From Tubulanus polymorphus (lineage: Eukaryota > Nemertea > Palaeonemertea > Tubulaniformes > Tubulanidae), in contig NC_134026.1 of assembly GCF_964204645.1 (NCBI RefSeq), forward strand, positions 3,100,001 through 3,164,000: a stretch of DNA of 64,000 bases, written 5' to 3'. Position numbers and translations under genes: made by a program. Positions 1 to 64,000 of the stretch are shown one piece after another. Position 1 is the stretch's first letter. Every line of letters starts with the position of its first letter. The notes beneath the pieces were generated by a model that had not been told where the DNA came from, searched no databases, and saw nothing but the letters and a program-made list of their open reading frames with translations.

Positions 1-947
1 GAAATCAATGGTGATTTGAACATTAAATTTTCAGATTTTGATATCATCGATGAGGCGTTGTCTTTCTTCAAAGCTAATGTGTTCTTCAAGAACTATGAAA
101 TTAAGGTACGTACGTAAAAACAAGCGCACATTTAATTTATCAAGCAGTATCCGTTAATCCACTTAATCACATTTTTCATAATTTCAATCAATTCTATTTT
201 TATACAGAGTGAAGCTGATAGAACTCTTATCTATGTGACACTGTACATTACGGAATGCCTGAAGAAACTTCAAAAAGTAAGTAAACCCTTCACCGCCAAT
301 GTATTGGCAGTTTTGATGCTAGAGATGAGTTGATATTTCTGAAATGTTTTCAGTGCCAAACAAAAAATGATGGATCCAAAGAAATGCTTACCATGGCTAT
401 AGCTGCATTTGACATTCCTGGTGAACAAAGATTTCCATTGAATGCTTTATATGGTAAAGCACAAGACAGAGCGGAAGGTGGTACGTACAAACCCTCTGTA
501 CTGTTTACTAAGTAAAGCCCGACTTAATACGCAGTAGCGGTGTCGGTACCCCATTGCATTGTTACCATGGTATTTGTCCACAAGTTATCTCTAACCAACT
601 TTTGACCAACTGGCTCATCTATACAGTCCAGACGCGCTGTTACGATTGCTGTTCGTTGCAATAATCAAATTTCAAATTCGTATTTCAGATTTGTTGCGGT
701 CCTATCTCATTCAATTGCGACAAGAAACAGGTGCGAGGGTAGTTGAAAAAGTCTATGATCCAGTTACAAACAAACCTAGCAAGGTACTGAATCAAGTGAT
801 GTTTTAATCCTCATTAGTCTCTGCTGCTGCTGTCAATTTGACGAATTGACTAAATCACTGTATACATTTGTTTCTTCATTTCAGTGGTGGATGTGTTTCG
901 TAAAAAGGAAGTTTATGGATAAAAGTTTATCTGCTCCTGGTCAATAG
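1..947 (+). CDS. ARPC3: Actin-related protein 2/3 complex subunit 3 (p21-Arc), 5' end outside the window
   Basis: Subunit of the seven-protein ARP2/3 complex, which nucleates branched actin filaments in the cytoplasm. Exons by splice signals and phase are 1-105, 208-276, 354-480, 689-783 and 885-947, giving 152 residues and a stop. The family is about 178 residues, so roughly 26 N-terminal residues lie before the window. Diagnostic stretches are [65 protein letters not shown] and the C-terminal [20 protein letters not shown]. All introns are GT-AG. A poly(A) signal AATAAA lies at 992-997. The gene converges on SPECC1L. Identity is secure; the first visible codon may not be an exon start. Confidence 0.97.
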
Positions 948-1980
948 AAAATGGTGCTTCTTGTATATATTCAATGATGGAGAATATAGTAAATAAACTA
1001 CTATTCAGGAGCCTTTTATTATTATAATTTAGTTTCTACCTAGTAACACTACCCGCTGCCCAGGCGGATGGCAATAATTGCTTTGTTACGATGTGATCAA
1101 GGTCTTGTAATTGAATGACTAATCTGGAATTTTTATTCAGTGGTATAAATATAACCATTTCTCAAAAAATAGTGTAGTTTGTCATTAGTAACTTGTTTTT
1201 GCTCAAAGTTGCGACTTCTGAATTCTGCATGCGCTCAAACTCTCAGTAAGGCAGAACTTACAACACCACTACCTGGATGATTTCCTTGAAAAAATAAGAC
1301 TATATTGTGGAGATAAATTTTATTTTCCATAAAAAGACGATGTGAAGTTTACAACGCTTATTTGAAATAGTCAATTCACTGCATGCTTTTGTCCATTAAT
1401 TACCAAGGAAGGTAGTGTCAATATCGGCATTGCTACGAGACTTGTATGCATTCAACCATAGACTTTTTCTAGGATGCCCTTGTTGGATTTTTAACATCTA
1501 TGATTCAATGGGTCGATTAGAAGCTATAAGAGGCACATTACTGGCACAAATACAAAATATCACCAATTAGGCACTTGAAGGAATGAATCTAGTAGAATGA
1601 CAAGTTTTGAATAGAATGTCTGCTTAGATAGGAATGAGTACAATTAATAAATGGATTCGTTCAGCTTCTACATGTATATATTATATATACCAAGCAAACT
1701 GACCTTACACAATATGCTACAATTGTAAAAAGAACTCAGTCGCTACATAAATAAATAAATTACTAGGAAAGAATATACATCGTACAAAATCTATTGGAAT
1801 ATCAAATCAACGAAACCACAATACGTTACTATTTATGCAAAATAAAATTAATCACTACAAATTCACAACAAATTGTAACAAACATTCTATTTGGCCACAC
1901 TCTTCAATTCAAATACACACAATCATACAAGTCGAGTCCACAAAAATCAATCCATACATCAGTCTCCCATGGATAAATGA
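948..1980. other. Convergent 3' flanks of ARPC3 (+) and SPECC1L (-)
   Basis: No coding exon seen. The stretch should hold the short ARPC3 3'UTR on the left and the SPECC1L 3'UTR read leftward from 1980. Minus-strand AATAAA candidates (TTTATT on +) occur near 1319-1324 and again near 1015, the latter overlapping the ARPC3 3' end, so the two transcripts may overlap. The ORF near 1794 has no family similarity and is probably untranslated. Confidence 0.5.
992..997 (+). terminator. Poly(A) signal of ARPC3
   Basis: AATAAA 45 nt after the ARPC3 stop codon, at a distance usual for a short animal 3'UTR. This is a sequence match only. Confidence 0.6.
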
Positions 1981-4900
1981 CTAACACTCAAATGTCTTAT
2001 AGATAAGAGTAACATATCCCATTACAGCCTGCCAATCAGGACGTTCTGTTGTCGCCATATCAGTTATACTCTAAAACAGATGAAAATTTTGCATTATAAA
2101 TACAAGAAGAATTGCAATTTAAATCATTAGATCCTGTAATCACCATTAGTTCTCCGAATATTTTCAAATTAATCTACATATTGGTTATTTAAAAAGTTGG
2201 CATGACACGTTACTTAGCAACTTTTTCATGTGAGCTGAACCCAATCATTTGACCCATATAAGAAAACTCATAGCTTTACAGTTATAAGTGTACTTAATAA
2301 TCATCATTGCTCAAATGCTGCAGGGACTTGTCCACAGTGACTACCGGTATGTAATATCCGACTTACTAGTGTGGCTTGAATCCCGACACTTTCAGCTGCT
2401 CTGAACGCGATCATAAAATTCTGTTTCTTATCGACTGAGGTGAGATCATCGTATGGTATTTTATCGGGTAAGTATGTATGAAGCAAGGCACAGAATGCGA
2501 GTCCATCATTCCAACTACTGCTGAAATTCGTGATATCAATTCCCTGCAAAAAGTTACATGTTTATATGAAGAAGCTTTGCAGGCGTATTTTGTCACAATG
2601 AAGTAGGAACCTAGTCGACTTACTTTGTATTTTGCAGTTTTATGTTGGCACCATTTCAATAGGGCATTTCGTTTCGACCCTCCAGTTTGTTTAACCAACG
2701 TAACTAACGGATCCTTCTTTTCCAATTCACTGTAGAACAAAATTCAAAAAAGTTTAGTAGTGAAATTATAAGATAACGAAAAGCCAGTTATATCTGAAGA
2801 ACGAATATCAATATAACGGTACCTGATGGAATTTTTTCTAGATGAAAGTATAGATGAAGTGCCGAGTATATTTGTACTGAGTGTAGAAGCAGAAGTCGAG
2901 TCTGGGATCAGTTCTGCTGGTCTAGAAGTAGGAGACTCAATAATGGTTGGTGTGCATGTATTACTCGCTTTGGCATCGTCCGTTACCGGTTTATCGTACA
3001 ACAATGCAGTTAACGGATGCCCTCTATTGGTCGGTGTATGAGTTATATTCTCTTTATTGCTTGTATCGGGAGTTCGTTTTAACGCCGATTTCAAGTGAAT
3101 CTCCGGCGGTGCACTGCTACGCCGTCTGCTCGTTTCGTTTTGCTCGCTAGGCGTTTCCGTCGTCTCGTCGGTTATCGTTGATAGCGTTTTCGTGATCGGG
3201 GTTTCGGCGGAACTTCGTCGTGAAGTATCGGCCGCCGGCGGAGACGTACAAACGTGCGAATTTTTCACCTGTTGTTCGATGGATTTGATCAAATTTTTCA
3301 CCGAAATTGACTGCTGGTTATTACCGGTCGTGTTACGCGTTTGTCTTAGATTCGTTAATTCGCGATCGACCGACGTCAAAACGCGACCTCGAATTTCACG
3401 ACTCGACACCGAAATCGAAGGACTCTCCGCTTGATTTTCTTTCACATCATCGGACGCTTTTAACTTCTCCAGTTCGTTGGACACCTTTTGCAATTCTTGT
3501 TGATAGCTGGCCACTTTTTCTTTCAAAAGCAGATTTTCGTTGAGAGTCTCTTCCATATCCTCTTGCGTTTCCATCTTAATGTCATTAGCGATAACGACAG
3601 CCTTTTGTAAATCGGATTGAAACTGTATCCATTCGCTAGACTCTGTTTCGTGTTGCGCTTTCAAATCGGCCATTTCCCTCTCAACTTCAGCGCAGCGCTG
3701 CTGCATTATATCCAGCTGCGCTTGCGTATCTTTCTGCGAGTCTTGGTAGGTTTTCTTCTCCTCGAGACATTCGTCGAGTTCCTGTTCCAGCTGCTCAATT
3801 TGCTCGCGTAGTGTTTCAGTTTCCGTCAAAACGCTCATTTTCTCCGTACTCATTTTCTCCAGTTTGAACTCCATATCAGAAACGCTCGTTCTTGCATTAT
3901 TCTTGATGACTTTCATCTCTTGTTCGAGCGTATTCAAGTTCTCTTTAAAGCGCGTCGTTTCGCACTGACTCAAAGCGAGAGATTCGCGTACGTCTGCTAT
4001 CACCACTTCCAGACGATCTTTCTCTTGTCGCGTTTTCTCAAGTAATTTCGCCACTTCCGATTGATCTTGCGTTTTCTGAAATTGCTCGAGTTTTTCGACT
4101 TTTCCCTTCTCGTTCTCGAGTAAAGATTTATACCGTTGAAGTTCGATTTTCTCTGCATCCAACAGTTCTCTCGTTTCTCGACACGAATCCTCCGCGACCT
4201 TTTTGTCGACTAGAATACTTTCATTCTTATCTTCCAATAGCCTTATCTTATCTTTTAGAGCGACAATTATGTCGAATGTTTCGGAATTTTCCTTTTCCAG
4301 CGATTGCAAACTATTGTTCAACTCCTGTTGGCGAAGGACTATCTCATCTCGTTCGACGTGGGCACTTTTAACGAGTTCAATTAGCTGCCGTTCTCTGTCA
4401 CACTTATTCACATTATTCGTAGTATCTCCGATCAACAAAAGTTTCAAATGATCGATTTGAATTCGAGCGTTTTCTAATTTCTCGGTCTGCGCGCACAGCG
4501 ATTCTAACAGCACGCCGCGTTCGCTCGCTAGATGTTCGTTTTCAGACGTCAGTTCATTAACGGCCGATTGTAGGTCGCCGAGCTCCTGAAGCGTAGCTTG
4601 TAATTCTTCGCTCGTGCTGTAGTGAGTTTCTTCCATCTGCGAAATACGATCCTGTAAACACGCGACGGAAACCTCGCTCAACGCGTCCAAACTTTTATTA
4701 CTCTGACGTTCCCAGCAGCTATTGTTATCGAACGACAGCGACGACGGGTGTTCGGGAGTAACGCACGTCAGATCGACTGAAACTTCAGAATCCGTTTCTC
4801 CGTCGTAATGACCCTGATTATTCTTACCGGGACTCACATCGCTATCCCTACCCCCACTACACGTACTTCCAGCGTGCTGCAAAAGGAGAGATAACTTCTC

Positions 4901-5731
4901 ACTGTCGGTGATCTGCTCCGACAACGGAATACCCAATTCTAACAATCTATCCTTTAACAGTTTATTCTCGTGCTGTAATTTATCGACTTCTTCTTTCGAA
5001 CGCGCTTTTACCTTCTCTTTCAGTCGTTTGATCTCGAATTTATGACGTTCGATTTCGGTTTTACGGTTCTCGGAGACCTGCTGCAAGTCAGATATACGTC
5101 CTTCCAGTATTTTCTTTTCTTTCTCGAAGTTGGCCAACAGTTCGGCGTTATAAGCGAGTATATTCGACGGAGCTGATATTCGCTGCCGGATGACTTTGTC
5201 ACCACGATTTACATTCTGAGCTCCGGCTTTATCGCGGTTAACGTTCTGAGTACTGGAAGCACGTTTTACGGAAGTAGGAGTTTTATTGATATTTTGCGTA
5301 CTGGATGCCTTCTGTAGTGGCTTACTACCCGAGGCGCTGGACTTGTCATTTCTAGACGGACTACTCGTAACTATGACCGGAGTCACTCGGGTTTTAGCTT
5401 TCACCGACTGCGTATGTGTTGTTGCATCCATAGTTTTTAGATTTTCCTCAGATTTTTGTAATCCTATCACTGATTTGGGCCGATGTGCTCCTATATTTCC
5501 GCCGGCGTTGTTTGCTTTTCGTCGTAAAACGCTCGCCAGATTATCATGGCTTTTACTCATATACGTTTTACTCAAAGCGTTGTCTTTTTCCGATGTTTGT
5601 TTTTGTCGATTCGTGGCCGTTTTTTCCGGTACGCTCACTTTCCGTTGAGGCTTTTCAATCGTTTTATTTCCCACAGACGATAACGGAGGCCTTCCCGCTA
5701 TTGAAGCGCTGTTTGCTCTTGCTTTTTTCAT
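1981..5731 (-). CDS. SPECC1L: Cytospin / SPECC1L-like coiled-coil and calponin-homology protein
   Basis: Cytoskeletal linker of the cytospin family, which connects actin and microtubules. Coding exons on the minus strand are 5731-2823, 2729-2624, 2543-2367 and 2070-1981, giving 1093 residues (human SPECC1L is 1117). The first coding exon holds 969 codons: a basic, low-complexity N-terminus with repeated SSTQN(I/V)N motifs near residues 140-180, long coiled coils from about 190 to 800, and a Ser/Thr/Pro-rich linker. The last three exons encode one CH domain (about 970-1093) with [35 protein letters not shown] and [18 protein letters not shown], very close to vertebrate cytospins. The ATG is preceded in frame by TGA three codons upstream, which fixes the start. 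A 5'UTR exon edge at 5767 and a donor at 8521 imply a 2.7 kb leader intron. Confidence 0.95.
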
Positions 5732-5767
5732 CTTGATTCAGATGCAGCCGTAGATCTTTAAAGGAAT

Positions 5768-8520
5768 CTGAAATAATACAACAATTTCAATACAAGCAGA
5801 TAACTAAAAAAAAAATGTAGGCCCTATGCTATAATCAGGTTCATGTCTCGAAAAAACCTAAATTTTTATTAGTAAAAAAGATACGGTTACCTCCATGACA
5901 TAATGCTTAACCTGCCTAGGATTAAGAAAAATACTTGTATCTTTAATCCTAGGCAGGTTAGGCATGTCATATAGGTAACCGTATCTGATCGTAATAAAAC
6001 TGTTAGGCTATTAATATTACCAACTAACAGTACTTGATATAACTGATGGTTATCCTACCAAGGATGAAATAAGAAATTATTATCAAAGCAGTTCCAGAAA
6101 ATCAAATCAATAAAGCTTTGAAAGCGTAGTAGATCCTATTGACAAGTGTTACACGACAACTCCACAGAGAATTGCAGTATGAATATTGCTCCCTGTATCG
6201 TCATGCTGAGAGATGATTAATAATCAATAAACATGTCTACCACAAGGGATACCTGTCTATCGAACTATATTACTTCATATTAAATCATATTTTCACGGAT
6301 TGCAACCACAAATATTGCTTTCTACGGTGTAAATGATGATGGAATGATATATGCACGACTTCAGTCCCAGAACTGATGCTGATTTTCGGTGCCAGTTTTG
6401 ATGATAGGACAAGAAATGAACACAACAAACAAATGGTTTGATGAGTCAATTCTACAATAGCAGCAGCTGTATTTTATATCCCCACCCTGCAATAGTCATT
6501 CCTGCCTGATTGTGATTTCAAGAATTTCCACTTAAATCAACTGAATTTAATCACTCACCCATTTTGTCAAGAATCTCTAAGAATCCCTCGAGAGGAGGCA
6601 AATATACCAACAACAGCACTAGTAAAATCTATAATGATGTCTACAGCACGACTGAGCTTGCTGTAGACATACAGTAACACTGAACTACGCCTCGGTTAAT
6701 TATTGACCCAGAACGATTGCAGCAGCAGTAATAACGTTAACCCATTCACTACTAAAACATCATCTCATCAACTGATAAATTTACCAAAAAAATGAATGAT
6801 TCTCATGATTCAATTCTTTAGTGATCGTGAATGATATGGATTCTAAAGGAGCACAAGAATGAGTAGCCGATTAGTATTCAAAAACCGAGCAAGAAATTGA
6901 AAATTTAGGGTTCAACTTGTATGCGATAAGGCATAGTATCTGTTCGCAAAATTTACCAAACTAGAAATTTCAATAGGCCAAACAGAAAAAACGATACTCC
7001 AGAAAAAAGGCTACCGGTAAACATTTCTCTTTATTGGTTGTAGAGCATGGGCTTAATTTGACTTGAGTTGAAAAGGATTAAAATCTTTAGGATGTTGAAA
7101 TCCTAACAATGAAACCTAGAACCTATTTGGCCTATATCTATGCCAAAATTCATATACGATTACCTCCTGACAACTCATTGTAAAATTGCATAAAATCTTT
7201 GAGTAAAAAACGTTGTTGACATTATTTTTTTTATCTATCACCTACTTGTCCTAAGCTAGACCCTGCCAACAAGGCTTTACACTCGGAAATAAACGTACAT
7301 AACACTATAATATTCAAGTACTTAACTATGCCATAGATAGACCTAGTTTCAAAAAGAGTACCTTAATATTTCATGAGAAAGGCAATGACAGTTTAGATGA
7401 TTACAGCTCTTCTTAACAAATTTATCAATGATAAATTATAATTAATTGGAAACTACTGTGTTTGGCCATTCATTGCGTCCCACAAAACAATGACTTTAAA
7501 TTCAAACAAAGCAATCATGAACCTGTTTTATGGAATGAGACCAGAAGTACTATTGTACTTGATTTCAATAGAGTATTGTATGCATTATGCGCAAGTAGTC
7601 ATGTTCAAAGCAGTCACTTCTACTGTTTCAACTTGAAATGGGTTTTTATCGATGTGTGGATTTTTTCATATAGGCCTTATATCTCAAGTAGAGGTGCATG
7701 ATATCAGACCTAAGATAACTGCAATGACACTTAATAAAACATAGTAAACCAAGTCTGCTGCGGGAACCCTAACAGTTAGACCCATAAACCAAAAATAAAC
7801 CCACAAAGCAAAGCAAACTCAGATCAGACTATGTCCATGGACTACCAAAAAAGCACAGTTATCCCTGAATGAGCCAACTGTCAGTAGTGATCTCGTGATC
7901 TCAGTGTATTGGTGAAGGTGTTTGACCAAGCTAAATAAACAGGATATTAGACATAGGTAGAGGCTAAACACTTAACAGTAAGACATTTAACACCTGAACT
8001 AAATTAACAACCAGATCACAATGAACAGAATTAGAAGTTATGAATTTGGAAATAGAAAGATAATCTCAATTTAAGATAATCTCAATTTTTCATTGACAAA
8101 GCAGACCACTTTTTTTAGGCCTTGTCTTCCATAAGTAAGTGGCAAATACCAAAAAGACAGAAATTTTCAAATATTCCTCTGAAACTGGGTGAGAAGGATT
8201 CTGAAATTTTTAAGCTACCCGCGGTGCTTGGCAGGCTTGGGTAAGTTTGGCGACTTTAGTGACACTTGACTAACAGTTCCTTAACAAATAAAAAAAAATG
8301 AAAGAAAAAGTCCAGCAAAATAAATCGATGTTGAAATAAGCATCTGTATCTGTATTGCAGTGTACCGGACACGTACAATGAAAAAGTCACACCGTTAATA
8401 TTGATAATTGACAGAATAAAATTTAATTGATTTGCTTTTAAATCAGTTTTGAATCGGTCTTCAGAAACGAATACTGAATAGGCCCGGCTAGCTATAGTAA
8501 TAGTATAGAAAACAACTTAC
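5768..8520 (-). other. SPECC1L 5'UTR intron
   Basis: Intron inferred from a minus-strand acceptor (AG at 5769-5768) and a donor (GT at 8520-8519, GTAAGT context). No coding exon recognised in either strand. It holds the inverted repeat at 5879-5986. The open frame near 7462-7701 (+) has no recognisable similarity. Confidence 0.6.
5879..5986. repeat. Inverted repeat / small foldback element
   Basis: Two arms of about 46 nt, beginning AGATACGGTTACC and ending GGTAACCGTATCT, are separated by about 17 nt. The inner part is a near-perfect palindrome around CTTAACCTGCCTAGGATTAA. The similarity fades outward into flanking A/T-rich sequence. It is probably a MITE or hairpin insertion in the leader intron of SPECC1L. 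Confidence 0.85.
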
Positions 8521-8639
8521 CACGTCAGGACAAAATAACACTGTCAGCGGTTACAAATACAAAACTCGGTCGTTGAATCTCCTCCTTAATCAACAATTCA
8601 TTTCACAAATGTCCAATTTGTGCATCTACAACGCATTTT

Positions 8640-8908
8640 CGTCTATTTCTCAGTGACTGGCCCCGGCAGTAAGATTAGTGGTTTGAACGATAACAACGTA
8701 GAGGGCAGCACCACCTAATAAACAGGTTCCACCGGATGTAGTATTGTTGCGCAATGACTAGTGACATTTCAGCGGCTCCACAACCGAAAATCGCAAGGTC
8801 GTTGCGCTGCTGTCACTTGTGTCAAAAACCAATTTGCAGTTGACTGGTTGATGGACTAATTAATATAGCAGTTTTGGCTAACGTTAGTTATTATTGATTA
8901 GCCTAGCC
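8640..8908. promoter_or_regulatory. Divergent promoter region of SPECC1L (-) and MEAK7-like gene (+)
   Basis: The SPECC1L leader exon (ending at the donor at 8521) and the MEAK7-like start codon at 8909 face away from each other with fewer than 400 bp between them. No TATA box is evident for either direction. The exact transcription start sites cannot be read from sequence. Confidence 0.5.
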
Positions 8909-11900
8909 ATGGGTGCAAACTCAAGTGCAGATGCTGATGTGCCATCATCAGTAGATGATGAAAATCCTACATCTAAAAAGATTAAAAACGTATTCCAGGT
9001 AGGCAAGAACCTATTAGTTAGTTACCTAATCGTTGGTGGTTAGCTTTTAATAATCGGTTGAGCTTATACCAACGTGGTTTGTGAAAATATTCGATCGTGA
9101 AACTAAACCACAGACAGGTTACTGACTAGCAAGAACCTTGCTTTCTTCCATGTAAAAAGGAAGAAATCAACAAAATCAGGTCATCTCAGTAAAGTACGAC
9201 ATCATTATTTCTGAAGGATCCGTGCTACATCATCATCATCATCAATTTTGAAGGATCTGTGGTAGGCTCCTTCGAGCCGTGGTTATCCTCCTCGTTGTTT
9301 CTCATTTCGTTGATAGGTTTCCCGTAGTTTGGGGAAAGACAGAGACTCCCTTCCCTGTTGCTTATTCAGTTAACTCGTTGAATTAATTTAAATCAGCATG
9401 ATTTGTTAATGGTTAATTTTAGTAATTTTATACACATGATTAGTAAAATGTTTTTAACTCATTGATTAGTATTTTTGATTAGTAATTGGAATTTTCAATT
9501 TTATAAGAAACATTATATTGAATTTGATGAATTGGTTAACAATGGATTCCTTGATTGGTTGATTGCTTGCTCGAAAATTATTAGATACAGTTTTAGATAT
9601 AGTTTTTGATGAAACCCTAGCAGTCTGGAAACCCAGCTGTTAATCCGGCAACGTTGTTTCCTCAGACCGATCTGATGCATATCAGATGACATTAGAACAT
9701 TTCCATTTTTATCATTTTGCAGCTTTCGACTGGTTTTACCGATGGAGAAGCGTGTTCTCTAATGCCGTTTGATGTGTTTCAGGTTTGTAGCTGTTATAGT
9801 TATATTCAATGCCTGGTACGGACCTACTCAAATCTACACAGCAGTATTCCTGGTTTTCACTATTGAAAATTATTTCAGACGATGTTTAGTTTGACGGAAT
9901 GCGACCAGCTCGGTCGACTGCTACTGGCACACATCAAAGTTCGACTGAAAAATGTGAAAGGTTTTACTCAGGAAGAATTTGTTGAAATTGGTGAGGAATT
10001 TGTTAACCTATCCGGACAACATATGATCAATAATTACTGGGATATCTTCACATCAGGGAAGGAAGAAATATCAAAAGAAGGTTCGTGAATTCTAAGGTCT
10101 TCTTTTAGTTGAATTTTACATATCTTATTCAAAAGGTAAAAAATTTGTTTCCGCATTTCAGAGGTGTTGTCATTCGTCGATGTTATGTTTACATTGGCTT
10201 GCGTAACCTGTGGAGGGAAGCAACTGGCAGCAGACACGGTTGAAACTGTCAAACAAAAATATTTCAATGCTCTAGTTAGTAACATGGTAAGTTGAATCTA
10301 TCATAAACCTGGTAATGAAACCTTTTAGAAAGTAATTACCGTACATTAGAAGTAGAGAAAGATAAAGTTAATTAAAGATCAGAATGAATGAATAGTGAAT
10401 TGAAAAATGGTTTTCTGAAAGGTCATGCTCTTATTTTAGATTAATTCATCAAACACAGTTTATAAAACAGAGTTTTGTCAGTGGACACAAAAACATTGTG
10501 CTCATCTGATAAGTGGTGCGCACAGTTGGATAACTGGTGTTTGGTCTGATTTAGAATGGAAGAGAAATCTGGGTCAGGTAATGCGTCTCTTTGTTGAAAA
10601 GACTTCTTTTCAATAATTCACGTTATTCAAAATCCCTTAGATGTTTTTCCAGCTGACAGACTTTCAGGCAGATGCAGATATTCCGTGTAAATCATCAGGT
10701 ATTCTTCATGTACCTGTATTCTGGTTATTGTCCTGTGCTCTCCCCCATATCTACAGACTAGCAGTGTATGATACCGATGACCAACTGTCTCAGTCAACCT
10801 CGGATAGAATGGTAAGAATACCTTTGGAAATACGGAGACTAAATGTGAAAAGCATAGATAGTGTTGTATAAATGATGTTATGATTCTCTCCTTATTTTAG
10901 AGAGAGATGTTTCATTGGTTGTCATTGTATGATAGCAATGACCATGGTACAAGTATAAACAGGTACGGTAGAGTTAAAATTGCTGCAACGCTTACAAACA
11001 ATCATAGATTTTATGAAAGTGTCAAAAGAAATCTTATTTCAGGTTTTGCCATCATGTATTTGAATACTCTGGACCAACAGTGTTAATGTTGGAGTTTGAG
11101 GACGATCATGTGTACTGTCTCGCAGTAGATACTCCATGGAGGTAATTAGACGGCTAGTATGTAATAACAAAATTAGGCTCTTTACTTCTATTTTATCGAG
11201 ATTTCTCCTAGATAACTGGTTTTAGAAAGTGTAGTAATTTACCCTCAATTATGATTTGAATCACTAATTGAATTATCATGATTAAATTCAGATAGGTTTT
11301 TCACAAAACGTAATTAGCTTTAAACCTGATGGAACTTAATCACAAAATTTGATTAACCAATAATGATTAGGAAAATCTAATTATGACTTAGGTCCTTGTT
11401 AAAATTAAAGTTGATTACGCTAATTGAAACTGGCCCTGTGTCCCAAATAATTCTGATTATTGAAAAAGTTGATAATCTGTTTATCAGAGAAAGCAGCAGC
11501 CGATGGGGTGGAATGTATACATCACTGATCCAGATCCTGCCTGTCTTCAGAATCGTTATGTGTGAGTTCTTGTCATTTCTTATGCTTCGTCAAGACTTAT
11601 CCGAATGTCAGTTGTTGATTTACCAATTCTTTTTAAATTTACAACTTTTCCAGCGGGGGCAGATATGATATTCATGAATCTTCAACTTCGAGGACTTCCT
11701 AAGGGTATACAGATTGGGAAAGACCATAAGTCATTGGTGCTTGAAATAAACGAAGAACTTACATCTGTAAAGAAATATGGCATTCCGTATAAACTCATCA
11801 GGCTTGAGGTAAGATCGAATTCTGACTGCTTAAGAATCTTTCACCAATATTAAACATGCCTCTGTTAAGGCACTGATGCTCGAAACCGGCATCGAAGCAT

Positions 11901-12168
11901 TCAAATTTTCGTAATTTCTGAGTGAATCAGAATATTTGTGAAAAAGTTAATACTTTCGATTTTCTAGGTTTGGGGCTGCGGCAGTGACACAGCGCGTAAA
12001 GCTCAGTTAGAGCAGAGACATTGGGAAAAACGAGAGACTGAAAAACTTCGAAATCAAAAGCTCAAAATTGACGATTGGAAAGATAGTCCAGACAGACAGT
12101 TGTTATCATGGGGTGGTGTAGAGGTTACTCATTCAGAAGCATTGCATCCCGATGATGAAAAGAAGTGA
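8909..12168 (+). CDS. MEAK7: TLDc-domain protein of the MEAK7 / TLDC1 type
   Basis: Exons 8909-8998, 9723-9782, 9879-10080, 10162-10286, 10440-10577, 10653-10811, 10901-10962, 11043-11141, 11488-11561, 11654-11808 and 11968-12168 join in phase to 454 residues; human MEAK7 (TLDC1) is 456. The N-terminus MGANSS fits an N-myristoylation signal, as in MEAK7, which acts at lysosomal membranes in mTOR signalling. The TLDc region runs from about residue 240 to 390, with FHWLSLYDSNDHGTSINRF, SGPTVLMLEFED and RLEVWGCG as landmarks. Downstream is a charged helix-like tail (KAQLEQRHWEKRETEKLRNQ) rather than a TLDc terminus alone. Exon 6 could also start 12 nt earlier at 10641, adding MFFQ. TLDc membership is secure; assignment to MEAK7 over another TLDc subfamily is inferred from length, N-terminus and order of motifs. 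Confidence 0.8.
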
Positions 12169-14495
12169 TTGTGATGTCCATTTTGAAGACATGATATTCA
12201 TGAAGACTTGTTTTACCAGGTACTCTCTTGTTGAGTGAAGTAAGGCAGAGTCTGCCATGTTCTGGCACAATGAAATGAAGAGATCCCGATCTAGTCATCA
12301 CATGTATTTCAGAATATTTCACTCTGAATTTTGCAAAAATTGAATTATCTAAAAACATTTGATCCATGCATATGCTGTTGTTATTTTTGTTATGTAGACC
12401 GAAATAATCCATAACGAATTTCCACGAATCTATTGAAAAGCTGTCTTCTTCATATTATTTGTTAAAATTCAAATTTAAATGAATTATATATCAGAATTAG
12501 TTTTAACAAATGACTGTCTTGCTTCCCATTACTTGGAGTGATTAGTCTGATTCTAATCAACCAGCCACTTCCAGGACCGGCAGACCCGCATACTTTTGCT
12601 CATTCTTGCTTGTCATTTATTAGCAGCTGGATAAATCTTCAAAGCAAGAAAGACATTCAAGCAAAACCCGATATCCACTACCAAGACCAGCAAAATTATA
12701 CTTTTGTTTATCCTATACTGGTTAACTGTACGACTATTCTTGAATTGCACAAAGATATTGTCTAAATCCCTGATTCTTAACAATTTGACTGTTTGCACCT
12801 AGGACACCCCGGTTTATCCTCTATTTGGGCAGTTTTCGGTAAATGAAACTCTCAAGTTGCAAAATTGAATTTCCTCATCACTGTATTAGCCCCATACCAG
12901 TCTAATTTAACTGGATGAAATCCTCAAAGCACGAAAAGTAAAAACAAAGATTTAAGCAAACAGGATGATATCCATATATTATACCACGTGAAATGATTAA
13001 ACCACTGAGACATAAATACCACAATAAATGATGAAAAATAAGCACGTTACATTAATAATTACCGGTAGGGGAAGAAAATCGATCAAAAGAAAAAAGCATG
13101 AACATGTACATGGAACAAATAGAGATATATGAATCGAACGAAATAGCTTGTAATTAGTAATGTATCCAAGAAGTAATGAACAATGAGTTGTTTATAATGT
13201 GACATTCATACATAGAATCAACCAGTACGCTGTAATGTTCACCGTATACAGTTCAATATCACCGTTTCTCTCCCAATAGAATTTCCAACCTGTTTGAATA
13301 AGCCTTGCGTGTTAAAAAAAATAAAGAGAATATAGCTCAAAAGATAAGAAAAAGCGTTGTTTTAAATAGTGAAGATCATTAAATAATAAATAGCCAAAGA
13401 TCATTCCAACATTTCATGAAATACAATAAATATACCATTTCAGCTTATCTACAATTTAATTCGACTACAACAGTATAATAGTAACTAGGAACCAATTCAT
13501 AATAATTAGACACATTAATAATAAGAAAAACATGCAATATTTCTATATGTCATGTACATTCGGTTATCATGAACTATATACACACAATACAGCTTCCCGT
13601 TTCAAAATATAAGTGCTCAGACAGTTTTCATATTATATACACATTTTTTGAGGAATACATGTTGTTTATTTTGAACTGGATCAGAAATTTAACAATTTCA
13701 TTTAGCAAAATTCAGCACATCTGAGAAATAATAATAATCAACGTAAAATACATATTATATCTAGTGAGGTGATAGATCAAATACCACATACGTGGATTAC
13801 GAATGGAATTAACAATTATTCTGACTGTGCAATAAAACTGCAATCGAACGAAACTAGAATTAGATGATATATATATATATATTGGTATATATATTTTTGT
13901 GGATGAGAATTGTGTAAAAATATCTTCAATGATGAATAATGAATCGTGATGGTTTTGTACCGACATACAATCATGAATACTTAAGTGAAGTGATTAAAGT
14001 GGATCGCCGATAAAATCAAATAAGCGAGAATGTCAGTGGTTGAATAAATTTGTTTTCATATCGATTGACGCTGATGAGAAATGGATTTTTTAAGCATAAC
14101 AAACGGTCAAATATTTCAATCCATATGAAGATCACGTTTTACAGAATTCGCCAGTAAATCAGTTTGCACACGGAGATGGATCTGGTAAATCACGATGTTA
14201 TTTTATTGAATCGTACTTTTGCATATTTTTTCAACTTTCAATTCATTTATTTGAAGATGAAACACAATTGACGCGTTGTGGCTTCATCCGAATTTCTATC
14301 AGTTGAACGAAGTTCATCATCGTATTCGCCACGAACTGTCTTTTCACTGGAGATGAAGCAACGACGCAACATTTTTTTCTAAAATTGATAACAGCGCCAT
14401 CTGTGGGAAGATTACAGGAGTAAACAGCAGTATACCGATAGTTTTTTCTCTACGCAATAGAAGTGAAAACGGTCTCGAGTTGTAACTCGTTCATT
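12169..14495. other. Intergenic / 3' flanks of MEAK7-like and UBE2G1 copy A
   Basis: AT-rich sequence without recognisable exons. An AATAAA at about 13023-13028 may serve the MEAK7-like transcript. An (AT)n run lies near 13866-13885. Short open frames near 12125 (-), 12538 (+) and 13712 (-) show no family similarity. The convergent partner UBE2G1 copy A begins at its putative 3' exon at 14614-14496. Confidence 0.5.
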
Positions 14496-14614
14496 TCATA
14501 CGGGAAGATTATCATAGTCTGCCAAGGAAACATTCGAATCCGATAATTTAAGTCTTGCATAAACAACACCTGCCTGAGTTTTGATATTTTCAGCTGCTAC
14601 CAGCACAAATGGCA
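14496..14614 (-). other. Conserved orphan exon-like segment downstream of UBE2G1 copy A
   Basis: After an acceptor (AG at 14616-14615) the minus strand reads openly in one phase: PFVLVAAENI, then KTQAGVVYARLKL, and stops at TGA 14498-14496. The equivalent place downstream of copy B (18360-18284) has PFVLVAAENI then RTQAGVVYA. The few base differences between the copies in this stretch are mostly third-position changes in this frame. A matching donor in both copies lies at about 14894 in the 3'UTR of the E2 gene. Read through that junction the frame meets stops and has no start, so it may be a 3'UTR exon, an alternative C-terminus or part of an unrecognised small gene. Confidence 0.4.
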
Positions 14615-14717
14615 CTGAAAAAATGGACGATAAACTGTGTATTAACTACAATGAATGGTCATATATTTCGGTTCACAGCGATAATTGATAAACAACAGTA
14701 AATACATATAATCCACT

Positions 14718-14790
14718 AACTTCAAGGAATGACTGATCTGGAGGGACCCTGTACTACAGGGTCCTTCCAGATCAGTCATTCCTTGGAGTT
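14718..14790. repeat. 36-bp-arm hairpin in UBE2G1 copy A 3' intron
   Basis: The left arm AACTTCAAGGAATGACTGAT and its continuation to 14753 are mirrored at 14755-14790 with only two or three mismatches and almost no loop (centre CTGTACTACAG). A related sequence lies at about 15165-15350 and another at about 54925-55060, so it belongs to a dispersed repeat family. Confidence 0.85.
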
Positions 14791-14921
14791 TTCAAGGAGA
14801 AAATTTCAAGCACATTAAAAGCATTTAAGAAGCTGTTTTCATTCAGGGAATCAAAGAGTCGTAGAGACCCTGAATATATATGTCAGTACATACCCTCATC
14901 AATTCGATCACATGAAGTTCA

Positions 14922-15791
14922 TCAATTCAATGAGTCTTTTACATTTTTTGACACCTCCTTCCTGAAAGCTCTGAAATTTTCCCTGAATTGTTTCTACAAA
15001 ATGAAAGAGAAAACATTTGTACTAGTACAGAAAACATCTTTTCAGTATAGCCTATATTTGAACAATTACAGTATGCAGATCGGGCAGTCAAGAGAACTTT
15101 ACCACATTTCAGAGACCCAAAGAATTAAAGAAATATATAACATGGGACTTTCACTCAATCTCAATCAGGGTCCCTACAGATTAGCCATTCCTGGATGTAA
15201 GGAGTTTTCCATGAGTTAAAAAGGAGAAAATTTCTGCATCACTTTCATACCGTATCCAAATTACAGTACTCCTCCTAAATCGTGTTCATCTCAGTAAAAG
15301 TATTCTGTGCTTTTTTGTAAGCAAGTTCGAAAGTATTTTCCTTTTTGACAGGAGTGTTTAAGGCATTGCGGAGTCTGAGGAACCCAGTCAAAAACTAAAC
15401 TTTACAATACGATTGCAAAAAATGTCCCCGAAAGCTGACCAACACAGGGCAAAGTTTACTCGATGATGACTTACTGCTGCATCGATATTGGCAGGTGATT
15501 CTGTATTAGGATCGGATAGCATTGAAATCACACTGAGTAATATCGATTCGACAGTATGTACCGGTAACCATCGTTCACTCGCTCTTTCGTAGCCATATTT
15601 ATCTTCCCCCGGTTCATGTAGTATCGATATACACACCGTTCCATCGCTGTGAACTGAAATATACACAAACCATTCAATGCATTTAATGGGTTAATTCAAT
15701 TTCATTCTAAATCTTCGTAGAGTAGCCGTGTTAACCAGGTTTAAAATAAGTAACGAGACGAGTAGTACTGTATAGGTTAACTATCTATTTG

Positions 15792-15823
<32 letters not shown>

Positions 15824-17343
15824 TAGTGCTTATATAGCGCCTTTCCAATGAATGCTCAAAGCGCTGTCACTCAATTATTACCCAGCTTCTGTTACCAATC
15901 CAGTACATTCTTACTCTCCCTGGGGAGATGCAACACCGATACGCTGCAGAGCGATCAAGGCGTCGTCAGCCAGTAGCAATTGTGAATTAATGCCTTGCCT
16001 AAGGACACTACAGCACAGCCGGGGTTCGAACACACAACCTCCCGATTGGGGGGCGAGCACTCTACCGCTAAGCCACACTGCTCCACACATTTGATGCACG
16101 AGCTTTCGTTTCTAATGAATAGAAGCTTCATCAACTCATTCACCTGATGAAGCTATACAGTACTACTCGTCTCATTACTTATTCTAAATCTGTAATCATC
16201 AATCTGAATAATCGATTAATGATGACAAACATTCAGAGTAAGCCAATACATACCATTAGGGTGCCATATTTTGGAGACAAAAGTCATTTTTGGCGGTTTA
16301 TAGGGATATTCTTGTGGAAAAGTCAAATGTGCTTTGAAAAGTCCTCCTTCACTAGAAATGTAAAGGAACAAATCACATCAGAGATAGCTTTCGTAGACTA
16401 GGTTCCTAAAACTTTTACAGGATGCCTACTTACTAGCAAGTTTCTGGTGGGCCAACGACACAAACTTCCCATTTAAACAAATCGTTATCATCGATGAGAC
16501 CAGCGGAATAGCCAGTGTGTTTACACTTACCAATATCTGAAATTAAAATAAATCAAACCATATTATAGGAGCGTTGTAAGCCTAACTGAGATACTGTAAA
16601 TTGATTTTTCAGCCAGTATAGGTCAGACAGGGTGCGGTCAAATGTTCAGAAAGGCCCAGTCTCACAGGCCCGAGTGATCAAATATTTAGAAAGGCAGTCA
16701 CCCTTGCATTTCAGTTTCATTTGTCCTACAGTTTCTTCTCTTTATCTAGATCATAAGCATCACTGCGTTTCGTAATTGGCAACTGACTCCCCTCTGGAAC
16801 TCCCCTTTTGAAATTCAAACCAAGTTCCACTCATTTCACAAGGTCACAATTTCTAAAACACACTTTCGATGGAATTTTTAAAATTTTAGAGGTTTGACTG
16901 TTTGGGAAGCATATCCAAAGCACCTGATTTTCAAAACCAACTCGGGGACGGACACCCCTCACTGCGCAGATACCCACGCCATTCGCGCCCAGTTTCCAGG
17001 TTACTAAATGTTGCTTTCGACTTCCCTTTTTTGAAATATCAGGTGACGCCCGTGTGGTTTGTACATCAGGGTCTTTATAGATCCAATTTACTAAACACTT
17101 AAAACTGATAGGCTGATATGTAGAAAACCGACTGAATCGAATGATGAGCCTGTTGATGATAATTGGTACCGAATGAAGGCGAATGATTCCAAGAAAACGC
17201 AGCGCACACATCTTTACACAAAAGAATTTAAAAGTACAATTATGGCTGAATAAATCGCTTAATCGGGCATAAAACTATATCTATTTAACAAAATTACCCA
17301 GAAGCTGCTTTCTCAATAAGGCGACGGCTGTTGTGGAGGCCAT
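14922..17343 (-). CDS. Ubiquitin-conjugating enzyme E2 G1-like, tandem copy A
   Basis: E2 enzyme of the UBE2G1/UBC7 class, which forms a ubiquitin thioester and passes ubiquitin to substrates with RING ligases. Minus-strand exons 17343-17298, 16536-16434, 16351-16254, 15653-15475 and 14993-14922 give 165 residues (human UBE2G1 is 170). The HPN motif (IWHPNV), catalytic Cys in [11 protein letters not shown], and the long acidic loop [15 protein letters not shown] are all intact, so it is predicted to be active. The N-terminus ([16 protein letters not shown] then [18 protein letters not shown]) departs from the usual NKNP-VEGFSAG, whereas copy B keeps it. Exon 4 and its intron edges are almost identical to copy B. 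A tRNA-derived SINE sits in intron 3. An expressed paralogue is likely; a decaying copy is less likely because all five exons are open and correctly spliced. Confidence 0.88.
15165..15350. repeat. Dispersed repeat, copy 1
   Basis: Contains a segment like the 14718 hairpin arm (CCCTACAGATTAGCCATTCC) followed by ATTACAGTACTCCTCCTAAA and TTTTTTGTAAGCAAGTTCGA. The same order with substitutions recurs near 54925-55060. Borders are not defined. Confidence 0.55.
15792..16084 (-). mobile_element. tRNA-derived SINE with (ATT)n tail
   Basis: Read on the minus strand from 16084 it begins GAGCAGTGTGGCTTAGCGGT, which resembles an A box, followed by the B-box-like GTTCGAACCCC. The body ends with GGAAAGGCGCTATATAAGCA and a tail of ATT triplets at 15821-15792. 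This tRNA-like head plus GGCGCTATATAAG end is a recurrent SINE form in marine invertebrates. It lies in intron 3 of UBE2G1 copy A, in the same orientation as the gene. Copy B has no equivalent, so the insertion came after the gene duplication or was lost from B. Confidence 0.85.
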
Positions 17344-18283
17344 GGGTCCAGTATTTAGGTATTTTTTCGCCTCTTCGTAATAATAAGCCACCGACTGCAA
17401 TGAGTGGTGAGGAGAGTAGTGGTGCTACTGATCGCGCTGACGCATGCGCGAATACTAAATTCAATCAATTTTGTTGCTAAACCGGATGTTGATTTCTAGT
17501 GGAGGCCACGTGCTCGATAAATGTCAAAATATACAAGACGTCCTGGATCATTCAGAATGCTCAGTGTACATCGAGAAAATCAATAAAAGATATTGAAAGT
17601 CTACATTCAAATTAAAACATATTTTTTTGTAGAAATAAATTTATTTTTCGTAACAAAAAATGATTCAGATTCCTGATTCACATTATATATAACTACAATT
17701 TACTACAATTTCATGATTTTACTTATGTACAAACATAACTATCATTAAATTAACCCAGTCCTGGTAGTGTCTACTATCCTCAGTGATCTCTGTTCAGCTC
17801 AACAATCCTCAGACACTATAAGGTTTTTGGTGAACATTTAAGTTGAACTCTGACAAAACACGAACAACTAATTAAGTTACAATGGACTCACAGCAAAAAA
17901 AAACAGGAAAACAGTAAAGTGTGTACGAACAATTGTACACATGATATGTACTATCAGGAAAATAACATCCAAAAAAACAATAGAACATAAAATGTAAATA
18001 CCAAAAGAATCACCACTGAAAGTAAACTTTTCATTCAGATTCAAGTCGATTCAACTAATTAGGTAACTAATTAGGGCTTTATACATACACAGAGAAATAA
18101 ATACACACTACAGAAAAAAGGTAATTCAGAAATAAGATCAATATAATTAGGACATTTTCAATATTATGATCATTCGAGTCTTTCAAATACAATAGACGGA
18201 AGCAGTAAACTGGTAGTTTTTCCTTGATGCAATAGAAGTTTGGTTTCGAGGTATAACTCGTACAAGTCATATGGGGGAACAGT
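17344..18283. other. Spacer between UBE2G1 copies, with the promoter of copy A
   Basis: Non-coding by inspection. The upstream part carries CTGACGCATGCGCGAATA near 17437-17454, matched at 20185-20202 upstream of copy B, so the promoter was duplicated with the gene. AT-rich sequence at 17600-17710 also has its counterpart at about 20440-20545. The remainder is probably the 3' flank of copy B. Confidence 0.5.
17440..17450. promoter_or_regulatory. NRF-1-like palindromic site upstream of UBE2G1 copy A
   Basis: ACGCATGCGCG, about 100 bp upstream of the start codon. It fits the NRF-1 consensus (YGCGCAYGCGCR) with a mismatch on the minus strand and is retained in the same position upstream of copy B. 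The binding factor is inferred from the motif only. Confidence 0.45.
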
Positions 18284-18360
18284 CTAGGAATAATTTAAGT
18301 TAGCATAAACAACACCTGCTTGAGTTCTGATATTTTCCGCTGCCACCAGCACAAATGGCA
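18284..18360 (-). other. Conserved orphan exon-like segment downstream of UBE2G1 copy B
   Basis: Counterpart of 14614-14496. After an acceptor (AG at 18362-18361) one phase reads PFVLVAAENI, RTQAGVVYANLNYS and stops at TAG (18286-18284). Downstream of VVYA it differs from copy A by a 2-nt indel, so conservation stops near there. A donor (GTATGT) at the matching place in the E2 3'UTR is also kept. The function is unknown. Confidence 0.4.
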
Positions 18361-18451
18361 CTGAAACAATGAAAAATAAACAGTGTATTTATACGGATAT
18401 TACCACTAGTAAACATATATGTCACTATACATACCCTCATCAATTCAATCT

Positions 18452-20008
18452 TCACAACTTCAGCAATGAGTCATTTACATTTTTCGACACCTCCTTCCTG
18501 AAAGCTTCGTAATCTTCCCTGAATTGTATCTGTAAAATGAAAGGGCAAACATTTCTTCCAGTTCAGAAAAAACTTTCAGCATAGTCTGATTGAACAATTA
18601 CACTATTCGTGACAGTAGCAGAGTCGAGCAGTTGAAGAGAACTTTACACCATTTCAGTGACTCAAAGAATTAAAGAAATATATACCATGGGACATTCACT
18701 CAATCTCAATAACTTAATATGGCAGAAAGCTGACCAAAGCAGGGCAAAGTTTACTTGATGATGACTTACTGCTGCATCGATATTGGCAGGTGATTCTGTA
18801 CCGGTATAAGGATCGGATAGCATTGAAATCACACTGAGTAATATCGATTCGACAGTATGTATCGGTAACCATCGTTCACTCGCTCTTTCATAGCCATATT
18901 TATCTTCCCCGGGTTCATGTAGTATTGATATACACACCGTGCCATCGCTGTGAACTGAAATATACACGGCCATTCAATGCATTTAATAGGTTAATTCAAT
19001 TTCATTCTAATTCTGTAATGATCATTCTGAATAATAGATTAATAATGACAAACTTTCCAAGTAAACCAATTACATACCATTAGGATGCCATATTTCGGAG
19101 ACAAAATTCATTTTTGGGGGTTTATCTGGATATTCATGTGGAAAAATCAAATGCGCTTTGAAATATCCTCCTTCACTAGAAATGAAAATGAACAAATCAC
19201 ATCAAACAGACATATAACTTCTGTAGACCAGGTTTACAGGAGGCCTACTTACTAGCAAGTTTCTGGTGGGCCATAGACACAAACCTCCCATCTATATATA
19301 TCATCATCATCAATAAGACCAGCGGAAAAGCCCATGGTTGGAGATTTATTCATTGCTGAAATATGAAAAAACAGGAGAGTTTTCAGCTGAGATACTATAG
19401 ATACAGGCCAGGCCTCACAGAGTGGTCAATGTTTAGAAAGGCATTCACCATTGCATTTTAGATTCATAACAGTATTTCTTTCACTTGTCAAAGCCCTACG
19501 TCTAGTGGGATTAGCAACTGACCCTTTTGAAATTTAAGTTCTGCTCTTTTTTTACAAGGTTGAAATTTCTAGCTATACATACGCTTCCGGGGAATTTTTG
19601 AAATTTTGGTGGTTTACTGTTTGGGAAGTGCATCCGAGGTGCTGATTTTCAAAATTGGGGTGGACTTCCAAACCCCCCATTCTCATGATTCTGCAGATGT
19701 GCCTTTGCATTCAGTTTTCCGGTTATTGCTGATTTCGACCTCCCCTCTGAAACGTATCCAGTGACGAACAGTCGTTTGTCACAAACTTGGCCAGGTGTCG
19801 AAAATCAAATTTACAACATTATCCATGTTATCCTACCAGTCAAACTTATAGATCCAATAAACTAACACTTGAAAAAAACGAGAAAACTGATCCAATAAAC
19901 TAACACTTGAAAAAAACGAGAAAACTGACTGGCCTAAATCTTCATCTATTCCAAAAAAATACCCGCAAGCTCCTTTCTTAATAACAATGCTCCTCTTTCC
20001 TCAGTCAT
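18452..20008 (-). CDS. UBE2G1: Ubiquitin-conjugating enzyme E2 G1, tandem copy B
   Basis: Minus-strand exons 20008-19963, 19355-19253, 19175-19078, 18954-18770 and 18529-18452 give 169 residues, matching human UBE2G1 (170). The N-terminus [20 protein letters not shown] then [20 protein letters not shown] is the canonical form, so this is the likely orthologue. Catalytic Cys ([11 protein letters not shown]), HPN and the acidic loop are present. Exon 4 is 6 nt longer than in copy A, giving SDPYTGTES in place of SDPNTES. The tail reads [20 protein letters not shown]. The gene lies head to tail behind copy A, with its own upstream NRF-1-like site at about 20189-20198. Confidence 0.93.
19851..19926. 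repeat. Direct tandem repeat, two 38-nt units
   Basis: GATCCAATAAACTAACACTT and the following 18 nt are repeated exactly once, ending AAACGAGAAAACT. It lies in intron 1 of UBE2G1 copy B. Copy A has one related unit near 17080-17107. Confidence 0.9.
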
Positions 20009-20090
20009 GGTGCCAGTATTTCAGTGGTTTTTCGCTAAGTAATGTTTATATTTTCACAGTGGGTGTGGGAGAGTAGTGTGTAGTGCTTCC

Positions 20091-20154
20091 ATAGAGAAAT
20101 GTAAACTGTAGTTGACATTTCTATAGAGAAACGTAAACTGTAGTTGACATTTCT
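20091..20154. repeat. Direct tandem repeat, two 32-nt units
   Basis: Units start ATAGAGAAATGTAAACTGTA and ATAGAGAAACGTAAACTGTA and differ at one base. The pair lies about 100 bp upstream of the start codon of UBE2G1 copy B and is absent upstream of copy A. Confidence 0.9.
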
Positions 20155-21847
20155 ATATATGGTAGTTCCACACTACTGATCACACTGACGCATGCGCGAA
20201 TAATACAATCATCGCTATACAATAACGGATGTTGATTTCTAGTGGAAGGCAGGTGCTCGAGTATTTCAAAGATATATCTTGGAGTTATCATTTTCAAATG
20301 ATTACTCCAAGAATATATATACATTCAAGTTGTCCTAATATAGCTCTGGATCCTGCAGAATATCAAAAGTCTATCAAAAGAAACTACGATGTCATAATCC
20401 TACACAAAATTACAATTATAAGTAACCAGCACAAAATATACATTCAATTTAAAACACATGTTTTTTTTAGTAGAAATAGATGTATTCTTCATAACAAAAA
20501 ATGATTGATATTCCTGATTTACATGTTTATATTACAACAATTTACATACACAGAGGTTATTTTCAAAGTTAATGTTTAGAATGAAACTAGAAATTCAGCG
20601 GTGGGGGTTTTAAAACAAGGACATACAGAAAAGACATGATTTTACCGACGCACAAACATAACATTATCAACACTGAACTCTAACAATACATGAACACTAT
20701 AACATATTCCAATGGATTGGACTCACAGCAAACGTACAGGAAAGTGTGTTGATAAAAATGTATTCAATAGAAAAATTATAAGATGAGCGATTCTACTAAA
20801 TTACAGTTATCTAAACTTTATTAAACTTTAGTATTTTGTAGGTTATATATCGTTATATAATCTATTGTGATTGCAATCTAATTTACCTATCCTATGTAAT
20901 CATGCACTATACAGAGCAATCAAATATTTCTTTGCTTCCTAAATCATCAAATTTTGCCATCAACCTATCAGGTAGCCCTCGATTAGAAGGGATGACATAC
21001 TTTTGGAATTTTCCTATTGAGCTTTTCAGTCGGCTTTGAAATAAATATACAGTCGTGTTATGAAAGCGTGAAAAGACTTAAATGCAACAGAAATGAATGA
21101 TGTTCAATTGAGTGCACTGAATGTAGTACAATAAAAACAAAGACTTCCACTTTCACAAGAACAACTAAGACACATCAACAAACAAACTCTTTTTTGACAA
21201 GTAGTATTGGTGATGATCAATTACAGACAAGGTGGACACAGAGGAAATTCCAAACCCATTAACATAAGCACATTTTGTATAATAGGCCCCTCTCTTACCA
21301 GGCAATAATAGATACACAGGGCCAACTTTGTTTAGTAACCCAAGACGTCTTTGTGAAGTAACTCAGTTTAGATAATTCAATTCGATCGAACCGGCTCACA
21401 AAAACGCCTCCAGTTAAATTGTCATAGCAGCCACCATATTATTAAGAGGGATTTATTCATATAAGTCTATATCTTTGACCGGTATATCAATATATCTCAG
21501 CATGACACAATTTATTTGGCTTTTTCATTTTCAATCAAATAATGTTATAATTCTCTATTTTTGAGAAATCATTTTCTATTTGCAGCAGTCAAGAGATTTC
21601 TAATTAGGAATGATTATCAATAAGAGTTTGACAGCAGTATCAGAGCACTCGATGCTCTTAGTGAAGCAAAAATGCACGGCACTCTGAATTACCCCAAAAG
21701 TGCCGGATAAATTTTGTAATATTCATTCAATAGTCAAACCATTCGACTAGGACCTGGGCCTGAAACGAAGCTCGAAAAATACATCACTCTGATCAAGAAT
21801 CAATTTTGAAACAACATATTTGGCACGTTGACTAGGAAAATGAAGCC
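20155..21847. other. Intergenic region upstream of UBE2G1 copy B and downstream of NFATC2IP
   Basis: Apart from the NRF-1-like site and a small hairpin at 20271-20319 (TATCTTGGAGT against ACTCCAAGAATA), no exon or RNA gene was recognised. The part to about 20550 is duplicated upstream of copy A. The rest should contain the NFATC2IP 3'UTR. Confidence 0.45.
20188..20198. promoter_or_regulatory. NRF-1-like palindromic site upstream of UBE2G1 copy B
   Basis: GACGCATGCGC, the counterpart of the site at 17440. Conservation between the two diverged 5' flanks suggests functional constraint. Confidence 0.45.
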
Positions 21848-24800
21848 TCACAGATGAACCACATCAATAACATCATCTTCATCCAAATCCACATCATTCG
21901 GGGTTTGAGTCGGTAAGATCTCTTCGCCGTCAAAGAAAAACTTCAACTTTTTCAAATCGACAGTCCGTTCAACAGAATATTTCAACATAGCTTTCTGAAG
22001 AGGCTCATCCTGAAATTGATTATAAAATATGTATGGCTTTGAGCTAGAACTTATGCATTCTTTGAATGTTTCCCCAATACAGAGGAACCATAGGTTAGGA
22101 ACATATTTTTGGTCTCCTGAAGTTTGTTGTAACGACGAGGTATCTTAATTACCTTCATTAAACTGGCCGACAGTTTAGTTTTATATCCTTTCGTTTGCAG
22201 GAATATTTTGATACCTCCACTGCAGATTTCCTCGGCCAATGGTTGGTCGTCGCATTGCACGGTGAAACCTTCAATATAACAATACCACACATAAAGTTAA
22301 ACAAACTAGAAAATAATCAATCCAACAATCAATATTGAGAAGACTGCCGATTCCTTTTTAAAAGGAATACATCATCCTAAAAGTTTTAGAATGATGTATT
22401 TCATGAATAACTGCGTGGCAGAAACATGCGTGAACATGCTAGCGACTATGACAAAATTCGATAATTACTGTACAATATTTGATAATTGACAAAATGCAAG
22501 AAATTGAACAAAACTTACTGAGAATATCAGCTACAGTGAGATTGTGTTTAGCGGGTGTATCATAGGGACGAATTGTCGCATCTCTGACGAGTAACATACA
22601 TCGATCCGATGGTAGACCTTCTTTTGCCGCCATTTCTACAATAACTCGATGAAACGGTTCGTCCTGAGTCATACAGATCCTGTGAATACCCGATCTACTC
22701 CGTACTTTAATGATGATTGCTTTCTGAGCGACCGGTGACAGCAGCGTGACGTCGCTAAATGAGTCATCGATCCCTGTTTCCTGAGTGTTTATTGACGAAA
22801 TGTTTGACAGCACTTTTACGTGATCAAGACTCCTACAATAAAGAGTGAATTAATGTTATCATTAAATAAAATTTCATTTTGTTGAAAAGGTAAAATGAGA
22901 AGCTAGACTTGACCAGTTGTGACAGCTGTAAATTAGTCAAAAACCTTCATAGGCTACATGGTTACTGGGAGTACCAAATCTCTATATGACGTCCATGTTA
23001 CCGGGGCGTCAAAACTATTGTGAAAACTTATAAAATCTCCTAGTAAGGGTAGATTTCATAGTACCGCGGTGATGAATTTTTGGGTGGAGCATTTCAAGGA
23101 TTACGCATTACTATATTTTACATTTTCTTAGGTGAGGAAGTCAAAAAGGACCCTGGATCTGCACCTGTCATTAAAGTGATGAACCTTCACACAAGTTACT
23201 TTTCCGAACCAAAAAAGTATGCAAGCAATCAACGTCATATATTTTACCTCAATGCATCTTTAACATCTTTTTTCTGTCTCTTTTTGCGCTCGGGTTGAGC
23301 TATATTAGGCGGTGGTGTTGGGGGAGGGGGTGGCGGAGAGGGGGATCTATTCGGAGTTCGATCATCAACGTACAATGTACTCGAATCTGGAGAATAACAT
23401 CTACAAAAACAATAGAACGTAAAATGTTTAATACCAAAAATCCACCTGGTAATCTAAACTACTCAGAAGTCCGGATTCTTTACCCGGTATCGCGTAAAGT
23501 TTCACTCGGTGAATTCTCTTTTTCGCTGCTGGATCTTGTAACGCGGTTAGTTCGAGCTCTCAAACGAACATTTGAATTACTGATCCCTTCTTCTACAAAA
23601 CATGGAGAGTGAATCGTCATAATATATACATTCACAAACAAACTAATACAAACACGTACAAATTTTTGCAATTTCGATGAAGAGCCATTCCTATGAATAA
23701 GAAGTGAAATGTAAATGTCAGCCTAGGCATATAATGAAGAGAAAATTCTCATGCCAAGATTGCTGCTTGCCTCCCACTTGAGACATTACCGCTAGAAAAT
23801 GAGAAGAGCTACGCAATTATTTGGCAAAATCATGCCTAATGTCTATTTCAACCTGACTTGAGAGCATTCCAGGTGGCCTAGCTCAGTCAGTTTTCGTGGT
23901 ACATACCTGATAAAAGTCTTATAAGGACCAGAATGCATTGGCAGTCGACCTAAATCATAATTTTTTAATCCATTTGAAACTGTATTGAAGGATATCCAAA
24001 AAATCTGCATTGAGAGGGGTTCCTGAGAGAAAAGAGACTCCATGATTTGAAAGTTTAACAATATGTCTCCATGCCTACCAACAGAAACTTGATACGTAGG
24101 CATGGAAACATATTGTTAAACTTTCAAATCATGGAGTCACTTCTCTTCATTTAACCCCTTTCAGTGAAGACTTTTTGGATATCCTTCAATACAGTTTCAA
24201 ATGGATTAAAAAATGATGATTTAGGTCGACTGCGTGTCCTTTCTGGTCCTATTAAGACCTTTATCAGGTATGTACTACCAAAAATTAGTGAGCTAGGCCG
24301 GCCGGAATGCTCTCAAGTCAGTTGAAATAGACATTACCACAAATTAAATTTTGAAATGAATTCGAATCTTCACCTATCAGTACTTACCATCAGAAGATGC
24401 AGCCGTTTCTTTTGCTATTAAATTCAAACCCTTATTTTGGAATGACGTAAAACACTGATTCACTTTGTTTGTGTAAACACACGATTTCGCCGACGTTTCA
24501 ACCGCCGAATTTAAAGATTTATTATTGTTGATTTTGCCTCGGATCGTCTTCCTGCTGATGTTCCGCACTGTACGTGACGGCTTCTTTTTTGTCGGAGGCG
24601 AATCAGTGTTCGAATCGCTGGATAATTCTTTAACCACCGGCATCGGTTTGCTCTTTTCATCGACACTCTCGTTAAATGAGCAGTCGAAATTCGGCAACTT
24701 CAAAGCATTACCCTGATCAAAGAAAATTGGTTTATTTTAGTAATTAGTATGACCAATCAATAACATTTCTGAGGAGGCATTCTTACTCCTAGAGTCGTTT

Positions 24801-24957
24801 TAAGACGTTGATCGATGAAAGCTTATTCAAAGACCCTACGTCAAAGACTCAATCAAGACATTAGATTGCTCAGATAACTTACGCGGAAGTTGGCTTTAGC
24901 GTTGTTAGAACTTCTTTCCAATTCTTCATCGCTGGACAATACCAAAACATCCGCCAT
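21848..24957 (-). CDS. NFATC2IP: NFATC2-interacting protein-like, tandem SUMO-like domains (Rad60/Esc2 family)
   Basis: Minus-strand exons 24957-24883, 24712-24388, 23592-23484, 23400-23248, 22832-22519, 22268-22153 and 22009-21848 join in phase to 417 residues (human NFATC2IP is 419). The start is MADVLVLSSDEELERSS, an acidic SUMO-interaction-like motif (VLVLSSDEE). The middle is Lys/Ser-rich with a proline cluster (SPSPPPPPTPPP). SUMO-like domain 1 is about residues 250-325 and domain 2 about 327-417, with LKKLKFFFDGEEI, DVDLDEDDVIDVV and no C-terminal Gly-Gly, as in Rad60/NFATC2IP. Family members bind the E2 UBC9 and act in SUMO-dependent genome maintenance. Intron 2 holds a 500 bp foldback. 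The gene is divergent from MFSD13A. Confidence 0.9.
23837..24336. repeat. Long foldback (inverted repeat) with about 240-bp arms
   Basis: The left arm (23837-24078, starting TAATGTCTATTTCAAC) is mirrored by 24095-24336 (ending GTTGAAATAGACATTA), around a loop of about 16 nt. The arms differ by scattered substitutions and small indels. Landmarks in both arms include the pair GGATATCC and TTTCAAATCATGGAGT. It lies inside NFATC2IP intron 2 and would form a long dsRNA hairpin in the pre-mRNA. Open frames within it are by-products. It is probably a foldback transposable element. Confidence 0.9.
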
Positions 24958-25603
24958 TTTAACTCTCAGATTCTTCTCATCGCCGATAGATGGCGCTCGT
25001 CCAATCAATTTTTTGCTGCCTTCATTTACAAAAACATGAGATGAGATATAAACAAAGGAATTAGGAACGATGGTAATGTACGGTACGGAGTGGATAATGA
25101 AATATGTCTAGCTAAGGCCTCGAAATAAGAGGAAAAGAGATGACGTCCTGTCGGAAGATAGATGGCGCTGCAATAGTAAGTTGATGTGTCAAAATGTCAA
25201 AATTTCCAATTCTAACTCGAATTTACGGTTATTATCAAACATAAGATGCTGATAATGTGAATTAAAGGAAAGAACTGAATTATACCCACCATTCTTCAGA
25301 CAGTCTTTACATCTTTTTAGTCTTAAAACCCGGAAAAATGTGTTTAAACCGTGCGCCGGTTCAGTCAATTCAATACAAATTTAAGAGAAGACTGAAATTT
25401 ATTTCAACTGTTTTCATTGTGGGTTGAAATGTACAAACATCTATAGCTGGAGAAAATATGAAACTTCTCATGTATTTCAATGCTGCTAATATTTCCCTTT
25501 TAGATGAAATTCTGCAAGAGTGCCTTTTTGTCGCGAAATGATTAGTCCGATGAATATGGGTCTTTCCTAGTTTGATAGCGAGTCTTTGTAAGGTGTGAGA
25601 AAA
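24958..25603. promoter_or_regulatory. Divergent promoter region NFATC2IP (-) / MFSD13A (+)
   Basis: 646 bp separate the two start codons. The region contains two AGATGGCGC sites (24988-24996 and 25160-25168) in the same orientation, both preceded by GAT. A TGACGTCC at about 25141 resembles a CRE half palindrome. No coding sequence seen. Confidence 0.5.
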
Positions 25604-27953
25604 ATGAATCTTAGACCTATAACTCGGAAGATACCTCTCGGTTTTTGGTACGGAAGTCTAAGTTTCTTCCAATCGATGCTTCACAACTTATTTCTGTTGT
25701 ACCACATCGAAACGTTCGTTTCCGTTTATAAAATAGACAAGACTTCATTTTGGATCGGCGAAACGATATTTCTCATTTGGAATTCGTGTAACGACCCGCT
25801 TTTCGGTTGGATCAGCGATAAAAACCTTCTGAAAACCGCGGATGAAGTTCCGGTGCCTAACATCGTCCAGAAACGATTATCAGCTCTCGCGTGGAACGGA
25901 CCCCTTTACGGATTATCGTTTATGACTTTCTGGTTTGAATGGGCTCCGCCGGCGATTCAATTTACAGTTTGTTTATGTCTTTACGATGGATTTCTAACCG
26001 TCATTGATTTACACCATTCGGCGTTGTTGGCTGATTTAGCTGTCAGCGCGGAAAAAAGAACTCGTCTGAATTCTTTCTGCTCGGTTTTCTGCGCTCTAGG
26101 ATCGCTGTCGGTGTTCATGTCGTATTTGTTCTGGAAACACAATAATATGTTTCAGTTTAAGTTGTTCTGCGCTATCCTGGCTGTCATATCGATGGCTGGA
26201 TTTTCGTTCGTCTGTAAAATCTTGAGGAAGTATTACATCAAAATTGCGAAAAATGAAATTGCACAAAATCAGGATTTTCATCCAGTAAGGTACGTTATAT
26301 CAGCTGAAATCCTTTTTGAAAGATAACTTCATTCGTCTGATTAATTTCTTTGATTGATCAACTTCTTCATAAATTATAACTAATTCTTTAAATAGTGTGA
26401 ACTTTTACCAACTCTGATTTGTCACTTTCATTTTGTTTATTTGTTATATTTCAGAAGCTGTGATTATGGTCACTACTCTCAACCTGTCTCCAAAACTACA
26501 GACTCGATGAAATCATTTCTTCATCAATTGATCGGCCAGAAAAATTTTATATGGTTTGCTTTGATGAATCTTATCCAGGTCTGGTAACCGGTAGTTTCAT
26601 GTACATTCAGTAGAACCCACTTAATTCGGATTGTTTGTGACTGAGAAATTCATTCGGTTTATGAGAGGTCCATGAATTAATCTGGATTAAACTGAGCCGA
26701 ATTAAATGTGTTCGACTGTATATGTTTAGGAGCCAGTCCAACTTTGATCCCATTTTATACGTAATACCCCTACCTTCTGTTACAGGTCTTTCACTGCCAT
26801 TTTAACAGCAATTTTTTCCCGTTATTCCTTGATAATTTGGTGGCCGAGTCGATTTCGCCAACTGCTGCATCTATCCTGCTGGGTAAGGATTCTTGTCTGA
26901 CAATTTCAGCTATATGATTACTTATATTTGGCGATTACTGACGATAAATGTGTATATTTGATATTGCAGGTATATCATTTGTAGCTCCTCACGTGAATAA
27001 TCTTTATTTCCTGAGTTTATGTCGTAAATATGGTGTATACAAGGTCATTCAAGTTCTGTTTCTCGTTAAACTGGTGCTCTGCATGATTATGTTTTCCTTA
27101 GGACCGAGTCATGTATGGATGCTCTGTCTCTTCATAGCAAGGTACTTCATATTCAAGCACTGTTTTTCTAAATTGACATTTCATTTTGTAATTGTGGTAG
27201 AATTGTCAAAATGCTCGAGAAATATCTAAAAATTCTCATGGCTGTTAAATGAGGAGGTCGTCGATTGTCTGGACGAGATATATCCCATGTATTCTGGGAA
27301 GGGCAATGAGTTTGAAAAAGGTTTAATTGGAATGGGATGTAGTGTCATGTATATTTTGTCAGTCCATTTTTTGCGAGCACTGCTTGGAATAACAATTCAG
27401 ATCGGCTAAATCTTTTCAATTTCTCTTTTCAGTAATCGTGTTTTTACAGAAGGAACGTGTAAATTGTTGAATCTGGTGATTAGCGATTTAGTAGATGAAG
27501 ATTATGTAATTCATTGTCGCCAACAGGCTGTGTCTGCGTTAATGTTTGGAATGACTGCGTTTCTATCAAAACCAGGTCAAACCTTCGCTCCACTTATTGG
27601 CACATGGTTACTTTCCGTTCAAACTGGTGCGTTGACTTACAATACACGATACACTTATATAAATTGATTTAGTAATTTCTTCATTAATTTGCTGACACTT
27701 CTATTTTCTTGAAATTCTAGGGCATGATATATTCCAATCCGGTGGTATGGACGGCTCCATAAAACTAGATATACAGAAACTAGACATCGAATCAAAACAG
27801 GTTTATAAGAGAGGCTGTTTTGATATTCTGATCTACGTGCCAGTTGCCTGCGCAGTACTTCAGCTTATAGCGTGGTCCAAGTTCACTCTTCACGGAAAAC
27901 GACTTCGTTGGATCAAACAAGTCCGAGCCGGAAGTGAACACAGGACTGTCTAG
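25604..27953 (+). CDS. MFSD13A: Major facilitator superfamily protein MFSD13A / TMEM180
   Basis: Multi-pass membrane protein of the MFS GPH (sodium:galactoside symporter-like) clan; its transported substrate is unknown. Exons 25604-26289, 26455-26578, 26786-26882, 26970-27141, 27433-27626 and 27721-27953 give 501 residues (human is 517). The N-terminal exon contains [20 protein letters not shown] and the family motif [11 protein letters not shown], the MFS loop 2-3 equivalent. Later helices include [17 protein letters not shown] and [20 protein letters not shown]. The ATG at 25604 was chosen; an in-frame GTG at 25595 is not a plausible eukaryotic start. Intron 2 carries a small TIR element. 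Confidence 0.92.
26608..26718. mobile_element. Short TIR element (pogo/Tigger-like MITE), degenerate
   Basis: The 5' end CAGTAGAACCCACTTAATTC and the 3' end GAATTAAATGTGTTCGACTG are imperfect inverted repeats of about 22 nt. CAGT...ACTG termini with AAC(C) and AATTCGG are usual for pogo-type non-autonomous elements. The TA target duplication is visible only on the right. It sits in MFSD13A intron 2. Confidence 0.6.
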
Positions 27954-28559
27954 TTTATGTGTGTGAACATAATTGAAGTATGCAACCTGCTTAAACAAAA
28001 TTATGTCATCAAATACATATTTATTTCCATCCTCTGTGTTCAAAAGCAAATTCATCAAAAATCAACTGATATAAATAGTGCTGTCGAGAAATTTCTCTGA
28101 CCAATATTGTCATTCTAAATTCAAGACATTACCGAAAATATCTTGCACCAATGTACGTATACAACCAGCAGTAAATAAGGTACACACTGATTCTGTTTTA
28201 AGGGAGATAATGATAGTATTTTACTATAAAATATTCATGTTGTTTAAGGAAAATATTATATTTATATCTACAAAAATAAACCTGCCATATTTACATCTTG
28301 ATATCAGAGTAATTAATTGAAAATCCTGATGGAATTTAGGAGAGGATGTTCTTCATCTGTTTTGATCTTCCACTGATGACAAAAATGGCTGGCAATAGCT
28401 GATGATCAATCAACTGAATAGGATTCGTGAGGATATTTAACCCAGTATATTGCTATTGTATGACAGTGCAAGAAGATAGTGATAACTGAATACTTTAAAA
28501 ATATAGTTTATTTCAAAACAGAATAAAAGAGACCGAATGATTCATAGATACTTCATCTA
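27954..28559. other. Convergent 3' flanks of MFSD13A and PIGG
   Basis: No coding exon. Plus-strand AAATAAACC near 28275 contains an AATAAA that may end MFSD13A. The TTTATT near 28507-28512 is a minus-strand AATAAA suited to PIGG, about 50 nt beyond its stop codon. Confidence 0.5.
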
Positions 28560-31500
28560 TCACACTACATCAGGTGGTTGTATATATTTTAGACATAAAG
28601 TTGCCAATACAAAAGTCATTGTTACAAGTGTATACATTCCCTCGTAGAGTATCTTCGGTGAGAAAACAGTCCACACGAAGAGATGATACCTTAAAACCAT
28701 AGCATTTATCGAGAAAAAAGCTATGACGATACATCTAAATAGTAATATACTGGCACAACATACTATCACATCCTGATGTGACCTACAAAGATGAAAATGA
28801 TAAAAATCCACGGTTATGTTAAAAAATACTCCCGAAGAGCTGATAAAGATTGATGAGACAATGGACTGACCTTTTACGCTTCTTTGATACAAGGAGTTTA
28901 ATAAAACTTGTCATCCAGAATAGAGGTCCTATGAATGTTGATATAGCCATCAAGATACCTATTATAACCGGATTATAGCCAGATAAACCTACATAACCAG
29001 CAGATACATCAACTGTACTGATACTGTTTGAATTACCCTATAAAAAATAGTAGTGAAATGTGTATAGAGTATTGAAGGCTGTGAATCCTTACAATTCATG
29101 CGAGTATTTTACTAACCTGCTGAAAAAATGCTGCATTTCCGATCCATAGATATATAATCATCACAGTAAACTGAGAATTCTTTAATTTCGGAATGATGTT
29201 TGAACTGAGTAAATGCTCTAGTAGTATATTCATCGAGAATTGTACAATATTATGCGGTCGTAAGAGTAATAATCCTAGAACGCATAACGCGCATTGTCCA
29301 TCGACAAAAGTTCCTTCATATCTGACATCCATGAAGCTTAGTTTCGAAGAGAAACATTGTTTTAATAGCGTCGAAACTACCATCGCGAACAAAGCTGCAA
29401 AAACGATTTGTGCTTCAAATATTCCCCTGATAAAGAGAAAGGATATCATATTAAATTATCGTTTCAGCTTGCTGTGGCATATACTGCATACAGTTATAAT
29501 GAGATAGAATGCAAACTTACTTTGAACTGGGATTATTGGCGAAAGGAAGCCACAAATAATCTGTCCTGGCTCGGAACAAATATATCACCAGCAATGAAAC
29601 AGCAAGAAGTAACCGATAGACTGGAGTCAATCCTTTTCTGATAAATATTACGTAAGTCATGCACAATGACGAGCACACCAACGCTGACAGCCAGTTCTTA
29701 TTTTCAGGTCTGCGAGAAATTTATCAGTTTTAGGTTTTCATTTGCTCAATGATAAGATGTACTGATAGGAATGTTATCGCATTTACCTGACTAACCAGTC
29801 ACCGATATCAGGAAGATGAGACCATTTATCCCCAGTTTGATTCCAAGCCCGCAAAATCCGATTCAAGATGAACACAGAACCGATGAAAATATAGTCGATG
29901 AATCTACTATTTTGTTTCCCATTCGTCGAGTCTTCTTTCACCAGGAGAAAATTTTCGCAGCTATCATCGTTGATTTGTGAAGTTTCTATGTTGACAAAAT
30001 GCATCTGGACAAGCCGAGCAAACATGGCTATATAAACAGTTGTGGTGAAGAAATACCAGGTCTGATGTTCTTCTTCAACAAAACTGCTCGACATCAGTGA
30101 TAATGCATGGCCAAGTGTACCGAGAATAAGCAGTATTGTACCTGATTTCTTAAAGCGAGTTAACTAGAAAGAATGGAATATCATTTTAATTTGGGATGAA
30201 TTATACAAAGGCATATTATATATATTGTCATTATGACTCACCATTGAACAGATTAATTTAGGCATTCCTGATGTACATAATAATATCCATGAGATTTGGA
30301 GAGCTAATCCACAATAAAACATCCCTACTGCAGTTAGGTGTAAATGTGTTTTCGGACATAGTGTCTCTCCTTTGTATGAACTAGTACAAATGACAACTTG
30401 AACAGTCGCAATCACAAAAAGGCTCAGAATCGGAAGCCATATAGATAAGGATGTAGGTACATTTACTGGTTGAAAATCATCTTGAATGATGGTTATATAT
30501 GAGAGCATTACCTGTAAAATAGAGGTGAACATTCATAACCTGTCAGATCAATGAGTCCCAAACAGAACGGAATATGCTTACCATCCAAATGATCATTATT
30601 CCAGTGATGATCGCATGCATGTCATATTGTAACAATGATTTACTTAGTGAATTCCTCATTTTGATAGCAGCGCTTGAGTATAGATTGATTATCTTGTGAT
30701 AATGATCACTTATTGCACCTTGTTTCAACCAATCCATATGAGCTTGATATGCCCTGTTGTACGAATCCATTTCTAAAAGTTTTAAAATGTACTTTTTAAG
30801 TAAAACTTCAAAAACTAAATCTTTTAAATGGTCTCATCATACCTTGTCCTCCTCCAGTACCAATATTGAGACTATACAGATTAGCTATTTGCTTCGCATT
30901 TTGATAAAAGGCTGTTAATTTCTCCTTCGGTGAATAACCTTTCAGTCCTTCCTTACTGATAACACCCAAGTTATTAAGTGGAATCGGTAATCCGAGTAAC
31001 ACAGACAGCAAAGGTACTGTATCAATTTGATAAATATCGGGGCGATTGTTCACTAGAAATATAGAAGCAGTAGCACGTCAATTCAAGAGCAACTAGATAA
31101 TGAATATGGCTTATTCAAAACAATTTGTACATACCGCTGATGTTACGATCAGCAATCATGATGAAAGGAGTAATGGTTTCACTGGGTGATGATCCACCGT
31201 GACTGCCTTGATCACTCATTCCATGATCGCCACAAACCACTAACAGAGTTTCTTTATCTCCCTGTAACTATATCATAAGAATAGAATTCAACTATCTGAT
31301 ATGTTAAATTAGTCACCAATAATTCAAGATGTTTCACAAACCTGGATAAGTTCTTTATCTAATTTTTCGATAATTTGGTCCATTTCGTTCAGTTTTGGAG
31401 GGACTAGAGGGCTCTTCGGTCCCGCTGTATGTCCGATATGATCCAATCCCAAATAGTGCAGTATCAGCACATTCCAGTCAGAGTTTCTGATTTCATTATC

Positions 31501-32430
31501 AAGATGCCGAGTGACATTTACATCCACCTAATCAGATAACAATTTTTTTCAAAGTGTTAGCCATTTCATGAAAAGTAATAATTCCACAAATACTTGGTTG
31601 AAGGATGAATTACCTCGGTATAATCTGTAACAAAGAATGAAGTTGTTCCTTCTGATCTGATGAAATGATGAGGAAATAGACGTAACCAAGTATCATCACC
31701 ATAAAAAACCAACTTTCGTTCATTTCTGTAAAGTTGCGTAATCAAGTTGTCTATTCTTAATTCTTGTGAATCAAAGTTAAGGACGACATCTATAAACCCA
31801 GGGATATCACCACTTGTCATTGCCTATAGATGTAACACATAAATATGAATAATTTATTTGCGTTCATATTATCAATAATAATATCAATGCTGGTTATGCA
31901 ATAATGGATAATGAAATACATAGGGAAAGGAAGTATTCACTTATAAATACGTAGGCTACGGGGTAATTTACATTTTAATCATTACCTTTATTCTGGGCAT
32001 AGTAACAGTAGGAGGATGGGCGGATGCAGTGTATGTTTGAGTTCGGGATGAATTTATCATCTTCGAAAGATACGGCATATCTATCGATTCATACACGTTA
32101 TCAGCTCTCAAAGCATCAATCAGAACTACTACCATCCGATCATAAAGTGAACGCAGTCTTTGCCCATCGACTGAAACATTTGGATAAATGTAACCAATAT
32201 GATTAAGCATGTCATACAGTGGATGATATATAAACAAGCCTCAGATAAATCACTGAATGGTGGGAAAACTTACCATTTGCGAGTAAATCTGAATCATTAT
32301 GAACAGCGTATCCTTCTAAGTGATTTTTACTCGGAAAAAAGCCTTTCATAAATACAGCAAATCCTGATAAATGCATAAATGCTATGATCGCGATTAGCCA
32401 GCTCATATGACCATGACGACTGCTGTTCAT
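28560..32430 (-). CDS. PIGG: GPI ethanolamine phosphate transferase 2
   Basis: ER membrane enzyme that adds ethanolamine phosphate to the second mannose of the GPI anchor (with PIGF as partner). Thirteen minus-strand exons: 32430-32274, 32170-31986, 31823-31614, 31527-31342, 31267-31135, 31052-30843, 30772-30582, 30511-30242, 30163-29787, 29709-29521, 29426-29117, 29037-28871, 28782-28560; 935 residues (human 983). An N-terminal hydrophobic signal anchor is followed by the alkaline-phosphatase-fold domain: VVVLIDALRADN (metal), AHPPTVTMPRIK (nucleophile Thr), HYLGLDHIGHTAGP and VVCGDHGMSDQGSHGG (metal Asp/His). The C-terminal half is multi-spanning, with SSFVEEEHQTWYFF and RYHLFVWTVFSPKILYEGM. 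All catalytic residues are present. Head to head with BUD23. Confidence 0.97.
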
Positions 32431-33086
32431 TGTTTCACTTTTTTTTAACCAAACTAGAAAAACATACGAAGGTTACATATAATAGCACATATTTCTAAAA
32501 GCTTCAATCGGCAGAATGAGTGTTCTCAATTAATGTTTGCATCTTAGAATGAATAGACCAAACTTAAATAGCTGTACTGTAACATTGTATTTCACTTGAA
32601 CATTATCATTATACATAGATATAACAGTAAGACAGTACTCTATATTTCCCATAAGTAATGATGAATTAATGTACATTTGCATTGATAATGTATATTTGCA
32701 TTGAAAATGCTGAAACGATATCTGGGATTCGAACCCAAAATCTCGGATTAGAACTCATCAAGTGACATTTGGCTCATTTTTCCTTTAAATTGCCAATTAT
32801 TTTTGAGGCTTGTAATTTACATTATTATTGAATAATAGCAGGAGTTCATTAAAGTATTTTGAAAGAATACTTATTTAGTTTAACTTACCAAAAACAACTT
32901 TTACAATTTCTTTCCTGTCAAAATATTCATTACATCTGCATTCAACATTCTAACCAGAGACAATTCTCAAGGTCGTTGAGCTAGTTGCACTTACTCGTGT
33001 GAAAATCTTTCATTTTCTCATAAAAACGTCTAAAAAGGTGCTAAAATCAGGTTAATATCTAGTGTAGATGAGCCTAGAGGACGAAC
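32431..33086. promoter_or_regulatory. Divergent promoter region PIGG (-) / BUD23 (+)
   Basis: 656 bp between the two start codons, AT-rich, with no TATA box in an obvious position and no recognisable exon. A 15-nt direct repeat, AATGTACATTTGCATTGA near 32669 and AATGTATATTTGCATTGA near 32688, is present. Confidence 0.45.
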
Positions 33087-34877
33087 ATGTCTTCAGGAAA
33101 ACGTCCCGAGCATCAAGCCCCGCCTGAAATAGTATGTATGACTGAAATAAATTAATGAAATTGAAGAAATACTTGCGTTACTACTTACTACACTCTAGAA
33201 TTACGTACTGCTTATCAATGTACTATTGTTTACACCTTTTACTTCTAGTTTTATAATGAAAGTGAAGCTCGAAAGTATACGTCAAAGTAAGTTGAAAAAT
33301 GAACATGTTATTTCAAGTGCCACATAATTCAATACACTACACATCAAACAGACTCCAAACATCTATAAAACTCTTACTTCTTTTCAATTTCAGTTCACGT
33401 ATGATTGAAATACAACAGAAATTATCAGAGAGAGCGATAGAATTGTTAGCACTTCCTGATGATGTGCCTTGTTTAGTGTTAGATATAGGGTCTGTAACTA
33501 TCTTATATCACCCGGTATGAATCAATGAATCAACTTCAATCGATGATACTTGTTTTATCTGCGTTGTTTTTTATTTCTAGATGCGGTTCTGGATTAAGTG
33601 GAGAATGTTTGACCGATCAAGGCCACATTTGGGTTGGAATGGATATTAGCTCTGATATGTTAGGTAAATAAACACCGACGAATCCTAGTCTAAAACTTAT
33701 AGATCCAACAGTTTCATTACCGGTAGATAATGATATTCATCATTTGCTGTTTGTATTACGTGTTTAGATATAGCTGTTGAGAGAGAAGTGGAAGGTGATC
33801 TGATTTTAGCCGATATGGGTTATGGCATGCCATATAGACCAGGATCTTTTGATGGTTGCATCAGGTATGATACTGCTTGAAATACTTGTCAAATAGAAAT
33901 GTTACATGCACCCAAATTGATTAAGAAAACTAACTAATTATTCATTGCAGTATCTCGGCGCTACAGTGGCTTGGTAATGCTGATAAGTCGTATCATAATC
34001 CAGCTAAGAGACTGTACAAGTTCTTTTCAACACTTTATGCTACGTTGGTATGGATTAATAACTAAGTGTATTGCTGAAAGAAATTCAGATTCCTATTGCA
34101 TTTCAAATTTACTTCATTGTTATTTCAGGCAAGAGGAAGTAGAGCTGTGTTCCAGTTGTATCCTGAAAGTAGTTCTCAGGTAATTTGTTAATCTCTTATA
34201 TTATAGGGTGTTCTTTCCTCGCTTTGTGTATGACATCACTCTTTTTGCTCATCTTTTTATAGTTAGAACTGATAACACAGCAGGCAATGAAAGCAGGTTT
34301 CACTGGTGGTCTCGTTGTTGACTATCCAAATAGTTCAAAAGCTAAAAAGTGAGCGAAATTCAAAGACAATTGTACTCATACAACATAATGATTAACACAT
34401 ATCTCGATTTTCCTGTATCAAAAAACATCTGAGCGTATCGAGAGTTGACATGCTGTTGTTTTCTTTCAGAATGTTTCTTTGTCTGTTAACTGGTGGTCAG
34501 ACACAGTTACCTGCTGCATTAGGAACGGAAGCTAGTCAAAGTCAATCAAACCAGATATCTTTCACTAATAAAAGGTACCATTTTTGATAGTCTACAAACA
34601 AATTTGATGAAATATTCCATTTTGATTTTTATACAAATGCGATATATATGTTAACAGGGAGAAAATGAAGAAGATTCGAGGGAAACCTCCAAAGAAATCT
34701 CGCGATTGGATTTTAGAGAAAAAGGAAAGGCGCAGACGTCAGGGAAAGTAAGTTTATTCAGATATAGATCATATATCGGGAGATTCTGTGTAATAACATC
34801 AAAACATTATTGATAATTTTAGGGAAGTGAGAGACAACAACAAATACACTGGAAGAAAAAGGAAGAATGCTTTCTAA
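33087..34877 (+). CDS. BUD23: 18S rRNA (guanine-N7) methyltransferase BUD23 (WBSCR22)
   Basis: SAM-dependent enzyme that, with TRMT112, methylates a guanine of 18S rRNA and aids small-subunit biogenesis in the nucleus. Eleven exons: 33087-33131, 33249-33286, 33394-33489, 33581-33663, 33768-33864, 33951-34047, 34129-34179, 34263-34348, 34470-34574, 34658-34747 and 34823-34877; 280 residues (human 281). The start is [18 protein letters not shown]. The SAM motif I is [15 protein letters not shown], followed by [18 protein letters not shown] and SISALQWLG. The C-terminal basic domain [19 protein letters not shown] ends in GRKRKNAF, a likely nuclear signal. All splice phases close. Confidence 0.97.
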
Positions 34878-36720
34878 TAGTAGAATGTATACTTTTATAT
34901 TGTAAATATCAATGATAAATGGAAAAAAAATGGAAGTGAAATATGTATTCTTCTGTTTGTTTTGTATTGGATTCTCAATTTCGGAGCTGCTTCAGATGTT
35001 GAAGAGTTTCAATATTTCAGGAGTTTTTGAAGTGATCAATGTTGTAGTAGTGGTTGGACAGTCGACAGTAATGCACAATCAGGGGACCTCAGTGTTAGCA
35101 AATATTGATATGTGACGATGACTTAGCCGAATATATGGAAAAATATATGGTAACCAACTATAGTCGATTTTGACCGAAGATCTTTATTCCGTTCGTGCCA
35201 AAAGCTATAGTTCGTTAATTCAGTCATGGAGGTCTCTCGTACCTGTTTATGAGGTCCAATACAATCATAGAATATAAAAAAGAAATATCGAGTATGGTTT
35301 GCACCCTACTTTGGATTGGGCTGTGTATGTAGAACTGGCTGAAGAAGCGATTTCCTTCAAAATTCTCAAAACGACAACAAAATAGTTTCATTCATTCTAC
35401 ATGATTATAACTGTTTATTAGTGGTCTTTCTATTCACATGATAATGCTTACAATTTGTACAGAGAGAGCAGTGAATATGTACATACACAGCAACTTGCAC
35501 AACATAACAGGAATAGTTGAAAAAAATATCTTGGTCAACGGCAAACGCTACTAAATCGCGCCAACGAATTATGGCATTGCTTCGTCACCAAGATATATAG
35601 TCATGATTAAAATTCTATCAGTAAAAAACATTCAAACTAAATGATACCTCGTATGCTTAGAGAGGGAAAGTCTGGAATGAGACAAAACTCTTCTGGGCCA
35701 GTTTTTAAAAAGGTAATAAGCGCTTGAAGAGGAAATGAGAAGGAATATAACGTTCATTAACAGGTTATATATCATCACCACAGTCAACAAACGTGTTTCT
35801 AACAACAAAATTTTAACGGAATTGTATTGCTTATAAGTCTTTTTAAAAACTTAATAAATAAAAGGACATTTTTGTAGTCCAAAAAAATGTACATAGATTT
35901 GTAAAAATGCGTGAAACAACAAGCGATATTCAATGAAAGATTAATCCGCGTTCAACAGGCGATTCACATGATAAGAAAACTGTGGATGAAGATATTTGTA
36001 TTTGCTACTTATTCCTTTATTCAAAATGACTAAGTCGTTGAAACAATGACTACACGAACTAACTACGAAAACATGAATAAAATCAGAAGAAACTCAAAAG
36101 TTATTTGGGATCAGGGAATATAGAGATATGCCTCAAACCAGTGAAACTTTTAGCCCATGATACAAAATATTTCTAATCTCAAATATCTGCACTACATGGA
36201 TATGTTACACATGTATGATTATAATGTGATATAATAGTATTAATAATAATAATGATAATAATAATCATATAATTATTAATGATGATAATATTGAAATGTG
36301 TTATACATTATTGTTACTGATCGATAAAATAGCATATTAAAGTATAAAAAATCTCTATTTTTACAAACACCTCTGTAAAAGTTGAACGCCCATCTAATTT
36401 ATAGTACAGAATCAAATCAGAATTTACACAATGTTTTAAACATGCACAGTCATTACATAATTCTGCAACACAGGACTCCCATAAAGAATTTTCACGAACT
36501 TTGGTTTTTAAGTATAGTCAACCTTCGATATACCATCTACATCGGATTTTCAGGGTTTTGGCTGTATAGAGAATGTAGCGGGTTAATTTTCTGACTAGTT
36601 CCAAGACAAAATGCAGATGTTCCACACTTTGACGTGGAGAATAGATAATAAGTTTAAAACATTCTGATTAAAAAGAAGAATAAAAGCGAATTTCATTCAT
36701 CAAAAATTAAAAACAAAAGG

Positions 36721-36785
36721 ACACGAAGTTTTGAACTCTCGCTAGAGATCATCGTCTTCTCTAGCGAGAGTTCAAAACTTCGTGT
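36721..36785. repeat. Perfect 28-bp-stem hairpin
   Basis: ACACGAAGTTTTGAACTCTC and the next 8 nt are exactly repeated in reverse complement at 36758-36785 around a 9-nt loop. No mismatches were seen. A pre-miRNA is possible by size, but perfect pairing better fits a recent foldback or MITE. Confidence 0.9.
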
Positions 36786-38300
36786 CTGATTTTAACCTGT
36801 AATAAATAAAAATCGCTTTCACTCTTTTAAACTTTGTATATAGCGGATTTTAAACTTATTGCAGATATACCGTTTTTAGATAAAAACCCTGCGTTAGGCA
36901 GGGTGGCGGTATATCGGGGTCGACTAAAGTAGAACGAATTCATCATTCAAATAAATGTTTGGACACACTTGCTAACGCCAGGTCTGCCAGCATCTTCGTG
37001 GTCATTCGAGGCTTCTCAATATATACACGGGCCAGTAAGGAACTCAGGAGAACGTGCATTTTTGTTTCAAAAAAACCTTAGAAATGATTTCAATCACAGC
37101 AACATAGAACATTATGTAGCTACGTACAAACCTGCAAAGAGTTATCAAAGCGTTTGTAGATAGAGCTAGAAGCATGAGAAATGGAGTGAAGTATTTATCT
37201 ACGTTAAGTAGCAAGATAGTTAGAAGTTTCACTTTATACTCTTGATCGCCACACTTTTGATGACGTTTGGGCGAAAAATTGAACACAGATCGAAAATCAA
37301 TGCAGACGATATGTCGTTTACGTGTGTTATTCACATTCAATTACTTATTAGTTTGCATCACTCCACGAGCTCCAGGTGGAAAATACTCGATGGCAAATAG
37401 TTGATGACGAATTGTTTTCTTCGGTATTCGACTTCTCTGTGTATAAACAAAGTTTTATTTAGCTCCGCAAACAGAAATATATTCGATTTTGTCGTAAAAA
37501 TATATATATGTACAACATTTCAAAATATGTTTGATGTATCGTCGTCTTACTGTCTGATCACTCTAACAATGACGACATTGTCATTTTACATTTGTATATA
37601 TATATCATACTGGCTTTAGGCTTATCTAAGCTTGTTGAGAATTTTGAATGTCAAGAGGATAATTAAATTGAAAAAAAGAAATCTATTAACAAACTGATCA
37701 ATAGGTCGAGTTCGATGACACTGATGTATGCGACGCAAGAAAATCGTATCCTAGATTTAATGAAGCGTATGAAATAAAGTACATTTACATTTTTAGCTGA
37801 ATATACCTTATAGGCGTAACCGTAAACTACGTACATATAGAGATATAGTAGAGTCCAAGTTTATTGTCTTTTTCTTTGTTTGTTTTATCATATTATATAG
37901 AAAGGAAGAACGTTAGACCACAAAAACACAACACGAAAGTGCAGCTTATAATTATTATATGAAAGCTAGTATTTGCATATATTAAGAAGTTTAGAGGTTC
38001 TTTGTAACGATATGGCTATTTTTATGTATTAAGATGTGTTTTAAACTGACTGTATGTGATCTAATCATAGCGCCGCTGTAAAGATCTTTTGCAACAGCAC
38101 CGAAATAACTCTCGAATCGACTAATTTTGATCACCATTTCGGAGAACAAAACTGATTACGTAAAATCAATTTTGTAAGACTATTTCTGATTACTCGTAGT
38201 AATCGCCGGCTCCATTGACGCGCTACGTTATTCTCTTTTAGATAAATGATATGTTTATAGATATGGGACTACGCGAGAAATCCTACAATAATTCAGCTTA

Positions 38301-38480
38301 AGATGTAAAGTTCTTGTATATATTTGAGCAACGTTTCGGCTGAAGACTATTTATCAGCCATCATCAGTACGCCCAATGATGGCTAATAGTCCTTAGCCGA
38401 AACGTTGCTCAAACCAGGAAAAGTGTGATGAGAACATCTGCTCAAACTATAGACTCTTTTTACTATAGAACTTTACATCT
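38301..38480. repeat. Nested inverted repeat with hammerhead-like core
   Basis: Inner arms 38324-38365 and 38374-38413 (TTTGAGCAACGTTTCGGCTG against AGCCGAAACGTTGCTCAAA). Outer arms AGATGTAAAGTTCT (38301-38314) and AGAACTTTACATCT (38467-38480). On the minus strand 38367-38333 reads CTGATGA, a GGCTG/CAGCC stem, then GAAAC. See findings. Confidence 0.8.
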
Positions 38481-39423
38481 TTGGTGGAATTTATTGCGGG
38501 ATTTCACTCGTATATTCAACTTACACGGATATTGTGTATCCTTTCGATTGATTATGATTACAGTGATATATTTCATCTCAGATCAGACCACGGCTAGTTT
38601 TTCTTTTTTTTCGTACGCGTACGTATCTTATATTTGCTAGGTATCTATATATTCGCAATTATACACGAGATATGAAGAAATTTGTACGTGATAATCTACC
38701 GGGTTTATGCTAGGTATATAAAATGTTCGAGTCATCGTAAGCATAATTATATGACTATTACTTATAACATAATTAATACGTTTTCATATACAAAACTGTG
38801 ACTTAACCTTGACCATAGCCTCCTTGATGTTAGGATGTTATGCGAAAACTAGAATACAAATATAAAGTTTGCTAAATGATTTATAACAAGGTAAATTCTA
38901 TAATTTCTATATATAACCGAAATGTTTTTGTATATATATATATGTATTTATATATATATATATAACATACCGTATAGGACTTATTTAAGTTTTGTGCATG
39001 CTTTGCCCTTTAATACGAGAAGATCGTCGTACGAGTGCAATTTTTCATAGTTATATTCTTGTCATTTAGTTGCCGTAACTGATCAACTTTATCCAAGAAA
39101 TAGTATATATTATAATGAACCTAATATGCAATAAGGGCAACTTTCAGCGGAAAAGATATATAACCAATGATGTTTTTTTTTCAGTTAATTCAATACTTCT
39201 GAACGATACGTCATCGCGTTCATACATATATGGCCATGGTTAGATCCATACTATGAGATATACATCTATATATTATTTGAAGTAGATGATATTTCGACTA
39301 ACAAATTGGTTAGATGATTGCGTCGTATATGGGTGATGTTACTACTTTCATTACTACACGAATCAATGGATGGAATCTATACGCGGAACGAGGTGTTAAC
39401 TTTACATCTATATCGTACAACTC

Positions 39424-39763
39424 ATCCTCCCCCGGCAGGGATTCGAACCTGATGGCATCGAGATTGCCACGGTACGAAACCCTGCCATAATCGACCGTGT
39501 GCGCAGATACATGCGCAGTTCAGATGATGTGATTTTTAGCCAATCAGAAATCCCGTTTTATTTTAGCCCGGGTTTTCCCATTTATAGTTCTTCCTTGAAA
39601 TTTGCCTCAACGATTATACAACGAGCAATCTGATTGGTGCCGCCAGTTTTCGTTCGGAACGCTGCGCATGTACCTGCGCACCCGGCCTACTGATGCAGGG
39701 GTTCGTGCCGTGGCTGAGTGTAGCGATGCCATCAGGTTCGAGTCCCTGCAGAGGGAGGATGCG
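39424..39763. repeat. Inverted pair of tRNA-like (B-box) segments
   Basis: The left arm (39424-39550) and the reverse complement of the right arm (about 39625-39763) share GCAGGGA(T/C)TCGAACCTGA, GATGGCATCG, GTGCGCAG(A/G)TACATGCGC and CCAATCAGA. Each arm contains a B-box-like GGTTCGA(A/G)TCCCTGC and an A-box-like GTGGCTGAGTG (right arm), but spacing is too short for a functional tRNA. It is probably two tRNA-derived SINE heads or one foldback element. Confidence 0.7.
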
Positions 39764-40825
39764 CACAACCGTAATAATCCTCGTCTCTGGAAGTTAGCAA
39801 AAATTCAACGATTTCAATTCGACGAGATTCAAAGAATTGTAGTAATAAACGTCATCGAAAAGTGACGATTCGAATCGACGTTCTGGCAATAGTTAGTCAG
39901 TACACACCATCTGGTTAAAAAATGTTATTACCTATATAACTGTCGACCTAACACGTAGAATATTTGAAAAATTATGCTATTTGTTCGCTATTTATGTGAA
40001 ACGCTCCGTATTATGTGTCATATTCGTTCATGACACGGGACAAATGTGAAGACAACACCGTTTTTTTCTAGAATAGAGATTTCCAGCAGTAAAAAATTAT
40101 CAGTAAAGCCAATTATCCAGGCAGTAGATAATAACCCACACGAGAGCAAAATATATGTAATCTCAATAACAAGCAGTTTCTTACAGTTATCCATGTCTGC
40201 TGGCTTTTCAATCATCAGATTCAAATACCCCACTGATTATTCGGTTGTCGTATCCTGCGTTGACTGTCGCAGGCGAGATGGTTTAATCGGTAATTTTTTC
40301 TTATTTCTGTCGAGTCTTCACGCAGTATCACAAACATCGCTTGTGCTCGGAAGCGGTTATCACATCAGAAAAACTAATAATTCCACTACTCCAAATCACA
40401 GTTTACAGCTTACCGTGTTATAACAATACAAAAACTATCTTATTAGCAGAGAAAAGGGCTTAATCTGAACTTGATGACGAAGTTTATATGTTATTTATTC
40501 TGAAAAGCACGTTCAGGACACTGAATTCTTCAGAATTCCACTAAGTATTTGAAATATACATCAATTCATCGAAGAAATGGTGGAATTTTTTTCTCATTTT
40601 CGTCACTGTATCTGTCACTATTTTGTTGTTGGATAGACTACTGACGTTTTTGATGTTTTATATGATGGCCTCGCCTTCCTCTAATTTTATGATACGAACG
40701 ACTGATCGAAACTAAATCGGAAACAAACTCGGGTCGTTCATTTGTGTAAATGTGAGATTTCACCTGAAGTTGAATCAAGCAGCACGTAACTGATGACGAC
40801 ACACACTAACTGTTGTTGCAGAAAT

Positions 40826-40903
40826 TCATCCAAGTACACCCCCTAACACTCCACACAATACTATTATAAGTACCGCGATACATATCATGATCATGATCTT
40901 CTT
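40826..40903 (-). CDS. STX1A: Syntaxin-1 alternative terminal exon c (most distal anchor)
   Basis: After acceptor TTTTTTGCAG the frame reads [12 protein letters not shown], then [13 protein letters not shown] and TGA: 25 residues. It is the anchor most like vertebrate syntaxin-1A (KKIMIIICCVVLG and a small Gly-rich end), so it is probably the ancestral one. It enters in phase 0 after the juxtamembrane KARR of exon 9, as the other two do. It lies 8.1 kb beyond exon 9. Confidence 0.92.
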   Translation of the reverse strand, partial: KKIMIMICIAVLIIVLCGVLGGVLG

Positions 40904-43900
40904 CTGCAAAAAATAGAAAAACGAAAACCCGTATCAATGATTGCGATCGCTTTCTTCAACTGAAGAAGAAAATAAGGGATGAAACGTTGACGATAGAATT
41001 AATGTATACATTAAAATATATGTAGATTCTAAAATTTCAAAAAGACTAATCTTTTCGATACAACAGATAGTGCCGAATAAAACATTTCTATACGTACGTA
41101 CGATTCATGCGTATTCTACTTATACCTGAAAATTCTGTAATAAATCAGCATTGTGTTCATTTGTCTCTCAATCCTCATAGATCGTCCTCTTTATGCACTC
41201 ATTTACAATACAACTCCAGGAAATTCAAGGGTTTTACAATATAGATTATAGATTCCAGGAAATTCGATTTAACTCACGGCGATGAATTCCGATTGCAGGT
41301 CTATCTCTACGAAGCGATCGCTCATCAAGCATCCCATCGATTACCAATTAATTTTTCTAAATTCTGAGGTCTCGTTAAAAAAGCAGCGGAATTTCAGTAG
41401 AATGAAAATCCTGTTCCAGAGTCAAAGTTCAATTCTCAGTACTGTGTTTATAGATTCTAGTAATTGACAAAATCTGAGCCAAGACTGACGAAGGCGACTT
41501 AATATGGTAAGCTAGATCAAAATCCGTAATGGAAGTACTTTTTTATCATTGTTGCGTAGGCACCGTATCACTAAGGAACATTTGGCAGTTTGTCAAGGTG
41601 AAATACGTGTCGGTTTCAGTCTTAGTTTTGTCTCAAGAAATGGTGAAAACAGACAACATCCACACAGTGAAAAACACAACTAACGACAACGAAAAAAGGA
41701 AGACAAACTAAAAATCTAACAGAACATAAAGACATGTTTTAATTTCTGCAGTAATAATAATAACTATAATATTAGTAAATATACATTTATATACAACATC
41801 TGTGAAATTTCATTCAAAAATCGTCATCAAATCTTGTCACTGATTGTTCAATATCACGTAAAACACAGACACAAAAATAGACACAAATTCATCATCGTGT
41901 TCAGCATCGAGAGAGACGTTCTAATAATTCATTTCTATTTCTCGAAATTACCACCGATATATGCAGAATTTCATCAATGCCCGAAAGTACTATACACAAT
42001 CGTCTTGAATTTCACCTAGATTTAGATGATAAAATGTCGTCCGTCGAATAGATACGGCATAAAGCAACCCACCACCTCCGCTTAATACGAGCCCGCAGGC
42101 TAACATTATATATTGTATTTCTATAAATTATTGATTCAACAAGTAAAAGGCAACTATTATAAAACGTGGCAGTCAAGTGAAGGTATATTAGTCTAACAAG
42201 TATTTGCGGAATTCATTTCGGGGGAAATCTTTTGACATTGAAACGAGAATTGATTAACCGAATGCGTGAGCAGTGGAATCTTATCAATCAGTCACGCCCT
42301 ACGGAGACTCGTAGGTCGACTTCTTCATCCGCCCTTTAAACAAATACTATTAAAAGAATCTATCCTTAGATTGAAATTATCGCACTCATTAGTTAGGTGT
42401 AGGCAGTGTTCAAAATATCAAATCCATAACTCGAAACGGTATACAAAAAATCAACCCTTAACAACTAAAATCTGGCCGTTGCAATTCAAACTAAATTCAC
42501 GGATCATCAACTCATCAATAATGAGTATCACACATAGTAACTTACCGAGTTAAACGATTGATGATCAACAAGATTTAGTTGTCATAATTCTCAGCCAGAA
42601 ATATTTCAATCATGAAATTGGCGAATGGATTGATATTCCTAGATTCATATTTGACCAGTTGTCCAGTGGACAGTTTGAATTACCGTAATATGAGGTCAAT
42701 GCATTTATGATCGCTACTATTATGTAACATCTGGTATTTGCATGGTATTTATAAGTGAATCATCCAAATCAGTACGAACTTCCAGCTTCCTTCATATATT
42801 TACAATTCATGGCATATTATGAATTTCAAAAATGTGATAAACTAAAATAAAATCAAGTAAAAGTGTAAGAAATAACTTTCAAAAACCTTATTCACCAACA
42901 ATACAGTTCAAATTCTCGTGACTCAAAAATCAAGATTTGGATATCAATCATTGTATGTAATGTCACACCCAACTAGGGTGCATTGAGTCCACCACACCTT
43001 TATCAAAGATGTAATAACAGTATATTTTAGGATAAATATGACAGACACTTAGGTTAGTAGAGAGCTGGGTAAATGTTAATATTGAATTCTTCACCACAGG
43101 AGTAGAAGTTCCGAACGACTGCAGTTCGATTCTTAGGAGATAAGACAAAATGAGACAATATTTTTCGATAATCCAAGCAAATGATTAGCACAAAACAAGA
43201 AGCAGCACGCGCAATAACTTCAACAATTTATAATCTCCATTATCAACGAAGTCTGACATTAACGAGATGGATTGCTTTATTGAAATATATATTAAACATT
43301 CTCCAATATAAACTATCGCTTCTATTATAGTTATCCACATTTGTTTCGTTATAAGAAGATTTGAAACATGTGTGACTCACTAAATGAGCTTTAAATTTCA
43401 TTGATAAATGAAATTTCTAGAATAGATCTAATGATTGTACAATTTGTTCTCCCTTGTGTTATATCTGTGACCATTTCGTATATTTCATAGTTAACAATTC
43501 AACAACCTTTTCAAAGACCTATATAACAGTGTACGTAGGCCATCCCCCCCGCATTGGGAAAGGAACTTTATACAAAAAGATGTCTAGTTCCCATGAATTC
43601 AGAAACTTAAACTCAAGTTAAATTGCAAAGGTGACCAATGCATACATTCTCATGCAGGTATCAATCCGCAAGTTGGACCAACCCTTGACAATTTTCCGCC
43701 ATTTTTACAATTTTTGATTTACAGGCTTTTAGGACTTTATCAGAGGATTTTTTTTTTTTGATTGGCAAAGAACTTACCAACAAATACATCACAAATGCCA
43801 GACATAGGACAATTATATCAAAAATACTGCAGATTGATACCTACATTGATCAAACTTTGGTCTTTTCAACCAGAATATAACAAACATTACAAATATGGAA

Positions 43901-46900
43901 TCAATTAAAGCACCAACTAAAATATTTACAAAAATTTACAAAAAATCAAACAATATCATATTTAAAATCAATTATTTAAATAATATGCAACATGATGGCT
44001 GACGAACAAGTGGTAGGCATACACAAAAAAAAAATAGATTTTCAAACATTAAGAATACTTTCTATTTCCGATCGGGTTTTTAAAAAAATCAGTTGCATCT
44101 CGAAACATCAATCAATGGCACAGAAATCATTTCAGATCAGAAATAGCGAGTATTTTATGAAATCAATACGCATAAGCAGCGTGTACGTTCCTGCACGTAT
44201 CAAACGAAACGAAGGACACAATCGATGACCTTCGTCGACCTTGATACGACAATCGCGTATATCGACGTTATTGAATCATTGCGACGAAAGCTTTGAAATA
44301 AATTAAAAGCATATTTTCATAATTTGATTTTTTTTTAGGTTGATAATCAATTATCATTTTTCAAATAGGAGGTTAAGTTATTCGTAGCTTTGCGCTATTA
44401 ATATTTTCAAATCTCACTCCGGCGACGAGATTGTGGCCACATGCATGAATATCTTTCACTGTTCCCAGTAGTCCCAGTTACTAACTCATGAGCCGAATAG
44501 AGCTTTCGGCTGTTACACGTTCACATGCCCTGGACTACATTTTTCAAGCTCCCCTGAGTCGGAATCGTTTTTTAAAGCTTAAGAAAACTTCGCTCTTTTC
44601 ATTCATTATTATTTAGGAACCGTAACGGCTATAATGATGGCTATAATCGCTAAAGCCACTATAATACACACAATAATGATGATCTTCTTCTGCAAATAAA
44701 CAAGAAAACAAAGAAAACTAATCTAGAGAATTATCTACAGTGGGTGCATCATAATGTGTACGAGCGATCTCGAATCAATGAAATCAGAATTGAAAATCAT
44801 CTCAAATGATTATAGAAAAAGCGACGAAAAATCACAAGTTTGGCGCGAAATGAAAATGTTTGCGACCGGAAACTAAATGACTGTGCATATACATAGTGCC
44901 TGAACATTGAATTCGATCCATCAAATTTTCAGTGGTAACGAAAAATCACCGAGAACGTTTTAAAATCGGAATCGAAATTTGAACTTCATCGAATAACGCA
45001 GAATACAATACAGACGTTATATGATATTTTGGTAGACGAGAAATGAAAGAAACTGGGCAAATCGTATAGAGCTGATTATACATACCGGTGCATGCATGCG
45101 TGAATGTGTGCAGGGTTAGAACAAACAAGCAGGCAGTACCAGAAAAAGCATCACTTCGCTAACTAAATAACTGATTGCATTTTTTAATATTTGAATATTT
45201 GATGTTAATTAATCAGTGATATAAATATCGTTAATAATTATATGTCACACAGATTCCGACTAAGTAATCGAAATAAACATCTGCGCAAGATCAATCAAAA
45301 TACAGTTTTAGCGAAACTGATAATACTGATTAGACCCTGTAGCTCTTTTGTGCCAGTTGATTAGAACTTGTATTATTGACGATACGAGAATTCAGATAGA
45401 TCGTGAGTAGATTTGATTTATATCACATTTAAGGTAATGGGTGGGATTAATTAGTATGGCTGCTATACATAGATCACCTTCCTTTAATAATACTTAATAA
45501 TACATGTACCTCGTATACGAAATATTGAATACTTATTAATGCGTTACGTATGATATTGGAGGTATGATATTTTTTGTCGTTCCACCAAACAATGGAAGTC
45601 AAGAATTCTTATACGCCTATTATCGAAAATTCATATGAAATTTTACTATTATTCATGAATTATCAGAGCAAATTACAATGCTACAAGTTACTAACAATTG
45701 TTGAATGAATCTAGGCTATTCATATATAATAACCATATACAGATTATATCTCATTTTAACAATAGTTTTGACTAATGATATTAGTACGGATATCAGCAGA
45801 AGAAAAATTCATTTCCTGTTAATACCAAATTAGCCACTACTCAATCAAGCAAAAATGAACAGATTTTCAGTAAACATCAAAAACTACTGAAAAGACCCTT
45901 ATCATATGGTGACCAATTTCTGAAGTATGTGTGTTAATGTTTAAGTATAAATAAGTGTAGGTTAAATGTAGCGTAACAGATTTTGGATTAGCACCTAACA
46001 TTTTTTGAACCACTAGTACGTAACGCACAGATCAACCATGATTTTGAGGATAACCTCAACTTTTGGGTTGTTAATATAAAAAATCCCACACTAAGAACGA
46101 AAAATTAAAGTCGGAAATGTTTCGGTAAAGCTAGGATATCAACGATCCTAATGGTCACAGTTCTGAGTTAAATTTGACTCTTAAGATATAACATCGAAAA
46201 TGAACTGATTTTAACTCAGAGTTAATTCTAACCCACAACTGTCGAACCGTGAATACTCGAATACTTCAGTATATAGTCGCAACGTTGAATACATTTTAGC
46301 CCAGGGTTTTATCGTTCGTTCATTAAGCGGGATTTTCTATCTTATCGTCGCGACACGGACCGAGTGTTTCATCGATGGTTATGTTAGATCGTGCCATCAA
46401 CTCAGCCAGGAATAGATACCGCTGGCACAATGGCTTCCGTGTTTAATTTAAGGTTATTTTACATATCTACGTTAGTTATAATAATGATAATGACGACAAT
46501 AGCAACCAAAAGAATACACAAGCCAAGAAGCAGCAACTTTTTCTGAAATTAAAATGAAAATAAAAATGCAAGACGTGAACGTGAAACGTGAGGTGCTTCG
46601 TGTAGAAATAATAAACAAGCGCATATAAAAACAAAAATACAGGGTTCCTACAGGACCACAATCTTCAAATTTGAGGGGCATTCGAGGGACTCTCAGGGTA
46701 TAATCACCTAAAATTCTAGGGTTATTTTAAGATAAACTCGGAACTTTCTAAATTGCTGGACAAGGGCAGAACTAGGATCGTTTGAACCCCTGAAATTGGA
46801 ATTATCACCTCGTTAGAAAGTTGTTTGAATAGTTCTTTAGAAATATGGGATCAAAAAGATTTTCTAAGGCATATTTTCAGAATTTGAGGGGTATTTGAGG

Positions 46901-49900
46901 GGCCAATGGCTAAAACATACAATTTGAGGAATTTTGGTACCCCCAAAATTTAATTTTGGAATTATAGGGTTGTTTGAGGGATTTGAGGGACTGTAGGAAC
47001 CCTGAAGTAGGAAAGAAAGATGGAAAGCTCAACTTAAAAGATGAAAACAATGTTGTCATGCATTATCTTTAAACATTGCAAATTATAGCTTGTTAGTTTC
47101 AGTAACAAAAATGCCTTTTGAAGAAAATTGCTAGAATATCTATAAACTGGCAAATAGTGGTATAAAATAAATAAGTCTGATGATAGAACTAGTTTCAAAC
47201 CACCATCACCACCACTGCCATCATCAGTAACAATGTCTCCTTCACCAGAGCATATACAAATGTATAGAAATCTATGGCCGGCGTAAGAGGTGTATCGTAG
47301 GTATTCTTTTGACATTTTCTATCGATGGTTTGATATCTGTGTACGTGTGCTGATTCAACACAGATATGATATCAGATAGCTAAGTTGTCAACGGAATACT
47401 GAAACATATACCGGGTAACGCTTATTGATTTATTTGTCATTAATGCTACCGTCCCTCCATCTGCCATTATATCAATTAGACTACTGTTAATTTTGTTCAC
47501 AATACCAGCCCAGCTTCTCTTACTGATGAAGGAGGTTTCATTCTCTTTTTATTCTATGCTAGTAATTATTAAAGAGCAGCAGACACTTGAATATTCATCC
47601 TTAAGATCCAAAGTGCAAGAAAGAAGAACAAACAGTACCCAAAATATATCAATCTCGCAAATTTTCATTTCTTATATTGTCTACTGCTCATTAAGGGAGA
47701 TGTGCTATGTTGTTAAAAGGGAATATGTGCATTGCCACAGTTTCTTTCATTTGTTTCAAACCGTCAGATTTCAGAGAAAAATCATCAGTAAACCACAGAT
47801 TAATAGCTCGCGTAATTAGACAACATATATATATATATACACAAAATCATCTGATTTATAGATTTACATATAAAATGCCTGAAACAAATGATTATTTCAT
47901 CGAAATCATTTAAAATGATGATTATGCCAAGTTTACACAGGTATTGCGATTCACACGTATTTATGTAGAAGAATGAAAACTGTTTTTTCGTCCGTTCGAC
48001 AAGTTTGTGTAAACCCGAACATCGAACAATGATTTAAGTGACAAGATTCAATTTCCATGATACGAAAATCATAGCGAGAAGAATATTTCATTTCGGAAGC
48101 AATCGAGAAATAAAAATACGATCGCGAAAAAAGTTTCCTCTTGATCGAACGACACAACATGAAAAAAGCGAACAACATCGCAAAAAAATGCTCCAGTCGG
48201 CGTCGTCGACTTTTTGAAGTGATCCGACGGTAAATCAATGATTTACTCAACAGACGCCAGCTTATATGTTTTTGAGCGACTGTAAAATGAGAACTTATGG
48301 ATTTATTTGTACGCGTTTAATAATAATATGCCGAAAAAGGATCACACCCAGTCAGTAACGTAACCAGACAACTACAACATCGACGACAACGACGCAGCAT
48401 ATTTCAGCGATGATGTTGCAATAATCTACAGACAATCAGATAATAATATTTAAAGTACGATAAATATGATTTTTATACCTAGCGCAAACTGAGTAACCGT
48501 TGTGAATACTTCACTCAAAAACTATTCAAAACCTTCCAAATAAACAAAACAGGGTTGTGTTTTCTATATGCTACTGATTTAAGCCCAGGGTTGACAACCT
48601 ATACAAGGTGGCCACTTTCCACCCATTTATAAATCCCCCGAGTTTTCCCTGATTTTTCCATGTGATTACACACAATTCCCCGAGTGAATCAGAGAAATTT
48701 CTAGGCTTGAAATGTTACAATTCATTCATTTTTTATTGAATCACGTACTGATAAAGAATTATGTGGTCAATAGCATTACCCAAATTCACAGATCTTTCCA
48801 GGTTTTTTGGTAAAATTTGTCAAAGAGTTTTCCCTGATTTTTTCTAGATTTTTCTGATTCCATAGGTATTCCAGGTTTTCCAGGTAATTGGCCACCCTGC
48901 CATAGGTTGATTAGAGTGGTTTAAGAATATGCGCAAAGTATTCACACAATGTATAAGTTTGCATGTGGAAGAACTGTATAACACTTACCCTTCTAGCTTT
49001 ACTCTGGTATTTTACCGCTTTCTTCGTGTCCATTTTGGCAGTTTCTATATAATCTACAGATTGTTCCACGTTATATTCTATACGATCTATCATCTCTCCC
49101 TTAAAAAAAAAAAACGCAAAAATTCAAGACCACATACACTGTACCATCGCGATGAAAATAAAGCATCAAACTACAAAGGTAAGGTCAACTTTATTTGTAT
49201 CGAATCATAGTTATTCGACCCATTTCTTAAATTTCTCAAAATTAAATTCAAAATAGACGTGATCATGATTTCACTAATGAATTCAGATGGTGCAACCATT
49301 TTACATCTAATCATCTTCAACATACTTGACTTTCTACAAGCATCGCCATGTCCATGAACATATCGTGAAGTTCTTTGATACTTTTCTCTAATTTCATAAT
49401 ATCCGCATGGCGAGCTTCTATAATGGCTAATGACTGTTTTGCTTCTTGCGTCTCAGTGATGATCTAAAAAAGGAGAATTTATATACATGTATATACATCA
49501 TATATATGGCATACATGTACATACAAGCAAGTAAAAGTGCATGTATGGAACATCCGTTTTTTACGTTGCTAACCGTGAAGACAGAATCATTAATTGAATA
49601 TGTTTATGTACAGTAAAACCTCTGTGCAGTGAATACTTGGTTGAGGGCAAAACGTTCACGGCAGAGAGGTATTCACTGTAGAAAAGGTACAAATCGCTAG
49701 TAAACCAACTAGAAAATTTAGGTTGGTCTCTAGAAAAAAGTGTTCATTATGGGAGATGTTCACTCTGACAAGAGGTGTTCACTAAGGGAGGTTTTACTGC
49801 ACAAGTACATCACATTTGTACATGTACATCGATGTTAATTCATGTGCAGTGGAATAAACGTACCCCTTGAGTAAATATAGCAGGATTTCCGGACTCTAAC

Positions 49901-52900
49901 ATATCTTCCAACTCTTCATTCGTCGTCGTTTTACCAGCTAGAAAAGACAAGTTGATGATAACACATTAATTTCATACTATAGACCCCTTCAGAACTGTTG
50001 GGTCTTCAGCTCTTAGCTATGGCCAAAAATGATACGGCAACTGACTAGACAGCGTCATTTCAAACATTCTAATTCCATTTCATTTTCATTTAGATAAAGA
50101 AGATATTCTAAGTAATTACTAACAGACTGAACAATTTTCTTATATAATCTTATCAATTTCAAGGTGATTATTAACATCTTTCAACATTGACATTTGTACA
50201 ACATTGCCTTATATCAAAAATACAATTTTTATGGATAAATGCCTTTTCCGCAAACCAGAATACACTGATATGTGTATATCACAAGTACAATTCATGCCTG
50301 AGACACAGTGGGTTACGTTGGTTTGAAAGACTTGGATCATTCGTAGTTAGCAGCAGAATATATCCATGCTCTGTATATGTAAAATTCCGTTCGAATTACA
50401 TGGACTCCTCAATTCCAAAAATATATTCTCGGATAGAAAACATGCACATTTTAGTGGTAAAAAATCTTTTTCAAGGGGTGGATGATAAAAAACATAGAAG
50501 AAGGGGAAGATTTGAAGATGGGACCATGCTCAACAATTGAAGTCTTATATTTCAAAATGCATTACAAATACACCATGGACACAGGTTTTGTGTTGAAGCA
50601 GGCGTCTAAAGTGCTCTCGGGAAAAGCCACCACCTTTTATTTCTCGCTAACAACAGCGCACGAATCAAGCACTAATTTCCTTTATTTCTAATCACTAATT
50701 TCCTATCATTACCTATACATCCTACATACTAGCTAAATCTGTATTATCAATTTTTTCGCAATTGAAATTAAAACTAAATATTCGTTTAACTGAAAAGTCA
50801 TTAGATAATCCTAACCATCCAAGACATGGACATACTCTGCTTTAACTAGAATTTATCACTAATAGGCAGTCATTCATAACATTCGATTTCGTATATTAAT
50901 CGACATTCTCCGCGTCAAGAATATCAGTGCTTTTCGCATCGGATTGAAATAAACGTCTTTCAAACTAATACGGATTAAAGGTTCACGCCGCGAGGTATGA
51001 AAGTTGATCCCGAACACGTTTGAAACACGAACACAATATTCTTGACTCGTGATTTTTAAGATTGTACGTTGATTAATTACATCCATCTAGCCTCACAATT
51101 GATTGTCATTTAAGGCCTAGAATCTACGCTCTATGCATAAACAAGTCTATCTACAAAATCAAAGTAACAAATACAAAATCAATAAAATTCATAATATAAA
51201 TCTTAATAATAATTACGATGTAAATGTAAACAATCGAAACTAAATAATCATTATTGATTAGTTAACTGTGACTATAAGCTATTCACTAATTAATAAATTT
51301 CTTACCTATTTATATATATATAAACATTCACAAGTAACCGCATGCAATAAAGCATGTGAATATAAGCATCCAGTGGTTAGTACATTAATTAAGTGGTGGA
51401 TAGGTGCAAGTGCAGGGCTTAGACGAGGGAGTGGGGGGTGGGGGGTTAACCTGTAAACCTGTAGAGTTTTACGGGGGGGCAATGATGATGATGATGATGA
51501 CGATGATGGGATGTCAACTACACAGAAGAAAACAAACTATCATATCTTACTGATCGCCAATTGTCGCTGGATTCGTCCTTTGCATCGATCGCGGTAGTCT
51601 ATCTGACATGCGTTGTAATCGTTCATTACTTCAACAAATTTACGTGATAATGTGGCGTGCTATAAAAATGAAACGAAAAGATGTAGAACGAAAGAAACAC
51701 GACGAAAAAACGATACGTATATATCGCACGCGCACGACGGGCACGGGCGAAACGGTCGGACCCGGTGACACACGCGTGCGCGCGCCCGCGCGGTAGTACA
51801 CACGTATAGATCAGTTCGTCGAGAGAGACGTACAGAGATGGCTAGGACGGACGATTGCAAAGAAAACGTATACCAAAAAAAAAGAAGATAATAATATAAT
51901 AAAATATAATAATAATGATAATAATAATAATAATGACGAGTAGAAGAAGGAGAAAAAAGACGCTATGTTTATTGAAAAGGGTCTTACTGATCTCCATTTG
52001 ACGCTTAATGCGTGTTTTGCAGCGTTCGCGGTAGTCTATTTGTGCTTTGTTGTAATCGTTCATCACCTCGATGAATTTACGCGAAATGGTCGAATACTAG
52101 AAAGAACACACATACAAATAATGACGTGAAAAAAATCGCCACACACACCGACGAGACGCCGGCCTTGTACGCATCATCACATCCCCGATGATGATCACCA
52201 CGAAGAGGTAAAATACGTAGAGAAATGGCAAGAAATTTCAACGATTATTGAGGAGAGCGAGGAATATAAGGAAGATTCCATCAACTGTCATGCGATTTTT
52301 CGTTTTTTTTTTCTTCAAATTTTTCGCCCAGACTTTTAAAATGTCAAAGCAATCAGTTTGGGTATTGTCGAATGCATGCGTAGAAAAGTTTTCCTACTGA
52401 TTGAAAGTTTGACGGATTCAATTATATAAGGTGGTAAAATTGGGATGGATTTATCAAAAGAATCATCTTCATTCACAATTTTCGGGTTGTGGCATGCTAC
52501 AAAGGTTTCGGGTGGGGTAGGGAAGGATATTGCTTGTTAGATCAAGGAATATTATCGTACAGAATTGTTTTTCTGGAATGAATCGTGTGGATTGAGAAGC
52601 GGTGCTTACAACAGTCTGAAACAGATATATATGGTGACCGTGGTACGCTGAAAATACAATCAACGACAACAAATTATGGGTTGAAGTTAATTCCTCAAGG
52701 GCTGGCATCCTGCACATTTGACTCAAGCCTGATCCGTGCTATCAGCTATTGTCTCAATTAAGTTTGACTCGCTCCGCTAGATCTTAATAAGTTGATTTTC
52801 AATAGATCCAATCTGCCCAAGGATTTTAACTCAGAACTGTGGATGCAGGTTTTGGAACCCTATACACAGACCAGACTACCTTATATTTCTGTCTAATGTA

Positions 52901-55669
52901 GAAGCTTTCACCCAAAATGAGAGTAATTTGACGTAGAAAATAGTACCGTAGTTAATTTGAAAATGAACTGGAAATTACTCTGGTTTTACCGGAAGTGTAT
53001 TTTGATATTTTTAGGAGTAGTTGAACTTGTAAAGAGTATAGAAACAACTAATCAGGTCTGTATACTGTCGGGTGAGGATTACAATCACCCGCACCACGCT
53101 GAACGACCATTGCTAAGATTATTCATCGTTCATTGGAGCTTCCCACCCCCTTGAGACATGAACCTCATATCAACTCGCCCGTGCCGTGACATCAACTGCT
53201 GAAATAAATCCAGAATTGGCGAAGCCGTTAATTTTCGAATCGCTCTGTAAAAGAACATACAAGAGACAATCATGTAAATGAAGTTTTCGCTGAAATGAAA
53301 AAATACTCGTAAAAAATGCGTGATAGAAATTGAAAAAACATCGAGGAAAAAGGTGAACACCAATAGAAAACAGGCTGGAATAGACCACAACCAATGAGGG
53401 ATGACCGTAGAAGCAGAAGTAAGACCAGGCGAGCTCCTTTCAGAAGAGTCCAGTCATAGAAGAAACGAAAATGATAAAACATGTAGAAATTTGATAAATG
53501 ATAATCTTTGAATCAACATGGCTGAACGAAGCCATTCAATCGACGAGACTTCAATCGGTCATCGCATCCGTCTGCAAATAATTTTCAGTTAACTGCAGGC
53601 AATCAGCTCTATGACCTGCGACATAACTAAATAAATTATGTCCTAAAGCAAACCAAATGCAATTGATTTTGTCACTTTTCTTATCATTACTAATAGTTGC
53701 CCTTCAGGTTCAACTTCAGTGCTTAACCTTTGACCTTATATTATGTAAAAGCAGCTAAATTGCCTTTTAAACGAAGGAAATCTAGTTATTATGTTCACGC
53801 AGACATATTCATATATGACAATAAAAACCTCTTAATTCAAACTTTTTGGGACTGACAAAATCGTAATCTATACTCAAGTGAATCAAATCAGTATTAGCAG
53901 GTTTTACAGAATTCACAAATCATAAATCTCATTCGTGGTTAACTTTCTGAATACAGGATTATAAAGATACTGTGGCAAGTGAGTGAAATGTGTTCGATGA
54001 TTTTTTGGAATCAGTTTTTTACCTGTGTTTTGCGTATTCGCAAATCGGCTGATGATTTGTTGGAATGTTCTTCTTGTTCAATATTCTGTTCAATAACTGA
54101 AATTTAAGAGAAATAGATTCATGAGGACAAATCATCTAGATCTTTATGAAGATGGTAATATGCAGATGATTTCCTGATTCGTTTAGGAATAACAACTGCA
54201 TTGCCCTTACCTTTTAATTTGCCCCTCACTTTGTTTGCAGTTTTCTTGATATCCGACATTAATTCTTCTAATTCACCTTTCATTTCTACAACACATTAAA
54301 AAAATTGAAAATAACATATCAGGAAAAGATTTCACAATAGGCTATTAGGACAACTGAAATAAATTGAGTTCATTTTCAACTGGATCAAAATTGGAGTTCA
54401 TTTTCAATAAATGATATTTCAATGTAGTTCCTGGATAAATGGACTCCTTTTTTTATCTGAATTAAGTGAAAATCCGGGTGCAAAAACCCAAATTAAGCGA
54501 ATTCTACAATGTTTTCTTGTCTTCATTTTGCTTGAGATATTGATAATACGCAGGAAACGAATAAGGGAAGATGTAACTTTTTCATTTAAAAAATGGCATT
54601 GCGGGAAAGATCGTCAACATTTTTTACAATGGTTTCCTTCGTTGGATTATTACGGTCTGCGGGGTAAGGCTAAATGCTACTATACATTATCAGACGATCA
54701 TATAAATTACACATCATCGTAAAATGGGTTGTTTAAACGAATAAACACGATTATGAGGGCGCCAGTAAAATGTCTGACAAACCAATACAGCAGCAGCAAC
54801 AGCAGCAGCATTATCATCAAACAAACAGCACGAACAGCAGAAATAATAATATCCGACTGTCCCAGATTTCAAATAAATAGTCAGTCATATAGGCCTAAAT
54901 GATCAACTGTTATACTGACTGACCAATACAGATCAGTCATTCCGGGATATCCAGTATTACAGTACACTCCTCCTGAATTGGTTGTGTTTATCTTAGTAAA
55001 CCGGTAATTCAGTGGGTTTTTTATAAGCAAATTTGTATCCTTGACACAACTAATCTCAAATTCCGTAATCGGTAATACTGAATCCAACTATACTGATTTA
55101 GGCGTATTTAGTCATCTGTACAACTACAAACTAGACGAAAATGTTTGATCGCCTATTTCTCAAAATTGAAAGAGTATTAAAGGAGTTTGTGACAGCATTT
55201 TCCGTTCAACGAAGCAAGAATTCGTAGGGACTCTGCAATCAGTCAGTCAGGTCATGGTGGCCAACACACACACAATCATTCAGTAGCCAGGTCGCCCTGA
55301 CCTGGAGGAGCAACTGCTTCCATTCCGTCCAAAGCATTTGACGAGCTAACCAGTCATGCGTTGTCGAGACTCAGCATTAGATTCAGTTGGCCGGGTAAGT
55401 TAGCCAGCCGTTAGGGCTAGCCGTGAACGCACTGACAGTAGTAACAGCAGTGAACATCACTTAATGAATTCATTTGTTTCACAGATTGATTCTTAGATGT
55501 TGTAACACACACTCAGTTTCTACATGTTTAATGTTTAATCAATAATAATAAGCGGGCTACATTCCAATTCTCGTTCTATCACTGTCAATTTCGACTGATA
55601 GAGCGTCGTAGTGCTGATTATATCTAGCCTTACAGTGCTTACACGAGCTGCTGATTTTTATCATCACTA

Positions 55670-55716
<47 letters not shown>

Positions 55717-58700
55717 ACGCAGCCACTATACCCCGATAACGACTTCTGCCACTACATACCAGTCCAGAAAAGCGACGAAACAAGTATCACTTTTGGCTGA
55801 ATTCGGGAAATGGACGCGGTCGGGTCAGGAAGGAATTTTTATACAGTTCCCCAATTCAATCTTACATCGACAGGGTTTTAATGGCCCCGCAGGAGACACA
55901 CTGACTGATGGCCAGAAAGCGGTGATCCTACAGTACATGCCATTAGGGTCGGCAACTTGCATGTTTGACAGCATAAAATTTCAATCTTCCTCATGAAATA
56001 TACCAATTACAACTAATATATATCGCCGATGCGACATAGAAGATAGGCGATAGTATGCAATATCCAAAATCATTAGACTAAATATATAGAGTTTATAGCG
56101 AAGGGGATCTGTCATCGTGAAGCTACTCATTAATGAGCTTCGTTTTCATTATTCAATTGGTTAAAATGAATAAGTTTTTAATTCGCTTATATCCACTCAA
56201 AAAGAGATATCATCATATCAGTGTTTATATATATATATATATATAACGATTCCATCAGGATGATAAACTAACAGATTGACTGTTTTCAATGAAATCAATC
56301 CCGTCAATATTTGCGCACATTTTTGGAAATTCTCAAGTTATACGACGCAGAGACTGAGAGCAGCTGATGGGTCGAATAAAGACAAGGAACATGATTTTTA
56401 TTTGCATTTGAGGAACAGAACGAGGAAGAGAGGCATACAGTGAGAGGAGAGAGAGGGAGAGAGGGAGGGGAGAGAGACACTTAAGACGTGATCAATAGCC
56501 GGATATGATGAGACAATCATAAGCTCATCGCTCTTCAGTGAAATGCCAAGAATTTACTGGTGGAATCATTCAAATGACATTAATATATAATATGAACTCA
56601 CATGAAGACGTAATGACGCGGGGGTACAGGGTTCTGCCTGGTAACCTCATTTCATACCTCTACCCCTAAGTTATAGATAGCCAGCCGAGAATAGGCCGGC
56701 AGATTCAAAGTGAATATAACTGCCATCGACGAAGTGTTTTTTCATAAATTTTGTGATTAAATTTGTAGTAAGACATTTAGGCATAGGCCTATAGCCTAAA
56801 ATTCAAAATAGAAGGTGAATTTCATTTTGAGGCCATTTTCTGATTACCTCTTACATGGCCAGAAAAAAAAATTTCATAGCTTTTCCAGGGCCTGAAAAAA
56901 ATTCCCCCTCTCCAAAACTCGCAAGAACCTCGGGGGCATATTTTTAGTGGGTGAAACAAGACGATTTACGGTAAGATCTTCAGCTTCAGATCGATGTATT
57001 AATTTTTATTCGACTTCCTGGGGTAAAACAGACAAACACAGATTCATCTACTCGAATATAATCCATCTGTAACGCGATATTAACCTAAACCGACGCAACG
57101 TATTATTATCAGTTTCCCCCCCCTCCCCATACAGAATTAGCCGCCAGTAAATCATTACACGAAGCTGTACTGTAACTGTCTGCTGTATTGTTGTCATGGC
57201 CCTTGGGGGCTAAAACACGGATTTCGAGGCACCAGGAGATCCGGGACTGACTCTATTGTAAAGAAAATCCATAAAGTACCGTTCCAGGTATGAAACCAGT
57301 GCAAGCAAGCGGGAACATCCAGATCTAATACATCATAAGTAAGAAATGAGAACCCTAGCATAATAAGTAATAATAGGTCACCCAATTTTGATGTAGCAGC
57401 AGTAATATAATGTACGAGATATATATATATATATATATATATATTACATACTCAGTTTGAGACAATGTAATAAATCTTTCATTAATATTAGATGTCAAAT
57501 CAGTCGATTTATGTCAGTTAGTCGGTACATCGTTAATAATGGTTCTCAGATGCGGTGAAAGAGTAGAAAATTGCGAGCGTCGAGTTATTGTAACTGATAC
57601 GAGACACGGTCGATGTGATCAAATATTTCTAGCTTAGACCATCGAGCGTGAGAGGCGGATTTCAGATACGTGGCCTACTTTTTGGGATGATTGGTTGACG
57701 TATACTTGATGGCGTGATACAATTCTATCTCTGAACACCTTTGAGAAATTACATTACTTTGAAAAAGATTGAAAGGGACATGATACGACCCTGCCGATTC
57801 TATAACCGGGGATGCATCTCCATAATCAGAGCAACGTATCTGAAAATCATCGGAAAAAAGCTTTATAACAACTACTGAAGCACATAGTGTTACTGTTGTG
57901 CTCAGAATTCATCGAAGCCGTATACAGAGAGAGTGAGTAAGCCAGCTAATGATCACAGCCTGCGCGAGTACTTAGTGCGTAACAGTCACTGTCATACAGA
58001 AAATCACTGCTTAACCGAGATACATCATTAGCAGAAAAAAAGCATTAATAATACACCGTATAAAGTAAGATGAGACACGTCAATGTGATATTAATATTTT
58101 CATTTTTTCCACGTCTCATCGTGTGATACGTATATTCTAGAAGCTTCCAGCGGTTCGATGATACTCGAGTATAAATTCACGCGACGGATTCTAGGGACAT
58201 TTTCCGATTCTCGTCGAATATTTACGATGAGAAGACCGCAACACCGGGGCGCACAGTTTTACAAACGTTAGTAATCAATGTTTTTCGAGCGTTGCAGAAC
58301 TGAAAGAACACGCACTTAGTCAAGAATGTGAGTTGATAAAATTAAGGTTCAGTCAAATGCTAGTAATGATAATAGAATCAGATTCATATTCAAGCAAAAC
58401 ACATATTTCGGCAAGAGGGGCTGCATTCGTTCTTTGGAGAAATATTGGATCGTGGACACCGAACACAAACGTTTCGAGGTGTGGACTTCTTTTGAAAATA
58501 AATCCTATTTGGCGCGATCTCACATTAAACCGACTATTTTTATAAGGCTTCATAGTCGAATAAGCATCGAATGCGCATCGACATCGACTACAGTAGCAGC
58601 GGATCTTTGAACACGGGTGATTGATTTCTAGAGGGATTCATAATAGAAAGTGCAGCAGGGTTGGCCGCCTTTTTAAAACCTGTTACGGAGAAGCTGTTGA

Positions 58701-61700
58701 GAGAGAGAGGGGGGAGAGAGAGGAGACAGAAGAGCCCAGGTGATTACTGTATGGCCTATGTGATTTTCATCTCAGCAATGCCCCGAGAGATCAGTTTAAT
58801 CAACTAAGTAACGTTCATCTCGAGACAACAGTACAGACACTACTACGCCCGATCGATATTATCATGGACTATCTAAATCTTCTGTTCCTCGTCGTCAGTA
58901 GCGGAATTACGATGAAACATAATAATATATATATATGTCGTATATATATATATAAGATTTCATTGGTCAGATATAACTTGAGGGGACAGTGTTCTGAATA
59001 CCGGTCGGTCGTATGTTCAGATTTCTGCGGCTGTTGCGAAATTCTCGTCGAAAGCTCGCTGAGATATGAGTAATTGCAGTTGATGCGGTCGGTTTTTATT
59101 CCGAGCACGTCACAGACCCTTTGTATATCAGGCCGGCTACGACTCGACGAATCAGGGAATAATGTACAGTAGACCGTGGTGATATGATAGCGCATACACA
59201 CTGCAGATAGAGAGAAGAGAGAGAGAGAGAGAGCGGGAGAGAGAAGAGAGAGAGAGAGACAATCTTGTGATCAATTGTGACAGAGTAGAGTCAGCCAATG
59301 CAACCTTCGTGTATTCTATGAAAACACCAGTTCCTAGACGGATCAATACATTGCCAATCCCAGGCTAGCAGCTTATCCAATTATTTCCTATCAAATCCCG
59401 TTTCTAGGCGAAGTACATAAGCGCGATGCGAAACGCGACGCTCAACCTTGGATACGAAAGGCGCATTAAGATGCGAATATGCTGTGTAAACAGTGACAGA
59501 CTATCGGGTGCGAGATTTCCGAACTCGTTATAATGTTTCAACATCCGCTGAGACGCACAACGCGGGCTCCGATGGAATCTATTAAATTTTCATTTAAACC
59601 GTCGAGGTGTCGTATCGCCGCGGCGCGCGTACCGCGTTGAAGAAACACACCGGCGCCAGACAATACCCGCTCGCCGAGCGGCGCAATTCTCGATACAACC
59701 GTTTTTCGTGAAGTTACCGAATTAACATTTTCACTTTGCGGATGAAATAACGACGAGACGACCTTCGTTCTCGTATCTAACGAAAGCTCAAGAAATCTCG
59801 GTAGATTTTCACGACAAGAAGAGGCGCGCTATACAACTTAGCTACATCGCTATCGAAAGCTGGATACTTTAATCTTCAGACGATTCATACATAATTGAAA
59901 AGAGAATGGTTTTGTGCGCGGCCAGTAGCTATCACAACTACAGCTATTGCCGTAATAGACAAATGAGAAGTCACAATATCATACAATATACATAGATATA
60001 TAGATATTGAACGGCTTGAGTCGGTTCACTATTGCCGCATAGTAGCGAGTGACCATAACTACCGCACAGCAAGGTGAAGCAGTTCCATTTCATGTGCAGC
60101 TTTATAGAGAGATGAAGTCCACGCCTACACTACGTTAGCATTATCTGAAAAATCAATTGCCATCTAATGCCATACTTCACTTTCTCCTCGACAGATCAAC
60201 CGAATAATCCAAATGAAAGCTCAATTTGTTTGAGCTTTATATGGGAGCAATAGCGAATAGTGATAGAAGGTGATATCTGATAACTAGGACCGTAGTAAGA
60301 GAGCTAAGTGCTTGTACCGAATACCGGACCGTTGAAATCGGCTTTCAAGGATAGCTTGCAAGCGAATTCAAAGCGAAATAGATATAGTAACGAAATTTCC
60401 AGACAGGTGCTTACCATTACCTAATCAGCCAAATAAAAACCTTCCTTTCATAGTTGAATAAATGCTGAAAACCTAAGTGAGTTTCTACTTACTATCATCG
60501 CTTTGAGGGGCTGACAATATTGCACTATGTTTCTTTTTAACTTCGTCCACATTCGCCGATATTTTATCGATCATCCCGCGTATCTCTTCCACCTGAATAC
60601 AAACATCCGCGATAGAAATTTCGATGATTCGATTAAAAAAAAAATCTATTCATATTTTCAGTCGTTTTTTACTACATTTATTACCTGCTCAAAGAATTCT
60701 TCCATAAATCCCCCGCTGTCCATATTGACAGCCACATCGTCAGGTACATCATCATCATCGCTCTGAGCCTGAAACAGACGAGAAAAACTTTCGAAAAACT
60801 AGCGTAACAAAATTACAGATAGGAACAGGGCTGATAAGTGAACCCGCAATTGACGATGTTTAACGATATTTTTGTTTTTGATATTTCAACTAAACCATCA
60901 GAGAAACAAAAATGAGAAGTCAAAGCCACCGTCACTCAAATGTGATAGGCCCTACCTAAGAAACCTACATGCTACTCGCTAATAGAAAACTCAAGCCCCT
61001 AGTTGAGGTGAAAAATCTAGAGTTAAGAAGGAAATTATCTGAATGAACAATTTTCTCATCTTAAGGTAGATTACCAATCATTAATCCCCTGGATTGGAAG
61101 GGATGCTTGTCATTTAAGGCCGATAATCATTAGGCATGTGAATGACGACTGGATCTGTTGAGAATAGTTGCTACCAATTCTAGGCATAAGTTTCATAGCA
61201 AAAGTCAAATAGGCCTACATGGCAAACGAAACAACAGCTGACATTCAGATTAACAAGACTTTCTGAAGAAATGGTTTCTTTCCTCAACTATAAGACATTA
61301 GCCTATCATAATCCTTATCAAATCGTCGTGTTCTTTTTATCTACAACCCTAATGGTCTAAACACAGCTGTAGAGTTTGTGCAGCAAAATAAAAAACAAAG
61401 CCTTGATTTATGATTAATCCTATTTAGAAGAATGCCAGTTGGTTGAGCAGATTTGATACTAAAAAATTATATCACCAGAATGCCCCGAAAAATCAAATGG
61501 CTTTTCAGCGTGAAATGAAGAGAGACATTAATTATACGTTACAAACCACAAGAATATCAGGCCTAAAATGGAATAACTACTTAAGGATTATAGAATGTCA
61601 AAAATGATCAAATCACTTCATCTTTTACCAAGAACTATGAAACTAGGTATCGACTAAACAGAGTGATTCATACTACAGGGCTACATACAAATAACAGTTA

Positions 61701-62184
61701 TCGACAGTTTCTGCATACTCTTTCAGCAGCTCCTACTAGTCCCTTATAATCTAGCACTAAATACTTTGAATTGCTTTAATGGAAAAATTTCCATCAACCA
61801 GAATCCGTGCAAGACTCATCCTCCACTGTCACTGATTATTAGCTACTGATGCTACACACAGGCAGTAGTCGGTCAGACTGAGCAATCACACACAGGACAC
61901 ACATCAAATCTCAACAATTATTATTAGACGCCCAGAATTTCTTTTTTAGTTAGAATCTACACATATTTATTCAAAATTCATATAAACATCAACATTGATT
62001 CTTACAACGGTTCAACACATTCGACATCACCCCACACTAGAGACACAAGACGTAAATGTACTGACTGTCAGTCAGTCAGTCATTTGACAATCCTATTCGG
62101 TATTCCTACTTTCCGAGTACACAGACATTTTATCACAGAGTGTAAACCTACCGCTTTAAGGGCTGCCAATCTATCCTTGGTCAT
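40826..62184 (-). CDS. STX1A: Syntaxin-1 (neuronal t-SNARE) with alternative Hc and transmembrane exons
   Basis: Plasma-membrane SNARE that pairs with SNAP-25 and synaptobrevin and binds Munc18 for vesicle fusion. Common exons (minus strand): 62184-62152, 60768-60685, 60592-60493, 54285-54211, 54096-54023, then one of two Hc exons (52096-51988 or 51659-51551), 49937-49864, 49463-49326, 49099-48989, then one of three anchor exons (46542-46459, 44689-44609, 40903-40826). Totals are 293, 292 or 291 residues; human is 288. Start [11 protein letters not shown] with [18 protein letters not shown] is diagnostic of syntaxin-1. Habc spans about residues 28-155. The linker has [10 protein letters not shown]. 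The SNARE motif is in exons 8 and 9 ([19 protein letters not shown], with the zero-layer Gln in VESQ). All phases close. The coordinate span covers every alternative exon. Confidence 0.96.
44609..44689 (-). CDS. STX1A: Syntaxin-1 alternative terminal exon b
   Basis: After acceptor TTATTTGCAG the frame reads [16 protein letters not shown], then [10 protein letters not shown] and TAA: 26 residues. Unlike exon c it has no glycine and ends in a short polar VPK tail. Acceptor, phase and KK start match exons a and c. Confidence 0.92.
   Translation of the reverse strand, partial: KKIIIIVCIIVALAIIAIIIAVTVPK
46459..46542 (-). CDS. STX1A: Syntaxin-1 alternative terminal exon a (nearest anchor)
   Basis: After acceptor AATTTCAG the frame reads [17 protein letters not shown], then [10 protein letters not shown] and TAA: 27 residues. 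It is the most divergent anchor, with a leucine-rich start and an acidic-polar lumenal tail. It lies 2.4 kb beyond exon 9, next to a TIR element (46640-47004). Confidence 0.9.
   Translation of the reverse strand, partial: KKLLLLGLCILLVAIVVIIIIITNVDM
46640..47004. mobile_element. Non-autonomous TIR element (hAT-like MITE)
   Basis: Perfect 14-nt terminal inverted repeats, CAGGGTTCCTACAG and CTGTAGGAACCCTG. The interior has related GAGGGG/AATTTGAGG motifs on both sides. CAGGG termini suit hAT; an 8-bp target duplication is not evident. It lies in the intron about 100 bp upstream (in transcript sense) of syntaxin anchor exon a. Confidence 0.8.
47005..48596. other. Syntaxin-1 intron 9, no exon seen
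   Basis: Scanned on the minus strand for a further KK-plus-hydrophobic terminal exon; none found. Open frames near 47034 (-), 47493 (+) and 47951 (-) have no family similarity. Confidence 0.5.
48597..48907. mobile_element. Non-autonomous TIR element with GGTGGCCA termini (hAT-like)
   Basis: The left end AACCTATACAAGGTGGCCAC and right end GTGGCCACCCTGCCATAGGTT (as reverse complement partner) form imperfect inverted repeats of about 20 nt. The interior repeats CCCTGATTTTTC and TTCCAGGTTTTCC. CAGGGTGGCCA ends with this AT-rich interior are common in invertebrate hAT-derived elements. It is in syntaxin-1 intron 9, 80 nt past exon 9. Confidence 0.7.
49611..49799. mobile_element. Pogo/Tigger-like MITE
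   Basis: Termini CAGTAAAACCTC and GAGGTTTTACTG are perfect inverted repeats. It is flanked by TA on the left and CA on the right, consistent with a mutated TA target duplication. The interior has repeated TTCACT motifs. It lies in syntaxin-1 intron 7. Confidence 0.8.
49938..51550. other. Syntaxin-1 intron between Hc exon b and exon 7
   Basis: 1.6 kb with no recognisable exon. A GAT repeat lies at 51482-51507 and a G-rich run (GTGGGGGGTGGGGGG) at about 51430-51446, near the end that abuts Hc exon b. Confidence 0.5.
51551..51659 (-). CDS. STX1A: Syntaxin-1 alternative Hc-helix exon b
   Basis: 109 nt, entering in phase 0 and leaving with one base. It reads [16 protein letters not shown] then [20 protein letters not shown]. 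Acceptor TTTTATAG and donor GTAAGA. It aligns without gaps to exon a (25 of 36 residues identical) and to the human SRKFVEVM...[15 protein letters not shown] segment. It is closer to human in KGRIQRQL but lacks the usual LEI glutamate. Using both copies would shift the frame. Confidence 0.93.
51884..51945. repeat. AAT/ATA simple repeat between the two Hc exons
   Basis: AATAAT-rich purine tract ending in a GAAGAAGGAGAAAAAAGA run just downstream (in transcript sense) of Hc exon a. In the transcript it is a U-rich then UUCUCC-like tract, a possible site for polypyrimidine-tract regulators. Confidence 0.6.
51988..52096 (-). CDS. STX1A: Syntaxin-1 alternative Hc-helix exon a
   Basis: 109 nt in the same phase as exon b and 328 nt upstream of it. 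It reads [16 protein letters not shown] then [20 protein letters not shown]. Acceptor CTTTCTAG and donor GTAAGA. Differences from exon b are spread along the helix, including K/A, A/C, T/G, K/Q and E/A, which change surface charge. Two identical blocks (ATGAACGATTACAAC and ATAGACTACCGCGA) are shared at the nucleotide level. Confidence 0.94.
54925..55060. repeat. Dispersed repeat, copy 2
   Basis: ACAGATCAGTCATTCCGGGA, then ATTACAGTACACTCCTCCTGA and TTTTTTATAAGCAAATTTGT, in the order seen near 15165-15350. Borders not defined. Confidence 0.55.
55671..55712. repeat. (CTG)14 microsatellite
   Basis: Fourteen uninterrupted CTG units on + (CAG in the syntaxin-1 transcript) in intron 3. It is likely to be length-variable. 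Confidence 0.95.
59208..59262. repeat. (GA)n microsatellite
   Basis: Interrupted GA repeat (GAGAGAGAGAGAGCGGGAGA and continuation), CT-rich in the syntaxin-1 transcript. A similar run is at 58690-58732. Confidence 0.9.
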
Positions 62185-63279
62185 CTTCCCAGCATAAACA
62201 CTCCTAATCCGTGTTCACTGGATGTAAGGGAAGAACTTGTCCCGGTAATTTAAGTCATAGAAGCTCGTAATTAGTTAAAAAACCGTATAAAATCGATAAA
62301 TTTTAATAATTTCCAGTGTGAAGATTCTCTGCTCGACGCATGCGCAGTGGCGATTTCTCTCCGATTTTCACTTCCTTGTTCATGACGTCAGATCCGCTTA
62401 ACTCCGCACTGGCGAAATTTTCATTAATTAAAAAAAAAATCGCGATTTATTCGAAACATAATTTTAAACGTAAATTGATCGATATATGTCAATTTCTTTT
62501 CGTTATTGATTAGATTTATTTTGATCGGATTGATGGCGATAATTTTTCCGAAAATATTCGCGCCAAACTAGTTTCAACCGGATACAACACGGTCGCCGCC
62601 ATTGCTCTACACACGACTTTCGTGGTAAGTAGATGGGTTTCTTATATCGATCGACATCTATGTGAAGACGGTTCTATATCTTCCAAAAAGTTACCATAGT
62701 GTAAATATATCTTTGAGTTTTAGTCAAGTAATTTCACGAACATGTTCGTTCTTTAAATCGTTGAAATATTTTACTTTCTTACGGTCGCAGTTCTGGTCAA
62801 ACAACATTCTGCTCGTTCACTCGATTTTGTTGGGCCATTTTCTAAATTATGCTGTTAAACAATGTTGTCAAGTTGCCTTGTGTGTTCTTATTCAATTCAT
62901 TTTGTCCATTTCCATTGATAATTCACCACTACTCCACGCAGTGACCTTAAAAATTTGACTTTCAACCCCTCGACTAAATAATTTTTGTCAATCAATGTGA
63001 ATGTCTGTCTTTGACCCACGGCACACAGCCATAGTCTCCTTGGATACATTTTTTCAATCAATTCAAGTCCAAAAATCAGAGTTCCCCATCTAGCTAGGCT
63101 TGCACTTTTAACTGAGGTATTGATAGCTGAAGAATTTTAATCTTGGTTTTAAATACAATTGTTGTAGGATGGTTGACAGTTTTTTTTGTTGTATCTCACC
63201 ATATATTCCATGAATGCACAATTTATAATAATCAAGTTGTTTTCTTATTTCAGAATCATATCTACTTTAATTTGTAATC
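62185..63279. promoter_or_regulatory. Divergent promoter region syntaxin-1 (-) / Ran (+), with Ran 5'UTR intron
   Basis: The syntaxin start codon (62184) and the Ran non-coding first exon, ending at the donor GTAAGT at about 62624, are roughly 400 bp apart. An NRF-1-like GACGCATGCGCAG lies at 62335-62347 between them. The remaining 62624-63253 is the Ran leader intron; its open frame at 62662-62958 has no similarity. Confidence 0.55.
62335..62347. promoter_or_regulatory. NRF-1-like site in the syntaxin-1/Ran promoter
   Basis: GACGCATGCGCAG; the minus strand reads CTGCGCATGCGTC, one base from the NRF-1 consensus. The same palindrome occurs upstream of both UBE2G1 copies. Confidence 0.45.
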
Positions 63280-63727
63280 ATGTCACTAGCTCCCTGTCAA
63301 GAGGGTCACTCCGGTCACGAATTTGCTGCTACTTTTAAGGTATTTTTATTTATCTTACGGTTCCCTGCGGATGTCTCTCGTTTCCTATTTGCCAAAAATG
63401 TTAAATCAAATTTAAATCATTCGTTTCAGCTTGTCTTAGTTGGAGATGGTGGTGTTGGTAAAACCACCTATGTAAAACGTCATTTAACCGGTGAATTCGA
63501 AAAGAAATATATCGGTAAGGAGTTCAATTCAATGAAAGTCTTGGCTCGTATTGTAATGTCCGCATGCGATGAAGTCAATTAGATTGAATGTTGAATTTCA
63601 GCAACACTCGGTGTAGAGGTTCATCCGTTAGTATTCAACACAAGTAGAGGTTGTATCAGATTCAATGTATGGGATACAGCTGGCCAGGAAAAATTTGGTG
63701 GACTTCGAGATGGTTACTATATTCAAG
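63280..63727 (+). CDS. RAN: GTP-binding nuclear protein Ran, 3' end outside the window
   Basis: Small GTPase that drives nucleocytoplasmic transport and spindle assembly. Visible coding exons are 63280-63339, 63430-63514 and 63602-63727 (90 codons plus one base; full protein about 215 residues). The exon containing the start begins at acceptor 63253, so a leader exon precedes it. P-loop [19 protein letters not shown], switch [17 protein letters not shown] and switch [21 protein letters not shown] are near-identical to other animals. The last visible donor is at 63728 and the following sequence to 64000 is intron. Confidence 0.98.
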
Positions 63728-64000
63728 GTAAAATTGCAAGCATAGAATACTAACTACGACTAACCTAAGATAGTTTTCTTTAATGTCGGGCCTTCAACTA
63801 GCCTATTTGGGTGTAAGCTTAGAGGTTTGATAAGGCTTGTTTGCCAGCTCAGTCGGCAATTGTGAGCGACTCTCGGAAAGTACGCATGTCAAATTAGGAT
63901 TTGTTGAATGCCGAACAGTGATGGAAAAATGGAATTTGAAAAGTTTTTGGTTAAAGAAATAACTGAAATGATTTGTTAAGGCAGTGCATTTGTACCCAAT
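63728..64000 (+). other. Ran intron, cut by the window end
   Basis: Starts GTAAAATT after the switch II exon. No next exon was seen before 64000. Confidence 0.6.

Follow-up and report, generated by a model that had tools for sequence, protein, structure and literature searches.

A tandem, likely mutually exclusive exon pair encoding the Hc end and linker start of syntaxin-1 in Tubulanus polymorphus

The syntaxin-1 locus

The window analyzed here is the whole 64,000-nt stretch of Tubulanus polymorphus contig NC_134026.1 from position 3,100,001 to 3,164,000, and the positions of the gene described below are numbered within it. Its minus strand carries a syntaxin-1 gene, whose best matches in the PDB are syntaxin-1A and squid s-syntaxin. 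Syntaxin-1 is a core fusion protein of the nerve terminal, and its opening step is regulated by Munc18 and Munc13. The gene model was obtained by tblastn with rat syntaxin-1A and by inspection of splice sites; the query agrees with the PDB syntaxin-1A entries at E 2e-164. The model covers exon 2 and everything downstream of it; exon 1 (N-peptide) was not located.

The Habc domain, the linker, the SNARE motif and the C-terminal anchor are encoded in this order. Exon 2 (60685–60768, 84 nt) encodes the N-terminal region, ending in FMEEFFEQ, exon 3 (60493–60592, 100 nt) encodes Ha, exon 4 (54211–54285, 75 nt) encodes Hb, and exon 5 (54023–54096, 74 nt) is the constant exon upstream of two versions of exon 6, namely 6a (51988–52096) and 6b (51551–51659), of 109 nt each. 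Exon 7 (49864–49937, 74 nt) encodes the part of the linker with LESGNP, where the L165/E166 open mutation lies, and is followed by exon 8 (49326–49463, 138 nt) with the first part of the SNARE motif and exon 9 (48989–49099, 111 nt) with its second part and KARR. All introns of the rebuilt gene start with GT and end with AG. The coding sequence can finish in either of two alternative last exons on the same minus strand, 10b (44609–44689, 26 anchor residues given) and 10a (40826–40903, 25 anchor residues given), which encode different membrane anchors and resemble exons 8a/8b of unc-64. Combined with the exon 6 pair, these two anchor exons would allow for four different proteins. Apart from the exon 6 pair, the gene is otherwise single-copy.

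Elsewhere in the window, a 997-codon open frame on the minus strand (2744–5737) is mostly coiled coil and gives the impression of a possibly cytospin-like protein, and a 244-codon open frame on the plus strand (25592–26326) has the look of a transporter with several membrane passes, perhaps MFSD13/TMEM180-like. An 18S probe against the genome recovered only a 52-nt 18S-like stretch (1147678–1147729, L009, G000:C1), where Rfam sees no rRNA; complete rDNA seems to be lacking in the assembly copy or withheld from it. Searches for COX1 and for the molluscan haemocyanin and annelid linker families returned no match, with the controls of the latter two silent as well.

Two interchangeable versions of exon 6

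Exons 6a and 6b lie on the minus strand exactly where the original prediction had placed them, and the properties it had attributed to them hold on measurement. Both exons are entered in phase 0 and left in phase 1, each encodes 36 residues, and the identity estimated by eye at about 69% of the protein amounts to 25 of 36 residues (80 of 109 nucleotides). The splice sites, which had been judged good, consist of AG acceptors (...TTCTTTCTAG/TATTCG for 6a and ...CATTTTTATAG/CACGCC for 6b, the slash marking the junction) and of the same donor, CA/GTAAGA, in both copies. The two exons are separated by an intron of 328 nt (51660–51987, minus strand). With either 6a or 6b, the syntaxin-1 frame is open from exon 2 to the stop codon. 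When both copies are joined, the frame shifts and 6b is read for only a few codons (TRHIIT) before a stop; when neither is included, the shifted frame stops inside exon 7. The earlier argument that exactly one copy must be used is thus supported by the outcomes of the frames.

Several marks of a mutually exclusive pair are found in 6a and 6b: adjacent homologous exons, equal length and phase, intact splice sites, a protein broken by joint use or joint skipping, and selection at the protein level. We conclude with high confidence that the exon pair is real and well preserved, and judging from its sequence the two copies are likely used in a mutually exclusive manner in mRNA.

Candidate control of exon choice

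Convincing docking or selector pairing between introns was not found around exon 6, where the inverted repeats are short and AT-rich. Duplex energies were no better than those of shuffled sequences, with one marginal exception among ten comparisons (z = −2.3), in which the 6a–6b intron was paired with the final part of intron 6. Competing intron pairing is therefore not claimed as an exclusion device. Simple steric exclusion also seems to call for a shorter intron than the 328 nt present here. At the protein level, the frameshift alone would enforce the one-copy outcome.

Three short elements near the pair are candidates for its regulation. A single TGTGTGTG lies 44–51 nt upstream of exon 6a (52140–52147, minus strand), with 0.01 expected in 200 nt. 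This sequence is identical to the top CLIP motif of UNC-75/CELF, and UNC-75 governs the choice of anchor exon in C. elegans unc-64 (PMC4946901). The 328-nt intron is rich in TTCTT/TCTTT pyrimidine runs (9 found vs. 1.4 expected). About 45–70 nt downstream of 6b there is a CAT repeat (51480–51505, minus strand) that raises the local YCAY count (15 found vs. 4.9 expected) and that may be a mere microsatellite; YCAY clusters are of the kind bound by NOVA proteins. These matches resemble simple repeats, and the motif, the pyrimidine runs and the CAT/YCAY tract are offered as leads only.

Exons 6a and 6b resemble different relatives

The two copies were compared with the corresponding segment of rat syntaxin-1A and of squid s-syntaxin (PDB 1s94). 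The rat sequence is closer to 6b (29 of 36 residues identical, vs. 25 of 36 with 6a), and the squid sequence is closer to 6a (30 of 36, vs. 26 of 36 with 6b). At four sites (120, 123, 150 and 153, rat numbering), 6a goes with squid and 6b with rat, the squid protein carrying the 6a-type Y120, I123, K150 and M153. Each of the two other possible groupings is favored by one site; position 132 joins 6a with 6b. In the part of the protein outside exon 6 that was compared, the present protein is identical to squid at 91 of 103 residues and to rat at 82 of 103, with 77 of 103 identical between squid and rat, values that make the animal a probable lophotrochozoan. The squid protein's likeness to 6a suggests expression of the 6a type in a mollusc.

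Exon 6 spans the end of Hc and the start of the linker

Exon 6 corresponds to rat residues 120–155. With the boundaries of Habc at 27–146 and of the linker at 147–199 (PMC6320071), it covers the end of Hc (120–146) and the first nine residues of the linker (147–155). The original assignment of the segment to Hc is therefore correct for residues 120–146 but not for the last nine residues, which belong to the linker and include R151 and I155, described as the essential site by which the MUN domain of Munc13 targets the linker (PMC8728020). Trp in place of C145 was reported for a human neurodevelopmental disorder (PMC9995539).

The two copies differ at 11 sites (120, 121, 123, 128, 136, 137, 143, 147, 150, 153 and 154). 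In the linker part, 6a has T147, K150, M153 and E154, whereas 6b has G147, Q150, L153 and A154; squid has Ala at 147. There are four changes among nine linker residues vs. seven among 27 Hc residues, a sample too small to claim enrichment. Alternative charges on the surface of Hc had been proposed to tune the switch between open and closed syntaxin. Opening driven by Munc13 is an equally good candidate, because four of the 11 substitutions, as well as R151 and I155, fall in the linker part. Glycine 147 of 6b, a helix-weakening residue at the border of Habc and the linker, vs. T147 of 6a, together with the extra lysine beside R151, could alter the stability of the Hc extension and the engagement of Munc13. 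It is plausible, from the residues exchanged, that the choice of exon 6 acts as a splice-set switch of syntaxin opening.

Alternatively, both exons may be used with a choice that is nearly neutral, the two proteins being alike in opening and in fusion. This would agree with C145, R151 and I155, which are unchanged in both copies, and with the conservative nature of most substitutions, but the two types have apparently long been kept distinct, with four 6a residues common to squid, which drift alone would not favor. We regard near-neutrality as unlikely, although it retains appreciable weight.

Age of the duplication

The tree ((6a,squid),(6b,rat)), estimated from four sequences of 36 residues, is the best by 8.7 log units. 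In an AU test on the same small data set, the tree of a recent duplication gave P = 0.094, which does not reject it at the 5% level, and the third tree gave P = 0.018. In simulations under the recent-duplication tree, lenient in that the squid branch is near zero, none of 2000 replicates gave four sites of the kind described above. Most likely, and with moderate confidence, the duplication would be older than the split of the present animal from squid.

A pair that is real and mutually exclusive could still be local to this lineage, having arisen after the split from squid, with the likeness of 6a to squid due to convergence. The small number of sequences and residues, the AU value for the recent tree and the joining of 6a with 6b at position 132 leave room for this. 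However, a dS of about 1.5 between the copies is far from recent, and the four sites against one, a count that the simulations never reached, favor the old split. A local origin thus appears fairly improbable.

The human gene offers a further comparison. Judging from its variants c.284-1G>A and c.466+2T>C, STX1A has one splice site at c.284 and another at c.466, which together enclose 183 nt (PMC9995539). Because 183 nt equals the length of exon 5 plus one exon 6 in the present gene (74 + 109), the exon boundaries appear to be common to human STX1A and the nemertean gene, with room in human for one exon 6.

Both copies have been held as protein sequence

When the 6a peptide was searched against the whole 267.8-Mb assembly, only 6a and 6b matched (E = 4.7e-18 and 4.8e-12), and a search of the whole assembly with PF00804 returned the same two places only. 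No exon 6 retrocopy with spliced junctions was found in the whole-genome peptide search. Chance resemblance is ruled out by there being only two matches genome-wide, both in the syntaxin-1 gene. An assembly duplicate is likewise ruled out: 6a and 6b have 29 nucleotide differences over 109 nt, with far more change per synonymous than per nonsynonymous site, and their downstream flanks are unalike (16 of 60 positions identical).

Between 6a and 6b, 14.5 synonymous changes are located on about 21.7 sites, whereas 14.5 nonsynonymous changes are on about 86.3 sites (pS = 0.67 vs. pN = 0.17; P = 1.3e-5, Fisher's exact test). Half of the inferred changes are thus synonymous, while only about one-fifth of the sites are. 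Six of the eight comparable fourfold sites differ. By the NG86 method in Biopython, dN is 0.195 and dS is 1.54, and the resulting dN/dS of about 0.13 is a joint value for the pair, which cannot tell whether one copy was recently released from selection. Because dS far exceeds dN, the two copies have long been held as protein.

One could suppose that the pair is an old duplicate of which one copy is now unused or nearly so, its splicing having been lost recently. In favor of this are the replacements of the conserved E154 by A and of T137 by C in 6b, and of G147 by T in 6a. Nevertheless, the acceptors of both copies are good, their donors are identical, their frames are open and their length is conserved, their proteins are 69% identical despite heavily changed synonymous sites, and each keeps features of a different outside relative. 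We give little credence to the loss of one copy. It is very improbable that the pair is a poison exon device shutting off syntaxin-1 through frameshift and RNA decay instead of making two proteins: double inclusion and double skipping do each stop early, but a poison exon need not keep its protein, and here, per site, nonsynonymous change lies far below synonymous change and squid has a protein sequence of the 6a type.

A proposed splice switch of syntaxin opening

The explanation that we prefer, with a probability of roughly 0.75, is that syntaxin-1 carries exon 6 as two tandem, mutually exclusive copies, the choice between which tunes the opening of the protein. Each productive mRNA would take exactly one copy, because including both or neither shifts the frame to an early stop; RNAs with both or neither would encode a truncated protein, as read from their frames, or would presumably be destroyed. 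The pair derives from an old duplication, and selection has kept both copies as protein, as dS vs. dN shows. As far as rat and squid represent other animals, 6b would retain the form general among them, and 6a would be that of squid. With 6a in place of 6b, residues would change where Hc ends and in the initial turns of the linker, next to R151 and I155, which stay the same, and also at sites from 120 to 143. This would probably affect how firmly Munc18 holds syntaxin closed and how easily Munc13 opens it, so that priming may differ by cell type or release site. Exon 6a is predicted to be the neuronal form, because the squid sequence is 6a-like.

Comparison with known splice switches

The closest working parallel to the proposed switch is exon 5a/5b of SNAP-25, a mutually exclusive tandem duplicate in which 9 of 39 residues differ and which is needed for normal neural function in mouse (PMC2581893). 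As in that pair of bony vertebrates, the copies here are in tandem and closely spaced, cover a short conserved segment (11 of 36 residues differ) and stem from a probably old duplication, SNAP-25 being the partner t-SNARE. Unlike it, the present pair lies in syntaxin-1, at the end of Hc and the start of the linker, and would work like the SNAP-25 pair without being a member of it. The SNAP-25 case is also vertebrate, with isoform use and physiology proven, whereas the present pair is known from sequence.

In C. elegans, exons 8a/8b of unc-64 swap the C-terminal anchor (PMC4946901). Alternative splicing of a syntaxin-1 gene, two anchor last exons (10b and 10a) and a UNC-75/CELF-like UGUGUGUG motif just upstream of 6a are points of likeness. 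In contrast, an anchor swap only is described for unc-64, and the consulted passages mention no internal Habc/linker pair (PMC4946901). Human STX1A exon 6, as implied by the variants at c.284-1 and c.466+2, has the same boundaries and length and encodes residues 120–155, in one copy vs. two here (PMC9995539). Squid s-syntaxin (PDB 1s94) is of the 6a type and is known here as one protein sequence.

The original prediction knew of no such pair in a syntaxin-1 gene, and a full-text search of an open-access library turned up no syntaxin-1 gene described with a mutually exclusive pair of internal exons. Isoforms predicted for mollusc or annelid genomes may already include the pair.

A wider reading, to which we assign somewhat less than even odds, is that the pair represents an ancient, conserved Hc–linker isoform switch in a large group of invertebrates, perhaps most Lophotrochozoa, in which splicing would set the closed/open equilibrium by cell type and squid syntaxin, itself well studied, would be only one of two forms. 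Syntaxin opening is usually studied through the engineered mutants R151A/I155A and L165A/E166A. A natural exon pair that swaps residues around the kept R151 and I155 would provide a set of variants tested by evolution. It would mean that SNAP-25 is not alone among neuronal t-SNAREs in owing a splice switch to a duplicated exon, syntaxin-1 being the second. The pair would also serve as a warning that the syntaxin data from squid and other invertebrates may cover one isoform of two.
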